Below, one piece after another: positions 1 to 64,000 of a stretch of DNA of 64,000 nt. The stretch is from Brevundimonas guildfordensis (lineage in GTDB: Bacteria; Pseudomonadota; Alphaproteobacteria; Caulobacterales; Caulobacteraceae): assembly GCF_014836405.1 (NCBI RefSeq), contig NZ_JACSQU010000001.1, positions 124,001-188,000 of the forward strand. The letters are read 5' to 3'. A program made the position numbers and the translations under genes. Positions within the stretch are counted from its first letter, which is position 1, and every line of letters begins with the position of its first letter. The notes under the pieces were generated by a model. That model saw only the letters and a program-made list of their open reading frames with translations, made no database searches and was not told where the DNA came from.

Positions 1-1406
1 ACAGCGGCTATGTCGCCGTGTCGATGGGCATCATGACCCGCATGGGCAAGGGCGCGCTGGACATGCTGGGCGCCGACGGCGTCTTCGTCCCGGCCGTTCA
101 CACGCTCGGCGCGCCGCTGGCCGAGGGCCAGGCCGACGTGCCGTGGCCCTGCAACGACGACAAGTGGATCGTCCACTTCCCCGAAACGCGCGAAATCTGG
201 TCCTATGGCTCCGGCTACGGCGGCAACGCCCTGCTGGGCAAGAAGTGCTACGCCCTGCGCATCGCCTCGATCATGGCCCGCGATGAGGGCTGGCTGGCCG
301 AGCACATGCTGATCCTCAAGCTGACCAGCCCCGAGGGCGTGTCGAAATATGTCGCCGCCGCCTTCCCGAGCGCCTGCGGCAAGACCAACCTGGCCATGCT
401 GCAGCCGGCGCTGGACGGCTGGAAGGCCGAGACGGTCGGCGACGACATCGCCTGGATGCGCTTTGGCGACGATGGCCGCCTGTACGCCGTGAACCCGGAA
501 GCGGGCTTCTTCGGCGTGGCTCCGGGCACCAGCCGCAACACCAACAAGAACGCCCTTGAGACGCTGGCCAAGGACACCGTCTTCACCAACGTCGCCCTGA
601 CCGCTGACGGCGACGTCTGGTGGGAAGGCCTGACCAAGGAAGCGCCGGAAGGCCTGACGAACTGGAAGGGCGCGGCCCATGACCCGGCCTCGGGCGAGCC
701 TGCGGCCCACCCGAACGCGCGTTTCGCCGTCTGGGCCGGCCAGTGCCCGTCCATCGCGCCTGAGTGGGAAGACCCCGCCGGCGTGCCGATCGACGCCATC
801 CTGTTCGGCGGCCGCCGCGCCTCGGCCGTGCCGCTGGTGACGGAAGCCTTCGACTGGGAGCACGGCGTCTTCCTGGGCTCGACCGTGGCCTCGGAAGGCA
901 CCGCCGCGGCGGAGAACAAGGTCGGCGAGCTGCGCCGCGATCCCTTCGCCATGCTGCCCTTCTGCGGCTACAACATGGGCGATTATTTCGGCCATTGGCT
1001 GAAGATGGGCGAGAAGACCGACGCCGCGAAGCTGCCGCGCCTGTTCTTCGTCAACTGGTTCCGCAAGAATGACGAAGGCAAGTTCGTCTGGCCGGGCTTC
1101 GGCGATAACGCCCGCGTGCTGAAGTGGATCGTCGAGCGTCTGGAAGGCCAGGCCGAGGCCGTGGACACCGCAGTTGGCCGCGTGCCGTCAAAGGCCGCGC
1201 TGGACCTGTCGGGCCTGACGCTGTCGGACGCCGATCTGAAGATCCTGCTGGACGTCGACGCCGACGTCTGGACCGAGGAAGCGGCGCTTATCCCCGCCTT
1301 CTACGAGAAGTTCGGCGATCGCCTGCCCAAGGCCCTGTGGGACCAGCACGCCGCCCTGACCAAGCGCCTGGAAGACGCGCGCGCGGCAAAGCTGGCGGCT
1401 GAATAA
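1..1406 (+). CDS. pckG: Phosphoenolpyruvate carboxykinase (GTP), 5' end outside window
   Basis: Converts oxaloacetate and GTP to phosphoenolpyruvate, GDP and CO2, the entry step of gluconeogenesis in the cytoplasm. The reading frame is already open at base 3 ([15 protein letters not shown], a conserved stretch of the family), so the true start lies upstream; about 467 of the usual ~600 residues are present. The P-loop FPSACGKTN lies near 367-395, the second metal/nucleotide motif VGDDIAW near 439-459, and [12 protein letters not shown] near 499-534. The GTP-type P-loop, with Cys in the loop, separates it from the shorter ATP-type enzyme. It ends 52 bases before a separate GTG-start gene. The GTG at 18 is an internal codon, not the start. 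Confidence 0.95.
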
Positions 1407-1458
1407 AAGACCGCCATCGACGGTTGAAATCGGGGCGCGGGAGGTCGAAGGACATCCC

Positions 1459-2481
1459 GTGCCCCTTTCTAATTGTCCCGAACCTTCTTTCGACGTCGTG
1501 GTCATCGGCGCGGGCGTTTTGGGCCTGTGCGCGGCGGCGGAGCTGAGACGGCGCGGACGCCGCGTGGCGGTGGTCGATCCAGGCGGCGTCAACGCCTCGG
1601 CCGTGGCGGCGGGCATGATCGCGCCCGCGATGGAAAGCGCCGTCGACGACCTTTCGCCTGAAGCGGCGCTGGTTCTGCGGCGAGCGCGTGACCTGTGGCC
1701 CGACTTTGCGGCGGCGACGGGCGTGCGCCTGTATGGCGATGTGGCCGAATGGCGGGGCGGAAATGTCGGCGAACTGGCCGCGCGAATGGAGGCGCTGGGC
1801 TTCCAGCATCACTATGACGCCGCCTCGGGGCGCCTGACGACGCCGGAGGACGCCAAGGTCGATCCGCCCCAGGCCATGATCGGGCTGGCGCAGGGAGTGG
1901 CCGTGATCGCGGCGCGGGCGCTGCGTGCGTCGCGGCACGGGCAGGGCTGGCGGGTCGAGACGACGGTGGGCGCCGTGCATGCCGATCATCTGGTCCTGGC
2001 GACCGGGCCCGAGGCGGCGCTGGAGGGCTTGCCGCCGGAAGGGCAGGCGGCGGTCGCCTGCATCACCCCCATTAGAGGCCAGATCGGTCTGGTGAAGGAG
2101 AAGCTGGTCGATCACGTCGTGCGCGGACCGGGCGCCTATGTCGCGCCGATGGGCGAGGGCAGCGTGATCGGGGCGACGATGGAGCCGGGCGAGCGGTCGC
2201 TGACCCCCGACGCCGCGCGCTGCCAAGCCATGTTGGCCGCCGCATGGGAGGTGCTGGATCGGGCGCCGCGTCCCCTGACGATCGATTGGCGCGCGGGGGT
2301 GCGGGGGGCGACGCCCGACGGACTGCCGATGGCGGGGCAGGTTGCGCCGGGCCTGCATGTCGCGCTGGGGCCGCGGCGCAACGGCTGGTTGTTGGGGCCG
2401 CTGATCGCCGCCGCCGTCGCTGACGCGACAGAGGGTCGGCCCGTCGCCGAGCCGATCCTCCATCCCTCGCGGTTTCTTTAG
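1459..2481 (+). CDS. FAD-dependent amino acid oxidase of the DAO family (ThiO/glycine oxidase-like)
   Basis: Predicted flavoprotein oxidase acting on glycine or another amino acid; ThiO members supply dehydroglycine for thiazole synthesis. The N-terminal dinucleotide-binding motif GAGVLG is at residues 17-22, ending its strand with VVDPGG. The C-terminal FAD region contains [14 protein letters not shown] and [18 protein letters not shown], typical of DAO proteins. The 340 aa length fits the family. The start is GTG with purine-rich sequence (GAAGGA) a few bases upstream. No other thiamine genes are adjacent, so the substrate is not settled by context. Its stop overlaps by 4 bases the stop of the convergent tonB-like gene. 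DAO family assignment is firm, ThiO identity is inference. Confidence 0.8.
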
Positions 2482-3215
2482 TCCTTGGGCGGGTCGAAGC
2501 GGATCGCCATGGTGACGCGGGCGCCGTCTACAGCCTGTCCGTCCACTGTGCGCGGGCTGAGGCGGAAGTAGCGGCTCAGGCTGAGCGCCGCCCGGCCGAA
2601 GCCCTGATTGCCTGGCGTCTCGGAGGTGACCGAACAGCCGGTGAGGCTGCCGTCCACCCGCACCAGGCAGGACAGGTTCGCCACCCCGCCGACGCCGCGC
2701 GCTTCGGCTGCCGAGGGATACGCCCGCATCAACTGATCCGCCGTCGGCTTTCGCACCCAGTCCGGCTGGGTGATGACCGGCGCGGACTTGGGCGGTTCGG
2801 GCGTGACCGCCGTTCCGGTCGAGGGCTCGGCCGCAGGCGCGGTGATGTTGATGGCTGGCCCGGGGTCATGGCTGACGACCGGTGCGATCGGAACCTCCAG
2901 AGGCGCGACATCGCTGGGCGTGACCTGCGTCGGCCGATGGATCGGCGGCGTCGGTGCTGGCGAGGCCTGGGGCGGCGTCTCAGGTTTAGGCAAGGGTGGA
3001 CGGATCAGATCGACGATGGTGGGGGGCGGCTCCGTCGGTGCTGGCGGCGCTTCGGCCAGTTCGAACCGCTGCTGATACAGCCAGACCCCCGCGCCGACGT
3101 GGACCAGAGCCGAGGCTGCGATCATCGCCCACATCAAAGGGGACAGCGGTTTCCGGCGTTGTTGGAAGTCAAGGGGGCTGACCACGCCGTGGCCCCCGGC
3201 GATACGCATCATCAT
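2478..3215 (-). CDS. tonB: TonB family energy transducer
   Basis: Predicted to couple the inner-membrane proton gradient to TonB-dependent outer-membrane receptors. Architecture is classic: a short cytoplasmic N-terminus, one membrane segment at about residues 28-47 ([19 protein letters not shown]), a long Pro-rich periplasmic spacer (about 55-150) and a C-terminal TonB domain (about 155-245) with [19 protein letters not shown] and [17 protein letters not shown]. Three Met codons begin the frame, so the exact start is ambiguous by up to two codons. No exbB/exbD genes adjoin it here. It is divergent from the SLT gene across a 150-base gap, where promoters for both must lie. Confidence 0.88.
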
Positions 3216-3365
3216 GACTTACGCGCCTCCTGTCGCGGGCCCTCCCCAGCGCCCCACGGAACGAAGTTCGCGCTCGGCTTGCGGCCTTATTGTGGCGCTT
3301 CAAATTGTTAACGACGGCGCTGTCGCGTTAAGGTTTGGTTTACCTAGGTTAGCGACCGTTCACAC

Positions 3366-4163
3366 ATGACCGTGAAAGCGATTCCATCATCCGGCGGCGT
3401 GGAGGCGGCCATTCGGCGCGCCTCGACCTCGACCGGCGTGGACTTCGACTTTCTGATGAAGACCGCGCGCCGTGAAAGCGCGATGAATCCCAACGCGCGG
3501 GCGCCGACGTCTTCGGCCTCGGGCCTGTTCCAGTTCATCGAGCAGACCTGGCTGGGCACGGTGAAGCGGCATGGCGCAAAGCACGGCTATGGCCAGTACG
3601 CCGACCTGATCTATCAAGGCGGCGACGGGCGCTGGCAGGTGAGGGGCTCGGCCCGTAATGTGGTGCTGGACCTGCGCTTCGACCCCCAGGCGGCCTCGAC
3701 CATGGCGGGCGAACTGACCGCCTCCAACGCCGCCTATCTGCGCGGCCGCACTGGGCGCGAGCCGAACGGGGGCGAGCTTTACGCTGCGCATTTCCTCGGC
3801 CCGGCGGGCGCGGCCAAGCTGATGGAGGCTATGCAGTCTCGTCCTCAAGCCAGTGCGGCGGCCCTGTTCCCCGAAGCGGCTTCAGCCAACCGCTCGATCT
3901 TTTATCGCAACGGTCGCTCCGTATCGGTGGCCGAGGTGCACGCCAATCTGCAGCGTACCGCGGGGGAGGCGGCGCCCGCCGCGGGTGTGGGCGCCGTCAA
4001 GGCCGGGCCTGAACTGGGCGACAAGGAGCGCGCCCTGGCTGCGCGCCTCGATCGGTTGAAGCAGGACCAAAGCCTGCTGGCCTTGCTCTTGGGCCAGGAC
4101 GGCCAGGGCGCGGGCGGCGGCTTCGGCGGCGCCTATGGGCCACCGCCAGACCGGGCCGGCTGA
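3366..4163 (+). CDS. Transglycosylase SLT-domain protein
   Basis: Predicted peptidoglycan lytic transglycosylase or wall-binding relative. The lysozyme-like SLT domain occupies about residues 12-100: the catalytic Glu is in ARRESAMNP (about residue 37) and is followed by the typical SASGLFQFIEQTW segment. A second conserved block is GRTGREPNGGELYAAHFLGPAGA. The C-terminal ~80 residues are Ala/Gly/Pro-rich and end GGGFGGAYGPPPDRAG, probably disordered. No signal peptide is evident, so export (for example with a flagellar or other type III apparatus) is an open question. It is followed by a DUF2336 gene on the same strand. Confidence 0.8.
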   Translation: MTVKAIPSSGGVEAAIRRASTSTGVDFDFLMKTARRESAMNPNARAPTSSASGLFQFIEQTWLGTVKRHGAKHGYGQYADLIYQGGDGRWQVRGSARNVVLDLRFDPQAASTMAGELTASNAAYLRGRTGREPNGGELYAAHFLGPAGAAKLMEAMQSRPQASAAALFPEAASANRSIFYRNGRSVSVAEVHANLQRTAGEAAPAAGVGAVKAGPELGDKERALAARLDRLKQDQSLLALLLGQDGQGAGGGFGGAYGPPPDRAG

Positions 4164-4185
4164 AAACCTGCGTTCGCTTTTATTC

Positions 4186-4200
4186 CTAACGCGGCTTTAA
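4186..4200. promoter_or_regulatory. Possible CtrA site (CTAA-N7-TTAA)
   Basis: The 15 bases match the Caulobacter CtrA consensus TTAA-N7-TTAA with one mismatch. It sits about 50 bases upstream of the DUF2336 gene at 4253. Such near matches arise by chance, so this is only a candidate. Confidence 0.25.
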
Positions 4201-4252
4201 CTATGTAACGCTACGGGTGACGATTGATTCTTCGCCGCCCTGAGCTTCATCC

Positions 4253-5392
4253 ATGACCGCCTACCGGGCCCGCCTGACGGAAAGCGACATCCGGCGTCTG
4301 ATCAAGTCCGACGTCGAGGACGAGCGGGCGGCGGCGGCGCACAAGCTTTTGCGCAGCATCGACCGCATGACGCTGGACGAGGTCGAACGGGCGGCGGCGC
4401 AGAAGATTCTGACTGTGCTGGCGGTGGACGCTGCTGAACTGGTGCGCCGCGCCCTGGCCGTGACGCTCAAGGCGTCAATCCTGATGCCGCGCGATGTGGC
4501 GCGCCGCCTCGCGGCCGATGTCGACAGCGTAGCACTGCCGGTCATCAACTGTTCGCCCGTCTTTTCCGACGACGACCTGATCGAGATCGTCCGCGCCGGG
4601 TGCGCGCTGCGTCAGGCCGCCGTGGCCTCCCGTCCGCAGGTGCCGCGCGATGTGGCGACGGTCCTGGCCGCCGAGGGGCGGCAGGAGGCGGTGCTGGCCC
4701 TGGCGGCCAACGACAACGCCGACCTGTCCGAGGAAGCGCTGGGCGTGGTGGTCGATCGTTTTGGCCATGCGCCCGATGTCGTGTCGGCTCTGGCCTATCG
4801 TCAGGTTCTGCCTCTGTCGGTCACCGAGCGCCTGGTGGCGCTGACTGCCGATGCTGCGCGTGAGCATCTGATCACACGGCACGCTCTGGCGCCCGAGACC
4901 GCCATTCGGTTCGCCGACTTCGCCCGCGAACGGGCCACCGTAGACCTGATCGACCAGTCGCGAACGACGACGGACCTGCCGGCCTTCGTCTCGCGCCTCT
5001 ACGCCCGGAAGGCGTTGACGCCGTCGCTGCTGCTGCGAGCCTTGGCGCGCGGGCAGATAGGGTTGTTGGAGCATGCCCTGGCCGAACTGGCGGGGACGCC
5101 GCATCATCGCGCCTGGCTCATGGTGCACGACGCCGGACCGCTGGGGTTTAAGGCGCTCTATGATCGCGCCGGGATGCCGCCGCGCCTGTTCCAGGCATTC
5201 CGCGCGGGCGTTGACACCTGGCGCGCGCTTCAAGCGGAGGGCGGCGACACCTCGGCCGAGCGCTTCCGCCAACGGATGCTGGAGCGCTTCCTCAGCCAGC
5301 GCCCAGACGCCGCTCGCGACGATCTGGCCTATTTGATGGAGCGTCTCGACCGGCCAGCGATCCAGACGCTTGAGGCCGCAGGCGCGGCATAG
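4253..5392 (+). CDS. DUF2336 family alpha-helical repeat protein (copy A)
   Basis: Function unknown. The 379 aa protein is all-helical in appearance, with HEAT-like repeating segments in the N-terminal ~230 residues such as LTESDIRRLIKSDVEDERAAA and VDAAELVRRALAVTLKAS, each resembling the 'ageing' repeats of DUF2336 proteins. It has no signal peptide or membrane segment, so it is expected to be cytoplasmic. A paralogue of similar size lies on the opposite strand at 6787-7902, with an Hpt protein and NAD kinase between them. DUF2336 proteins are common in Caulobacterales and Rhodospirillales. A role as a protein-interaction scaffold is inference. Confidence 0.8.
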   Translation: MTAYRARLTESDIRRLIKSDVEDERAAAAHKLLRSIDRMTLDEVERAAAQKILTVLAVDAAELVRRALAVTLKASILMPRDVARRLAADVDSVALPVINCSPVFSDDDLIEIVRAGCALRQAAVASRPQVPRDVATVLAAEGRQEAVLALAANDNADLSEEALGVVVDRFGHAPDVVSALAYRQVLPLSVTERLVALTADAAREHLITRHALAPETAIRFADFARERATVDLIDQSRTTTDLPAFVSRLYARKALTPSLLLRALARGQIGLLEHALAELAGTPHHRAWLMVHDAGPLGFKALYDRAGMPPRLFQAFRAGVDTWRALQAEGGDTSAERFRQRMLERFLSQRPDAARDDLAYLMERLDRPAIQTLEAAGAA

Positions 5393-5438
5393 AAAAGGAC
5401 GCCCGTCAGAGCGCCCTCATCGGCGCCAGATTTGCACC

Positions 5439-5915
5439 TCAGCCGAGATGCTCGGCCACGCGGGCTTCCAACGCCTCGGCCAGGTCTCGCCCCACCGGGT
5501 GTTCGTCGGTCTGAATCTCGTCGCGGACCACAGCCTTGATGGCGTCGACATGGGCGTCGACCAGGGGCAGGGGCGCCTGCATCCGCTTGTCGGCGTCGTC
5601 CAGAATCCGGCACAGCGAACCGGCGATGCGCGTCACCAGCGGATACTGGTAGGTCGTGCCCAGCCCCTTCAGGTCGTGGGCGCGGAAATAAAGGGCCTCG
5701 GCCGTTTCGGCGCTGTACCCCTTGGCCCGGATGTCGGCCTGCGCCTGGTCCAGCTTAGCCATTTCGTCCTGCAGCCACTGGCCGAACTGGGCCGACATGG
5801 CCTTCAGCGCTTCTTCCGCCTTGGCGATGGCGTTGGCGTCGATACCGCCGAACCCGCCGCCGACCTTGGCGCGCAAAGCGTTCGGGGGGCGAAACACGTT
5901 GGACGAATTGCTCAC
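5439..5915 (-). CDS. Hpt (histidine phosphotransfer) domain protein
   Basis: Predicted phosphorelay intermediate. The core motif RAHDLKGLGTT places the phosphorylatable His at about residue 80, followed by a helix (LVTRIAGSLCRILDDAD) typical of four-helix Hpt bundles. The N-terminal ~25 residues (SNSSNVFRPPNALRAKVGGG) look disordered. At 158 aa it is a stand-alone Hpt with no kinase or receiver domain. It could serve chemotaxis-like or cell-cycle relays; the cognate kinase is not in this window, although DivK and PleD receivers occur 20 kb away. Start ATG at 5913-5915 is preceded on the minus strand by a good AGGAG. Confidence 0.85.
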   Translation of the reverse strand: MSNSSNVFRPPNALRAKVGGGFGGIDANAIAKAEEALKAMSAQFGQWLQDEMAKLDQAQADIRAKGYSAETAEALYFRAHDLKGLGTTYQYPLVTRIAGSLCRILDDADKRMQAPLPLVDAHVDAIKAVVRDEIQTDEHPVGRDLAEALEARVAEHLG

Positions 5916-5975
5916 GGGAGGACTCCTGAACTGTAAAATGCAGTTTGAAGGCAGAGTTCTAAGAAACCGTGACGT

Positions 5976-6755
5976 TCAGGAAGCGAACTGTTCGGACATG
6001 ACGCGCTCTTCGTAGGAGCGGCCAGCGTCGAAAAGCATCGTGAGCCCTATATCGCGTCGCTCGCGCACATCCACGCGGGTGACGCGTCGTACCTCGAAGT
6101 TGTCAGCCGTGGCGCTGACGGGGCGCTTGTCGGCTTCGAGCACCTCGAAGCGCACGCGCGCGGTGTGGGACAGCAACGCTCCGCGCCAGCGCCGGGGCCG
6201 GAAAGCGCTGATCGGCGTGAGCGCCAGGCTGGGCGCATCCAGAGGAATGATCGGCCCGTGCGCTGACAAGTTGTAGGCGGTGGACCCCGCCGGGGTCGCC
6301 ACCAAGCAGCCGTCGCAGATCAGTTCCTCAAGCCGCACCCTGTCGTTGATGCTGATGCGCAGCTTGGCGCTCTGGCGCGTCTGGCGCAGCAGGGAGACCT
6401 CGTTGATCGCCAGTCCGCTGTGCACCTGGCCGCTCTCGGTCCACGCGTCCATCTGCAGGGGATGCAGCACGGTCCGGTCGGCCTGTATCAAGCGATCCAG
6501 CAGGTCGTCTTCCTCATAGTCGTTCATAAGGAAGCCCACCGAGCCGCGGTTCATTCCGTAGACCGGCGTCTGCAGTTGCAGATTGTTGTGGAGGGTTTCC
6601 AGCATGAAGCCGTCGCCGCCCAGGGCCACGATGACCTCGGCCTCGGCGATGGGGACAGAGCCATAGCGCTCGCTCAGCCGTCGGCGCGCGTCCTCGGCTT
6701 CTGGCCGGTCGCTGGCGAGGAAGGTGACGGCGGTGGGGCGAAAAGGCTGGCTCAC
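5976..6755 (-). CDS. nadK: NAD kinase
   Basis: Phosphorylates NAD to NADP using ATP in the cytoplasm. The family signature GGDGFML is in the segment [18 protein letters not shown], followed by [12 protein letters not shown] and the conserved [21 protein letters not shown], which holds the NAD-binding and catalytic residues. Length (~259 aa) is normal for alphaproteobacterial NadK. I chose the GTG at 6753-6755; a TTG four codons upstream (6765-6767) is the alternative. The C-terminus ends RVMSEQFAS. It is downstream of and on the same strand as the second DUF2336 gene, 31 bases away, so the two may be co-transcribed. Confidence 0.93.
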
Positions 6756-6786
6756 GAATCTACGCAAGCGGAGCCGGGGCCGCCTG

Positions 6787-7902
6787 TCAAACGGGACGGC
6801 CGTCGTCGGGCGCCATCAGCAGCTGAAATTCGTAGGCGGCCTGCGACGCCGAACGCTCGGCCAGGCGCCAGTCGGCGCCATCTGGATCGCGCGGGAAGCC
6901 GTGGTTCATGCGCCGGACCTCGCTCAGGACGGCCGGAAAGGCCGCGCGATCCAGGCCCGCGGCGGTGCAGGCGAGAAACAGCGGGCGGGCTGTGTCGGCC
7001 TTTAGCGCTCGGCGGACTTGATCCAGATCGAGCCGCGCCAGCCGGCTCAACGCGTGGATGAAGACCTCCAGTCGGTCCTCTCGCAGGGCGCGGATCAAGG
7101 TGGCGGGGCGTAGTTGGTCTGAAGCCTGGAGTTTGGCGGTGAGGCGGGCGGCCGCCACGTCGGCCGGCGCCGCCTGCTGCGCGGCGGCGCGGGCCGCCCG
7201 CTCCAGCCGGGTCGGATCGAGGGTGAAGCGCTCCATGATGGCCTGACGCAACGCCTCGCCCACCCACTGATACAAGCGCGCGCCAAGTTCAGGCGTCATC
7301 TGAGGGTGGCGGGCCAGTGGCGCGCGCAATGCGGCCAACTCCCGCGAGCGGCTCACCAGACGGCTCATGCACTCGCCATCGAGCGCGGCCGTCCGGTTTG
7401 ACGCCAGGGCGGTCATCACCGTGGGATCGTCCGCCTCTAGGATTGCGCGGGCGACGGCGACGCCGAGCCCGGGTCTCAGCGCGACCTGTACGCGGTGGTC
7501 CAGCGACGTTTCGGCCAGGAGCCGCAACAGGTCGCCATCCTGCAACAGGGGGCTGGCGGCGATCACGGGACGAGCGATGTCTATGGCGTCGGTCGCCAGC
7601 ATCTGCACCAGGGCGACGGGCGCCCAGTCGGCGTCCGCCAGCCGTTCGGCGAGCGCTTGGCGGATATCCGCCGCAACCACGTGGACAAGGGCGATGAAGG
7701 CGTCGCCAAGCGCCTGAGGCGCGCCATTTCGGCCGCCGGTCGAGCGATAGAGATCCGCCACGCCTTTCAACAGGCCGTGCTGGCGCTCCGGCGGCTGACC
7801 CTTGGCCAGATCGACAAGTTGATCGAGGCTGTCCACCGGCAGGGGCCCAGACGCTGCTTCTCGCGTCTCCGTTTCGTTGCGCGTCTCACTGCGGAATTCC
7901 AC
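6787..7902 (-). CDS. DUF2336 family alpha-helical repeat protein (copy B)
   Basis: Paralogue of the protein at 4253-5392, function unknown. Helical repeats are visible, e.g. [40 protein letters not shown] and [20 protein letters not shown]; the same order of segments occurs in copy A. The frame is open for 300 codons upstream of any sensible start, but the region before ~7930 is covered by the aldolase gene on the other strand. GTG at 7900-7902 with GAGGG just upstream gives 371 aa, close to copy A; TTG at 7930-7932 is the alternative. nadK follows 31 bases after its stop on the same strand. Confidence 0.75.
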
Positions 7903-8061
7903 GTCGCCCTCGCGGAAGAGTTGCCTGCCCAAAGCGAGGGCACCTTCGCAGTGGGGCTGTGAAAACAGGGTTAACGAAGTCTTGGAAAGGCGCTGCCCGA
8001 CGACTTGACGCCGACGCCGGTCAGGGAGACGCTCATCTAAACGCTGATCAGGGGAGTGGTC

Positions 8062-8832
8062 ATGGCGGAGGGGACAAGCGGGGCGCCCTCGTTGCGGGGG
8101 CAGGTCTCGGAAGACGAATGGCGCACCCGCGTCGAGCTGGCGGCCCTGTATCGGCTGGTGGCGCTGCACGGGTGGGACGACATGATCTTCACCCACATCT
8201 CGGCTCGTGTTCCAGGACCGGAAACGCACTTTCTGATCAACCCCTACGGTTGGTATTTCGACGAGATTACAGCGTCTTCTTTGGTGAAGGTCGATCTGGA
8301 CGGCAATATCGTTCAAGAGACGAACAGCTTCATCAATCCGGCCGGCTTCACCATTCATTCCGCTGTCCACGCGGCGCGCGAAGACGCACACTTCGTCATC
8401 CATCTGCACACGGTGAACGGCGTCGGAGTGGCGGCGCAGAAGGACGGCCTGCTGCCGATCAGCCAGAACGCCTGCCTGCTGCAGCATCAGGTCGCCTATC
8501 ACGGGTATGAAGGCCTGGCCTTGAACCATGATGAGCGCGAGCGGCTGGTCGCTGATCTGGGCGACAAGTCGCTGATGCTGCTGCGCAATCACGGCACCAT
8601 GGCGGTCGGCCACACGGCGGCTCAGGCCTGGGTCGGCATCTTCTTTTTGGAGCGCGCCTGCGCCCAGCAGGTCGCCGCCCTGTCGGCAGGGCGCGACAAC
8701 GTTCTGATCGCGCCCGATGCCGCTCAGGCGGAGACCAAGGAACAGGGACGCGGCATCGGCTTTGTGTCCGCTCTCGCCTGGCCTGGCGCCTTGCGACAAC
8801 TCCAGCGAAGATCGCCCGGCTACGACGCGTGA
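8062..8832 (+). CDS. Class II aldolase/adducin family protein
   Basis: Zinc-dependent aldolase-fold protein; the substrate cannot be read from sequence. Family features are the N-terminal helix LAALYRLVALHGWDDMIFTH, the zinc-binding pair in VIHLHTVNG, a further His in LLRNHGTMAVG, and the segment FINPAGFTIHSAVHAAR. The 256 aa length fits members annotated as adducin-like or methylthioribulose-phosphate dehydratase relatives. The ATG at 8062 is preferred because GGGGAG lies five bases upstream; a GTG at 8056 overlaps that site. The stop overlaps the GTG start of the next gene by 4 bases, implying translational coupling with a beta-barrel protein. Confidence 0.88.
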   Translation: MAEGTSGAPSLRGQVSEDEWRTRVELAALYRLVALHGWDDMIFTHISARVPGPETHFLINPYGWYFDEITASSLVKVDLDGNIVQETNSFINPAGFTIHSAVHAAREDAHFVIHLHTVNGVGVAAQKDGLLPISQNACLLQHQVAYHGYEGLALNHDERERLVADLGDKSLMLLRNHGTMAVGHTAAQAWVGIFFLERACAQQVAALSAGRDNVLIAPDAAQAETKEQGRGIGFVSALAWPGALRQLQRRSPGYDA

Positions 8833-9614
8833 GGCCGCTGGGGGGCGGTCTGCAGGACGCGGTCGGCCTTGTCGCTGGGCTGATCGTGCTGGCGGTCGGC
8901 TATCCCGCGTGCGCGGGCGCCTGGAACCTGCCCAAGGGCGAGGGGCAGGCGATCGTGAAATACGAGGCCATGCGCGCCGATGAGGCCTTTTCGCCGGATG
9001 GCGACCGCGCAGCCTTGTCGCACGACCGCCTTGACCGCGCGCTTTCGGTCTTCGTCGAATACGGGTTGGACGACCGCCTGACGTTGCAGATGAAGGGCGA
9101 ATGGCAAGAGGGGCGCGACGCCTTCGTGGATTTTCAAGGGCGGGGGCCGCTTGAGATCGGCGTGCGGTGGCAGGCCTTTCGCGATGCGCGCCACGTCGCC
9201 GCCCTCTACCTCGGCTACGCCCATGGGGGCGAGGGGCGCAACGCCGGCTATGCGCCCCCAGGCGCCGGTGACCACGATTGGGAAGCGCGCGTAATGGCTG
9301 GCCGGAGCGTGGGCGTCGACGGGCAGGGCGGGTTCATCGAGGCTCAGGCAGCCCGTCGGTGGCGTGCCGGACTGCCAGATGAGACCCGCCTCGACCTGAC
9401 GGCGGGAGCACGTGTGGCCCCCAACTGGACGCTGCTGGCCCAGGCCTATGCGGGGGCGGCGGACGAGGGCGGAGCGCGCTGGCTGTCGCTGGAAACCTCG
9501 GCCGTGAGGCGAGTCGGCGACTGGAGCTTGCAGGCCGGTTGGCGCACGGCGGTTGCAGGCCGTGAAACTCCTGCGGGGCAAGGCCCCGTAATCGGAATCT
9601 GGCGGCGCTTTTAA
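8829..9614 (+). CDS. Predicted outer-membrane beta-barrel protein, function unknown
   Basis: No family recognised with confidence. An N-terminal hydrophobic stretch (AVGLVAGLIVLAVGYPACAG) ending in a plausible signal-peptidase site (ACAGAW) indicates export. The mature part is built of alternating amphipathic strands with many aromatic residues (e.g. LSVFVEYGLDDRLTLQMKGEW, AALYLGYAHGG, SLQAGWRTAV) and ends IGIWRRF, with the terminal Phe typical of BAM substrates. The start is GTG overlapping the aldolase stop by 4 bases. The repeated R/K and D/E alternation with Gly-turns fits an ~10-12 strand barrel. Function of the pairing with the aldolase is unknown. Confidence 0.6.
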   Translation: MRPLGGGLQDAVGLVAGLIVLAVGYPACAGAWNLPKGEGQAIVKYEAMRADEAFSPDGDRAALSHDRLDRALSVFVEYGLDDRLTLQMKGEWQEGRDAFVDFQGRGPLEIGVRWQAFRDARHVAALYLGYAHGGEGRNAGYAPPGAGDHDWEARVMAGRSVGVDGQGGFIEAQAARRWRAGLPDETRLDLTAGARVAPNWTLLAQAYAGAADEGGARWLSLETSAVRRVGDWSLQAGWRTAVAGRETPAGQGPVIGIWRRF

Positions 9615-9620
9615 AGCAGA

Positions 9621-9635
9621 TTTCCGCGACGGAAA
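9621..9635. promoter_or_regulatory. 15-bp palindrome upstream of the RND efflux operon
   Basis: TTTCCG-CGA-CGGAAA is a perfect 6-bp inverted repeat with a 3-base centre, located 7 bases after the beta-barrel gene and ~90 bases before the efflux adaptor start. A second, imperfect dyad (CGTTA-N6-TAACG) follows at 9659-9674. Either may be an operator for the efflux operon or a hairpin ending the upstream transcript; there is no T-run, which argues against a terminator. Confidence 0.4.
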
Positions 9636-9724
9636 CGGAGAGCAGGCTCGTTACAGATACGTTATTTGCGTAACGGCGACGACCCGTTAAGCGGTAGCGC
9701 TTCTTGTCGGGGAGACTGCGTCGC

Positions 9725-10870
9725 GTGTTCAAACGCCACTTTTTCATTATCGGCGCGGCCTGTGTGTTGGGGCTGATGGTCGCCGCTGCGGTCTTCAAGA
9801 TCGCCTTCAGCGACGGCGACGCGGGCGATCGCAAGGGGCCGCGGGGGCCGGGCGCCGGGCGCGGCCAGGTGGTGGCGGAGGTCGTCGCGCAACGGCGCGA
9901 GTTTGCTGACCAAATTCGCGTTCTGGGCGTGGCGCGCGGGCGCCGCTCGGTCAATATCACCTCGAACACGTCAGAGCTGGTCACGCGCGTTATGTTCACT
10001 GATGGTCAGGCCGTGGCGGCTGGAACGCCACTGGTCGAGCTTCAGGCGCGCGAAGAAGACGCTGATCTCATCCGCGCCCGAGCCCAGCTTGAGAACGCCC
10101 AGCGCGAATACGACCGCTATCGTATTCTGGCCGAACGCGGCGTCGCGCCGCGTGTCATGGCTGAGACCGCCGAAACCGCCTTGAAGACGGCTCAGGCCGC
10201 GCTGGCGGCTTCTGAAGCCCGTCGCGGTGATCGCATCCTGCGCGCGCCGTTCGCCGGCGTTCTGGGACTGACTTCAGTCACGCCGGGGACCTTGATTTCG
10301 CCGGGTTCGGTCATCACGACGCTCGATGACATCAGCGGCGTGCGCGTCGATTTCCCGCTGCCGGAGCGCTATTTGGGCGCACTTGACGTCGGCGCGTCGC
10401 TGACGGCGACGACCGACGCCTTCCCCGGCGAGGCGTTCAACGGGCGCATCGCCCTGCTGGACACGCGCGTCAATGAGCAGACCCGCGCGATCATCGCCCG
10501 CGCGGAGTTCGCCAATCCCGGCAACCGGATCCGCCCCGGCATGATGATGCGGGTCTCGGTCCACCAGGGCCGCCGCCAAAGCCTGGCCGTGCCCGAAGCT
10601 GCTGTTCAGTATGAAGGGCAGGGGGCCTTCGTTTACCGCATCGTGCGCGCCGAGACCGGCGCGACCGCTCAACGCGTCGAGGTCCAGACCGGGGCGGTCG
10701 AGGGCGGCTATGTCGAGATCGTCTCGGGCCTGGCCAACAACGACCGGATCGTCGCCTCGGGTCTGAATCGCATTCAGCCGGGCGCCCCCGTCAGCGTCGA
10801 GGGCGAAGCCGCCCAAGCCCGAGCCCCCAGCAAGGGCGGCGCCCGCGCGACGCAGGCGGCCCGCCCATGA
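9725..10870 (+). CDS. RND efflux periplasmic adaptor (membrane fusion protein)
   Basis: Periplasmic adaptor linking an RND pump to an outer-membrane channel. It has a single N-terminal membrane segment (FFIIGAACVLGLMVAAAVF), a lipoyl half-motif (VTRVMFTDGQAVAAGTPLVEL), an alpha-hairpin (LIRARAQLENAQREYDRYRIL...), the second lipoyl half (ILRAPFAGVLGLTSVTPGTLI) and beta-barrel/membrane-proximal parts. No lipobox Cys, so it is anchored by the helix. I prefer GTG at 9725 with GGGGAG ten bases upstream; a TTG at 9704 would add seven residues but overlaps that site. Its stop overlaps the permease ATG by 4 bases. No outer-membrane factor is encoded next to it. Confidence 0.9.
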   Translation: MFKRHFFIIGAACVLGLMVAAAVFKIAFSDGDAGDRKGPRGPGAGRGQVVAEVVAQRREFADQIRVLGVARGRRSVNITSNTSELVTRVMFTDGQAVAAGTPLVELQAREEDADLIRARAQLENAQREYDRYRILAERGVAPRVMAETAETALKTAQAALAASEARRGDRILRAPFAGVLGLTSVTPGTLISPGSVITTLDDISGVRVDFPLPERYLGALDVGASLTATTDAFPGEAFNGRIALLDTRVNEQTRAIIARAEFANPGNRIRPGMMMRVSVHQGRRQSLAVPEAAVQYEGQGAFVYRIVRAETGATAQRVEVQTGAVEGGYVEIVSGLANNDRIVASGLNRIQPGAPVSVEGEAAQARAPSKGGARATQAARP

Positions 10871-13800
10871 TGCTGTCTGATGTTTCGGTCCGGCGCCCCG
10901 TCTTTGCGGCGGTGGCGGCGATCGTCCTGTGCGTCATCGGCCTGGCGGCCTTCTTCTTCCTGCCGGTGCGCGAATTGCCGGACGTGGATCCGCCGATCGT
11001 CTCGGTCAGCACCAGCTACGCCGGGGCCTCCGCCGAGGTGATCGAGAGCCGGATCACTGAGCCGATCGAGCAGCAGATCGCGGGGATTCAAGGCGTTCAG
11101 CGCATCAACTCGACCAGCCGCGACGGCCGGTCGAACGTCAACATCGAGTTCTCGCTCGATCGTAATATCGACGACGCGGCCAACGACGTGCGCGATCGCA
11201 TCTCGCGCGTGCTGGGGCGTCTGCCGGACCAGGCGGACCCGCCGGAAGTGTCCAAAGCCGACTCCGACAGCCAGCCCATCCTGATCATGTTCCTCAGGTC
11301 CACCACGATGGATCGCCTGGAGCTGACCGACTACGCCCGCCGCTATCTGGTCGACCGTTTCGCTACCGTGCCGGGCGTGGCCCAGGTCAACATCTTCGGC
11401 GAGCAGCGCTACGCCATGCGTATCTGGCTGGACGCTGGGGCGATGGCCGCGCGTGGTCTGACCGTCACCGACGTCGAGAATGCGCTCAACAGCCAGAACG
11501 TCGAACTGCCCGCGGGTTCTCTGGAGTCGGCGCAGAAGGACTACACCGTTCGAGTGGCGCGCAACTACGCCGATCCGGCGGACTTCGCCCAGCTTCCCAT
11601 CGGCACACGCGGTTCGGCCTCAACGGCCACGGGGGCGCAGGCGTCGGGCAGTCTGGGGGCGGCGTCGGCGGCCATGACCAACGGCGTGACCGGCGCCCTG
11701 ATCGGCAACGCCGCCTATGTCACCCGGCTGGGCGACATCGCCCGTATCGAGGAAGCGCCCGCCGAGGCGCGTCGCCTGTTCCGGGGCAACGGCATCGACC
11801 AGATCGGCCTGGCGGTCACCCGTCAGGCTCAATCCAACGACCTGGATATCTCTAAGGGCGCCCGCGCGCTGGTGGAGGAGGTCCGCCACAGCCTGCCGCC
11901 GGGCACGACGCTGGAAGTCGGCTCGGACAACTCGGTCTTCACCTCCCACGCCATTGACGAGGTGTGGGTGACGATCGGCATCTCCATGGCGCTTGTCGCT
12001 CTGGTCAACTTCATCTTCCTAGGCAGCCTGCGGGCCGCGATCATTCCGTCGGTCGTGGCGCCGATCTGCCTGCTGGCGACCTTCATTGTCCTGGCGCCGC
12101 TAGGCTTCTCGCTGAACCTGCTGACCCTGCTGGCCCTGGTCCTGGCGATCGGCCTGGTCGTCGATGACGCCATCGTCGTGGTCGAGAACATTCAGCGCCG
12201 TCTCGATAACGGGGAGCCGCCGCTGGTCGCGGCGGAGCGCGGGGCGCGCCAGGTGTTCTTCGCCGTGGTGGCGACGACTGTCGTCCTGCTGTCGGTGTTC
12301 GCGCCGTTGCTGTTCCTGCCGGGCTATGTCGGCCGCCTGTTCGTCGAGTTGGCGGCGGCTATCGCCGCGGCGGTGGCGTTCTCGGCCTTCCTGGCGCTAA
12401 GCCTGTCGCCCATGCTGGCATCCAAGATCCTGAAGCCGGCGCATACCGGCGGCTGGGTCGCGCGACGTGTCGATGCGGGCATGGACGCGCTGAAGCGGTC
12501 CTATGCCGCTTCGCTGGACGCCCTGCTGGGCCGGCGGGTCGCCATTGGCGGCGTGGCTGCCCTGATCGTGCTGGTGGCGGCGGGCGCAACCGGCATCTTC
12601 CTGCATCTGCCTAACGAACTCGTGCCGAACGAGGACCGCGGCCGGGTCACCGTGCGGATCGCCGGGCCGGAAGGCACGGGCTTCGACTATACGCGTGAGA
12701 TCATGCTCGGACTGGAGCCCCTGCTGGCCGAGTATCGCGAGAACGGAGAGGCGGCCAACTACATGATCTCGTCGCCAGGCTTCGGCGGCTCAGGCTTCAG
12801 CTCCGGCAGCGCCGTGCTCAACCTGGCCGACTGGTCCGAGCGCGACCGTTCGGCGGACGAGATCGCCCAAGAGTTGAACGGCAAGCTGCGCAACCAGACG
12901 GGCGCGCAGGTCAACGCCTCGACGCCTGGCGCCTTCCAGCGTGGCGGGGGCAACTCCAACTCGATCGACATGATCGTCACGGGTTCGGAGTATTCCGCTA
13001 TCTATAACTGGCTGCAGCCGATCCTGGCGGCGGCTCAGGACAACCCTGGCTTCTCGCGCCCGCGCCTGAACTATGAGCCGAACGCGCCGCGCCTGCTGGT
13101 CGATGTGGATCCGCAGAAGGCCGCCGCTCTGGGCGTCTCCTCCCAGCAGATCGGCCGTACGCTGGAAACCATGTTCGGTTCTCGCCGCGCCACGACCTAC
13201 ATCAAGGGCGGCCAGGAGTATGACGTCATCCTGCAGACCGAACGCGACAGCCGGCGCGAGGTCTCGGACCTTGAGGCGCTCTATGTCTCGACCGGCACGG
13301 CGCAACTGGTGCCGCTGTCGGCGGTGGTCACGACCAAGACGTCAGGCGATACGCCGGATCGTCGCCGTCTGGACCGCCAGCGGGCCATCACCCTGCAGGC
13401 GGACCTGAACCCCGGCACCACCATCGACGACGCCGTTGAGTTCCTGATGGCCGAGGCCGCTAAGCAGCCGCAGGGCGTGACCAACATCCGTTGGGGCGGC
13501 GCGGCGCGCGATCAGCAGGAGGCAGGCAGCGCCGTGGGCTGGGCCTTCGCCCTGGCCCTGCTACTGGTCTTCCTGGTGCTGGCGGCGCAGTTCGAGAGCT
13601 GGATCACCCCGGCGGTCATCATGCTTACCGTGCCCCTGGCGGCGGCGGGCGGGCTGTTCGGGCTGTTGATGGCGGGCTCAAGCCTGAACATCTACAGCCA
13701 GATCGGCCTGATCATCCTGATCGGCGTCGCGGCCAAGAACGGCATCCTGATCGTGGAGTTCGCCAACCAGCTGCGCGATCAGGGGCGGACCATCCGCGAG

Positions 13801-14106
13801 GCGATCATCGAGTCGTCGTCGTTGCGGCTGCGTCCGATCATCATGACCTCGATCGCCACCGCCTTCGGCGCCCTGCCGCTGGTGCTGTGGCAGGGGGCGG
13901 GGGCGGGCAGCCGTCAGACCATCGGCGTGGTGATCTTCACCGGCGCCATGTTCGCCACGGTCCTGACCCTGTTCGTGGTGCCCGTGATCTATGGCGTGCT
14001 GGCGCGCTTCACCAAGTCGCCGGAATACACCGCCCGCAAGATCGAGGAATGGGAAGCGCAAGAGAAGCGCCGCGGCGAAGAACCTGACATGAGCCCGGCC
14101 GAATAG
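10867..14106 (+). CDS. RND multidrug efflux permease (AcrB/HAE1-like)
   Basis: Proton-driven inner-membrane pump of ~12 helices, 1079 aa. Proton-relay residues are visible: the Asp pair in GLVVDDAIVVVEN (TM4) and Lys in VAAKNGILIVEFAN (TM10). The N-terminus (SDVSVRRPVFAAVAAIVLC) and two large periplasmic loops are as in MdtB/MexB-type pumps. Unusual is a Gly/Ala/Ser/Thr-rich insertion at about residues 249-282 (11611-11712) in the first periplasmic loop, between AQLPIGTR and YVTRLGDIARIEE, where relatives usually have only a few residues. Translationally coupled to the adaptor. A strong terminator follows. Substrate unknown. Confidence 0.95.
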   Translation: MMLSDVSVRRPVFAAVAAIVLCVIGLAAFFFLPVRELPDVDPPIVSVSTSYAGASAEVIESRITEPIEQQIAGIQGVQRINSTSRDGRSNVNIEFSLDRNIDDAANDVRDRISRVLGRLPDQADPPEVSKADSDSQPILIMFLRSTTMDRLELTDYARRYLVDRFATVPGVAQVNIFGEQRYAMRIWLDAGAMAARGLTVTDVENALNSQNVELPAGSLESAQKDYTVRVARNYADPADFAQLPIGTRGSASTATGAQASGSLGAASAAMTNGVTGALIGNAAYVTRLGDIARIEEAPAEARRLFRGNGIDQIGLAVTRQAQSNDLDISKGARALVEEVRHSLPPGTTLEVGSDNSVFTSHAIDEVWVTIGISMALVALVNFIFLGSLRAAIIPSVVAPICLLATFIVLAPLGFSLNLLTLLALVLAIGLVVDDAIVVVENIQRRLDNGEPPLVAAERGARQVFFAVVATTVVLLSVFAPLLFLPGYVGRLFVELAAAIAAAVAFSAFLALSLSPMLASKILKPAHTGGWVARRVDAGMDALKRSYAASLDALLGRRVAIGGVAALIVLVAAGATGIFLHLPNELVPNEDRGRVTVRIAGPEGTGFDYTREIMLGLEPLLAEYRENGEAANYMISSPGFGGSGFSSGSAVLNLADWSERDRSADEIAQELNGKLRNQTGAQVNASTPGAFQRGGGNSNSIDMIVTGSEYSAIYNWLQPILAAAQDNPGFSRPRLNYEPNAPRLLVDVDPQKAAALGVSSQQIGRTLETMFGSRRATTYIKGGQEYDVILQTERDSRREVSDLEALYVSTGTAQLVPLSAVVTTKTSGDTPDRRRLDRQRAITLQADLNPGTTIDDAVEFLMAEAAKQPQGVTNIRWGGAARDQQEAGSAVGWAFALALLLVFLVLAAQFESWITPAVIMLTVPLAAAGGLFGLLMAGSSLNIYSQIGLIILIGVAAKNGILIVEFANQLRDQGRTIREAIIESSSLRLRPIIMTSIATAFGALPLVLWQGAGAGSRQTIGVVIFTGAMFATVLTLFVVPVIYGVLARFTKSPEYTARKIEEWEAQEKRRGEEPDMSPAE

Positions 14107-14130
14107 GCCGCTCAGGTCCTTGCATATGTG

Positions 14131-14167
14131 AAGGGCGGCGGACCTGCATGGTCCGCCGCCCTTTTGC
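14131..14167 (+). terminator. Rho-independent terminator of the RND operon
   Basis: A 13-bp G+C-rich stem (14131-14143 pairs with 14151-14163) with a 7-base loop and a following CTTTTGCTT. It can also serve the convergent cytochrome c gene, whose stop is ~20 bases further on. Confidence 0.85.
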
Positions 14168-14185
14168 TTGCCCGGCTATGTCGAT

Positions 14186-14716
14186 TCACTCGCTCTGAGG
14201 CTTGAATCCCGTCTCGACCTTCAGGAAGGCGATGACGTCACGGCGGTCCGTGGCGTCGGGCAAACCCGCGAAGCTCATCTTGTTGCCGGGCAGGAAGGTG
14301 CGGGGGTTCTGCAGCCAGTGGTCCAACGTCTCGGCGTCCCAGGTGAAGTCCGCCGTGCGCATAGCGTGGGAATAGCTGTATTTTTCCTTGGCGCCCGCCT
14401 TGCTGCCGAAGACGCCATAGAGGTTCGGCCCCGTCATGTTCGGCCCGCCCGGCGTGATGGTGTGACACGAGCGGCAGCGCGCGAAGGCGCGGCGGCCGTT
14501 GTCCAAATCGGCCTCGTTATAAGGCGCGGGCAGGGCGGCGAGCACGGCGAGCTTCTCGGCCTCGGTAGGCGACGGCGCCTTGGGGGCGGCAGGCGTGCTG
14601 TCGGTTGCGGGCGCGGCGTCGTTCGGGCCGCAGGCGGCCAGCATCAGCACGGAGCTCAGGGCGACAGCTGGGGCTGCGATGTTGCGGATCGAGGGGAAGG
14701 ACGAAAGACGGGACAT
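14186..14716 (-). CDS. Lipoprotein cytochrome c (class I, c2/c552-like)
   Basis: Exported mono-haem electron carrier. A lipobox (SVLMLAAC, Cys at about residue 29) predicts lipid anchoring, followed by a Pro/Ala-rich linker (~30-55). The haem motif is CRSCH in RRAFARCRSCHTITPGG. The distal Met ligand is probably the one in FLPGNKMSFAGLPD, a typical c2 signature. Length 176 aa fits membrane-tethered cytochromes such as CycM. No oxidase or quinol genes are adjacent, so partners are unknown. Start ATG is preceded by AGGAG on the minus strand. Confidence 0.9.
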   Translation of the reverse strand: MSRLSSFPSIRNIAAPAVALSSVLMLAACGPNDAAPATDSTPAAPKAPSPTEAEKLAVLAALPAPYNEADLDNGRRAFARCRSCHTITPGGPNMTGPNLYGVFGSKAGAKEKYSYSHAMRTADFTWDAETLDHWLQNPRTFLPGNKMSFAGLPDATDRRDVIAFLKVETGFKPQSE

Positions 14717-14799
14717 AACGCACTCCTAAGCCAACGATCATGCTTACCCCATGAAGGGGCCCTCGCAAGGGACAGCTTGTCCAAGCCAGCCAGTGGGCG

Positions 14800-15426
14800 T
14801 CAGCGCCCGGTCGTGAGCTTCACCACGACATGGGCGGTGGTTTCGATGATGGCCTCAGGCGTGTCGGCGCGGCGCATTAGGTCGAAACCCGCGGCGACGG
14901 ACTCTACGAGGTTCGCCGTCTCATAGGATGCCAGGCGGGGATTCAGGCCTTCGGGGTGCAGGCCGTTGGCGTGGGCCTGGGCGATGCGACGCTCCAACGC
15001 CAGGTGAAGGCGACGCAGGCGCCGGATACGGCTCTCGGCGAAGGCGGGCTCGCCCATATCCGCCAGCATCTGTTCGACGCGCAGCACGGGACCGTGGTCG
15101 TTCCAGAGATTGAGCACTTCCAGCACATAGGCCCGCGCGGCCTCGAACGCCCGATCGCCCGACCAGTCCGCGTGGATGTGGGCGGCCAGCCGCTGAAAGT
15201 CCTCGCCCGCCTCTTCGCACAGCAGTTGCAGGCCTTCCTCGACCGAGGCGAAATAGGTGTAGAAGGTCGGCGCGGATACGCCTGCGGCGACCGCCACGTC
15301 AGCGGGGCGGATTTCGCCCAGATGTTTGGTGTTCAGCAGGGCGCGCAGGGCGTCCAGCAGGGCGCGGCGGGTGCGTGCGCCGCGCGTTCGGATCCTGTGA
15401 CCCAGTTTGTTGGTCGTCTCGGACAT
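14800..15426 (-). CDS. TetR/AcrR family transcriptional regulator
   Basis: Predicted DNA-binding repressor. The N-terminal helix-turn-helix is clear (RRALLDALRALL... then RPADVAVAAGVSAPTFYTYFASVEEGL, about residues 20-65); the remaining ~140 residues are the helical ligand/dimer domain. The frame is open upstream through the tRNA gene, so I use the ATG at 15424-15426, which lies 20 bases downstream of the tRNA 3' end; no clear Shine-Dalgarno precedes it. It could control the RND efflux operon 1 kb away, but a cytochrome gene lies between and no shared operator was found. Confidence 0.85.
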   Translation of the reverse strand: MSETTNKLGHRIRTRGARTRRALLDALRALLNTKHLGEIRPADVAVAAGVSAPTFYTYFASVEEGLQLLCEEAGEDFQRLAAHIHADWSGDRAFEAARAYVLEVLNLWNDHGPVLRVEQMLADMGEPAFAESRIRRLRRLHLALERRIAQAHANGLHPEGLNPRLASYETANLVESVAAGFDLMRRADTPEAIIETTAHVVVKLTTGR

Positions 15427-15446
15427 GGGGGAGGCGGCCGCGAGAG

Positions 15447-15522
15447 TGGTGCCGGTTGCAGGAATCGAACCCGCGACCTTCGGTTTACAAAACCGCTGCT
15501 CTACCAGCTGAGCTAAACCGGC
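15447..15522 (-). tRNA. trnT: tRNA-Thr (anticodon UGU)
   Basis: Minus-strand cloverleaf with acceptor stem GCCGGTT/AACCGGC, D arm AGCTCAGCTGGTAGAGCA, anticodon loop TTTGTAA giving UGU (Thr), T arm GCGGGTTCGATTCCTGC, discriminator A and an encoded CCA. The tetR start is only 20 bases beyond its 3' end on the same strand. Confidence 0.95.
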
Positions 15523-15531
15523 GTGGCCCGC

Positions 15532-15560
15532 CTTATGCTGGCGGAATCTCTTTGACGCAA
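15532..15560 (-). promoter_or_regulatory. Possible sigma-70-type promoter of tRNA-Thr
   Basis: On the minus strand TTGCGT, 17 bases, then CATAAG, ending 9 bases before the mature tRNA 5' end. The -10 is a weak match. It would also have to drive tetR. Confidence 0.4.
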
Positions 15561-15573
15561 GCACACTGATCGA

Positions 15574-15924
15574 ATGCCCACGCTGCCCTATCTCGCGCCC
15601 ATCGTCATGCTGGCCCTGTCGAACGTCTTCATGACCTTCGCCTGGTACGGCCATCTGAAATTCGGGGCCAAGCCGCTGTGGATCGTGGTCCTGATCAGCT
15701 GGGGCATCGCCTTCTTCGAATACTGGCTGGCCGTGCCCGCCAATCGCATCGGCCATCAGGTCTATTCGGCGGCCGAGCTGAAGACCATGCAGGAGGTGAT
15801 CACCCTGCTGGTCTTCGCGATCTTCTCGGTGCTCTACTTGGGCGAGAAGCTGACGGTGAATCACCTGATCGGCTTCGCCCTGATCGCCGGCGGGGCCTTC
15901 TTCATCTTCAAAGGGCCGCTGTAG
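15574..15924 (+). CDS. DUF486 (DMT-type) small membrane protein
   Basis: A 116 aa integral membrane protein with four predicted helices: YLAPIVMLALSNVFMTFAWY, KPLWIVVLISWGIAFFEYWL, MQEVITLLVFAIFSVLYLG and HLIGFALIAGGAFFIF. The conserved core MTFAWYGHLKFG and FEYWLAVPANRIGH mark the DUF486 family, a half-size relative of drug/metabolite transporters. Substrate unknown. It is divergent from tRNA-Thr and convergent with the HIT gene 4 bases after its stop. Confidence 0.9.
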   Translation: MPTLPYLAPIVMLALSNVFMTFAWYGHLKFGAKPLWIVVLISWGIAFFEYWLAVPANRIGHQVYSAAELKTMQEVITLLVFAIFSVLYLGEKLTVNHLIGFALIAGGAFFIFKGPL

Positions 15925-15928
15925 ACGC

Positions 15929-16366
15929 TCAGTCGAGCGCGGCGGCGATCTTCCCGGCCAGAATTTTCAGCTGTTCGGCGTCGGCCATGGGGGCGTGGCC
16001 ATGGCCTTTCATCGGGCGGTCGGACCAGCGCGGCACGATGTGGAAATGCAGGTGGAAGACCGTCTGGCCGCCGGCATCGCCGTTGAACTGCATCAGGCTG
16101 AGGCCCTCGGGCTTCAGCGCCTTCTCGACGGCGCGGGCGGTGCGCTGAACGGCGGCCGTCAACTTGGCCAGCGCCTCGGGCTCGATCTCCAGGATGTTGC
16201 GGGCGGAGGAGGTCTTGGACACGATCAGGACGTGGCCCTCGGACTGGGGAAACACATCCATGAAGGCCAGGACGTCCTCGTCCTCCCACACCTTCACGCT
16301 GGGCATGTCGCCGCGCAGGATTTTGGCGAAGATGTTGTCCGGATCGTAGGCGCCGTGAAGGCTCAT
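15929..16366 (-). CDS. HIT family (histidine triad) nucleotide-binding protein
   Basis: Predicted cytoplasmic nucleotide hydrolase or transferase of the HINT/Fhit superfamily. The histidine triad is HLHFHIVPRW near residues 100-110, and the N-terminal part has NIFAKILRGDMPSVKVWED and AFMDVFPQSEGHVLIVSK, diagnostic of the family. At 145 aa it is slightly longer than minimal HINT proteins. The ATG at 16364-16366 is preceded by AGGAGA on the minus strand. Stand-alone gene. Confidence 0.93.
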   Translation of the reverse strand: MSLHGAYDPDNIFAKILRGDMPSVKVWEDEDVLAFMDVFPQSEGHVLIVSKTSSARNILEIEPEALAKLTAAVQRTARAVEKALKPEGLSLMQFNGDAGGQTVFHLHFHIVPRWSDRPMKGHGHAPMADAEQLKILAGKIAAALD

Positions 16367-16479
16367 GGGGGTCTCCTTCGGGGTAGGGCGCCCAGCCTAG
16401 CAGGCGATCCGGCCCGACGCACGGAGCGGATCGCCGCCAGATGCGCTTATATGGTCAAGGTTCAACCGACGGAGGCGTC

Positions 16480-16836
16480 ATGCTGGGTTTCATCGTTCAG
16501 GCCGTGGTCACGGCGATCGGCCTGTGGGCTTCGGCCAAGCTGGTGCCGGGGGTTGAGTTCACCTCGACCGGCTCGCTGGTCGCGGCGGCCATCATTCTGG
16601 GCCTGGTCAACGCCTTCGTGCGGCCGCTGATGGTGATCCTGACCCTGCCGCTGACCATTGTCACCTTCGGCCTGTTTCTGCTGGTGGTGAACGCCGCCAT
16701 GATCGGGCTGACGGCCATGTTCCTGGGCGGCTTTGTCGTCGACGGCCTGTGGGCGGGAATCGGGGCGGCGATCGTCACCGGCGTGGTCAGCTGGATTGCG
16801 GGCGCCCTGTTCGGCGGTTTGGGTGATCGTGCCTGA
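16480..16836 (+). CDS. Phage holin family (superfamily IV-like) four-helix membrane protein
   Basis: A 118 aa hydrophobic protein with four membrane segments: VQAVVTAIGLWASAKLV, SLVAAAIILGLVNAFV, LPLTIVTFGLFLLVVNAAMIG and WAGIGAAIVTGVVSWIAGAL. The motif NAFVRPLMVILTLPLTIVTFG is the family hallmark. Despite the name these are ordinary chromosomal membrane proteins of unknown function, and no prophage genes are nearby. ATG at 16480 is preferred over an in-frame ATG at 16441 because GGAGG lies five bases upstream. Confidence 0.85.
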   Translation: MLGFIVQAVVTAIGLWASAKLVPGVEFTSTGSLVAAAIILGLVNAFVRPLMVILTLPLTIVTFGLFLLVVNAAMIGLTAMFLGGFVVDGLWAGIGAAIVTGVVSWIAGALFGGLGDRA

Positions 16837-16840
16837 TAAT

Positions 16841-16883
16841 TCACCCGGATAATATTGACGCCGTGATATCACCCGGGTAATTC
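16841..16883 (+). promoter_or_regulatory. Promoter with duplicated operator-like site upstream of the DUF2239 gene
   Basis: Two direct repeats TCACCCGG-A/G-TAAT- occur at 16841-16854 and 16869-16882, start to start 28 bases. A possible sigma-70 promoter sits inside: TTGACG at 16855-16860, 17 bases, TAATTC at 16878-16883. The first repeat lies just upstream of the -35 and the second overlaps the spacer and -10, the geometry expected of a repressor. TSS would be ~15 bases before the ATG at 16906. Confidence 0.5.
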
Positions 16884-16905
16884 CGGCCTCAACAAGTGAG
16901 GACGG

Positions 16906-17481
16906 ATGATGACCCTATGCACGGCCTTCGACGGCCACACGATGATTGCAGCCGGGCCGCTGGCGCAAGTCGCCGCAGCGATGAAAGCCGCGCACGACGC
17001 CGGACGAGCGGTCCTGGTCTTTCGCGACGAGGATGCGCGGCCGATAGACCTGGATCTGCGCGGAGACCTCCCGACCGTGCTGGCGCGCCTGCCGCAGGAG
17101 CAGCCGCAGCCCGAGCCTGAGAAGCGCGGACCGGGACGGCCCAGGCTGGGCGTCACGGCGCGCGAGGTCACCCTGCTGCCGCGCCATTGGGACTGGCTGG
17201 CCTCACAACCGGGCGGGGCGTCGGTGGCGCTTCGCAAGCTGGTCGAGGCTGCCCTGCGCGAGGCCGAGGGGCCGGACCGGATGCGTCGCAGCCGCGAGGC
17301 GGCCTATCGCTTCATGACGGCCGTGGCGGGCGACCTGCCGGACTATGAAGAGGCCGTGCGGATGCTGTTCGCGGGCGACTGGACGGCGTTCGACGCACAC
17401 ACGGAGGCCTGGCCTGTCGACGTGCGCGATTACGCCCGGCGTCTGGCCGAGCCGGGATGGCGCAACGGGCATGGGCGCTGA
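16906..17481 (+). CDS. DUF2239 family protein
   Basis: Function unknown. The 191 aa protein starts with a compact domain (TAFDGHTMIAAGPLAQVAAAM... VLVFRDEDARPIDLDLRG), then a short AT-hook-like basic/Gly-Pro stretch (KRGPGRPRLGVTAREVTLLP) at about residues 73-92, and a helical C-terminal half with WDWLASQPGGASVALRKLVE. The GPGRPRLGV...TLLPRHWDWL block is the DUF2239 hallmark and resembles DNA-binding proteins. With the duplicated sites overlapping its promoter, autoregulation is a reasonable inference. GAGGA precedes the ATG; a second ATG follows immediately at 16909. Confidence 0.85.
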   Translation: MMTLCTAFDGHTMIAAGPLAQVAAAMKAAHDAGRAVLVFRDEDARPIDLDLRGDLPTVLARLPQEQPQPEPEKRGPGRPRLGVTAREVTLLPRHWDWLASQPGGASVALRKLVEAALREAEGPDRMRRSREAAYRFMTAVAGDLPDYEEAVRMLFAGDWTAFDAHTEAWPVDVRDYARRLAEPGWRNGHGR

Positions 17482-17496
17482 GAAACGCCGTCTCGC

Positions 17497-18900
17497 TTAG
17501 CTGGGACGGACCACCATGCAGGTGACGCGGCGTTCCGACAGGGCTTCGCACGCCGCCTCGGCCGCCTGCTGGGTCATGCCGGTGAAGCGCGAGCGATACC
17601 AGCCGTTGGCCGTCTGCACGTCACGCTGGGCGTTCGAGAACTGGCTGGAGAAGCGGCGGCTGATGTTGTTCAGCCAGTCGCGGGCCACGGCTTCTTCGCG
17701 GAAGGCGCCGACCTGGACGGTCCAGCGACCGGCCGGAGCCGAGGCGGCGGCGCGCGCGGGCGTGCTGCGGGTCGCGCGGGCAGGGGGCGCCGCCGTTGCG
17801 GCCGATCCGCCGTTCAGCGCGGCGGTGAGGTTTTCGGGCGCACGGTTCTCGGCGCGGCGGGCCGAAGGCGGCGGGGTCACCTCCGTCGGCAGGTTGCGCG
17901 GCGGCGGGCCGGAGACATAGGCCACCTCGGTCGGGGCGCCGACGCCTTCACCGTCCTCGTCGGACAGGGATGCGTAAGCGACCGGCGCGGCGGGCTCGCT
18001 GCTGATTCCATAGCCGCGCTGTTCGAAGAAGGCCTGAGCCAGTTGAATGGTCTCGCCCTGGCCTCGCCGGCGTTGCACCTCGAACCCGGTGTCCATCAGT
18101 TCAGCGACATGGTCGTTGCGGCTCTTGGTCGAGCGGCCGCCCATGACGATGGTGATCAGCCGCTTGCCGTCGCGCACCGAGGACGCCGCCAGATTATAGC
18201 CAGAGGCGTTGGTGAAGCCGGTCTTGATGCCGTCATAGCCGCGCCCAGTGGCCAGCAGGCCGTTGGTGTTGCGGTAGTCGCGACCCTTGTAGAACCAGTC
18301 ATGCAGGCCGAGGTAGCGATAGTATTGCGGATAGTCGCGCATCACCGCGCGACTGAGGATCGACAGGTCGCGCGCTGTGGTCGCCTGGCGCGTGTCGGGC
18401 AGACCGTTGGCGGTGGTGAAGCGGGTGTGCTCCATCCCCAGTTCACGCGCTTTTTCCGTCATCATCTGGGTGAAGCGGCCCTCGGAGCCGCCGATGTGTT
18501 CGGCGATGACCACGGCCATGTCGTTGGCGCTGCGGACGGCCGTGGCGCGCATGGCGTCGTCCAGGCTGATCGTCTGACCGGCCGCCAGGCCCAGCTTGGA
18601 CGGCGGCTGAGAAGCCGCGCGCGGCGAGACGGTCAGGTTGTCGTCCAGCTTCACCTTGCCGGATTCCAGCGCCTCGAACGCCAGATACAGGGTCATGACC
18701 TTGGTGATGGAAGCTGGAAAGCGCCGGGCGTCGGCAAAGCGCGAAAACAGCACCTCGCCCGAAGCGGCGTCCACCACGATGGCGGCGTAGCGGCTGTCCG
18801 AGGACTGGGCTTCCGGAGGCGCGACGCCGACCGTCGGCGTAAGGACGATGCCCCCCAGGACCAGGGCGGCCAGGAAACGACGGCGGAAGAGGGCGTTCAT
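17497..18900 (-). CDS. D-alanyl-D-alanine carboxypeptidase with C-terminal SPOR domain
   Basis: Periplasmic penicillin-binding protein (S11 family) trimming the terminal D-Ala of peptidoglycan stem peptides. A signal peptide occupies about residues 1-32. Active-site motifs: SITK with Ser64 and Lys67, SAN near residue 124, and KTG in DGIKTGFTNASGYN. After a low-complexity Pro/Ala/Arg linker (about 300-385) comes a SPOR domain (WTVQVGAFREEAVARDWLNN to VTCMVV), which binds denuded glycan at the division site. ATG at 18898-18900 is chosen; a TTG two codons upstream is less likely. SPOR fusion to a carboxypeptidase is seen in Caulobacterales. Confidence 0.93.
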   Translation of the reverse strand: MNALFRRRFLAALVLGGIVLTPTVGVAPPEAQSSDSRYAAIVVDAASGEVLFSRFADARRFPASITKVMTLYLAFEALESGKVKLDDNLTVSPRAASQPPSKLGLAAGQTISLDDAMRATAVRSANDMAVVIAEHIGGSEGRFTQMMTEKARELGMEHTRFTTANGLPDTRQATTARDLSILSRAVMRDYPQYYRYLGLHDWFYKGRDYRNTNGLLATGRGYDGIKTGFTNASGYNLAASSVRDGKRLITIVMGGRSTKSRNDHVAELMDTGFEVQRRRGQGETIQLAQAFFEQRGYGISSEPAAPVAYASLSDEDGEGVGAPTEVAYVSGPPPRNLPTEVTPPPSARRAENRAPENLTAALNGGSAATAAPPARATRSTPARAAASAPAGRWTVQVGAFREEAVARDWLNNISRRFSSQFSNAQRDVQTANGWYRSRFTGMTQQAAEAACEALSERRVTCMVVRPS

Positions 18901-18993
18901 GGGCAAGCTACTAGCCTCGTCACTGTGGCGCGAAGACGGCTGCGATCACGCACGTTACAAACGCTAACATCGGCTCCCCCGGTTTCGAGAGGG

Positions 18994-19008
18994 TTAACGA
19001 CGCGTCAA
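18994..19008. promoter_or_regulatory. Possible CtrA site (TTAA-N7-TCAA)
   Basis: One mismatch to TTAA-N7-TTAA, about 95 bases upstream of the carboxypeptidase start and 155 upstream of the phasin. Cell-cycle control of a division-site wall enzyme would make sense, but the match alone is weak. Confidence 0.25.
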
Positions 19009-19054
19009 CAGACTTGTGATCGGAGCGGAGGTCGTCAGGTGATCAGCGATAATA

Positions 19055-19069
19055 TTGTGCGTTGCACAA
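19055..19069. promoter_or_regulatory. PhaR-like operator upstream of the phasin gene
   Basis: TTGTGC-GTT-GCACAA is a perfect 6-bp inverted repeat and contains TGC-N3-GCA, the core recognised by PhaR, the PHB-responsive phasin repressor of alphaproteobacteria. It lies ~96 bases upstream of the phasin ATG. No phaR gene is in the window. Confidence 0.5.
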
Positions 19070-19164
19070 ATTTCACTTGAAGTCCCTTCGCAGGTGCACC
19101 ATATCGCCGTTGTCGCGATGGGCTCCGCCTGTCGCAGGAAACCTTTCGCTTCAGGAGACTCCCC

Positions 19165-19635
19165 ATGGCTGACGCCGCTGAGACCGTGAAGAAGACCGTC
19201 GAACAAACGACCGCCAAGGCCAAGGCCCAGGCTGAATCGATCCAGGCCGCCGGCGCCCAGGCGTTCCGCGAAGGCGTGGACAAGTCCGTCGCCTCGCTGA
19301 GCGAGATCAACGCGCACGGCAAGAAGAACCTGGAAGCCGTGGTCGAATCCGCCGCCGCCGCCCAGAAGGGCGCCGAAGCCCTGTCGCAGCAGGCCGTGGC
19401 CTACGGCAAGAAGTCCTGGGAAGACGGCGTCGCCGCCGCCCAGTCGTTCTCGCAGGCCCGTTCGATGCAGGAATTGTTCGAACTGCAGACCAACTGGGCC
19501 AAGTCGGCCGCCGAGGCCTATCTGGCCGAGTTCGGCAAGGCGACCGAGACCATGACCGCCTCGGTCAAGGACAGCTTCAAGCCGATCAACGAGCGCGTTT
19601 CGGCCGCTGTCGAGCAGTTCCAGGCCGCCCGCTAA
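19165..19635 (+). CDS. Phasin family protein
   Basis: Polyhydroxyalkanoate granule-coating protein. The 156 aa sequence is almost wholly alpha-helical and Ala-rich with amphipathic heptads (AAETVKKTVEQTTAKAKAQ, ALSQQAVAYGKKSWEDGV) and the phasin hallmark SMQELFELQTNWAKSAAEAY. No signal peptide or Cys. Codon use is strongly biased to GCC/AAG, consistent with high expression. It has its own terminator, a good AGGAGA upstream, and a PhaR-like palindrome in its leader. PHA synthase is not nearby. Confidence 0.92.
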   Translation: MADAAETVKKTVEQTTAKAKAQAESIQAAGAQAFREGVDKSVASLSEINAHGKKNLEAVVESAAAAQKGAEALSQQAVAYGKKSWEDGVAAAQSFSQARSMQELFELQTNWAKSAAEAYLAEFGKATETMTASVKDSFKPINERVSAAVEQFQAAR

Positions 19636-19664
19636 GACGCGCCTCCAACGCTCTACAAGTTCGG

Positions 19665-19696
19665 AAGGGCCCCGGTGGAAACGCCGGGGCCTTTTC
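19665..19696 (+). terminator. Rho-independent terminator after the phasin
   Basis: Stem GGCCCCGG/CCGGGGCC (19668-19675 with 19684-19691), loop of 8 bases, then TTTT; A-rich on the 5' side. Gene-free bases from here to 19806 show nothing else. Confidence 0.85.
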
Positions 19697-19806
19697 ACGT
19701 TTAGCTATCAACTGGGCGTGCGTGAGCGTCTGCGGGCTGGACGCCTCTACAAATCAGGCCATCATTCCCTATCTGATCCACGACACTCCCCGATTACGGA
19801 CCACGA

Positions 19807-20136
19807 ATGCCTAACAGACGGCCAGGTGAACAGGGCGGAGGCGCAGGCGCCGCCGTCGTCACCGAGACAAAGCCGAAACTTCAGCGGCCCTCGCTTTATC
19901 GGGTGCTGATCCTGAATGACGACTACACCCCCATGGAGTTCGTCATCTACGTGCTGGAGCGGTTCTTCCAGAAGAGCCGCGAGGACGCGACCCGCATCAT
20001 GCTGCACGTGCACCAGCATGGCGTCGGGGTCTGCGGCGTCTTCACCTACGAAGTGGCCGAAACCAAGGTCGCCCAGGTGGTCGAGACGGCGCGGCGCCAC
20101 CAGCACCCCCTGCAATGCACGATGGAAAAGGACTGA
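19807..20136 (+). CDS. clpS: ATP-dependent Clp protease adaptor ClpS
   Basis: N-degron recognin that binds N-terminal bulky residues and delivers substrates to ClpAP. The signature [20 protein letters not shown] (about residues 31-50) contains the Asn-Asp of the substrate pocket; [23 protein letters not shown] completes the fold. The N-terminal ~25 residues are a flexible extension rich in Gly/Ala. 109 aa is typical of alphaproteobacterial ClpS. It lies 12 bases upstream of clpA on the same strand, the usual arrangement. Confidence 0.96.
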
Positions 20137-20148
20137 GAGGAACCTGCC

Positions 20149-22452
20149 ATGCCTTCGTTTTCCCGTCCTCTCGAAGAGACCCTGCACCGCGCGGTCCATT
20201 ACGCCAACGAGCGCCGGCACGAATACGCCACGCTTGAACACCTGCTGCTGGCCCTGATCGACGATCCGGACGCCTCGGCCGTGATGACGGCCTGCAACGT
20301 CGACCTGGGCGCGCTGAAGGCTGCGCTCGGCTCATATGTCGACACGGACCTGGCCGCTCTGGCCACGGCCGACGGCGACGACGCCAAGCCGACGGCGGGC
20401 TTCCAGCGCGTGATCCAGCGCGCGGTCATCCATGTCCAGTCGTCCGGCCGCGAGGAAGTGACCGGGGCCAACGTCCTGGTCGCCATCTTCTCCGAGCGCG
20501 AAAGCCACGCCGCCTATTTCCTGCAGGAGCAGGACATGACGCGCTACGACGCGGTCAACTTCATCGCTCACGGCATCGCCAAGAAGGCCGGGGCCAATGA
20601 AGCCCGCTCGGTGCGCGGCGCCAGCCCCGAAGAGGCCGAGGACGGCTCGGTCGTCAAACAGGGCGGCGAGGCGCTGGAGGCCTATTGCGTCGACCTGAAC
20701 GAGAAGGCCCGCAACGGCAAGATCGACCCGCTGATCGGGCGCCAGGCCGAGGTCGAACGCTCGATCCAGATCCTGTGCCGCCGCACCAAGAACAACCCGC
20801 TGCTGGTCGGCGACCCCGGCGTCGGCAAGACCGCCATCGCCGAAGGGCTGGCGCGCAAGATCGTCAACGGCGAGGTGCCGGAAGTCCTGAAGGACGCGAC
20901 CATCTACAGCCTCGACATGGGCTCGCTGCTGGCGGGCACCCGCTATCGCGGCGACTTCGAGGAGCGGCTGAAGCAGGTCGTCAAGGAGCTGGAGAGCCAC
21001 GACAATGCGGTCCTGTTCATCGACGAAATCCACACGGTGATCGGCGCCGGCGCGACGTCGGGCGGGGCGATGGATGCGTCGAACCTGCTGAAGCCTGCCC
21101 TGGCGTCCGGCAGCCTGCGCTGCATGGGCTCGACCACCTACAAGGAGTATCGCCAGCACTTCGAGAAGGACCGCGCCCTGGTGCGCCGCTTCCAGAAGAT
21201 CGACGTCAATGAGCCGACGATCGAGGACACGGTGAAGATCCTCAAGGGTCTGAAGACGACCTATGAGACGCACCACAAGCTGCGTTTCACCGACTCGGCC
21301 ATCCGCACGGCGGTCGATCTGTCGGCGCGCTACATCACCGACCGCAAGCTGCCGGACAAGGCCATCGACGTGATCGACGAGGCCGGGGCGTCGCAGATGC
21401 TGCTGCCGGAATCGAAGCGCAAGAAGGTGATCGGCCAGAAGGAGGTCGAGGCCGTCATCGCCAAGATGGCGCGCATCCCGCCCAAGTCGGTGTCGAAGTC
21501 GGACACGGAATCCCTGCGCGAGCTGGAGACCGATCTGAAGCGCGCCGTCTTTGGACAGGAACAGGCGATCGACCAGGTGTCGTCGGCGATGAAGCTGGCG
21601 CGGGCGGGTCTGCGCGACCCGAACAAGCCCATCGGCGCCTTCCTGTTCAGCGGCCCGACCGGCGTCGGCAAGACCGAAGTCGCCAAGCAACTGGCCGCCA
21701 CCCTCGGCATCGAGATGCAGCGCTTCGACATGTCCGAATACATGGAGCGCCACACGGTCAGCCGCCTGATCGGCGCGCCTCCGGGCTATGTCGGCCATGA
21801 TCAGGGCGGCCTGCTGACCGACGCCGTCGACCAGCACCCGCACTCTGTCGTGTTGCTGGACGAGATCGAGAAGGCGCACCCCGACGTCTACAACATCCTG
21901 CTGCAGGTGATGGACAACGGGACGCTGACCGACGCCGTGGGCAAGAAGGTCGATTTCAGGAACGTCATCTTGATCATGACCACCAACGCGGGCGCCGCCG
22001 ATAACGCGCGCGCGGCCATCGGCTTCGGCCGCGGCAAGGTCGAGGGCGAGGACGAAAAGGCCATCCAGCGCCTGTTCGCGCCTGAGTTCCGCAACCGTCT
22101 GGACGCCATCGTGGCCTTTAAGCCGTTGGGCGCCGAGACGATCCGCTCGGTCGTGACCAAGTTCGTGCTGCAGCTGGAAGCCCAGCTGGCGGACCGCAAC
22201 ATCACCATCGAACTGACCGACGAGGCGACCGACTGGCTGGCCAAGAACGGTTTCGACGAACTGTATGGCGCAAGGCCCTTGGCCCGCGTCATTCAGGAGC
22301 ACATCAAGAAGCCGCTGGCCGACGACATCCTGTTCGGCCGCCTGACCCGCGGCGGGCACGTCAAGGTCGAGCTGAAGGACGGCAAGATCGCCTTCGACAT
22401 CACCCCGGCCAAGGGCGCCGCGGTGAAGGAAGCGGAAGAAGAAACGGCCTGA
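20149..22452 (+). CDS. clpA: ATP-dependent Clp protease ATP-binding subunit ClpA
   Basis: Hexameric AAA+ unfoldase feeding ClpP. The N-domain (1-~145) is the ClpS-docking Clp_N repeat pair. AAA-1 has Walker A GDPGVGKT and Walker [13 protein letters not shown]-2 has GPTGVGKT and [14 protein letters not shown]. The IGF-type ClpP-binding loop is visible in AAIGFGRGK. Length (767 aa) matches E. coli ClpA, and the absence of the ClpB middle coiled coil excludes ClpB. GAGAGGAA precedes the ATG. A strong terminator follows. clpP is not in this window. Confidence 0.97.
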
Positions 22453-22472
22453 TTTCGGTCAGGCGCAAAGAG

Positions 22473-22506
22473 AAAGGCCCGGACGTCGCCGTCCGGGCCT
22501 TTTTTG
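22473..22506 (+). terminator. Rho-independent terminator after clpA
   Basis: 12-bp stem (22473-22484 with 22491-22502), 6-base loop, followed by a T-run. A-rich sequence on the other side lets it act for the convergent CsbD-like gene too. Confidence 0.9.
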
Positions 22507-22523
22507 TATCGCCTTAGAGGCGC

Positions 22524-22829
22524 TTAGCGCTTGCGGCCCAGGGCGCTGAGCAGCACCGCAGCCCCGGCCAGGATGCCGGTGGTCACCAGCGGTTTGCGAC
22601 GCGCGAAGTCCAGGCCCTTGCGGGCAGGATCGCGCAGATCGGCGGGGGCCTTGTCCACCATGCCGTCCAGCCCGTCGATGACACGGCCATAGGCGTTCTG
22701 GGCCTTGCCCTTGATCTCGTTCAGCTTGCTGTCGACCTGCAGCTTGCTGTCGCCGGTCAGGCGGCCGAGGCCGTTCTGCAGTTTGCCGCCGGTTTCGGTT
22801 ACGGCGCCTTCGATGCGTTGGTCAGTCAT
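22524..22829 (-). CDS. CsbD/DUF883-like stress protein
   Basis: Small (101 aa) predicted stress-response protein. The N-terminal 50 residues match CsbD (RIEGAVTETGGKLQNGLGRLTGD, LNEIKGKAQNAYGRV). The C-terminal part resembles DUF883/ElaB: an Arg-rich segment (ARKGLDFARRKPLV) followed by one membrane segment (TTGILAGAAVLLSALG) and KR at the end. It is thus probably a tail-anchored membrane protein. The upstream side contains a short (GGA)n run. Confidence 0.8.
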   Translation of the reverse strand: MTDQRIEGAVTETGGKLQNGLGRLTGDSKLQVDSKLNEIKGKAQNAYGRVIDGLDGMVDKAPADLRDPARKGLDFARRKPLVTTGILAGAAVLLSALGRKR

Positions 22830-22929
22830 GATCTTCCCTGATGCGATTTAAGGAGGAGGAGGAGGCTCCGGGAAAAAGCGCATCTGGCCGCCGACGGTTC
22901 CTGAACCTCTCGCGCTTCGCGACGAAATG

Positions 22930-24075
22930 TCAGCCCAGGCGGTAGGGCGACAGCTCCGCCGTCATGGCGTGCATCTCCGCCTCGACCGCCGGGCGCTCCT
23001 GGTTCAGGTAACGGGCGACGGGATCGCGCAAGGCCGGGTCGGCGATGAAGTGCGCCGAATAGACGGGTGAGGGCAGGTAGCCGCGCGCGATCTTGTGGTC
23101 GCCCTGCGCGCCCGCCTCGACCCGGGACAGGCCGCGCGAGATGGCGAAGTCGATCGCCTGGTAATAGCAAAGCTCGAAATGCAGGAACGGCCGGTCGACC
23201 AGCGTCCCCCACTGGCGACCGTAAAGGGCATCCCGTCCGATGAAGTTCAGCGCCCCGGCGACCGGCGTCGCGTCTTCAAACGCCATCACGAGGGCGATGC
23301 GGTCAGCCATGGTCGCGCCGACGCGGGCGAAGAAGTCGCGCGTCAAATAAGGCCGCCCCCATTTTCGGTCGCCCGTGTCCATGTAGAAGGCGAAGAAGGC
23401 CTCCCAATGCGCCTCGGTGATCTGGGCGCCCGTCAGCACGCGAATGTCGAGGCCCGCTTGCGCCTCGCGGCGCTCGCGCCGGATGGTCTTGCGTCGGTTG
23501 GACGACAGGGCGGCCAGGAAGTCCTCGAAGCTCCGATAGTCTTCGTTGCGCCAGATGAACTGGATGTCGCGGCGCGGCAGCAGGCCCGCCGCGGTCATGG
23601 CGCGCCATTCGGCCTCTAGGGGGAAGTTGACGTGCAGCGACGACACGCCCAGCCGCTCGGTCAGGGTCAGCGCGCCTTGCAGCAGGGCTTCGCGCACCTC
23701 GACGGCGTCCGTCCCCGGCGCATTCAGAAACCGCGGGCCCGTCGCAGGCGTAAAGGGGACGGCCCCTAGCAGCTTGGGATAGTAACGCCCGCCTGCGCGC
23801 TGATAGGCGTCGGCCCAGCTGTGGTCGAAGACGTATTCGCCCTGGCTATGGCCCTTCAGGTAGAGGGGCATGACGCCGATCACGGCCGCGTCTTCATCGT
23901 GCAGGGACAGATGGCGCGGCGCCCAGCCTTCCGACGGGACGGCGCTGCCGGACGCCTCGCAGGCGTCGAGGAAGTCGTAGGAGACGAAGGGATCGCCGGT
24001 CGGGGTCGCGCAGGCGTCCCACGCTTCCCGGCCTATCGCGGCGATCCCGTCGTGAACCTGAAGGGTGAAGCTCAC
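22930..24075 (-). CDS. FemAB-like GNAT acyltransferase (peptidoglycan-biosynthesis/COG3146 type)
   Basis: A 381 aa protein of the GNAT/FemAB superfamily family often annotated as peptidogalycan biosynthesis protein. Recognisable blocks are DPFVSYDFLDACEASGSA, YVFDHSWADAYQRAGGRYYP, LSSNRRKTIRRERREA and YYQAIDFAISRGLSRVEAGA, followed by GDHKIARGYLP. Its acceptor is unproven; no lipid-II gene is nearby. The frame is open further upstream but the GTG at 24073-24075, preceded by GAGGTGA and overlapping the RidA stop by 4 bases, is the obvious start, so the two genes are translationally coupled. Confidence 0.85.
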   Translation of the reverse strand: MSFTLQVHDGIAAIGREAWDACATPTGDPFVSYDFLDACEASGSAVPSEGWAPRHLSLHDEDAAVIGVMPLYLKGHSQGEYVFDHSWADAYQRAGGRYYPKLLGAVPFTPATGPRFLNAPGTDAVEVREALLQGALTLTERLGVSSLHVNFPLEAEWRAMTAAGLLPRRDIQFIWRNEDYRSFEDFLAALSSNRRKTIRRERREAQAGLDIRVLTGAQITEAHWEAFFAFYMDTGDRKWGRPYLTRDFFARVGATMADRIALVMAFEDATPVAGALNFIGRDALYGRQWGTLVDRPFLHFELCYYQAIDFAISRGLSRVEAGAQGDHKIARGYLPSPVYSAHFIADPALRDPVARYLNQERPAVEAEMHAMTAELSPYRLG

Positions 24076-24530
24076 TTCACCTCGATGACGGCGTCGATCT
24101 CCACGGCGAAGCCGAGCGGCAGCTTGTAGACGCCGACGGCCGAGCGCGAGTGCTTGCCGGCGTCGCCGAAGACCTGGACCATCAGGTCCGAACAGCCGTT
24201 GATGACGGCGGGAATGGCTTCGAAGTCCGGCCCGGCCTGGACGAAGCCGCCCAGCTTGACGATGCGGACCACGCGATCCAGATCGCCGTCGACGGCGGCG
24301 TTGATCTGGGCCAGCAGGTTGACGCCGCACAGGCGGGCGGCCTCGGCGGCCTGCTCAGGCGTTACGTCCACGCCGACGGTGCCCTTGATGCCGCCTGAGG
24401 CGTCGTTCGACAGTTGGCCCGAAATGAAGATCTGCTCGCCCGAGCGGACGTAGGAGACGTAGCTGGCGACCGGCTTGGCGGGCTCGGGCAGGGTGATGCC
24501 GAGTTCAGCGATGCGGGCGTGAATGCTCAT
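24072..24530 (-). CDS. RidA family protein (YjgF/YER057c/UK114)
   Basis: Trimeric enamine/imine deaminase-fold protein. Residues typical of the family: YVSYVRSGEQIFISGQLS, the Asn-Leu stretch GVNLLAQINAAVDGDLDRVV, and C-terminal HSRSAVGVYKLPLGFAVEID, where Arg in HSRSAV is the substrate-binding arginine. At 152 aa it belongs to the longer RidA subgroup found in alphaproteobacteria. The upstream gene of a coupled pair with the FemAB-like acyltransferase. Archetypal RidA removes 2-aminoacrylate; this subgroup's substrate is not known. Confidence 0.9.
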   Translation of the reverse strand: MSIHARIAELGITLPEPAKPVASYVSYVRSGEQIFISGQLSNDASGGIKGTVGVDVTPEQAAEAARLCGVNLLAQINAAVDGDLDRVVRIVKLGGFVQAGPDFEAIPAVINGCSDLMVQVFGDAGKHSRSAVGVYKLPLGFAVEIDAVIEVK

Positions 24531-24585
24531 GGGGCGACTCCGTAAAAAAGGGTGGGATGGGGTTTAGCGCGGCGCGGCCGCCGCG

Positions 24586-25860
24586 TCATCCGGGGCGTTC
24601 GCCGGGACGCTTCAGCGCGCGCCCCGCGACGACGGCGCCCGCCCCGAACTTGCCGCGCAGGGCGTCGATGGCGGTCTCGGTCTTCAGGGCGCGGGTCTCT
24701 GCCGTGGCGAACAGGCTGGCCGGGGCATCCTGGGCGTCGGCGATGTCGGCCATGCCGATGCCGATCAGCCTGTAGGGCACGCCGAGCTCGGGTTTCAGCA
24801 GGTCTCGTCCGGCGGCGAACAGGGCCCGCGCCGTCTGCACGGGCTCAGCCAGGGTGATGCGGCGGGTGACGATCTTGAAGTCCGTCTTGCGCAGCTTCAG
24901 CACCAGCACGCGGCTGGCGACGCCGTCGCGCCGGGCCTTTGAGGCCAGCTTTTCGCACAGGGGCCACAGTTCGGCTTCCAGCGCCTCAGCGGTGATCAGG
25001 TCGTCCTTGAAGGTGGTCTCGGCGCTCATGCCGCGCCGGTCGTGGTCGGGGTTCACCGGGCGGCTGTCGCGGGCGTGGCTGAGGTCGTGCAGCCGCAGGC
25101 CCGTCTCGCCATAGCGCCGGACCAGATCCTTCACCTCGGCCGCCGCCAGATCGCCGATGTTGGCGAAACCGTCCGAGCGCAGGGTGCGGCCGAACACCGG
25201 TCCGACGCCGGGCAGGGTGGTCACGGGGCGCGGCGCCAGCAGACTTTGCGCCTCCGCCGCGCCGATGACGGAGAAGCCTCGCGGCTTGTCCAACTCGGAA
25301 GCGATCTTGGCCAGGAAGCGGTTGGGCGCCAGGCCGATGGAGACGCTGAGGCCCGTCTCGTCCTCGATCCAATTCTGCAGGCGCGCCAACTGAAAGGCGG
25401 GCGGGCCGCCGTTCAGCCTTTCGGTGCCCTTCAGATCGATCCACGCCTCGTCCAGCGACAGGGTCTGAACCAGCGGCGTCAGGCGCTGCACGGCGCCGAA
25501 GATGCGCGCGCTCTCGGCCTTGTATTTGGCGAAGTCCGGCTTGATGACGACAGCGTCGGGACAGGCTTTCAGCGCTTTGAACATCGGCATGGCCGAACCG
25601 ACGCCGTACAGCCGCGCCACATAGCAGGCGGTGGAGACGACGCCGCGCTTGCCGCCGCCGACGATCACGGGCCTGTCGCGCAGGTCGGGCCTGTCGCGCT
25701 TCTCGACGGAGGCGTAGAAGGCGTCGCAGTCCAGGTGGGCGATGTGCAGATCGCTCAGTTCATCGTGGGCGATCACCCGGCGCGAGTCGCACGACGGGCA
25801 CCGCGCGACCTTGCGGTCGCCGGTCCACAGGCAGTCGCGACAAAGGACCGTGATGGCCAA
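24586..25860 (-). CDS. dinB: DNA polymerase IV with N-terminal zinc-ribbon extension
   Basis: Y-family translesion polymerase. Catalytic Asp is in LDCDAFYASVEKRD and the Asp-Glu pair in LSLDEAWIDL; the steric gate region (FYASVE), YKAESARIFG, the helix-hairpin PGVGPVFGRTL and the little-finger domain follow. Unusually, about 45 residues precede the palm: CRDCLW...CPSC forms a CxxC...CxxC zinc ribbon. TTG at 25858-25860 with GGAG seven bases upstream is my choice; GTG at 25887 would add nine residues. No Caulobacter-type SOS box (GTTC-N7-GTTC) was seen upstream, so SOS control is not supported here. Confidence 0.92.
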   Translation of the reverse strand: MAITVLCRDCLWTGDRKVARCPSCDSRRVIAHDELSDLHIAHLDCDAFYASVEKRDRPDLRDRPVIVGGGKRGVVSTACYVARLYGVGSAMPMFKALKACPDAVVIKPDFAKYKAESARIFGAVQRLTPLVQTLSLDEAWIDLKGTERLNGGPPAFQLARLQNWIEDETGLSVSIGLAPNRFLAKIASELDKPRGFSVIGAAEAQSLLAPRPVTTLPGVGPVFGRTLRSDGFANIGDLAAAEVKDLVRRYGETGLRLHDLSHARDSRPVNPDHDRRGMSAETTFKDDLITAEALEAELWPLCEKLASKARRDGVASRVLVLKLRKTDFKIVTRRITLAEPVQTARALFAAGRDLLKPELGVPYRLIGIGMADIADAQDAPASLFATAETRALKTETAIDALRGKFGAGAVVAGRALKRPGERPG

Positions 25861-25983
25861 ACTCGAACTCCGTTTCCTCAGCTTCACGTCAACTTAAGAC
25901 TGACGCCGCCACAGTGCACTCAAGAAGGCGTAACAGCCCGACGCGAAAGCGAATGAACAAGAGGCGCAACGGCCGGGTGGCGG

Positions 25984-26349
25984 ATGTCCAAGAAGATCCT
26001 CATCGTCGAGGATAACGAGCTGAACATGAAGCTTTTTCATGATCTGCTCGATTCTCAGGGGTACGAAGTGCTGCAGACCCGCGAAGGGCTGCAGGCGCTG
26101 GCGATCGCGCGCGAGCGCCGCCCTGACCTGATCCTGATGGATATCCAGCTGCCGGAGATTTCCGGGCTCGAGGTCACGAAGTGGCTCAAGGACGATGACG
26201 AGCTGAACCATATACCCGTCATCGCCGTTACAGCCTTCGCCATGAAGGGTGATGAAGAACGAATTCGTCAGGGGGGCTGCGAGGCCTACATCTCCAAGCC
26301 GATTTCCGTCATCTCCTTCCTGGAAACGGTGCGGAAGCATCTGGGGTAG
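25984..26349 (+). CDS. divK: Cell-cycle single-domain response regulator DivK
   Basis: Single receiver domain (121 aa) that, phosphorylated by PleC/DivJ-type kinases, controls asymmetric division in Caulobacterales. Phospho-acceptor Asp53 is in [20 protein letters not shown], acidic pocket is [15 protein letters not shown], and the conserved Lys is in YISKPISV. The match to Caulobacter DivK is very close along its whole length. ATG at 25984; a weak purine-rich site precedes it. It is followed 3 bases after its stop by pleD, the conserved divK-pleD operon. Confidence 0.97.
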
Positions 26350-26352
26350 GGG

Positions 26353-27714
26353 ATGAGCGCGCGAATTCTGGTGGTCGACGACGTAGAGGCCAATGTCCGT
26401 CTGCTCGAAGCCAAGCTGACTCTTGAATACTATGACGTCCTGACCTGCGGCGACGGGACCTCGTGCCTGCCTATCGCGCGGGACGAGCAACCCGATCTGA
26501 TTCTGCTGGACGTCATGATGCCGGGCATGGACGGGTTCGAGACCTGCCGTCGGCTCAAGGCCGCCGAGGAGACGCGCCACATTCCTGTCGTGCTGGTGAC
26601 AGCTCTGGACGGCCGCCATGACCGTATCCGGGGACTGGAAGCGGGCGCTGACGATTTCCTGTCCAAGCCGCTGGATGATGTGATCCTGATGGCGCGCGTA
26701 AAGAGCCTGACGCGCCTGAAGATGGTCATGGACGAGTTGCGCGAGCATGAGGAGAGCAGCCGTCGGCTCGGTATGGACGCGGGCGGCGTCGGCCGTTTGA
26801 AGGGCTCGGGCGGTCGCGTTCTCGTCGTCGACGACAATGAACTTCAGGCCGAGATGATCGCGCGCGAGTTGTCGGTCGAACACCGGCCAAGCGTCGCAGG
26901 AGCCTTGGCGGAGGGGTTGGACGCCGCGAAGGGGGCTGTCGACCTCGTGATCGTCAATGTCTCGTCCGAAGGCTTCGACGGCCTGCGTCTGATCGCCCAG
27001 TTGCGTTCCAAGGAGGCGACACGGCGGCTTCCCATATTGGCGCTGATCGACACCCATGACCGGCCCCGTCTGCTGAAGGCGCTGGATCTGGGCGCGCACG
27101 ACATCCTGGCTCGCCCTGTCGACCCTGAAGAGATGTCGGCCCGTGTCCGGACACAGGTGAAGCGCAAGCGGTATGGCGACTTCCTGCGCGACAAGCTGGA
27201 CCACAATCTGGAGATGGCGATCACTGACCCGCTGACGGGCCTGCACAATCGCCGCTACATGACCAGCCAGCTCCAGGCCCTCGTTGAGCGCGCCGCCCGG
27301 GGCGGCGATTCAGTGGCGGTGCTGGTGCTTGACGTCGACCACTTCAAGTCGGTCAACGACACCTTCGGTCACGATGTCGGCGACGAGGTTCTGCGCGAGT
27401 TTGCGGTGCGGCTGGCGACCAATGTGCGCGCGGTCGATCTGCCCTGTCGGTTTGGCGGCGAGGAGTTCGTCGTGGTGATGCCAGGCACGTCGCTGGACGA
27501 CGCCCATCGCATCGCCGAGCGAATCCGACGCGACGTCGGAGCGGCGCCGTTTCGTATCAGCGGCGGCGAAGTGTTGGGCGTGACGGTCTCGGTCGGCGTG
27601 TCGGCCAGTTTAGGCATGAACGACACGCCCGAGGCCTTGATCAAACGCGCCGACGAAGGCGTCTACGAGGCTAAGGCTCAGGGGCGTAATCGCGTCGTCG
27701 CCCGCGCTGCCTGA
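26353..27714 (+). CDS. pleD: Response regulator diguanylate cyclase PleD
   Basis: Makes c-di-GMP from two GTP on phosphorylation, driving the stalked-cell programme. Three domains: REC1 (1-~120) with acceptor Asp53 in LLDVMMPGMD; REC2 (~150-270), degenerate with Asn at the acceptor position (VIVNVSS), i.e. an adaptor for dimerisation; GGDEF domain (~285-453) with active motif GGEEF and, five residues before it, an RAVD inhibitory site (RxxD) for product feedback. 453 aa, the same as Caulobacter PleD. Start overlaps DivK's ribosome-binding region closely, so co-translation is likely. Confidence 0.97.
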   Translation: MSARILVVDDVEANVRLLEAKLTLEYYDVLTCGDGTSCLPIARDEQPDLILLDVMMPGMDGFETCRRLKAAEETRHIPVVLVTALDGRHDRIRGLEAGADDFLSKPLDDVILMARVKSLTRLKMVMDELREHEESSRRLGMDAGGVGRLKGSGGRVLVVDDNELQAEMIARELSVEHRPSVAGALAEGLDAAKGAVDLVIVNVSSEGFDGLRLIAQLRSKEATRRLPILALIDTHDRPRLLKALDLGAHDILARPVDPEEMSARVRTQVKRKRYGDFLRDKLDHNLEMAITDPLTGLHNRRYMTSQLQALVERAARGGDSVAVLVLDVDHFKSVNDTFGHDVGDEVLREFAVRLATNVRAVDLPCRFGGEEFVVVMPGTSLDDAHRIAERIRRDVGAAPFRISGGEVLGVTVSVGVSASLGMNDTPEALIKRADEGVYEAKAQGRNRVVARAA

Positions 27715-27743
27715 CGCGACATTTCCCGCCAGGGCGCAACGAA

Positions 27744-27771
27744 AAACGCCCGGTCCTGCGACCGGGCGTTT
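27744..27771. terminator. Bidirectional terminator between pleD and rpmG
   Basis: 11-bp stem (27744-27754 with 27761-27771) with a 6-base loop. The minus strand has a run of five T after the stem, the plus strand TTTCGATTCTT, so it is better for rpmG than for pleD. Confidence 0.75.
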
Positions 27772-27805
27772 CGATTCTTGCAGATTCAAGCGGAGGGCGA
27801 AGCCC

Positions 27806-27973
27806 TTACTTGATCTTGCCTTCCTTGAACTCGACGTGCTTGCGGACGACCGGGTCGTACTTCTTAACGACCATCTTCTCGGTCATCGTACGGGCGTTCT
27901 TCTTGGTGACGTAGAAGAAGCCGGTGTCAGCGGTGGAGTTCAGGCGGATCTTGATGGAAGCCGGTTTGGCCAT
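27806..27973 (-). CDS. rpmG: 50S ribosomal protein L33
   Basis: A 55 aa ribosomal protein of the large subunit. The translation begins [20 protein letters not shown] and continues with [20 protein letters not shown] and [10 protein letters not shown], matching L33 of the Cys-free type. ATG at 27971-27973; the upstream minus-strand sequence carries AGAGGTAATT. It is too short for most ORF searches. Flanked by the terminator shared with pleD and followed by a gene-poor 126-base stretch upstream with no other feature. Confidence 0.97.
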
Positions 27974-28099
27974 CGGAATTACCTCTGCGACGGCGAAAGC
28001 CGCTTGAAATAAGAGGCGCGGAACATACTCACGCAGGGCCTAAAGTCAACGGTTTCGATGTCGCGTTGAGCGCCGCCTGTTAAGCGCTAGTGTTTCGCC

Positions 28100-28708
28100 A
28101 TGAAAAAGCCCTTCTTCAAGCCCGCCTACGCCCTTTCCGCCGCCGTTGTCGCCGCCGGATTGACCCTTTCCGCCTGCTCGTCCGAGCCCGTCGCCCCGGC
28201 GCCTGCCGAGGCCCCGGCGACGGCCCAGGACGCCTTCTTCGCCAATCTGACCGCCCTGTGCGGCCAGCGGTTTGAGGGCAAGGTCGTCACGAACGAGGCC
28301 GCCGATTCCGATTTCGCGGGCAAGCGCCTGCTGATGCACGTGCGCGACTGCTCGGCGGATGAGATTCGCATCCCCTTCTGGGTCGGCGAAGACCGGTCGC
28401 GCACCTGGGTGGTGACGCGCACCGATTCGGGCCTGCGCCTGAAGCATGATCACCGCCAGCCGGACGGCAAGACGGACCCGCTGCACTGGTACGGCGGCGA
28501 CACCGCCAGCGAAGGCACGGCCGAGCGTCAGGAGTTCCCGGTCGACCAGGAGTCCATCGATCTGTTCAACGCCAACGACGCCTCGGTCTCGACGACGAAC
28601 GTCTGGGCGATGGAGGTCCACCCCGACAAGACCTTCACCTATGAGCTCCGCCGGCCGAACCGTCACTTCCAGGTCGATTTCGATCTGACCAAGCCGGTCG
28701 CCGAATAG
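28100..28708 (+). CDS. Predicted lipoprotein, function unknown
   Basis: Signal peptide with lipobox (GLTLSAC, Cys about residue 26) followed by a Pro/Ala-rich linker. The folded part carries a repeated Cys pair (LTALCGQRFEG and MHVRDCSADEI) that could form a disulfide. Block LHWYGGDTASEGTAERQEFPVD and FELRR-type C-terminus resemble other Caulobacterales lipoproteins of this size (202 aa), which remain uncharacterised. It is the only gene between rpmG and the convergent Nudix gene. Confidence 0.75.
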   Translation: MKKPFFKPAYALSAAVVAAGLTLSACSSEPVAPAPAEAPATAQDAFFANLTALCGQRFEGKVVTNEAADSDFAGKRLLMHVRDCSADEIRIPFWVGEDRSRTWVVTRTDSGLRLKHDHRQPDGKTDPLHWYGGDTASEGTAERQEFPVDQESIDLFNANDASVSTTNVWAMEVHPDKTFTYELRRPNRHFQVDFDLTKPVAE

Positions 28709-28726
28709 GGCCTTGAGGCCGCCGCG

Positions 28727-29434
28727 TCAGTCCTGATGGTCGATGACGTGGCGGCCGCGCGCCATATGCACGAAGGGCAGGGGGCGCTGAGGCGTCTCCA
28801 GCCGCTCGGCGACCTCGCCCAGCACGAAGCGGGTGATGGCGGGCAGGTCGAGGCTCTGAGCCTCCTCCAGCGGGATCCAGGCGATCTCGTCCAGTTCGCC
28901 TGAGCCTTCGATGCGGTCCGGGTCGCGCAGGGCCTCGACCGGGGCCATGAAGAAGCGGGCGTCGAAGCGGCGTGATCGGCCCGGCGGGGTTATGGCGCGC
29001 GCCACATAGGACAGCACCGACAGATCGGGCAGGGCGCCGGCCTGACGATACTCCCGCCACGGCCCGACGACCGAGGCGGCCGGCGCGGGTCGGCCCAGGA
29101 TCAGCCCCGTCTCTTCAAACGTCTCGCGTACGGCGGCCAGAGCCAGGGCGCGGGCGCGCCGCGCGGGCATCTCTGCTTCCAGTCGGCGTGCAGCGTCATG
29201 CGATAGAGAGCCGGCGTCCGCTGCGGTGAAATCCGCCCGCTCGATGCGTCCGCCCGGAAACACCCACTTCGACGCCATGAAGACATGGCCCGGCGCGCGG
29301 CGGCCCATCAGGACTTCGGGCCGCTTGGCCCCGCGCGTCAGGATCAGGGTGGCGGCGTCCTTGGGGCGCTGGGCTCCGCCGGTGCGGGGCGCATCGGCCA
29401 GGTCCTTGGCGGCGTCGAAGGGGAGGGGCTTCAC
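28727..29434 (-). CDS. Nudix hydrolase
   Basis: Predicted Mg-dependent hydrolase of nucleoside diphosphate derivatives. The Nudix box is divided: GGRIERADF near the N-terminal side, with the catalytic helix RETFEETGL about 35 residues later, so there is an insertion, as in the NUDT7/19-like subgroup. 235 aa. It overlaps the RNase R stop by 4 bases (ATGA), so it is the downstream partner of an rnr-nudix operon. Substrate unknown. Confidence 0.87.
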   Translation of the reverse strand: MKPLPFDAAKDLADAPRTGGAQRPKDAATLILTRGAKRPEVLMGRRAPGHVFMASKWVFPGGRIERADFTAADAGSLSHDAARRLEAEMPARRARALALAAVRETFEETGLILGRPAPAASVVGPWREYRQAGALPDLSVLSYVARAITPPGRSRRFDARFFMAPVEALRDPDRIEGSGELDEIAWIPLEEAQSLDLPAITRFVLGEVAERLETPQRPLPFVHMARGRHVIDHQD

Positions 29435-31746
29435 CGCCGCTTGCCTTTTCTGACGCCCTTCAGGCCGCCGGAAGGCTTGGCGCCGTTGCCGGGTTTGGGG
29501 CCGCCGGGGCGGCCTTTCCCACGCTTGGGCGGGCCGTCGCCGCCGCGTCCGCGCATGCCGTAGCGCGGCGCCGGGGCGTTGGGATCGCGCGGGTCCGGTT
29601 CGGACAGCATTTCCAGCACCAGACCGCCGGTGACCGGCGTGGCCTCCATCAGCCGCACCTCGACGCGGCGGCCCAGCGGGAAGCGCTTGCCGGAGCGCTC
29701 GCCGACCAGGGCGTGAGCGCGGTCGTCGTGGGTGAAATATTCGTCGCCCAGCGTCGAGACAGGGACCAGACCGTCGGCGCCCGTCTCATCCAGCCTGATG
29801 AACAGGCCGAAGCGGGTGACGCCGGTGATCCGGCCGGTGAAGGTCGCGCCGACGTGCTCTTCCAGGAAGGCGGCGATGTAGCGGTCCATCGCGTCGCGCT
29901 CGGCGGCCATCGAGCGGCGCTCGGTTTCGGTGACGTGCTCGGCGATGCCGCCCAATTCAGCGATCTCGCGGTCGGTCAGGCCGTCCGAGCCCAGCCTCAG
30001 CCCCCGGATCAGCCCGCGATGGACGATCAGGTCGGAATAGCGCCGGATCGGCGAGGTGAAGTGGGCGTAGCGGTCCAGGTGCAGACCGAAGTGGCCGACG
30101 TTTTCAGGGCTGTAGATGGCCTGCATCTGGGTCCGCAGGACGACCTCGTTGACGACCTCGGCGTGCGGGGTCTCGCGGGTTTCCTCCAGCAGCTTGTTGA
30201 ACCGCTTGGTGTTCGGCGCCTCGCCCTTGTTCCAGGGTTTTCCAATGGTGTGCAGGAAGTCGGCCAGGTTGAAGATCTTCTCCTGGCTGGGCGTGTCATG
30301 GACGCGATAGATCAGCGGCGTGTGCGTCTTCTCCCGCGTCTCGGCGGCGCAGACGTTGGCCTGGATCATCATCTCTTCGATCAGCCGGTGAGCTTCCAGC
30401 GACTTGCGCGGCTCGATGCCGGCGATGCCGCCGTCGGGCGACATGATGATGCGGCGCTCGGGGCTTTCGATGGCCAGGGGGCTGCGGCGCTCGCGGCCCT
30501 TCAGCATGGTGCGATAGGCGTTCCACAGCGGATAGAGGATGGCCTCCATGATCGGCCCGGTCGCGTCATCCAGCAGGCCGTCGATGGCGGATTGCGCCTG
30601 TTCGTAGGACAGCTTGGCGTGGCTTCGCATCAGGCCGCGCGTGAACTTGTGTCCGGTCTTGCGGCCGTCCTTGTCGAAGACCATGCGCACGGCCATGCAG
30701 GCGCGGTTCTCGCCCTGCTTCAGGCTGCACAGGCCGTTGGACAGCACTTCGGGCAGCATCGGCTCGACCCGGTCGGGGAAGTAGGTCGAGTTGCCCTTGG
30801 CCCGCGCCTCGCGGTCCAGCGCCGTGTTCGGCCGCACATAGGCGGCGACGTCGGCGATGGCGACCCAGACGATCCAGCCGCCCGCATTGGCCGGGTCTTC
30901 ATCGCGCTCGGCATAGACCGCGTCGTCATGGTCGCGCGCATCGGCGGGGTCGATGGTGATGAAGGGGACGTGGCGCAGATCTTCGCGTCCCTTCAGCGTC
31001 GGCACGTCCTGATCCTCGGCCTCGCGCTCCACCGCTTCGGAGAAGCCGGTCGGCACCCCGTGGGCGTGGATAGCGATGATGGAGGCGGCGCGCGGGTCGT
31101 CCTCGCGACCGATGTTCTCAAGGATCTTGCCGCGCTTGGGGCCGTAGCGATGCTCGCCCTTTTCGATCGCGGCCAGCACCAGATCGCCGTCGCGCAGATC
31201 GGCGGCCTGTGCCTGCGGAACGATCAGCACGTCTTTGGAGCGTTTGTCGACCGGCTCGACCCGCGTCTCGCGCCCGCCCTTGCGGATGACGCCCAGCACG
31301 CGGTTGGCGCCGGTGTCCAGCCGCTTGACCAGACGCGCCTCCCAGCCGTCGACGCCCTGGCTGAACTTGACCAGCAGGCGATCGCCCATGCCGGGCGCGG
31401 GACCGCGACCCTCTCGGTCGGGCATAAGCACCGCGCGCGGCGCATCCTCTCCGCCCTTGACCAGCTGGACGTAAAGCTCGCCGTCAGCGTCGCGGTCGAC
31501 CACGTCGACGACGCCGACCGGGGGCAGGGCGCCGACCTCGGAAAAGCCCTTGCGGCCGCGTTTGCTGAGGCGGCCCTCAGCCTCCAGCTCCTTCAGCATT
31601 TCGCGCATCTGCCGCCGCTCGGCGCCTTTCAGGCCGAAGGCGCGAGCGATGTCGGCCTTTTCGGCTTCTCCGGCCTCACGCAGGAAGGCGATCAGGGTTT
31701 CTTTGTCGGGCAGGCCCGCAGCGGGGCGTTTTGGAGTCTTGACCAT
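29431..31746 (-). CDS. rnr: Ribonuclease R
   Basis: Processive 3'-to-5' exoribonuclease of the RNB/RNR family, active on structured RNA. The order of domains is an N-terminal winged helix (LREAGEAEKADIARAFGLKG), cold-shock domains, the RNB core (about 265-610) with ITIDPADARDHDDAVYAE, whose acidic cluster binds catalytic metals, and a C-terminal S1 domain (ATFTGRITGVTRFGLFIRLD). The basic Lys/Arg/Gly tail (RGRGGDGPPKRGKGRPG) is typical. 771 aa fits RNase R rather than the shorter RNase II. Coupled to the Nudix gene. Confidence 0.95.
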   Translation of the reverse strand: MVKTPKRPAAGLPDKETLIAFLREAGEAEKADIARAFGLKGAERRQMREMLKELEAEGRLSKRGRKGFSEVGALPPVGVVDVVDRDADGELYVQLVKGGEDAPRAVLMPDREGRGPAPGMGDRLLVKFSQGVDGWEARLVKRLDTGANRVLGVIRKGGRETRVEPVDKRSKDVLIVPQAQAADLRDGDLVLAAIEKGEHRYGPKRGKILENIGREDDPRAASIIAIHAHGVPTGFSEAVEREAEDQDVPTLKGREDLRHVPFITIDPADARDHDDAVYAERDEDPANAGGWIVWVAIADVAAYVRPNTALDREARAKGNSTYFPDRVEPMLPEVLSNGLCSLKQGENRACMAVRMVFDKDGRKTGHKFTRGLMRSHAKLSYEQAQSAIDGLLDDATGPIMEAILYPLWNAYRTMLKGRERRSPLAIESPERRIIMSPDGGIAGIEPRKSLEAHRLIEEMMIQANVCAAETREKTHTPLIYRVHDTPSQEKIFNLADFLHTIGKPWNKGEAPNTKRFNKLLEETRETPHAEVVNEVVLRTQMQAIYSPENVGHFGLHLDRYAHFTSPIRRYSDLIVHRGLIRGLRLGSDGLTDREIAELGGIAEHVTETERRSMAAERDAMDRYIAAFLEEHVGATFTGRITGVTRFGLFIRLDETGADGLVPVSTLGDEYFTHDDRAHALVGERSGKRFPLGRRVEVRLMEATPVTGGLVLEMLSEPDPRDPNAPAPRYGMRGRGGDGPPKRGKGRPGGPKPGNGAKPSGGLKGVRKGKRR

Positions 31747-31857
31747 TGCGCCCTTTCTAACGCGCTTCGCGATGAAAGGGTGAAAACTTGCAGGAGTTGA
31801 CCGCGAACGGGCGGACGCCCAGCTTCACAAGTCACCCGTGCAACGGAGCCTGCCCCC

Positions 31858-33261
31858 ATGTCGATGACCGACGCCCCCGTTCTCAGCCGTCCGGCCAAGT
31901 CCCTGCTGGATCTGATCGGCAAGACGCCGATGGTCGAGGTGACGCGGATCGACACCGGCCCCTGCCGCCTTTTCCTGAAACTGGAGAGCCAGAACCCCGG
32001 CGGCTCCATCAAGGACCGCATCGCCCTGTCGATGATCGAGGCGGCTGAGAAGGCGGGCTGGCTGAAGCCGGGGGGCACGATTGTCGAGGCGACGGCGGGC
32101 AATACCGGTCTGGCGCTAACCCTGGTCGGCAAGCAGAAGGGCTATAAGGTCCTGCTGGTCATCCCCGACAAGATGTCGAAGGAGAAGATCCAGCACCTGC
32201 GCGCCATGGGCGCCGACGTCCGCCTCACCCGCTCGGACGTGCCGCACGGCCACCCCGAATACTACACCGACATGGCTGAACGCCTCGCCCAGCAGATTCC
32301 GGGCGGCTATTTCGTCAACCAGTTCGCCAACGACGCCAACTCCGAGGCTCATTTCAAGACGACCGGGCCCGAAATCTTCGAGCAGATGGACGGCGACATC
32401 GACGCCTTCGTCGCCGGCATCGGCTCGGGCGGGACGATCACGGGCAACGCCCGCTATTTCAAAGCGCAGGGCTCCAAGGCGAAGATCATCCTGGCCGACC
32501 CGGTCGGCTCGGCGCTGGCGGGCCTGATCAACGAAGGCGTGCCGGGTCCTGACGGCAGCTATACCGTCGAAGGCATCGGTCAGAACTTCATGCCCGAGAC
32601 GACCGATCCGGACCTGATCGACGTCGCCTATTCCATCCCCGACGCTGAAGCCATCGCGACGGTGCGCGAGCTGTTGTTGAAGGAAGGCATTCTGGCTGGG
32701 TCGTCCTCCGGCACCCTGATCGCTACGGCCCTGCGCTGGTGCCGCGAGCAGACCGAGCCGAAGCGCGTGGTGACCTTCGTCTGCGACACCGGCGCCAAAT
32801 ACCTGTCCAAGGTCTACAACGACGCCTGGCTGGCCGATCAGGGGCTGGCCGAACGCGAACTGCACGGCGACCTGTCCGACCTCATCAACCGCAAATACGC
32901 CGCGGGCGACGTGGTGGTGATAGGGCCTGAAGACACGCTGGACACCGCCTTCAAGCGGATGCGCGGCGACGGCCTGTCTCAACTGCCGGTCATTCAGGAT
33001 GGTCGTCTGGTCGGCATCCTGGACGAGAGCGACATCGTCCATATCCTGAACACCGACGACATCACGCGCCCGGAGCGCTTCGCCAAGCCGGTATCCTCGG
33101 CCATGACGCGCGATCTGGATACGCTCCAGGTGACGGAATCGTTGGACGCACTGATCCCTGTCTTCGACCGCGACCGCGTAGCCATCGTGCTGGATGGCGA
33201 GGCCTTCGTCGGTCTGATCACCCGCACCGACCTCATCAACCACCTTAGCCTGAACCGGTAA
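31858..33261 (+). CDS. Cystathionine beta-synthase
   Basis: PLP enzyme condensing homocysteine with serine to cystathionine. The PLP Lys is in the PGGSIKDRIA motif (about residue 48) and the pyrimidine/substrate loop EATAGNTGLAL follows; a GSGGTITG phosphate-binding loop is at about residue 190. The C-terminal ~120 residues form two CBS motifs (DTLDTAFKRMRGDGLSQLPV, SDIVHILN) that in other organisms bind SAM/AMP. Length 467 aa and the CBS domain distinguish it from cysteine synthase. It is followed 4 bases later by the gamma-lyase-type gene, giving a reverse transsulfuration pair. No SAM riboswitch seen upstream. Confidence 0.92.
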   Translation: MSMTDAPVLSRPAKSLLDLIGKTPMVEVTRIDTGPCRLFLKLESQNPGGSIKDRIALSMIEAAEKAGWLKPGGTIVEATAGNTGLALTLVGKQKGYKVLLVIPDKMSKEKIQHLRAMGADVRLTRSDVPHGHPEYYTDMAERLAQQIPGGYFVNQFANDANSEAHFKTTGPEIFEQMDGDIDAFVAGIGSGGTITGNARYFKAQGSKAKIILADPVGSALAGLINEGVPGPDGSYTVEGIGQNFMPETTDPDLIDVAYSIPDAEAIATVRELLLKEGILAGSSSGTLIATALRWCREQTEPKRVVTFVCDTGAKYLSKVYNDAWLADQGLAERELHGDLSDLINRKYAAGDVVVIGPEDTLDTAFKRMRGDGLSQLPVIQDGRLVGILDESDIVHILNTDDITRPERFAKPVSSAMTRDLDTLQVTESLDALIPVFDRDRVAIVLDGEAFVGLITRTDLINHLSLNR

Positions 33262-33265
33262 GTCC

Positions 33266-34429
33266 ATGTCCGAACTGAAGAACCGACAAGGCTTCTCCAC
33301 CCGCGCCATCCATGCGGGCCAGCGGCCGGACCCGTCGACGGGCGCGGTGATGACGCCGATCTACGCCACCTCGACCTACGCCCAGGAAAGCCCGGGCGTG
33401 AACAAGGGCTATGAGTACGCGCGCGGCAAGAACCCGACGCGAGAGGCGTTCGAGGCCTGCATCGCCGATCTAGAAGGCGGGGTTCAGGCCTTCGGTTTCG
33501 GATCGGGTATGGCGGCGACTTCGACGGCGCTGGAACTGCTGGACGCCGGGGCGCACATCATCACCGGCGATGACCTCTATGGCGGATCGTGGCGGCTGTT
33601 CGAGCGGGTGCGTCGCCGCTCGATGGGGCTGGATTTCAGCTACATCGACCTGACCGATCTGGCGGCGGTCGAGGCGGCCATCACCGACAAGACGCGGATG
33701 CTGTGGGTCGAGACGCCTACCAATCCGCTGATGAAGCTGGCCGACATAGAGGCCCTGTCGAAGGTCGCCAAGGCGCACAAGCTGATCCTGGTGGTCGACA
33801 ACACCTTCGCCACGCCCTGGAGCCAGCAGCCGCTGGCGCTGGGCGCCGATGTGGTCATGCACTCGGCGACCAAATATCTGAACGGCCACTCCGATATCGT
33901 TGGCGGCGTGCTGGTCGCCAAGGACGCTGAGTTGGCGACCCAGCTGAAGTTCCTCCAGAACTCCATCGGCGGCGTCATGGGGCCGTTCGACGCCTTCCTG
34001 GCCAATCGGGGCCTGAAGACGCTGGGCCTGCGCATGAAAGCCCACAATGAGAACGCCCTGGCCGTTGCGCGCTGGCTGGAAGACCGCAAGGACGTCGCCA
34101 AGGTGCTCTATCCGGGCCTGATCAGCCACCCTCAGCATGAACTGGCCGCGCGCCAGATGAACGGCCGCTTCGGGGGCATGGTCACCATGCTGATCGACGG
34201 CGACCTGGAGCGCACGAAGCGGGTGCTTGAACGGGTGCAGGTCTTCACCCTGGCGGAATCGCTCGGCGGCGTCGAAAGTCTGGTGAACCACCCGGCCATC
34301 ATGACCCACGCTTCTGTGCCCAAAGAAGTGCGCGAGGCTGGCGGCGTCACCGACAACCTGATCCGCCTGTCGGTCGGGGTCGAGGACATCGACGACCTGA
34401 TCGCCGACCTGGATCAGGCCATCGGCTGA
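33266..34429 (+). CDS. Cystathionine gamma-lyase/gamma-synthase family PLP enzyme
   Basis: PLP enzyme of the Cys/Met metabolism family, here most simply cystathionine gamma-lyase making cysteine, alpha-ketobutyrate and ammonia. Residues typical of the family: YEYARGKNPTREAFEACIADL (N-terminal PLP region), FGSGMAATSTALELL, the Lys in SATKYLNGHSD and C-terminal LGGVESLVNHPAIMTH. 387 aa. Sequence alone does not fully separate gamma-lyase from gamma-synthase; the immediate upstream beta-synthase argues for gamma-lyase. GTAAG precedes the ATG 4 bases after the previous stop. Confidence 0.9.
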   Translation: MSELKNRQGFSTRAIHAGQRPDPSTGAVMTPIYATSTYAQESPGVNKGYEYARGKNPTREAFEACIADLEGGVQAFGFGSGMAATSTALELLDAGAHIITGDDLYGGSWRLFERVRRRSMGLDFSYIDLTDLAAVEAAITDKTRMLWVETPTNPLMKLADIEALSKVAKAHKLILVVDNTFATPWSQQPLALGADVVMHSATKYLNGHSDIVGGVLVAKDAELATQLKFLQNSIGGVMGPFDAFLANRGLKTLGLRMKAHNENALAVARWLEDRKDVAKVLYPGLISHPQHELAARQMNGRFGGMVTMLIDGDLERTKRVLERVQVFTLAESLGGVESLVNHPAIMTHASVPKEVREAGGVTDNLIRLSVGVEDIDDLIADLDQAIG

Positions 34430-34484
34430 GGCTGATTGAGGCGCCGGGGTTCAAATCCTCGGCTTGCCTGCCTAGGCTGGGGCC

Positions 34485-35711
34485 ATGTTTGATTTTGACG
34501 CCATGCGTGAGCGCCTGGCGGAGTTCCCGACGGCGGAGATGCTGATCGGGCTCTGTCTTCTTGTCCTTGTCGCCCTCATTGCGGACTTTATCGTCCGCCG
34601 AGTTCTTACCCGATTGATCCTGAAGGTCGTCGGGCGGGCGGTGCAGGATCTCGACGTACTGTTGCAGCCGGTGGTGCGCAGCTTCACCCGCGTCGTTCCA
34701 GCCATCATCATCTACCGGGGCATCGGCGGCGTGCCCCATCTATCGCCCGGCGTCGTGACCCTGATCCAGAATGTGGCTGGGGCCTTTATGATCGTGGCGG
34801 TCGCTGTCGGCATCGGCGCGGCGCTGGACATGGCCAACGCCATCTACGCCCGCTCGCCGCGTGCGCATCGGCGCAGCATCAAAGGCTATCTTCAGGTCCT
34901 GAAGATCGTCATCTACGCCATCGCCACCATCCTGGTGATCGCTGCGCTGATCGACCAGTCGCCGTTGCTGCTGCTGTCGGGCCTCGGCGCGCTCGCGGCG
35001 GTGCTGATGCTGGTGTTCAAGGACACGATCCTGTCGCTGGTGGCGTCGGTTCAGTTGAACTCCAACGACATGCTGCGCGTCGGCGACTGGATCGAGATGC
35101 CTCAGGTCAACGCCGACGGCGACGTGATCGACATCGCCCTGCACACGGTGAAGGTGCAGAACTGGGACAAAACCGTAACCACCATCCCCACCTGGCGGAT
35201 GATCAATGAGTCCTACAAGAACTGGCGCGGCATGCAGGAAAGCGGCGGGCGCCGGATCAAGCGCGCCCTGTTGATCGATCAGGCCAGCGCGCGTTTCCTG
35301 ACCGAGGAAGAGCGCGACCGGCTGCGGCGCTTCACCCTGATCGACGACTACCTGGCGGACAAGACCGTCGAAATGGCCGACTGGAACGCCAAACTGGTCG
35401 CGGCCGGGCGGGACCCCGTCAACATGCGCCGCTCGACCAACATCGGCGCTTTCCGGGCCTATGTGCAGAACTATCTGGAGAACCACCCCCGCATCCGCCA
35501 GGACATGACGCTGCTGGTGCGCCAGCTGCAGCCGACGGAGACGGGCCTGCCGCTGGAAATCTACGCCTTCACCGCCACGGTCGCCTGGGCCGAGTATGAG
35601 GCGATCCAGGGGGACATCTTTGATCACCTGCTGGCGATCCTGCCCGAGTTTGGTCTGCGCCTGTTCCAGTCGCCCAGCGGCGCCGACTTCAGTCAGTTGA
35701 AGCCCGCATAA
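34485..35711 (+). CDS. Mechanosensitive ion channel family protein (MscS/YbdG-like)
   Basis: Membrane channel opening on osmotic downshock. Five membrane segments precede the beta-domain: LIGLCLLVLVALIADFIVR, VVTLIQNVAGAFMIVAVAVG, LKIVIYAIATILVIAALI and the pore-lining helix LLLLSGLGALAAVLMLVFKD. The MscS core then has LVASVQLNSNDMLRVGDWIEMPQVNADGDV. C-terminal insert near KTVTTIPTWRMINESYKNW marks the YbdG subgroup rather than small MscS. 408 aa. Stand-alone gene. Confidence 0.93.
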   Translation: MFDFDAMRERLAEFPTAEMLIGLCLLVLVALIADFIVRRVLTRLILKVVGRAVQDLDVLLQPVVRSFTRVVPAIIIYRGIGGVPHLSPGVVTLIQNVAGAFMIVAVAVGIGAALDMANAIYARSPRAHRRSIKGYLQVLKIVIYAIATILVIAALIDQSPLLLLSGLGALAAVLMLVFKDTILSLVASVQLNSNDMLRVGDWIEMPQVNADGDVIDIALHTVKVQNWDKTVTTIPTWRMINESYKNWRGMQESGGRRIKRALLIDQASARFLTEEERDRLRRFTLIDDYLADKTVEMADWNAKLVAAGRDPVNMRRSTNIGAFRAYVQNYLENHPRIRQDMTLLVRQLQPTETGLPLEIYAFTATVAWAEYEAIQGDIFDHLLAILPEFGLRLFQSPSGADFSQLKPA

Positions 35712-35714
35712 GAA

Positions 35715-35744
35715 AAGCGCGCAGAGGGCGACCTCTGCGCGCTT
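35715..35744. terminator. Hairpin terminator between the channel gene and cspA
   Basis: 12-bp stem (35715-35726 with 35733-35744), six-base loop. A T-run follows on the minus strand (CTTTTC), so it mainly ends the cold-shock transcript; the plus side lacks a T-run. Confidence 0.7.
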
Positions 35745-35795
35745 CAATCCTTGTCACCTACGCCCATCGTCGCCGACGGGGAGGGGACGGCTGGA

Positions 35796-36008
35796 TCAGC
35801 CTTCGGTCTTCAGTTGACCGGCCGATTCCTTGCCCGAGCGACGGTCGCGCTCGATTTCGTAGGAAACCTTTTGGTTTTCGTCCAGGCCGCGCAGGCCGGC
35901 TTGCTCGACGGCCGAGATGTGGACGAAAACGTCCTTGCCGCCGTCATCCGGCTGGATGAAGCCGTAGCCCTTGGTGGAGTTGAACCATTTAACAGTGCCG
36001 GTAGCCAT
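35796..36008 (-). CDS. cspA: Cold-shock protein CspA family
   Basis: Small RNA-chaperone with an OB fold. RNP1 KGYGFIQ and RNP2 VFVHISA are present in the usual order: [20 protein letters not shown] and [15 protein letters not shown]. 70 aa. Start ATG at 36006-36008 with GGAGG about nine bases upstream on the minus strand. The gap before the next gene (36009-36176) has no ORF and probably includes the long 5' leader typical of cold-shock genes; no clear promoter was found. Confidence 0.95.
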
Positions 36009-36176
36009 TTTCAGGACCTCCGCTAGAAGTTGGCCTCAGAGAACGTCCCTGATGACCTGTCGGGTCTGAATGGATCGGCTTAGACCTCGGTGCGCGGGGC
36101 AGAAGGCAGAGCGTTACGCAGAGAGATCGACCCCACTAGAGTGGACCTTCCCTCGCCCGAATGCAAGGGGCGGGCC

Positions 36177-36383
36177 CTACAACTCCGCCGTTTCCGGCGG
36201 CGAAATCCAGTTCTCCTGGCACAGTTTGCGCAAGGCCGAGGTGATGGTCGAGCCGTACAGAGCGTCTTGAATCCGCTCATACCCCTCGGTCTTCAGGGCC
36301 TGTTTGACATCGCCTACGGTCCGGCAGGCGCCGCTCTGGGCCAGTTGGTACGCACGTTCCAAAGTCGTCGGTCGAAAAGTCAT
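36177..36383 (-). CDS. Small hypothetical protein
   Basis: Not recognised as a named family. The 68 aa protein has a helix-rich sequence (TTLERAYQLAQSGACRTVGD and VKQALKTEGYERIQDALYG) followed by SALRKLCQENW, and ends PPETAEL. The alternation of hydrophobic and charged positions and normal codon usage suggest a real protein, similar in style to small Caulobacterales DNA- or protein-binding hypothetical proteins. The ATG at 36381-36383 has no strong ribosome-binding site. Low certainty. Confidence 0.55.
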   Translation of the reverse strand: MTFRPTTLERAYQLAQSGACRTVGDVKQALKTEGYERIQDALYGSTITSALRKLCQENWISPPETAEL

Positions 36384-36445
36384 GGCGTTAGCCTAAGCCT
36401 TTTCGCAGCAAAGGTGAAACCGGCGCCCGAAACGCAGCGCGCCGG

Positions 36446-37138
36446 TCAGAAATAGACGCTGATGCCGGCGACCAGGGCGTCGTCGTACTGCTCGCCGGGA
36501 ACCTTGGCGTTGGTGCCGTGCCAGCGCAGTTCGGCCTCCAGGTTATCGGTCAGGGCGTAGGTCGCGCCGATGTTGTAGCCGGTGTAGTCGACGCTCTCGT
36601 TCTGCTCGCGGCGGCCCACCTCGGCCGAGACGTTCAGCTTGTCGGTGAAGTCCCAGCCCCCGCGCACGGCGACCCAGGTCCAGGATTTGACCGAGCCGGC
36701 GCCGTCGGGCGAGTGCTGCAGCCGCAGGCGGGCGCTGGCCGGGCCGATCGAGCGCTTCATGTCGGCGGTGAACTCCCAGGCCTTGTCGTCGTAGCCCGGA
36801 TCGGCGTCCACGCGCCACTTGTAGGCGGCGCCGAAATCGAAGTCGAAGCCGCCCCACTGGGGCCGCACGCCGGCGTTGAACTCGGCTTCCAGTTCAGAGC
36901 CGCCGCTCTTGATCGTCTCCAGGCCCGGCCCGGCGTAGAAGAGGCCGCTTTCGCTTTCCCATTCCGCCGCGCCCCAGACGAAGGGATCGCCGTCCGACTT
37001 GGAGGCGTCCTTGGAGCGGTTGTCGCTGGCGGCGCCGGCGCTGAAGCTCCAGCGGCCGGGCAGCTCTTGCGCCTGGGCGGCCGAGGCCAGGATCAGGAGC
37101 GGGGCGGTCGCCATCAGGGCGGTCGTCAGGATGCGCAT
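36446..37138 (-). CDS. TorF family putative porin
   Basis: Outer-membrane beta-barrel protein of the TorF/gcw_chp class, 230 aa. Signal peptide (ILTTALMATAPLLILASAAQAQ) with an AQAQ-E cleavage site; strands such as WSFSAGAASDNRSKDASKS, FDFDFGAAYKWRVDAD and TWVAVRGGWDFTDKLNVSAEV; and a C-terminal Tyr-Phe (GISVYF) typical of BAM substrates. The conserved GYNIGATYALTDNLEAELRWH block fits TorF. Transport function is presumed, not shown. No partner gene. Confidence 0.82.
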   Translation of the reverse strand: MRILTTALMATAPLLILASAAQAQELPGRWSFSAGAASDNRSKDASKSDGDPFVWGAAEWESESGLFYAGPGLETIKSGGSELEAEFNAGVRPQWGGFDFDFGAAYKWRVDADPGYDDKAWEFTADMKRSIGPASARLRLQHSPDGAGSVKSWTWVAVRGGWDFTDKLNVSAEVGRREQNESVDYTGYNIGATYALTDNLEAELRWHGTNAKVPGEQYDDALVAGISVYF

Positions 37139-37175
37139 GGTCGGCCTCGATCAGGGAAGGTGTCGAGGCCGCTTC

Positions 37176-38102
37176 CTAGAGACGCTTCTTGTCGAATTTG
37201 TCACAAGCCTGCGAAAATTCGTCCGTCAGCCGAGCGACAAGCTGAGCCGTCGTGGGCGTGTCGTGGATGGCGCCCGAGCCCTGACCGGCCGACCAGACGG
37301 TCTTCCAGGCCTTGGCCTCCTCGCCCATGTCCAGCTTGTGCTCGGGCAGGGACTTGGGGTCGATCTTGTTCTCGACCAGCGACGGCGTCAGGAAGTTGGC
37401 CGGGATGCCCGAGACGGCGGGGGTGTAGGTGATGTCGGCCGAGCCCGCCTGGACGATCATGTCCTTGTAGTGCGGCTGGGCCTCGCTCTCGGTCGTGGCG
37501 ATGAAGCGGGTGCCCATATAGGCGAAGTCGGCCCCCATCATCAGCGCCGCCGCCACGTCCTGACCTGTCGAGATGGCGCCCGCCAGGATGATGGTCCCGT
37601 CATAGAAGCTGCGCACCTCGTTGATCAGGGCGAAGGGGTTCACGACGCCGGCGTGCCCGCCCGCGCCGTTGGCGACCAGGATCAGGCCGTCGACCCCCGC
37701 CTCTGCGGCCTTGCGCGCATGACGCACATTGGCGATGTCGTGGAAGACCACGCCGCCATAGCCGTGCACCGCATCGACCACGTCGCGCACGGCGCCCAGC
37801 GAGGTGATGATCAGCGGCACCTTCTCCTCGACCGAGACCATCATGTCGGCCATCAGCCGCTCATTGGTCGGGTGGATGATGTGGTTGACGCCGAAAGGGG
37901 CGGCGCCGGGCGCCAGCCGCGACTTGATCTCGCGCAGCCACTCCCGATAGCCCTCGGTCGTGCGCTGGTTCAGCGAGGGAAAGGTGCCGATCACGCCCGC
38001 GTTGCAGGCCTCGACCACTAGATCCGGGCCGGACACCAGGAACATGGGGGAGGCGATCACCGGCAGCTTCAGACCGGACTGCAGGGAAGCGGGAATGGCC
38101 AC
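37176..38102 (-). CDS. Nitronate monooxygenase family protein (2-nitropropane dioxygenase)
   Basis: FMN-dependent TIM-barrel oxidoreductase, 308 aa. FMN-binding segments: PVIASPMFLVSGPDLVVEACNAG (N-terminal), GVDGLILVANGAGGHAGVVNP, and ALMMGADFAYMGTRFIATTES with the phosphate-binding turn. The substrate could be a nitronate; enoyl-reductase relatives share the fold. C-terminus ends KFDKKRL. ATG at 38100-38102, AGGAGA upstream on the minus strand. Stand-alone; the 180 bases upstream hold the repeat copy described separately. Confidence 0.88.
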   Translation of the reverse strand: MAIPASLQSGLKLPVIASPMFLVSGPDLVVEACNAGVIGTFPSLNQRTTEGYREWLREIKSRLAPGAAPFGVNHIIHPTNERLMADMMVSVEEKVPLIITSLGAVRDVVDAVHGYGGVVFHDIANVRHARKAAEAGVDGLILVANGAGGHAGVVNPFALINEVRSFYDGTIILAGAISTGQDVAAALMMGADFAYMGTRFIATTESEAQPHYKDMIVQAGSADITYTPAVSGIPANFLTPSLVENKIDPKSLPEHKLDMGEEAKAWKTVWSAGQGSGAIHDTPTTAQLVARLTDEFSQACDKFDKKRL

Positions 38103-38240
38103 GGGGAGACTCTCCTGAGTTGCTTTTGGCTACGCTAACCGGCTGTCGTCGGGGAAGGCAATCACGCTTTCCACCCATGACTGCGACCTTCGTCCGCCGG
38201 GATGAGCGGTGTTGACGGTTGTGCGCAACTGGAAGCCACC

Positions 38241-38281
38241 TGGAAAAAACAGAGTCCAATTCGTCTGAATCGTCTGAAATC
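38241..38281. repeat. Direct repeat, copy 1 (flanks the double TonB_C gene)
   Basis: Positions 38241-38281 and 39020-39060 carry nearly the same ~40-bp sequence; the CAGAGTCCAATTCGTCTGAA... part is identical over at least 32 bases, and the A-run before it differs by one base (six versus seven A). The repeat includes a 9-bp tandem (TCGTCTGAA twice). Copy 1 lies just after the stop of the gene at 38284-38985. Confidence 0.9.
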
Positions 38282-38283
38282 GT

Positions 38284-38985
38284 TCAGTGGATGCTGAAGG
38301 GTACGGTGACGACGAAGGTTGTTCCGACCTCTTCCGGCTTGATCGTGGCGGGGTCCAACCGTCCGCGAAGCACGATTTTGACGGCCGCCTCGCCAAAGCC
38401 GCTGCCGCGAGGAACTTCGCCGATAACGACGCAGTTGGTCGGCTTGCCTGACAGCGCGACTTCGCAACGGACGGCGGCGCCGCCCGAGAGCCCGCGATCG
38501 ACCGCCCTTTGCGGATAATCAGACGCTGTGGGGCGAGGCGGCGTCAGCCATCGGGCTTCCACATTGGCGAACGTCCGGGCCGGTTCCTGCGGGGGCGGTT
38601 CGGCGGCGAGATTGAACGGCACGCGGACGGCGAAACGGCGAGAGGCCGCGTCAGCGCCGTCATCGCTGACCACCACGCGTCCGCGTTGCACGATGCCGAG
38701 GGCGGCCTGACCGAAACCCATGCCCGGAGGCGTTTCAGAACGGATTTCGCAGTTGACGGGGCTGCCGTCCGGCGTGGCGTCGCAGGCGATCACGGCGGAT
38801 CCGCTGACATCCGCCTGCAGGGCCGCCTCAGGGAAGTCATCGACAAAGGCCTGCGGTGGCACGCTCCAGCGCGGGGGCGGCAAGGCTTGATCGGCGTCCT
38901 GGGCAAGAGCTGAGGGCAGGGCGACGCCCCCTGAAACGATCATGAGGGCGCCCAGGGCAAAGCCAAACCTGGTAGGTAGGATCAT
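38284..38985 (-). CDS. Exported protein with two TonB_C-like domains
   Basis: A 233 aa secreted protein. Signal peptide (ALGALMIVSGGVALPSALAQ-D) rather than the stop-transfer anchor of a true TonB. The mature protein is two related domains: residues ~35-125 (AFVDDFPEAALQADVSGSAVIAC...GFGQAALGIVQRGRVVVSDD) and ~145-230 (YPQRAVDRGLSGGAAVRCEV...GFGEAAVKIVLRGRLDPATI). Each matches the TonB C-terminal pattern YP..A...G..G.A...C. Without an anchor it cannot transduce energy like TonB. AGGAG precedes the ATG. Flanked by direct repeats at 38241 and 39020. Confidence 0.75.
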   Translation of the reverse strand: MILPTRFGFALGALMIVSGGVALPSALAQDADQALPPPRWSVPPQAFVDDFPEAALQADVSGSAVIACDATPDGSPVNCEIRSETPPGMGFGQAALGIVQRGRVVVSDDGADAASRRFAVRVPFNLAAEPPPQEPARTFANVEARWLTPPRPTASDYPQRAVDRGLSGGAAVRCEVALSGKPTNCVVIGEVPRGSGFGEAAVKIVLRGRLDPATIKPEEVGTTFVVTVPFSIH

Positions 38986-39019
38986 GGATGCTCCTGAAAC
39001 AGGCGACTGAAGAACGCTT

Positions 39020-39060
39020 GGAAAAAAACAGAGTCCAATTCGTCTGAATCGTCTGAAATC
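39020..39060. repeat. Direct repeat, copy 2
   Basis: Same ~40-bp sequence as at 38241-38281, located about 35 bases upstream of the ATG of the TonB_C gene. The two copies are ~780 bases apart (one gene plus one repeat). On the minus strand the repeat ends in a T-run, so it may be terminator-like. Bases 39061-39177 beyond it hold no recognisable gene or motif. Confidence 0.9.
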
Positions 39061-39177
39061 CCCTCGTCCCCGCACGGCCAGTCTCTCCGCGGCCGGGGCG
39101 CAGTCTAGCACAGGCGATACGGGGGTCAGGCCGATTGCGGCGGGGGCGGCGTTTTCTTTGGCGGGGCGAAGGCCTAA

Positions 39178-39648
39178 ATGGCGGGCATGACCCACTATAC
39201 CGACAGCCTCAGCCAGCTCGGCGTCCAGACCGCCGCCCCGACGAACCCGGAAGAGGCGGTGCTGGAGCGCGTGCCCAATCCGCACGCCGACACGCTCTAT
39301 GTGGCGCGCTTCACCGCGCCGGAGTTCACCAGCCTGTGCCCGGTGACGGGCCAGCCCGACTTCGCCCACATCGTCATCGACTATGTGCCGGGCGACTGGC
39401 TGGTCGAGAGCAAGAGCCTGAAGCTGTACCTGACCAGCTTCCGCAACCACGGCGCCTTCCACGAGGACTGCACCGTCGCCATCGGCAAGCGGCTGGCCGA
39501 GCTGCTGCAACCGAAATGGCTGCGCATCGGCGGCTATTGGTACCCGCGCGGCGGCATCCCCATCGACGTCTTCTGGCAGACGGGCGCGCCGCTGGAGGGC
39601 GTGTGGCTGCCGGATCAGGGCGTGGCGACCTATCGCGGGCGGGGGTGA
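39178..39648 (+). CDS. queF: NADPH-dependent 7-cyano-7-deazaguanine reductase (preQ0 reductase)
   Basis: Reduces preQ0 to preQ1 for queuosine in tRNA. The short (type I, 156 aa) form: catalytic Cys in [11 protein letters not shown] (about residue 54), the [22 protein letters not shown] block with the NADPH- and substrate-binding residues, and C-terminal [21 protein letters not shown] at 39178; a second in-frame ATG three codons later (39187) is possible. I see no preQ1 riboswitch upstream. Other queuosine genes are absent here. Confidence 0.93.
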
Positions 39649-39798
39649 GAGGGCTGGGTGAAACGCAAAGTTGTGGTTCGCAGCGTTTGTGCTTTGGCCT
39701 GCAGCGGCGTCGCGATTCGGCCAGCTTAAGCCTGACTCAGAGCGGCAATTGAGATTTCTCTTCCGCTGGCGTAGCGATAACGCCGGTATAGAATCAGT

Positions 39799-39826
39799 TT
39801 GATAGGCGTGCGGCCTTGCCTACTAT
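39799..39826 (+). promoter_or_regulatory. Sigma-70-like promoter upstream of the OLD-like gene
   Basis: TTGATA (39799-39804), 16-base spacer, TACTAT (39821-39826) gives a good consensus match; transcription would start ~60 bases before the GTG at 39893. The A+T-rich stretch 39649-39892 (244 bases) has no other recognisable feature. Confidence 0.5.
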
Positions 39827-39892
39827 GATGCAGTTTATACCACTTTTCTGTGGGTAGTTGAAATCAACTTAAATCAATAAAGGGTCAATCTA

Positions 39893-41503
39893 GTGCGAAT
39901 CTCCAAAATTCGGCTCAAGAACGGCTATAAGCGCTTTCACGACCTCACCATAGATCTAGGTAAAGCTCCAGCGCGTATTGTTGCATTGGTAGGTCCGAAC
40001 GGTTGCGGCAAGAGCAGCGTTCTGGATGGCCTGCTTTATCACGCGAGTGCGCATGAGCGGGTTGGGCAAGGTGTCAATCGGGACCATAACTACCACTCGA
40101 TGACAGGTGCCAATTCGTTGACGTGGCAGGACGTCGAGATTCAATTTACCACGGGAACGTTCGGTGAGGCCCACCAGTTAAGGAGAGCTACCGGGAAATC
40201 GAACACTATCTTCTCGTTCCGCAGTCCGTACCGCTACAACAGCCAGCTAAAAATATCGCAGACTAGCGCGGTCCCGGAGATAAAACTAAATTCTTATGGT
40301 GCGGGGGATGCCTCAAGTCTTGATGCAAAGATGGAGGATAACTACCGGCGTCTCTATGCTCTTTATAACCGATATCGCGACGACAACGATATCAAGCCCA
40401 GTGAGGCGAAGGCCAAAGTTATTGGCGATCTCAATGCTTCTATCAAGAATTGTCTTGATTTGGAGATATCCAGTATTGGGAGCGTTGAGGGCAACCAAGG
40501 CACACTCTACTTCAAAAAGTTAGACCACCCGAAGGAATTCGAGTTCAACGTTCTATCTTCAGGGGAGAAGGAGGTTGTGGATATCCTTCTCGATCTTTAT
40601 CTCCGCAAGGACGACTATAGTGACACGATCTTCCTTATAGACGAGCCGGAACTGCACATAAACACCGCGATACAAGGCAGTCTGCTTGTCGAAATTGACA
40701 GGCTTGTTGGGGCTGAATGTCAAATCTGGCTAACGACACACAGCATCGGGTTCCTGCGTGCGTTGCAGACCAAGATGCGGGACAAATGCCAAATTATCCA
40801 ATTTCGACCTGAGTATAATCTGGCGGCAGAGTCGCGAACTTTGACGCCGGTCGAGGTTGGTCCCGGCACTTGGCGTGACCTATTCGCTATCGCGTTGGAT
40901 GACTTGGCCCATCTCGTTAGCCCAACCACCATCATCTACTGCGAGGGGAGGGCGGAGCCTGGGTCTGGGGGGCGGGAAAGAGGAATGGACGCTCAGGTGT
41001 TCAACAAGATTTTCGCTCGCTCGCACCCTGACGTCTTTTTTACTTCTAGCGGGGGGAATACTGAGCCTGACCAGCGCAGCGCGATTGCCCTAGCTGTACT
41101 CGGAAAGGTGTTTCCTGCCGTGGACATCTGGGTTCTTAAGGACCGGGACATGGCGTCTGGAAAATTCACGGATGAAAATGATCGTCAAGTTTACCTGCGA
41201 ACAAATCCTCAAAATCATCGGGTTCTAAAGCGTTGGGAGATTGAGAACTACCTCTACGACAAGGAAGTGTTGAGGGCCTACTCTACAGGGGAGGGGCTGT
41301 CCTTTGACGAGGTAGCTTACGACACTTTCGTGACCAACATCGTGGACCAAAACCTCAAGGACGAAACGCAGAGGGTCAAGAACTTCTGTGGGGTCAAGAG
41401 CAGCATTAATGCTGATGTATTTAAAGTCGCTTTGTCAGGGTACATGACACATGAAATGTCAGTGTTTCAAGAGCTTGAAGATTGTATATTTAATCGGTCC
41501 TAA
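39893..41503 (+). CDS. OLD-like AAA ATPase with TOPRIM-like C-terminal region (putative defence nuclease)
   Basis: A 536 aa SMC/ABC-type ATPase. Walker A is LVGPNGCGKSS at ~33-42, ABC signature-like LSSGEKE at 221-227, Walker B FLIDEPE at 247-253 and the H-loop TTHS at 281-284. After ~340 the sequence changes to a TOPRIM/DUF4435-like domain: IIYCEGRAE (Glu351), FFTSSGGNTE, and WVLKDRDM (Asp417/419), then KRWEIENYL. This resembles overcoming-lysogenization-defect (OLD) or related anti-phage nucleases. Notably A+T-richer than neighbours, with unusual codons (ATA, AGA), so recent horizontal transfer is likely. Starts with GTG. No partner gene (UvrD helicase, reverse transcriptase) is adjacent. 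Confidence 0.8.
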   Translation: MRISKIRLKNGYKRFHDLTIDLGKAPARIVALVGPNGCGKSSVLDGLLYHASAHERVGQGVNRDHNYHSMTGANSLTWQDVEIQFTTGTFGEAHQLRRATGKSNTIFSFRSPYRYNSQLKISQTSAVPEIKLNSYGAGDASSLDAKMEDNYRRLYALYNRYRDDNDIKPSEAKAKVIGDLNASIKNCLDLEISSIGSVEGNQGTLYFKKLDHPKEFEFNVLSSGEKEVVDILLDLYLRKDDYSDTIFLIDEPELHINTAIQGSLLVEIDRLVGAECQIWLTTHSIGFLRALQTKMRDKCQIIQFRPEYNLAAESRTLTPVEVGPGTWRDLFAIALDDLAHLVSPTTIIYCEGRAEPGSGGRERGMDAQVFNKIFARSHPDVFFTSSGGNTEPDQRSAIALAVLGKVFPAVDIWVLKDRDMASGKFTDENDRQVYLRTNPQNHRVLKRWEIENYLYDKEVLRAYSTGEGLSFDEVAYDTFVTNIVDQNLKDETQRVKNFCGVKSSINADVFKVALSGYMTHEMSVFQELEDCIFNRS

Positions 41504-41515
41504 TTTACTCCGCCC

Positions 41516-42379
41516 ATGACCCCATCCTCCCGCCTCCCGCTCGAAGCCTGGGGCCGTCGGCTGATGACCCGTGCGGAGGCGTGGGCCGACCGCTCGCGGC
41601 TTCGCCGTTACGCCTATGAGTTCCTGTGGTTCGGGCTGAAGCAGGGGTGGGCGTGTCTGTTCGGCGGGGCGATGCTGGCGCTGATCGTGGGGACGTTCCT
41701 GTTCTGGCCCGATCAGGCGCCGCTGGCGCGCTATGACTTTCTGGTGCTGGGGGCGCTGGGGATACAGGCGCTGATGCTGGCTTTCCGGCTGGAGAGCTGG
41801 GAGGAGGCGCGGGTCATCTTCCTGTTCCATGTCGCCGGGACGATCATGGAGCTGTTCAAGACCTATCACGGGTCGTGGATCTATCCGGAGGAGTCGGTGC
41901 TGAGGATCGGCGCCGTGCCGCTGTTCTCGGGCTTCATGTATGCGGCGGTGGGCAGCTACATCGCGCGGGTGCAGCGCATCTTCCATATCCGGGTGCGGAA
42001 CTATCCGCCGCTGTGGACGACGTGGGTGCTGGCGGCGGCGATCTACGTCAACTTCTTTGCGCACCACTGGCTGCCGGACATCCGGCTGGCGCTGTTCGCG
42101 GCGACGGGGCTGCTGTTCATGCGGGGGTGGTTCTACTTCACCGCCGACCGGACGCGGCGGTCGATGCCGCTGCTGCTGGGCTATGGGCTGGTGGCGCTGT
42201 TCATCTGGTTCGCGGAGAACCTGGGGACGTTCGCGCGGGCCTGGGTCTATCCGGGGCAGGCGGACGGGTGGCACATGGTCAGCCTGAACAAGCTGGGGGC
42301 GTGGTTCCTGCTGATGATCATCTCGGTGGTGCTGGTGTCGATCGTGCACCGGCCGGAGGAAGAGGACGTTACGGCCTGA
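41516..42379 (+). CDS. DUF817 family membrane protein
   Basis: Function unknown. A 287 aa integral membrane protein with about eight helices, e.g. WACLFGGAMLALIVGTFLFW, FLVLGALGIQALMLAF, WVLAAAIYVNFFAHHWL, LALFAATGLLFMRGWFY and WFLLMIISVVLVSIVHR. The conserved motif FKTYHGSWIYPEESVLRIG and the HHWLPD triad identify DUF817. It starts 12 bases after the OLD-like gene yet returns to typical high G+C. Stop overlaps by 11 bases with the convergent nitroreductase gene. Confidence 0.85.
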   Translation: MTPSSRLPLEAWGRRLMTRAEAWADRSRLRRYAYEFLWFGLKQGWACLFGGAMLALIVGTFLFWPDQAPLARYDFLVLGALGIQALMLAFRLESWEEARVIFLFHVAGTIMELFKTYHGSWIYPEESVLRIGAVPLFSGFMYAAVGSYIARVQRIFHIRVRNYPPLWTTWVLAAAIYVNFFAHHWLPDIRLALFAATGLLFMRGWFYFTADRTRRSMPLLLGYGLVALFIWFAENLGTFARAWVYPGQADGWHMVSLNKLGAWFLLMIISVVLVSIVHRPEEEDVTA

Positions 42380-42971
42380 CCGTCACCTTGTGCTCCAGGT
42401 TGGGGCGGGGGCGCTCCAGCGAGGGCTCGGTCAGGGAGCCGACGTGGATGAAGCCGGCGATGCTCTCGCCGTCCTCGACGCCGAACAGGGCGACGGCGGC
42501 GGGGTCGTAGGAATACCAGTCGGTGATCCAGCTGGCCGAGTAGCCCAGCGCATTGGCCGCGTGCTCAAGGTTCATGCAGACGGCGCCGGCGGACAACTGC
42601 TGCTCCCACACCGGAACCTTGTGGCCTTCGATGGGGGTCGAGACGACCAGGATGGTCAGCGGCGGGTTGGCCAGCTTGGCCAGGGAGGCGATCTCTTTGC
42701 CGGTGCGGTTCTGGGTCTCGCCCAGGACGGCGAGGGCCTCGGACAGCTCAATGCGGCTCTGGGGGCCCAGGACGACGAAGCGCCAGGGGAAGAGCTTGCC
42801 GTGGTCGGGGGTGCGGGCGCCCAGCAGAAGCATCTGCTCGACCTCGGCGTCCGAGGGGCCGGGCTGAGCCAGCAGCTGGGCCGAGGCCGAGCGGCGGATG
42901 GCCAGGCGCGACAGCAGCTCGTCGGAACGGACGGGCAGGGGCAGGGGGGCGGACAGGTCTGACGGGCTCAT
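42369..42971 (-). CDS. Nitroreductase family protein
   Basis: FMN-dependent NAD(P)H oxidoreductase of the compact (about 200 aa) YdjA/RutE-like group. Features are the N-terminal RLAIRRSASAQLL, the substrate loop GARTPDHGKLFPWRFVVLGP, NANPPLT-like core LANPPLTILVVST, and SAGAVCMNLEHAANALGYSASWIT near the FMN phosphate site. Length 200 aa. Stand-alone on the minus strand; its ATG lies 45 bases from the divergent Nudix gene start at 43017. Confidence 0.9.
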   Translation of the reverse strand: MSPSDLSAPLPLPVRSDELLSRLAIRRSASAQLLAQPGPSDAEVEQMLLLGARTPDHGKLFPWRFVVLGPQSRIELSEALAVLGETQNRTGKEIASLAKLANPPLTILVVSTPIEGHKVPVWEQQLSAGAVCMNLEHAANALGYSASWITDWYSYDPAAVALFGVEDGESIAGFIHVGSLTEPSLERPRPNLEHKVTVRP

Positions 42972-43016
42972 GGCGTCTAGCTAGGATTTCCCGGCCTCCG
43001 GCGCCATAGCAGGGGG

Positions 43017-43646
43017 ATGAGCAAGATCCGCGACATCAAGCCTCGCTGGGCCGAGGGCCTGCCGGAGACGCCGCCGTGGCGCAGTCTGGGAACGAGCGTC
43101 CTGATCGATACGCCCTGGATGCAGGTGACGCGTCATCCCGCCGTGGCGCCGACGGGCGCGCAGTCCGACTATATGGTCATGCGGCCGAGGAATGTGGGCA
43201 CGGGGGTGCTGCCGCTGCATGACGACGGGACGGTCAGCCTGGTCGGGCAGCACCGCTTCGCCCTGATGCGCTATTCGTGGGAGATGCCCGAGGGCGGGGC
43301 GCCGCAGGACGAGGACCCGTTCGAGGCCGTGAAGCGAGAACTGGCCGAGGAGGCGGGGCTGACGGCGCAGCACTGGCGCGCGGCGCTGGACATGGACCTG
43401 TCCAACTCCATCACCGACGAGCGGGCGATGACCTGGGTGGCCTGGGGGCTGGAAGCCACGGACAAGGCGCCGGACCCGACGGAGGTGTTCCTGTCGGCGC
43501 GCGTGCCCTTCGGCGAGCTGATGGCCGAGATCGCGCGCGGCGCGGTGCGCGACAGCCTGACGGTGGCGACGGCTTACCGCGCCTACCATATGGCCCGGGA
43601 GGGCGAGCTGCCCGCCGCGCTGGCGCGTTCCATGCTGGGCGCGTAA
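43017..43646 (+). CDS. Nudix hydrolase
   Basis: Predicted hydrolase of nucleoside diphosphate derivatives, 209 aa. A canonical Nudix box is present: GGAPQDEDPFEAVKRELAEE with AGL following, containing the metal-binding RELAEEAGL. The region MRYSWEMPEGG precedes it, as in ADP-ribose pyrophosphatases. C-terminal part is helical (FGELMAEIARGAVRDSLTVA). It is followed 28 bases later by cysE on the same strand, but a functional link is not evident. Confidence 0.88.
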   Translation: MSKIRDIKPRWAEGLPETPPWRSLGTSVLIDTPWMQVTRHPAVAPTGAQSDYMVMRPRNVGTGVLPLHDDGTVSLVGQHRFALMRYSWEMPEGGAPQDEDPFEAVKRELAEEAGLTAQHWRAALDMDLSNSITDERAMTWVAWGLEATDKAPDPTEVFLSARVPFGELMAEIARGAVRDSLTVATAYRAYHMAREGELPAALARSMLGA

Positions 43647-43674
43647 GATCGCCGCCGAACGCGAAGGAAGCCTG

Positions 43675-44496
43675 ATGGCCAAGCTGGAAGTCGTGCCGCA
43701 ACAGCCGGACCTGTGGGCGCAGCTGCGCGCCGCAGCCCAGGACGCTGCGCGCGAAGAGCCTCGCCTGGCGTCGCAGCTGAACGCCGTGGTGCTGGCGCAC
43801 GAAGACTTCGCCGGGGCGCTGAGCTTCCAGATCGCGCGCAAGCTGGGCGATGCCGAGCTGGGCGCCATGACGGTGCGCGAGGTGGCCCTGTCGGCCTTCG
43901 CCGCCGATCCGGGCATCGTCGCCGCCGCCGAGGCGGACCTGAAGGCGGTGCAGGAGCGCGATCCGGCGATCCGCTCGCTGCTGCAGCCCTTCATGTATTT
44001 CAAGGGGTTCCAGGCGCTGCAGGCGTGGCGTGTGGCGCACTGGCTGTGGGAGCAGGACCGCGACACCCTGGCGTTTCACTTCCAGAGCCGGATTTCGGAG
44101 CTGTTCCAGCTGGACATCCACCCGGCGGCGCGAATCGGTTCGGCGGTCTTCATCGACCACGGCACGGGCATCGTCATCGGCGAGACGGCCGTGGTCGGCG
44201 ACGAAGTGTCGATGCTGCACGCCGTCACCCTGGGCGGGACCGGGGCCGAGCGCGGCGACCGTCATCCGAAGATCGGACGCGGGGTCCTGCTGGGCGCCGG
44301 GGCCAAGGTGCTGGGCAACATCACCGTCGGCGACTACGCCAAGGTAGCGTCCGGCTCGGTGGTGCTCAAACCCGTGCCGGCGGGCTGCACCGTGGCGGGC
44401 GTTCCCGCGCGGCTGGTCAACTGCCCGACCGACGCCACGCCGGCGCGGACGATGGACCATACGCTGTCCGACATCGTCTATGACTTTGTGATCTGA
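43675..44496 (+). CDS. cysE: Serine O-acetyltransferase
   Basis: Acetylates L-serine with acetyl-CoA, the first step of cysteine synthesis. N-terminal helical domain (QLRAAAQDAAREEPRLASQL) then the left-handed beta-helix of hexapeptide repeats (LFQLDIHPAARIGSAVFIDHG, VIGETAVVGDEVSMLHAVTL, KIGRGVLLGAGAKVLGNITVG). Catalytic His/Asp dyad region is FIDHGTGIVIG. C-terminal tail after the repeats lacks a clear Ile end. 273 aa as in E. coli CysE. Start ATG with AAGGAAG upstream. Complements the transsulfuration pair. Confidence 0.95.
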   Translation: MAKLEVVPQQPDLWAQLRAAAQDAAREEPRLASQLNAVVLAHEDFAGALSFQIARKLGDAELGAMTVREVALSAFAADPGIVAAAEADLKAVQERDPAIRSLLQPFMYFKGFQALQAWRVAHWLWEQDRDTLAFHFQSRISELFQLDIHPAARIGSAVFIDHGTGIVIGETAVVGDEVSMLHAVTLGGTGAERGDRHPKIGRGVLLGAGAKVLGNITVGDYAKVASGSVVLKPVPAGCTVAGVPARLVNCPTDATPARTMDHTLSDIVYDFVI

Positions 44497-44585
44497 GACT
44501 CTGCTGTGGGCCGATCCTGTGCGGGCTTCCAATCAGCAGACGGCTTCTCTACCCTTCGCGGCCAACGAGTTGAACGAGGCTATCC

Positions 44586-44795
44586 GTGACCGAGAACGAT
44601 CTGAAGCGCGTCGAGACGCACCTGAAGCGCACCTTCAACCACGGCGGCATCAAGGTGAAGGGCCGCAAGGTCGCCGATTCCGCCGAAGTCTATGTCGACG
44701 ACGAGTTCATCGGCGTGGTGTTCGAGGATGAAGACGAAGCCGGTTCCTACATGTTCGAAATGGCGATCCTGGCGGAAGACCTGCCGCCGGCCTGA
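44586..44795 (+). CDS. DUF3126 family small protein
   Basis: Function unknown; 69 aa, confined to alphaproteobacteria. The family pattern ENDLKRVETHLKRTFNHGGI followed by RKVADSAEVYVDDEFIGVVF and EDEDEAGSYMFEMAILAEDL is clear. GTG start at 44586 with GAGG seven bases upstream. Highly acidic C-terminus. Followed by a strong terminator. Conserved next to cysE in this group as far as the sequence context suggests, but no function follows from that. Confidence 0.88.
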   Translation: MTENDLKRVETHLKRTFNHGGIKVKGRKVADSAEVYVDDEFIGVVFEDEDEAGSYMFEMAILAEDLPPA

Positions 44796-44820
44796 GGCCT
44801 GCCTGACGACACGAATTGAA

Positions 44821-44854
44821 AAAGGCCGGAGAGGGCGTCCTCTCCGGCCTTTTC
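44821..44854 (+). terminator. Rho-independent terminator after DUF3126
   Basis: 14-bp stem (44821-44834 with 44839-44852), GCGT loop, then TTTT. A-rich 5' side also lets it end the convergent Ala/Lys-rich gene. Confidence 0.9.
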
Positions 44855-44874
44855 TATTGGCGATCAGCGCCGGA

Positions 44875-45429
44875 TCACAAACCGAACAGACGGGCGAAGA
44901 AGCCCTTCTTCTTTTCGGGGGCGGGCGTGTCGACCGGCTTCACCGGCTCGACCGCCGCAGCGGCGGCGGCGGGCGCCGTGGCCTGAACGGGCGGCTCAAC
45001 CGGGGCGGCGACGGCGGCGACGGCCGGCTCGGTCTTGGGCTCTGAAGCGGACGGCGCGGCTTTCACGGCGGGCTTGGCTGCGGGGGCCTTCTTCGGCGCT
45101 GCTGCCTTCTTGGGCGCGGTGTCCTTGGCGGCAGCCGTCTTCGCAGTCTTGGCGGCCGGAGCCTTTTCCGCTGCCGGCTTCTTGGCGGTCGCGGACTTGG
45201 CCGTCGTCGCCTTGGCCGTCGTCGTCTTGGCTGCGGCCGGCTTGGCCTTGGGCTCAGCCTTGGGCGCGGCCGCCTTGGCGGGAGCCTTGGTCGCCGCGGC
45301 GGCCTTTACGGTCTTGGGCTTGGCGTCAGCTTTTGTCGCTGCGGCGCTCGACTTTGCCGCTGGTTTCGGCTTGGAAGCGACAGAAGCCGCTTTCGCGGCA
45401 GGTTTCGTCTCAGACGGTGCTTTGGCCAT
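44875..45429 (-). CDS. Ala/Lys/Pro-rich low-complexity protein with C-terminal amphipathic tail
   Basis: A 184 aa protein made almost entirely of A, K, P, T and S (for example KAASVASKPKPAAKSSAAAT and KAPAAKTAKTAAAKDTAPKK), similar in style to histone H1-like or PHA-granule-associated proteins. The last 15 residues break the pattern: PAPEKKKGFFARLFGL is a basic cluster plus a hydrophobic/aromatic end, which could be a membrane- or protein-binding hook. Real codons rather than repeat drift, and ATG at 45427-45429. It could compact DNA or bind another surface; unproven. Confidence 0.65.
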   Translation of the reverse strand: MAKAPSETKPAAKAASVASKPKPAAKSSAAATKADAKPKTVKAAAATKAPAKAAAPKAEPKAKPAAAKTTTAKATTAKSATAKKPAAEKAPAAKTAKTAAAKDTAPKKAAAPKKAPAAKPAVKAAPSASEPKTEPAVAAVAAPVEPPVQATAPAAAAAAVEPVKPVDTPAPEKKKGFFARLFGL

Positions 45430-45510
45430 AAACTCCCCGACCCCTCGTTGGACGCGGGCGTGTGATCCAAGCCCGCACTGGCGATTCGTCATTATAACGG
45501 TGTTTGAGAA

Positions 45511-46377
45511 ATGTCCGAATCCGCAGTTCAGGTGATCGCACGCGGCGACCGCGCCCCGGCCGAAGCCGCCGCCGCCGCCATCGACGCCAATCCCCTGCTG
45601 GAAGGCGCCACCTATTCCATCCTGGAAGAGGATGAGGACCAGGAAATCTGGCGCATCGACGCCTTCCCGACGAGCGACGAGGAAGCCGAGGGCATCGCCG
45701 AGATTCTGCGCGCCACGCCGGGCCTCGAAGTGGTGGTCGAGAAGCTGGCCGACGCCGACTGGCTGGCCATGAGCCTGTCGGGCCTGCCGCCGGTCGAGGC
45801 GGGGCGCTTCTTCGTCTACGGCGCCCATGATCAGGGCAAGATTCCCGAGGGCCGGGTCAATCTGAAGATCGACGCGGGCGCCGCCTTCGGCACGGGCCAC
45901 CACGGCACGACGGTCGGCTGCCTCGAGGCCTTCGACAACCTGCTGAAGACCGAGTCGTTCGAGAAGGTGCTGGACGTCGGCTGCGGTACGGGCGTGCTGG
46001 CCATCGCGGCGGCGAAGACCGGCTCGCCCATCGCCGTCGGCACCGACATCGACGAGCCCTCGGCCCGCATCGCCAATGAGAATGCGGCGATCAACGACGC
46101 CAAGTGCAAGTTCCATTTCGCCGATGGCCTGAGCGACGCGCGCATCGCGCAGCACGCGCCCTATGATCTGGTGTTCGCCAACATCCTGGCCGCGCCGCTG
46201 GTGTTCCTGGCGCCTGAGATAGCGGCGGCGCTGAAGTCGGGCGGGGTCGCCATCCTGTCGGGCCTGCTGCGGACGCAGGAAGAGCGGATTCTGGAGGCCT
46301 ATCTGCCGCTGGGCTTCGTGGTGGAGCAGACGATCCATCACGACGCGTGGAGCGCGCTGCAACTGCGCAAATCCTGA
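45511..46377 (+). CDS. prmA: Ribosomal protein L11 methyltransferase (PrmA)
   Basis: SAM-dependent methyltransferase of L11 or a relative. N-terminal domain ~1-90, then the Rossmann methyltransferase domain with motif [17 protein letters not shown] (about residue 153), motif [18 protein letters not shown], and post-I/catalytic [19 protein letters not shown] with the PrmA hallmark NILAAPL. 288 aa as usual for alphaproteobacteria. Start ATG is well separated from the divergent Ala/Lys-rich gene. Followed by an aminopeptidase 37 bases later. Confidence 0.92.
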
Positions 46378-46414
46378 TCCTTCTTTCGTCGGGGGAGAAG
46401 GGATAAGAGACGTC

Positions 46415-48238
46415 ATGCGCCAGACATTCGACGAAACGACCGATCCGTCCTTCGGGGCCCAGCACCTGCCTCTGCTCCGCGCCGAGATGGCGAAGCAGGG
46501 GCTCGACGGCCTGCTGGTCCCGCACGAGGACGAGCACCAGAACGAATATCTGCCCGACGCCAATGAGCGGCTGGCCTGGGTCAGCGGCTTCACCGGCTCG
46601 GCCGGGGCGGGCGTGGTGCTGAAGGACAAGGCGGCGGTCTTCGTCGACGGCCGCTATACGGTGCAGGCCAAGGCCCAAACGGACGAGGCCCTGTTCGAGC
46701 GGCAGCCGCTGAATGCGCTGACAGACTGGCTGGCGGCTGTGCCGGCGGGGTCGGTGATCGGCTATGACCCGCGGCTGCACAGCCCCGATGCGCTGGCGAC
46801 CCTGAAACGCGCGGTCGGGAAGGCCGGGGCGACGCTGAAGGCGGTCGAGGCCAATCCGATCGACCTGGCCTGGGGCGACGCCCGCCCGGCCCAGCCGCAG
46901 GCGCCGGTGGTCCCGCACGAGGACCGCTATTCCGGCGAGGGCGCGGCGTCCAAGCGCGCGCGCATCGGCAAGGCCATCGCCGACGCCGGGGCCGAGGCCG
47001 CCGTGCTGACGGCGCCGTCGTCGCTGGCGTGGCTGTTCAACATTCGCGGCGGCGACGTGATCCGCACGCCGCTTCCGCTGGGTCAGGCGGTGGTGAAGGC
47101 GGACGGGACCGCCAGCGTCTTCCTCGATCCGGCCAAGGTGACCAACGAACTGCCCGGCTGGCTGGGCGACGCCGTAACGCTGGAGGCGCCCGAGGCGCTG
47201 CCCGGCGCGCTGGACGCCCTGTCGGGGCATAAGGTGATGATCGATCCGGCCGTGTCCCCGGCCTGGTATTTCGACCGGCTGGAAGCGGCGGGCGCGACCA
47301 TCGTGCGCGGCATGGACCCCTGCGCCTTGCCGCGCGCCCAGAAGAACGCGGTCGAGATCGAAGGCAGCCGTCAGGCGCACATCCGCGACGGCGCGGCCCT
47401 GACCCGCTTCCTGCACTGGGTCGATACGGTCGCGCAGAAGGAGCTGCCGGACGAGCGGGCGGTGGTCGAGGCGCTGGAAGGCTTCCGCGAGGCGACCGGC
47501 ATGCTGAAGGACCTGTCCTTCGACACCATCGCCGGGGTCGGGCCGAACGGCGCCCTGCCGCACTACAAGCCGGTCGGGGCCAAGATCCGGCCGATGGAGA
47601 AGGGCTCGCTGCTGCTGGTGGACGGGGGCGGTCAGTATCTGGACGGGACCACGGACGTGACCCGCACCATGGCCATCGGCGAGGGCACGGCCGACCAGCG
47701 CCGGATGTTCACTCTGGTCCTGAAGGGCCACATCGCCATGGCGGTGATCCGCTTCCCGGCCGGGACGAGCGGGCGCCAGCTGGACGCCATCGCGCGTCAG
47801 CCGCTGTGGAACGCGGGCTTCGACTTCGACCACGGCACAGGCCACGGCGTCGGGTCGTATCTGGGCGTCCACGAGGGGCCGCAGCGCATCGCCGGCTGGG
47901 GCACGGACCAGCCGCTGTTGACGGGCATGATCCTGTCGAACGAGCCGGGCTATTACCGCGAAGGCGAGTGGGGCATCCGCATCGAGACGCTGCAGGTCGT
48001 CACGGCCCCGGCTCAGGTTCCGGGCGGCGAGCGGGCGATGCATGGCTTCGAGCAACTGACCCTGGCGCCGCTGGATCGTCGTCTGATCGATGTGGCGCTG
48101 CTGACGGCCGACGAGCGGGCCTATGTCGACGCCTATCACGCCGAGGTCCTGGCCAAGGTCGGGCCTCTGCTGGCCGACGGCGTTCAGAAGGACGAGGCGG
48201 CCCTGGAGTGGCTGAAGGCGCAGACGGCGCCGCTGTAA
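46415..48238 (+). CDS. Xaa-Pro aminopeptidase (M24B family)
   Basis: Metallopeptidase removing N-terminal residues ahead of proline, 607 aa, cytoplasmic (no signal). Two creatinase/prolidase-like N-domains precede the pita-bread catalytic domain. Metal ligands are visible in LLVDGGGQYLDGTTDVTRT (two Asp), GTGHGVG (His), ILSNEPGYY (Glu) and IRIETLQV (Glu). The length matches the large APP1-type enzyme rather than short PepP. On the same strand after prmA. A hairpin terminator follows. Confidence 0.92.
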   Translation: MRQTFDETTDPSFGAQHLPLLRAEMAKQGLDGLLVPHEDEHQNEYLPDANERLAWVSGFTGSAGAGVVLKDKAAVFVDGRYTVQAKAQTDEALFERQPLNALTDWLAAVPAGSVIGYDPRLHSPDALATLKRAVGKAGATLKAVEANPIDLAWGDARPAQPQAPVVPHEDRYSGEGAASKRARIGKAIADAGAEAAVLTAPSSLAWLFNIRGGDVIRTPLPLGQAVVKADGTASVFLDPAKVTNELPGWLGDAVTLEAPEALPGALDALSGHKVMIDPAVSPAWYFDRLEAAGATIVRGMDPCALPRAQKNAVEIEGSRQAHIRDGAALTRFLHWVDTVAQKELPDERAVVEALEGFREATGMLKDLSFDTIAGVGPNGALPHYKPVGAKIRPMEKGSLLLVDGGGQYLDGTTDVTRTMAIGEGTADQRRMFTLVLKGHIAMAVIRFPAGTSGRQLDAIARQPLWNAGFDFDHGTGHGVGSYLGVHEGPQRIAGWGTDQPLLTGMILSNEPGYYREGEWGIRIETLQVVTAPAQVPGGERAMHGFEQLTLAPLDRRLIDVALLTADERAYVDAYHAEVLAKVGPLLADGVQKDEAALEWLKAQTAPL

Positions 48239-48265
48239 GGCGAGCGCGCGAGCGTGGATATGAAG

Positions 48266-48300
48266 ACGCCTCCCTCGCGATCGCGGGGGAGGCGTTTTTC
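48266..48300 (+). terminator. Rho-independent terminator after the aminopeptidase
   Basis: Stem ACGCCTCC/GGAGGCGT with inner CGCGA/TCGCG pairing, then TTTTTC. It can also serve the convergent DUF2147 gene. Confidence 0.85.
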
Positions 48301-48322
48301 ATTGCGGCCCTGTGGGACAGTC

Positions 48323-48745
48323 CTACTGGACCCGGGTCCAGGTCTGGGTCTTGCACAGGGGGGCGACGATGCAGCCGCGCAGACGCAACGTATTGTCGTT
48401 GGTCAGGGTGATGGTCCCGCGATAGGTGCCGCCGTCGTCGGGGTTGTAGACCGAACCGCCGCGCCATTCGGTCGGCCCGCCGGTGAAGCCCGACAGCATC
48501 CGCAGGCCGCGTAAGGGACGGTCGCGCAGGGCGGCGTCCTTGTTGCGCTGGTCCTTCACTTCGGGATTGGCGCGGATGTGGCTGGAGGTGACGAGCGTGC
48601 CGCACAGGGCCTGGCCGCAGCGTTCGATACGGACCTGGCCGCCGTTGGTCGGGGTCTGCCACAGGCCGGTCGGGTCGCTGGCGAGGGCGGGAGAGGCGAG
48701 GGCGGCGGCGGCGACGGCGAGCGCCGTCAGGACGGAGGTCTTCAT
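48323..48745 (-). CDS. DUF2147 family exported protein
   Basis: Function unknown, 140 aa. Signal peptide SVLTALAVAAAALASPALAS, then DPTGLWQTPTNGGQVRIERCGQALCG, RMLSGFTGGPTEWRGGSVYNPDDG and LRLRGCIVAPLCKTQTWTRV. The four Cys (RCG, LCG, GCI, LCK) could form two disulfides in the periplasm. The DUF2147 hallmark is G.W....GG.V.I..CG..LCG. ATG at 48743-48745. Located between ligA and the aminopeptidase terminator, 122 bases after ligA. Confidence 0.85.
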   Translation of the reverse strand: MKTSVLTALAVAAAALASPALASDPTGLWQTPTNGGQVRIERCGQALCGTLVTSSHIRANPEVKDQRNKDAALRDRPLRGLRMLSGFTGGPTEWRGGSVYNPDDGGTYRGTITLTNDNTLRLRGCIVAPLCKTQTWTRVQ

Positions 48746-48852
48746 CGGCGTTTTCCTTCTGACGGATCGTTGAGCCGATCCCCTGGCCGGAGGGTGATCC
48801 GGGTTTCGGACGGAAACAAGGCCGAACTTGCGAGGTTCCATCAAGGATTACA

Positions 48853-48865
48853 TGACCTTAGGTCA
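48853..48865. promoter_or_regulatory. 13-bp palindrome between ligA and DUF2147
   Basis: TGACCT-T-AGGTCA is a perfect inverted repeat directly after the ligA stop and ~108 bases upstream of the DUF2147 start. It may be an operator or chance. The rest of the gap holds nothing else. Confidence 0.3.
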
Positions 48866-48867
48866 AG

Positions 48868-51303
<2,436 letters not shown>

Positions 51304-51328
51304 TCAAAGATTCCTGCCGGAGCCCTCC

Positions 51329-52288
51329 ATGCGTCCTGTTCTTGTCAGCCTGTCCGTGATCGCCGCCGCTTTGACGCTGGCCGCCTGTGAGACGACGGCC
51401 CCCGTCGCGAACGATACGGCGGCTGTGACCGTCTCGGCTGACTATGCACAGTTGATGGACGACCTGCGCATCCTGTCGGCGGACGACATGCAGGGGCGGG
51501 ACACCGGCTCGGAAGGCGGGGCCAAGGCGCGCGACTACATCGTCGGGCGGCTGGAGGCGCTGGGCGTGCAGCCCTCGCCCATGGGGCGGCTACAGCCGTG
51601 GGAGATGCTGGGCCGCACGCGCGAGGGGACAAAGACCTATAACGGGACCAACATCATCGGCGTGATCCCCGGCACGCGGGTGGGCGATAAGTACATCGTC
51701 GTCACGGCGCACTATGACCACGTCGGCGTCAACGACGGCCAGATCTTCAACGGCGCGGACGACAACGCCTCGGGCGTGGCGACCATGCTGGAGCTGGCCA
51801 AACGGCTGAAGGCGAATCCGCCCGAGCACAGCGTGCTGATCGTGGCGCTGGACGGCGAGGAGCGGGGCCTGCTGGGCGCCAAGCATTTCGTCGAGGCGCC
51901 GCCGGTGCCGCTGCACGCGATCTCGATGAACCTGAATTTCGACATGACGGCGCGGGCCGACAGCGACGGCAAGCTGTGGGTGACGGGGACGTACCAGCAT
52001 CCCTACTTCCGCCCGGTGCTGGATCAGGTTCCGGCGCGTCCGAACGTGGCGTTGGCCTTCGGCAAGGATACGCCCCAGGATGAGGGCGCCGACAACTGGG
52101 TCGAGGCGTCGGACCACGCCGCCTTCCACCGCGCGGGCCTGCCGTTCCTGTATTTCGGCGTGAACTACCACCCCGACTATCACCGCCCCAGCGACGACTT
52201 CGAGAAGGTCAATCCGGCGGTGTTCCAGGACTCGACCGAGCTGGCCATCGCCGGCTTCCGGGCGCTGGACCGGTGGCTGGATCAGTGA
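51329..52288 (+). CDS. M28 family zinc peptidase, lipoprotein
   Basis: Predicted periplasmic aminopeptidase-like enzyme. Lipobox ALTLAAC (Cys about residue 20). Zinc ligands in order: His in VTAHYDHVG, Asp in GADDNASG, Glu pair in ALDGEERGLLGA, Asp in NFDMTARAD, His in YHPDYHRPSDD. The fold is standard for family M28 (319 aa). No PA domain is inserted. Stand-alone between ligA and the ICMT-like gene. Confidence 0.9.
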   Translation: MRPVLVSLSVIAAALTLAACETTAPVANDTAAVTVSADYAQLMDDLRILSADDMQGRDTGSEGGAKARDYIVGRLEALGVQPSPMGRLQPWEMLGRTREGTKTYNGTNIIGVIPGTRVGDKYIVVTAHYDHVGVNDGQIFNGADDNASGVATMLELAKRLKANPPEHSVLIVALDGEERGLLGAKHFVEAPPVPLHAISMNLNFDMTARADSDGKLWVTGTYQHPYFRPVLDQVPARPNVALAFGKDTPQDEGADNWVEASDHAAFHRAGLPFLYFGVNYHPDYHRPSDDFEKVNPAVFQDSTELAIAGFRALDRWLDQ

Positions 52289-52378
52289 CGGCTGTCGCAA
52301 AACCCTTGCAAAGATAGGCCTTGAAAGCGCCGTCAGAGCGGCGTTCTGTCGCAGCCTCAGCAGTCGAGGAATACAGTG

Positions 52379-53002
52379 ATGACGGCGACGCAAGGGTTTG
52401 ACCTTCAACGGGTGCAGAAACTGCGCAAAGCGGCGCTGCTGGTCGGATTGATCGGGGTGGTCGGGCTGGCCTTCGTCAGCCGCTCCATCGGCGGCGAGAC
52501 CATGCTGCACGAAGGGCTGGAGGCGTTCGGCCTGGGCCTGATCGTCGTCTGCATCGTCGGACGGGCCTGGTGTTCGCTCTATATCGGCGGACGCAAGAAG
52601 GCCGAGATCGTGGATCGCGGGCCGTATTCGATCAGCCGCAACCCGCTGTATGTCTTCAGCTTCATGGGGGCGTTCGGCGTGGGCGCGCAGACGGGCAGCG
52701 TGACGCTGGCGACCGTCTTCCTGCTCCTGACGGTGGCGGTCTTCTACGCGACGGTGAAGCGCGAGGAGGCCTGGCTGGCGGGCGCTTTCGGCCAGACCTA
52801 TGCGGACTATTGCGCGCGGACGCCGCGCTTCGGGCCGGACTTCTCCAAATGGCGCGACGCCGACAGCCTGGAGGTGCGGCCGCAGTTCTTCCTGACGACC
52901 TTGCGTGACGGTCTGGTCTTCCTGCTGGCCGTGCCGCTGTTCGAGTCGGTCGAGCGGCTGCAGGATCTGGGCTGGCTGTCGACCCTGCTGCGCCTGCCAT
53001 GA
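52379..53002 (+). CDS. Isoprenylcysteine carboxyl methyltransferase family (ICMT/PEMT-like) membrane protein
   Basis: Integral membrane methyltransferase-like protein, 207 aa, with four or more helices (ALLVGLIGVVGLAFV, GLGLIVVCIVGRAWCSLYIG, VFSFMGAFGVGAQTG, TLATVFLLLTVAVFYAT). The conserved block IVDRGPYSISRNPLYVFSFM and EEAWLAGAFGQTYADYCAR match the ICMT SAM-binding end (RxPxY, E...Y..Y). Real substrate unknown; many bacterial members act on phospholipid or unknown thiols. ATG at 52379 chosen with GAGGA upstream; stop overlaps the lipoprotein ATG by 4 bases. Confidence 0.85.
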   Translation: MTATQGFDLQRVQKLRKAALLVGLIGVVGLAFVSRSIGGETMLHEGLEAFGLGLIVVCIVGRAWCSLYIGGRKKAEIVDRGPYSISRNPLYVFSFMGAFGVGAQTGSVTLATVFLLLTVAVFYATVKREEAWLAGAFGQTYADYCARTPRFGPDFSKWRDADSLEVRPQFFLTTLRDGLVFLLAVPLFESVERLQDLGWLSTLLRLP

Positions 53003-53514
53003 GGGCGTTGTCGATCCTGCTGGCGGGGGCCTTGGCCCTGACGGTCGCGGCCTGTGATCGGGGCGCCGTGCCGGACAAGGCTCCCTCGGCGACGGCGTTC
53101 AAGCACGACCTGCCCGAGGACGTGTCCGGCTACTACATCCCGACGACGGGGGTGCAGGTCGGCGACTGGCGGCTGCATCACCTGTTCATGGGGCAGGTTC
53201 CCGACTTCATGGCCTGGCGCGACGGTCAGCGCACGGCGGGGTTCGCGCCGATCATGATGGAGTTCGAGACGGGCGATAAGGCGCGGCGCACGCGGCTGAT
53301 TCCGACGGCCTATGACGTGACCGAGGACCGGGTGCGCTTTGAGGCGTCGTCGCGCGAGCTGGGCGCGGTGTCGTTCGAGGGGGCGCTGGATCAGGGCGCG
53401 CTGGCGACGGCGCGGCGCAACCTGGGCGATCAGGGCGTGGTCCTGAAAGGACGGCTGAAGGTCGGGGACCGGACCTTCGACGGGGTGTCGATGCGGTGGT
53501 GGGCGGGGGACTGA
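52999..53514 (+). CDS. Predicted lipoprotein, translationally coupled to the ICMT-like gene
   Basis: Function unknown, 171 aa. Lipobox LALTVAAC (Cys about residue 19). Mature domain has short blocks EDVSGYYIPTTGVQVGDWRLHH and TFDGVSMRWWAGD and is free of further Cys. The 4-base overlap with the ICMT-like membrane protein suggests a joint envelope role. It does not match a named family that I recognise. Confidence 0.7.
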   Translation: MRALSILLAGALALTVAACDRGAVPDKAPSATAFKHDLPEDVSGYYIPTTGVQVGDWRLHHLFMGQVPDFMAWRDGQRTAGFAPIMMEFETGDKARRTRLIPTAYDVTEDRVRFEASSRELGAVSFEGALDQGALATARRNLGDQGVVLKGRLKVGDRTFDGVSMRWWAGD

Positions 53515-53516
53515 TC

Positions 53517-53646
53517 TTCTCCTCCCCATGACAATGGGGAGGTGGCGCGACGCCGAAGGCGCCGTGACGGAGGGGCCGCTTGGTTCTGCCGTCGCCAAGC
53601 CCCTCCACCACTTCGTGGTCCCCCTCCCCACGCCGTGGGGAGGAGA
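53517..53646. repeat. REP/BIME-like palindromic intergenic repeat
   Basis: A 130-bp palindromic element fills the gap between the lipoprotein and convergent ppiB. Hairpin arms are CCTCCCCAT/ATGGGGAGG (53521-53542) at one end and CCTCCCCAC/GTGGGGAGG (53623-53643) at the other, with inner ACCAC/GTGGT and GGCGCC-type dyads. The outer arms are themselves inverted copies. Such elements are frequent between convergent genes in Caulobacterales and can act as terminators for both sides. Confidence 0.85.
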
Positions 53647-53653
53647 TAGTTCC

Positions 53654-54118
53654 TTAGGCGACGGTCGCCTTGACGATCTTGCCCGGCGCGCGCGGGGGCT
53701 CGCCCTTGGGCAGGGCGTCGACGTGTCCCATGCCTTCGATCACTTCGCCCCAGACGGTGTACTGGCCGTCCAGGAAGCGGGCGTCGTCGAAGCAGATGAA
53801 GAACTGCGAGTTGGCGCTGTCCGGGTTGGCGGTGCGGGCCATCGAGCAGACGCCGCGCACGTGCGGCTCCTTCGAGAACTCCTGCTTCAGGTTCGGCTTG
53901 GACGAACCCGAGGTGCCGGTGCCCGTTGGGTCGCCGCCCTGGGCCATGAAGCCCGGAATCACGCGGTGAAAGACCACGCCGTCGTAGAAGCCTTCCTTGG
54001 CCAGGTCGGTGATCTGCTTGACGTGGTTCGGCGCCAGGTCGTCGCGCAGCTTGATGACGACGTTGCGGTCTTCGCCGTCGCCGGTGTCCAGGGTGAAGGT
54101 CAGGGTTTGGTCGGCCAT
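53654..54118 (-). CDS. ppiB: Peptidyl-prolyl cis-trans isomerase, cyclophilin type
   Basis: Cyclophilin, 154 aa, no signal peptide, cytoplasmic. Active-site Arg and partners are in YDGVVFHRVIPGFMAQGGDPTG, the Gln-Phe-Phe motif in SQFFICFDDARFLDGQYTVWG. Standard PpiB length. Start ATG with AAGGAGCG upstream on the minus strand. Convergent with the lipoprotein across the REP element. Confidence 0.96.
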   Translation of the reverse strand: MADQTLTFTLDTGDGEDRNVVIKLRDDLAPNHVKQITDLAKEGFYDGVVFHRVIPGFMAQGGDPTGTGTSGSSKPNLKQEFSKEPHVRGVCSMARTANPDSANSQFFICFDDARFLDGQYTVWGEVIEGMGHVDALPKGEPPRAPGKIVKATVA

Positions 54119-54198
54119 CGGGCGCTCCTTGAGGTTATGCGAGCCGGAATTGTGCGCGGGTCATAGCGGCTGAACGCCGTCAGGGCTATGTGGGAAGC

Positions 54199-54917
54199 AT
54201 GAGTGAAGACGAAAAGCCCGCCGACAAGCCGCAGGAACGCCGCCGCATGGTGCGTCTGCCCTCGGGCGGCACGGCGGCCGGCCGCAAGGTCGGCCAGAAG
54301 ATCAAGACGGCAGACAAGAAGACCCTGTCCAGCCAGGCGTGGATCAAGCGCCAGCTGTCGGACCAGTGGTCCGAGCGCGCGCGCGCCGAGGGCTGGCGCA
54401 GCCGCGCCGCCTTCAAGCTGATGGAGATCGACGACAAGTTCCGGCTGATCAAGCGCGGCTCGCGGGTCATCGACCTGGGCGCGGCGCCGGGCGGCTGGGT
54501 GCAGGTGGCGCTGGACCGCGGCGCGGCGGCGGTGGCGGGCGTGGACCTGCTGATGATCGAGCCGATCCCGGGCGCGACGTTGATTCAGGCGGACTTCACC
54601 GATCCGGGCGTGGATCAGCAAATGCTGGACGCCATCGGCGGGCCGCCGGACCTGGTGCTGTCGGACATGGCGCACAACACCATCGGCCACCGTCAGACGG
54701 ACCACCTGAAGATCATCGCCCTGATCGAGATCGCGGCCGACTTCGCCATCCGCACCCTGCGGCCGGGCGGAAATTTCGTGTCTAAGAACTTCCAGGGCGG
54801 CGACGCCGGCGGGGTGCTGACGCGCCTGCGCGAGGAGTTCGAGACGGTGAAATACGTGAAGCCGGAATCGAGCCGCAAGGGCAGCGCCGAGGTCTTCCTG
54901 GTGGCGCTGAACAAGCG

Positions 54918-54921
<4 letters not shown>
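54199..54921 (+). CDS. rlmE: 23S rRNA (uridine-2'-O)-methyltransferase RlmE/FtsJ
   Basis: Methylates U2552 of 23S rRNA using SAM. The K-D-K-E tetrad is in RSRAAFKLMEIDD, LSDMAHNTIG, NFVSKNFQGGD and KGSAEVFLVAL, and motif I is VIDLGAAPGGWVQVAL. 240 aa with an Arg-rich N-terminal tail for rRNA binding. ATG at 54199 is chosen; GTG at 54190 would add three residues. Its stop overlaps the convergent DUF2061 gene by 4 bases. Confidence 0.95.
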
Positions 54922-57067
<2,146 letters not shown>

Positions 57068-57073
57068 CCTGAT

Positions 57074-57108
57074 CCGCTCCCGGCCCTGGCCGGGAGCGGT
57101 TTTGTTTT
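57074..57108 (+). terminator. Rho-independent terminator after guaB
   Basis: 10-bp stem (57074-57083 with 57090-57099), six-base loop, then TTTTGTTTT. Clear attenuation of read-through into the MAPEG gene. Confidence 0.9.
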
Positions 57109-57132
57109 GGGCTTGCGGAACAGGAGACAGGC

Positions 57133-57531
57133 ATGACGATCGAACTGACCTATCTGGCGGCGACGCTGGTCCTGGCGCTGGTCCAGATTCTGTTGCCCGC
57201 CTTCGCCCGGACGCGTGAGTTCGGCCTGTCGTGGAACGCCGGGGCGCGGGACAAGACGCCCGAGGCCAGAAGCCCCGTCGTCGGCCGTCTGGAGCGGGCG
57301 CAGGCCAATCTGTTCGAGACCCTGCCGCTGTTCATCGGCGCCGTGCTGATCGCCCAGGTCGCCGATCGGACCGGCGCGCTGACGGCGTGGGGCGCGGCCC
57401 TCTACTTCTGGGCGCGCGTCGCCTATATCCCGCTGTACGCCCTGGGCGTTCCCTATATCCGGTCGCTGGTCTGGCTGGTCTCGCTCGCGGGACTGGCGCT
57501 GTGCCTTCTGGCCCTTTTCATCCGAGTCTGA
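57133..57531 (+). CDS. MAPEG family membrane protein
   Basis: A 132 aa four-helix membrane protein of the MAPEG (membrane-associated eicosanoid/glutathione) superfamily. Helices: LTYLAATLVLALVQILLPAF, FETLPLFIGAVLIAQVADR, AALYFWARVAYIPLYALGV and SLVWLVSLAGLALCLLALF. The ERAQANLFETLPLF motif marks the family. Bacterial function is usually unknown. TTG start of the next gene overlaps its end by only one base, so the two are probably co-translated. Confidence 0.88.
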   Translation: MTIELTYLAATLVLALVQILLPAFARTREFGLSWNAGARDKTPEARSPVVGRLERAQANLFETLPLFIGAVLIAQVADRTGALTAWGAALYFWARVAYIPLYALGVPYIRSLVWLVSLAGLALCLLALFIRV

Positions 57532-57532
57532 T

Positions 57533-58828
57533 TTGACCCCAGCCGCCCGTCTGGCCGCCGCCGCCGCCATCATCGACAGCATTTCGCAGGGCCGTCAGCC
57601 CGCGGACGCCGTGCTCAAGGCCTGGAGCCAGCAGAACCGCTATGCCGGTTCAGGCGACCGCCGCGCCATCGCCGAGCGCGTGTATCAGGTGCTGCGCGCG
57701 CGGGGCCGTCTGTCGGCCTTCATGGGCGGGCGTCAGGACGGACGCGCCCTGATCGTCGGCGCCCTGTCGCTGCTGGACGGCGCGACGCTGGAGGAGATCG
57801 AAGGCCTCTACAACGGCGAAGGTTATGGCCCGCGTCCCCTGTCCAAGCACGAACGCGGCCGCATCGCGGCGCACGAGGACGCGGCCGATCTGGCCGAGGT
57901 CGCCCTGCCGGACTTCGTGACGGCGGACCTGAAGGCGGTCCAGGGCGACCGCTGGCGTGAAGAGGTCGAAGCCCTGAGCGGTCGCGCTCCGGTCGACCTG
58001 CGGGTCAACGGTCTGCGCGCCACGATGGAAGAGGTCGAGGCCGAACTACGCGACGCCGGTCTGTCGCCCCAGCGCACGGAGCTGTCGGGCTGGGGCCTGC
58101 GTCTGGACGCGGAGCCCGCGCCGAACGTGCAGCCGCTGGACGGTTTCCAGAACGGTCATTTCGAGATTCAGGACGAGGCCAGCCAGGTTGTCGGCTGGCT
58201 GTCCGGCGCCTTCCCCGGCGCGACGGTGGTGGATTACTGCGCGGGCGGCGGCGGCAAGACGCTGGGTCTGGTGCAGGCCATGCAGGGGCAGGGCGCGCTG
58301 ATCGCCTGCGACGTCTCGGCCAAGCGGCTGGACAATGTGAAGCCGCGACTGGCCCGCGCGGGCGTCGAGGCTGACCTGCGCCTGCTGGGCACCAATGGCG
58401 GCGGGGTCGAGGATCTGAACGGTCAGGCCGACGTGGTGTTCGTCGACGCGCCGTGCTCGGGCTCGGGCGCCTGGCGGCGTCGGCCGGAGGACAGCTGGCG
58501 CCTGACGGCAGAGGAAGTCGCGCGCCTGCATGCGCTGCAACTGCGCATTCTGGGGCAGGCGGCCAAGCTGGTGCGGCCGGGCGGGCGTCTGGCCTATGTC
58601 ACCTGCTCGGTGCTGGGCGCGGAGAACGAGGCCACGGCCGCCGCCTTCGAGGCCGCGCATTCGGACTTCAAGCCCGTCCCTGTCGCCGATGCGGCGCACA
58701 GCGCGGACCTGACCGAGGCGGGGCGCGAACGCCTGACCACGCTGGCGCAAGGAAACCGCCTGCGTCTGTCGCCCGCCGCGACCGGCACGGACGGCTTCTT
58801 CATCGCCCTGTTCGAGCGCGCTTCATGA
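57533..58828 (+). CDS. RsmB/NOP2-like rRNA 5-methylcytosine methyltransferase
   Basis: SAM-dependent cytosine-C5 methyltransferase of the RsmB/Sun/NOL1 family, probably for 16S rRNA. N-terminal NusB-like region (~1-150), then motif I VVDYCAGGGGKTLGLVQAM, VDAPCSGSGAWRRRPEDSW (Pro-Cys catalytic loop) and TCSVLGAENEATAA (the Thr-Cys-Ser with the attacking Cys). 431 aa. Start is TTG without a Shine-Dalgarno, placed 1 base after the MAPEG stop codon, so translation depends on coupling. Whether it is true RsmB or a relative is not decidable here. Confidence 0.88.
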   Translation: MTPAARLAAAAAIIDSISQGRQPADAVLKAWSQQNRYAGSGDRRAIAERVYQVLRARGRLSAFMGGRQDGRALIVGALSLLDGATLEEIEGLYNGEGYGPRPLSKHERGRIAAHEDAADLAEVALPDFVTADLKAVQGDRWREEVEALSGRAPVDLRVNGLRATMEEVEAELRDAGLSPQRTELSGWGLRLDAEPAPNVQPLDGFQNGHFEIQDEASQVVGWLSGAFPGATVVDYCAGGGGKTLGLVQAMQGQGALIACDVSAKRLDNVKPRLARAGVEADLRLLGTNGGGVEDLNGQADVVFVDAPCSGSGAWRRRPEDSWRLTAEEVARLHALQLRILGQAAKLVRPGGRLAYVTCSVLGAENEATAAAFEAAHSDFKPVPVADAAHSADLTEAGRERLTTLAQGNRLRLSPAATGTDGFFIALFERAS

Positions 58829-59516
58829 GGCTTGAGCGCTACGGTGCCGTCACGGTCCTGCCGGTGATGGCGGCGCCTGCGGAATACGGCGAGCACCTGC
58901 GCGCCCGCATCGACCCGCTGATGACCGGCATCGGGCCGGTCGAGGGGGCTGTGGCGCTGACGGCGGGTCTGGCGCGGCTGGAGGCGAGGGGAGAGACGCC
59001 GGACCTGATCCTGTCTCTGGGTTCGTGCGGGTCGCGCGTGCTGGATCATGCGGCCGTCTATCAGGCGTCGTCCGTGGCCTATCGCGACATGGACGCCAGC
59101 GCGTTGGGGTTCGAGAAGGGGGTGACGCCGTTGCTCGACATGCCCGCCGTTCTGCCGCTGCCGTGCCCCATCCCTGACGTACCGAGCGCGCGCCTGTCGA
59201 CCGGCGGGAACGTCGTCTCGGGCGCCGCCTATGACGCCATCGACGCCGAGATGGTGGACATGGAGACGTGGGCGCTGGTGCGCGCGGCCCAGAACTTCGG
59301 CCTGCCTCTCGTCGCCCTGCGCGGCGTGTCGGACGGCAAGGCCGAGTTGACCGGCCTGCATGACTGGACCTCGACCCTGCATCTGGTGGACGAGAACCTG
59401 GCCAAGGCCGTGGACAGCCTGATCGCGGTGCTGACGAACTCAGGCCTCTCCGCCCTTGAAATTCCGGCCCTTCAGGGCCAAACCCTCGCGCAATCGCTCG
59501 CCCCGGATTCGACCTC

Positions 59517-59520
<4 letters not shown>
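58825..59520 (+). CDS. 5'-methylthioadenosine/S-adenosylhomocysteine nucleosidase family protein
   Basis: Predicted nucleosidase cleaving MTA/SAH, 231 aa. The conserved core fits the PNP/UDP family: [33 protein letters not shown], and catalytic residues in [13 protein letters not shown] (Glu), GVSDGK (Asp). C-terminal tail SALAPDSTS is short. ATG overlaps the RsmB-like stop by 4 bases, and its own stop overlaps the guaA ATG by 4 bases, so all three are translationally linked. Hydrolysis of SAH next to a methyltransferase suggests relief of product inhibition. Confidence 0.85.
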
Positions 59521-61079
<1,559 letters not shown>

Positions 61080-61154
61080 TTCAGGCCTTTCGGGAGCTTT
61101 CGGGATCGCTTGAGAAGAAGCCGATAAGTCGCTGACGTAAAAGTGAATTTTTAC

Positions 61155-61190
61155 GAGACCCTTCGAAGCCTTTCGGAGGGTCTCTTTTTT
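61155..61190 (+). terminator. Rho-independent terminator after guaA
   Basis: Stem GAGACCCT/AGGGTCTC (61155-61162 with 61177-61184) extended by TCGAA/TTCGG inner pairs, then TTTTTT. Gives clear separation of guaA from the integrase. Confidence 0.9.
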
Positions 61191-61206
61191 GTGATGACGG
61201 CTTTGC

Positions 61207-61352
61207 TGACGGTCTCGCGTCCGTTGCCTCAGCCGCCCCTGATTCATACCGTCACCCCATTAAGGGCGTTCTGACGGTCTTTCTTTCGAAACAAGCTTTT
61301 GAATTGTTTACGAAAAATCGCCGTGGAGGACCCCGAAAACGCTTGACGGTCT
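61207..61352. repeat. Short direct repeats TGACGGTCT upstream of the integrase
   Basis: TGACGGTCT occurs at 61207-61215, 61272-61280 and 61344-61352, and as GACGGTCTTTA inside the integrase start region (~61438); an inverted ACCGTCA is at 61248-61254. Spacing of 65 and 72 bases. Such repeats next to an integrase often are arm-type integrase or excisionase binding sites. Confidence 0.45.
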
Positions 61353-61370
61353 TTTGGTAGGGGAGATGGC

Positions 61371-62720
61371 ATGCTAACCGATGCAGAACTGAGGAATACG
61401 CGAGGAAAATCAAAGGCGTATAAAAAGACCGACAGAGACGGTCTTTACGTGCTCGTAACACCGTCGGGAGGCATCGCCTTCAAGTACGACTATCGCTTCA
61501 ACGGGCGGCGCGAGACGGTCACTTTCGGGTCCTACGGGCTGACAGGCCTGTCGCTCGCCAGGGCCCGGGAGAAGCTCATCGAAGCCAAGCGTATGATCGC
61601 CGACGGCGTGTCGCCAGCTCTGGAAAAGCAGCGCGCCAAAAGACGGCTCCGGGAGGCTCGCGACTTCGCCCATGTGGCGCAGAAGTGGATGGATGAGGCG
61701 CCCATGGCCGACAGCACGCGCAACATGCGGCGGTCCATCTTCAACAGGGAGGTTCTGCCGCAATGGTGCAACCGGCTGCTCACCGAGATCACGCCGGACG
61801 ACCTGCGCGCCCATTGCAAGTCCATCGCGGAGCGGGGCGCGCCCGCCACGGCCATCCACGTCCGGGACATCGTCAAGCAGATCTATGCCTGGGCCATCCT
61901 CCATGGCGAGAAGATCGATAATCCAGCCGACGGCGTGGCGCCCGCGGCGATCGCGCGCTTTCGGCCCCGCGACCGGTCGCTGTCTCCGTCTGAGATCCGG
62001 ATTATGCTCGGGCTGCTCGGGGAGGTCGCGACCCTTCCGACGATCCGTCTGGGTTTGAAGTTCATCCTGCTGAGCATGGTCCGCAAGAGCGAGCTGCAGG
62101 ATGGGACCTGGGACGAGGTGGACTTCGACAACGCGGTCTGGTCCATCCCTAAGGAACGGATGAAGCGGTCGCGCCCCCACAACGTCTATCTGTCGACCCA
62201 GATGCTCGACATCCTGATCGCTCTGAAGACCTGTTCTGGAAACTCCCGCTACATCCTGCCGTCGCGCTACGACGCCGACGCGCCCATGTCCCGGGCGACC
62301 TTCAACCGGGTGACCATGGCTATCGCGGAGCGCGCCCGGGAGCAGGACCTGCCGATCGAGCCCTTCACCGTTCACGACCTGCGGCGGACGGCTTCAACCC
62401 TGCTGCACGAGATGGGCTTCAACTCGGACTGGATCGAGAAGTGTCTCGCCCATGAAGAGCGGTCATCGCGGGGCGTCTACAACAAGGCGGAGTTCGAGGC
62501 GCAGCGGCGGCATATGGCCCAGGAATGGTCGAATGCCGTCGATGCCTGGGAAGCGGGCCGGTCATGGACCCCCGCGCTCTCTATCCGATCTAAGACGAAC
62601 CTCGCTTTCGCCCTGTTTCGTCTGGCGGGTGACAAGGAAGTCAGCGTCCGGACTGGCCGCGAGGACCACCTCGTCGGGCTCCATCGGCGAGAGACAGGCT
62701 GGCGTCCCGTTAAGGCGTGA
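61371..62720 (+). CDS. Tyrosine-type site-specific integrase (P4-like, DUF4102), C-terminus probably altered
   Basis: Catalyses integration/excision of a genomic island at guaA. DUF4102 N-terminal arm domain (~1-90, TDAELRNTRGKSKAY, RETVTFGSYGLTGLSLAR), core-binding SAM-like domain (~95-190) and catalytic domain. Catalytic Arg in SMVRKSELQDG, His-x-x-Arg in TVHDLRRTASTL, then LAHEERSS and nucleophilic Tyr in VYNKAEF. About 398 residues match the usual ~400; the last ~50 residues (after WEAGRSW) are antisense to the S9 peptidase gene and look like read-through past a junction. ATG at 61371 with GGGGAGAT upstream. Confidence 0.9.
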   Translation: MLTDAELRNTRGKSKAYKKTDRDGLYVLVTPSGGIAFKYDYRFNGRRETVTFGSYGLTGLSLARAREKLIEAKRMIADGVSPALEKQRAKRRLREARDFAHVAQKWMDEAPMADSTRNMRRSIFNREVLPQWCNRLLTEITPDDLRAHCKSIAERGAPATAIHVRDIVKQIYAWAILHGEKIDNPADGVAPAAIARFRPRDRSLSPSEIRIMLGLLGEVATLPTIRLGLKFILLSMVRKSELQDGTWDEVDFDNAVWSIPKERMKRSRPHNVYLSTQMLDILIALKTCSGNSRYILPSRYDADAPMSRATFNRVTMAIAERAREQDLPIEPFTVHDLRRTASTLLHEMGFNSDWIEKCLAHEERSSRGVYNKAEFEAQRRHMAQEWSNAVDAWEAGRSWTPALSIRSKTNLAFALFRLAGDKEVSVRTGREDHLVGLHRRETGWRPVKA

Positions 62721-64000
62721 CAGACAGGCCTGATCGACCAGGGTGCGAGCTCCCATATCCCGGGGCGAAGGGTTCCACCGCACTGGATTGCCCATATCGA
62801 CGATCTGCCCCTGGTCGCGAAGCTGCCCGCGAGCGAGCAGCGGACTGTCCGGCGTGAAGCCATAGACGCCGTCAGAGCGTTGGATGGCGGCGCGTCCGTT
62901 AAGCTCAACAATCCGTTCCGAGGGCTCCCGGACAGGAATAAGGTCAGAAGAGGCTGAACCGGGACTGACCCAGACCCGGGTGCCGTCAGCGGTCCGGGCC
63001 TGAACAATTGGCCGGCGGCCGTCCCAACTTGCAAGAGGAATGGCGACGCCGTCACAGGTGCGCTGAACCCAGGGGGTTAGAGGCCCCAGATCAAGCGCCC
63101 TGGCGCGTCCATTCGACGATACAGTCCAGAACCGCCCGTCCTTGTCGAAGTCGCCGCCAAGGGGACGGCCGAAGACGATGAAGGCGTCGGACGCGGGCGA
63201 CCAGGTCATGAGGTACATGGCCAGATCCTGGTCGGGCAGTGGAGCGCGCACGATGCCGCTGTCGAGCGCTACGAGGCTCAGACGTCCCCGGCGTATAGGG
63301 TCGCCGACCCGGACCGGGCGATCCGGTCGGGGTTGAAGATCTTCGGCGTCTTCCAGAAGTGCAGCGTGGCGGCCGTCAGGTGAGAGCCTGAGATCAAACC
63401 ACTCCCCGCGGGCCAGCATCCGCGGCGTCCTGGCGAGGATGTCCAGGACGACAAGGGTGGACGGCTCGGCCTGGGTTCGGGACTGCCGGGTCTCGCCGCT
63501 CGGGATGTAGACGGCGCTGGCGCCATGACCGCTGGCGGCCGTGCGCCACAACTGCTCCACGCGTTTCTGGACCTTGAACCCGACCCGCATGGCGACAGGC
63601 GGATCGTGACGCGGTCGGGCGATGAAGACTAGTTCAGTGGGAGATCGCCAGGCGACAGTTTGGCCGAACTGGATCATCTCCGGAGTGAACGGCGTCCAGA
63701 GGATTTCGCCGGTGGCGAGTGTAAGCACGCCGAGCTGAAGATCGTCGGCTGTCACGCGAAACACGACCATGCGGGCGCCGTCGGGCGAGAAGGGGCCCGA
63801 CAGGTGGCCGGCCTCGTGGCTGGGCGAGGCGAGGCGGATCGGCGCCTGATCCTGTGCGACGCGATGAATCTCCAGATCGGTCAACATGGCGCTGACCATG
63901 GTTGACAGATCATAGGACCCGGCTTGGTCATAGGGGCGCCGATGCTCGATCGCGACCCATTCCCCATCGGGACTGATGCGGGTCGTTCCGATGTCCTCGT
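62562..64000 (-). pseudogene. S9-family peptidase N-terminal beta-propeller, catalytic domain missing
   Basis: The frame is open to the window edge (64000) on the minus strand and continues upstream of the Met at 63899: ...DIGTTRISPDGEWVAIEH and RRPYDQAGSYDLSTM. Recognisable propeller repeats are FSPDGARMVVF, WRSPTELVFIAR, LSPDGRHAALLED and WSPASDAFIVFGRP, typical of prolyl oligopeptidase-like S9 proteins (including lasso-peptide isopeptidases). The frame stops at 62562 after LRSDRERGGP, just where the hydrolase domain (GxSxGG) should begin, and its last residues lie antisense to the integrase end. Truncated by the same junction that altered the integrase. Identity to Atxe2-type isopeptidases is only a possibility. 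Confidence 0.6.

Follow-up and report, generated by a model that had tools for sequence, protein, structure and literature searches.

How did two unrelated genes come to run head-on into each other behind guaA in Brevundimonas guildfordensis? The window analysed here is a stretch of 64,000 nucleotides, bases 124,001–188,000 of the 1.75-Mb contig C2 (genome 2.88 Mb, 10 contigs). After guaA it carries a tyrosine integrase ORF on the plus strand and a facing S9-type ORF on the minus strand, which overlap in antisense at 62562–62720. An earlier note on this DNA ascribed the arrangement to a deletion or rearrangement that had fused the end of the integrase with the inside of a peptidase gene, and supposed the lost segment to have been the body of a genomic island. 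We conclude that the join very probably marks a single large deletion, arisen by illegitimate recombination inside an integrative and conjugative element (ICE) inserted at the guaA 3' end.

Two altered genes behind guaA

The guaA gene (59517–61079, plus strand, from its ORF) encodes GMP synthase, and its 3' end is the insertion site of the island. Similarity to the locus stops at 61075–61086, the end of guaA, in all ten genus genomes chosen for comparison, of which eight have no integrase match and two (G002, G066) only a remote one. The match to Brevundimonas sp. MYb52 runs throughout the guaA locus and past the guaA end. An attL-like core, TCGAGTGGGAAT, occupies 61066–61077 on the plus strand; it contains GAGTGGGA, reported in PMC9376610 as the core of GIsul2. 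On the far side of the overlap, the S9 strand continues with genes for a TonB receptor of 985 aa, for a FecR-like protein and for an ECF sigma factor.

The integrase ORF (61371–62720, plus strand, 449 aa) encodes a site-specific integrase with the Pfam domains Phage_integrase (74 bits), Arm-DNA-bind_3 and Phage_int_M; its catalytic region aligns gap-free with relatives. The end of the protein is a different matter. After the VYN of the tyrosine region 81 residues follow here, compared with 49–53 in all 44 relatives examined (49 in 41 of them, 51 in one, 53 in two), and 42 of the 44 relatives end in FDP plus a short end. According to Pfam and the alignment, the native sequence stops at 62586, that is, at residue 405, and the last 44 residues, 406–449, are foreign and replace the usual 13. 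The foreign 3' extension (62587–62720, plus strand) makes the ORF overlong because the frame from 62587 onwards reads antisense through the peptidase gene, as the earlier note had observed. That note put the surplus at about 50 residues; the overlength stands, while its size shrinks to about 31 residues relative to the 418-aa relatives (in an alignment of 17 relatives, 16 have 418 aa and one 422 aa). The structure model of the integrase is poor (mean pLDDT 48.9), so no conclusion about the new tail is drawn from it.

The facing ORF (62562–64000, minus strand) encodes a protein of 513 aa; its start lies 103 bp outside the window, at window-equivalent 64103. It retains the propeller of an S9 peptidase and has lost the alpha/beta-hydrolase domain. 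The sequence is native to residue 505/506 and is followed by seven codons antisense to the integrase and a stop (62562–62585, minus strand), in accordance with the ten or so codons given before. Each of the 17 homologues aligned at least as far as query residue 504 has a further 287–337 residues, and the GHS-F/Y-GG motif is found in 12 of these 17. Among 30 S9 loci examined, 28 have frames of at least 764 aa; the exceptions are L060, which runs off its contig, and L064, with a closed frame of 484 aa. The latter (in genome G283) is possibly another, independently truncated copy. In the MYb52 homologue PF00326 (Peptidase_S9) covers residues 617–789, and the protein here stops at 513; it thus lacks the catalytic-serine alpha/beta-hydrolase domain that characterises the Atxe2 family. 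The score against the Atxe2-family lasso isopeptidase model NF033523 (cut-off 400) is 29.3 bits for the remnant and 87.3 bits for the intact MYb52 homologue. Since the protein is under the NCBIfam cut-off, we call it isopeptidase-like.

The truncated protein has no match among PDB sequences at E up to 1. For the intact MYb52 protein there are three, 8wt1 and two entries of AtxE2, and in each case the C-terminal part is what matches. The model of the remnant, folded without the first residue, has a mean pLDDT of 83.7; its strands extend up to model residue 505, and the tail is of low confidence. When this fold was compared with known structures, the best entries mixed S9 peptidases with unrelated propellers: 8wt1 has Z 16.1 (rmsd 6.9, 314 aligned residues) and human eIF2A, in third place, Z 15.3; the best 50 do not include AtxE2. 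The predicted structure thus supports a propeller, not a family.

Selection on the remnant was assessed from dN/dS. The pairwise ratios between this genome and MYb52 are 0.164 for the S9 remnant, 0.192 for guaA, 0.18 for FecR, 0.107 for the TonB receptor and 0.098 for both the integrase and the sigma factor. On this genome's branch the remnant has dN 0.034 and dS 0.324, a ratio of about 0.11 (one gene, no error estimate), and the ratios of the MYb52 and G307 branches, about 0.27 and about 0.15, are both higher. As amino-acid changes have not accumulated to excess in the remnant, the deletion looks recent, that is, young relative to the MYb52 split, or the remnant is still in use.

Might both genes then be natural forms, an integrase with a long tail and an S9 protein made up of the propeller alone, which evolved so and merely overlap? 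Neither frame is interrupted, a good fold is predicted for the propeller remnant, no relaxed selection is seen on its branch, and one of the 30 S9 homologues, L064, also has a short closed frame. However, on the two points that the earlier note had named as able to refute its reading, none of the 44 integrase relatives shares the C-terminus or the length, none of the 17 end-reaching S9 homologues shares the end of the remnant, and similarity changes from one gene to the other at a single position. We regard this explanation as refuted, with next to no probability left to it.

The join and the unjoined arrangement in relatives

The remaining question is how the two genes were brought together. 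Set against the integrase of G165, the closest one, the window sequence is similar through 62586 and unrelated from 62587; compared with two S9 genes (MYb52 and G307), similarity starts at 62585–62587. This places the join at 62584–62587, within the interval of about 62562–62600 where the two abnormalities had been thought to meet, and leaves zero to two bases common to both sides. So few shared bases speak against homologous recombination at this point, and, taken together with the likely att site 1.5 kb off, they make end-joining or replication slippage the likely mechanism.

A 1.7-kb query across the join matches 61 of 131 genus genomes, with two candidates scored per genome, and the match is in one piece only here. 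The join is known from the contig sequence of a single assembly. A chimeric contig that skips some 54 kb truly present in the cell would produce the same picture, and it would fit the absence of the join from all other genomes of the 131-genome search. Such an error requires something to mis-join, though, and at most two bases are common to both sides; a 2.9-kb query across the join has no second copy in this genome, its only other match being one of 66 bp at the probable far end of the island. Moreover, the searched parts of the missing segment (see below) are on no contig, and the assembly is rated 100% complete. Hence we consider an assembly error improbable and keep to a deletion.

The unjoined state is preserved in MYb52. 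There the two breakpoints face each other 53.6 kb apart (C1:105,014 to 158,641). Collinearity with this genome reaches C1:105,014, breaks off there and resumes over 158,641–165,400, at 82–85% DNA identity. This arrangement bears out the earlier proposal of a deletion or rearrangement between the integrase end and the peptidase interior. Altogether, ten genomes (MYb52, which is G102, and G073, G022, G222, G097, G243, G249, G305, G343 and G328) carry the integrase and S9 matches on a single contig, facing each other in the same way at a distance of 37–69 kb, as read from the match coordinates; G022 belongs to another genus of the same family. The arrangement is not universal: the best two matches in G307 are separated by 688 kb, and G228, G263, G267 and G294 have the integrase and S9 matches on different contigs.

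What was lost and what remains

The content of the missing segment can be read from MYb52. AlpA is encoded directly after the integrase. The conjugation module comprises VirB4 (TIGR00929, 798 bits against a cut-off of 643) and, by Pfam and NCBIfam, a relaxase, VirD4/TraG, and CagX, TrbI and T2SSE family proteins, the last three of which we take to be VirB9, VirB10 and VirB11. Towards the other end, a family search finds a lasso cluster context consisting of lasso B2 (78.6 bits, cut-off 33), an asparagine-synthase-family protein and the S9 gene, and the TonB, FecR and sigma genes next to them were identified by similarity to those of this genome. Here only TonB, the FecR-like protein and sigma are left of this context. 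These data support the reading of the lost segment as island body, with a conjugation module and lasso-peptide biosynthesis genes. As size and content are taken from a relative at 82–85% identity, the ancestral segment may have differed.

Two further features of the MYb52 segment were noticed by eye. An open frame at C1:154834–155112, between a GntR-like gene and lasso B2, may hold the lasso precursor. At C1:112–116 kb, a cytosine methyltransferase, a Vsr-like nuclease and a GHKL-type ATPase gene are clustered, possibly as defence genes on the conjugative island.

Is the segment really gone from this genome? Two 20-kb pieces of it, searched as DNA with 40 first-look candidates scored per genome, gave no match here; matches were found in MYb52, the source, and in G305, G307 and, partly, G165. 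For the piece with the conjugation genes, also unmatched here, they were in MYb52, G305 and G307. Queries with VirB4 and with the lasso cyclase, run on this genome alone and without a positive control of their own, gave no match either. For the lost S9 hydrolase domain, the genome holds only remote S9 relatives with at most 33% identity. The search for absence therefore covers 40 of the 53.6 kb as DNA and, in the other 13.6 kb, the lasso cyclase and the S9 hydrolase domain; the first 10 kb or so after the integrase (alpA and its neighbours) and lasso B2 lie outside it.

By itself the join fits a deletion and a translocation alike, and an inversion or translocation might have put the segment elsewhere in the genome without loss, the more so as about 13.6 of the 53.6 kb are outside the DNA search. 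Yet neither VirB4, nor the lasso cyclase, nor 40 kb of segment DNA was found in the genome, and the hydrolase domain was matched only remotely. Rearrangement without loss is thus largely refuted and retains a negligible chance.

The loss probably concerns only a part of the island, because cargo, and what is probably the far-end counterpart of the guaA 3' end, persist outside the window; this refines the earlier supposition about the island body. A second copy of the core TCGAGTGGGAAT is observed at C2:276,698, outside the window, with a terminator-like arm similar to the one that follows guaA. The arm is about 130 bp long, and the copy is 91.6 kb on from the first one. Judging by sequence, it may be attR, or it may belong to a tandem second element. 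With a core copy at this distance, much of the island probably remains, some 90 kb, mostly outside the window. Comparison with empty sites gave no boundary match for the right end, the sequence after guaA being different among the 10 genomes. Nor do the downstream genes of these genomes match anything past the second core; their single hit, of 41% over 56 residues, falls elsewhere in the window.

The cargo past the sigma factor (C2:193.9k–235k) looks by eye like aromatic-compound catabolism, with Rieske-type oxygenases, dehydrogenases, a TonB receptor and a P450-like protein. Downstream of the island in MYb52, at C1:181676–181897, there is a degenerate C-terminal integrase fragment with an internal TAG, which suggests stacked islands at guaA.

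The history of the locus is best read as follows. The ancestor would have resembled the MYb52 element, with guaA, the integrase, alpA and other genes, a relaxase, VirB/VirD4-type secretion and lasso biosynthesis genes, followed on the opposite strand by the isopeptidase-like gene, the TonB receptor, the FecR-like anti-sigma factor and the ECF sigma factor. A break, rejoined with 0–2 bp of homology, would have fused integrase codon 406 to the propeller end of the peptidase gene and taken out about 54 kb, if the size was as in MYb52. A single event and end-joining are what we infer; two successive events would leave the same scar. The element would then be incapable of self-transfer and of lasso-peptide production. 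Its peptidase remnant would be catalytically dead, the activity of its integrase is uncertain, and the sigma/anti-sigma/TonB arm would have been kept. One might go further and imagine that the strain gave up lasso production and the spread of the element but keeps this arm for import, and the dead, well-folding propeller as a binding protein, so as to sense or scavenge the lasso peptides of neighbours; we think this very improbable.

Comparison with known systems

The locus offers a snapshot of a mobile element losing its capacity to spread, a step of decay resolved almost to the base, in which the transfer and peptide-synthesis modules were lost and cargo and integrase kept. It also calls for caution in annotation: the integrase of 449 aa and the "peptidase" of 513 aa are not novel protein forms, both being products of fusion.

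The element resembles guaA islands of the GIsul2 type in being inserted at the guaA 3' end with the core GAGTGGGA. As GIsul2 is described in PMC9376610, the two also have in common a tyrosine-type integrase and an alpA gene, the latter adjoining the integrase in MYb52, and they differ in cargo and size.

An isopeptidase-like S9 gene with genes for a TonB receptor, an anti-sigma and a sigma factor after it is also the layout of isopeptidase-containing lasso-peptide clusters such as astexin/AtxE2, presented in PMC9266682, and the lasso B2 and cyclase-like genes that adjoin S9 in MYb52 agree with it as well. The differences are that this genome has lost the biosynthetic half and the hydrolase domain, and that even the intact MYb52 protein reaches 87 bits against the NCBIfam cut-off of 400. 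PMC7549694 reports a lasso peptide of Brevundimonas diminuta, brevunsin. A literature search found lasso peptides and ICEs paired in no title or abstract; in the Brevundimonas group a lasso-peptide locus is carried on a guaA-inserted conjugative island.

Decayed ICEs and CIMEs (cis-mobilizable elements), as treated in PMC5704250, are similar in that the element is ICE-like, has lost its transfer genes and has probable attachment cores at both ends. However, CIMEs are defined there as having lost the integration genes too, whereas here the integrase is kept, albeit with an altered end, so that the element falls short of a CIME in this respect. The event, well resolved here, exemplifies a known process and is ordinary in kind.
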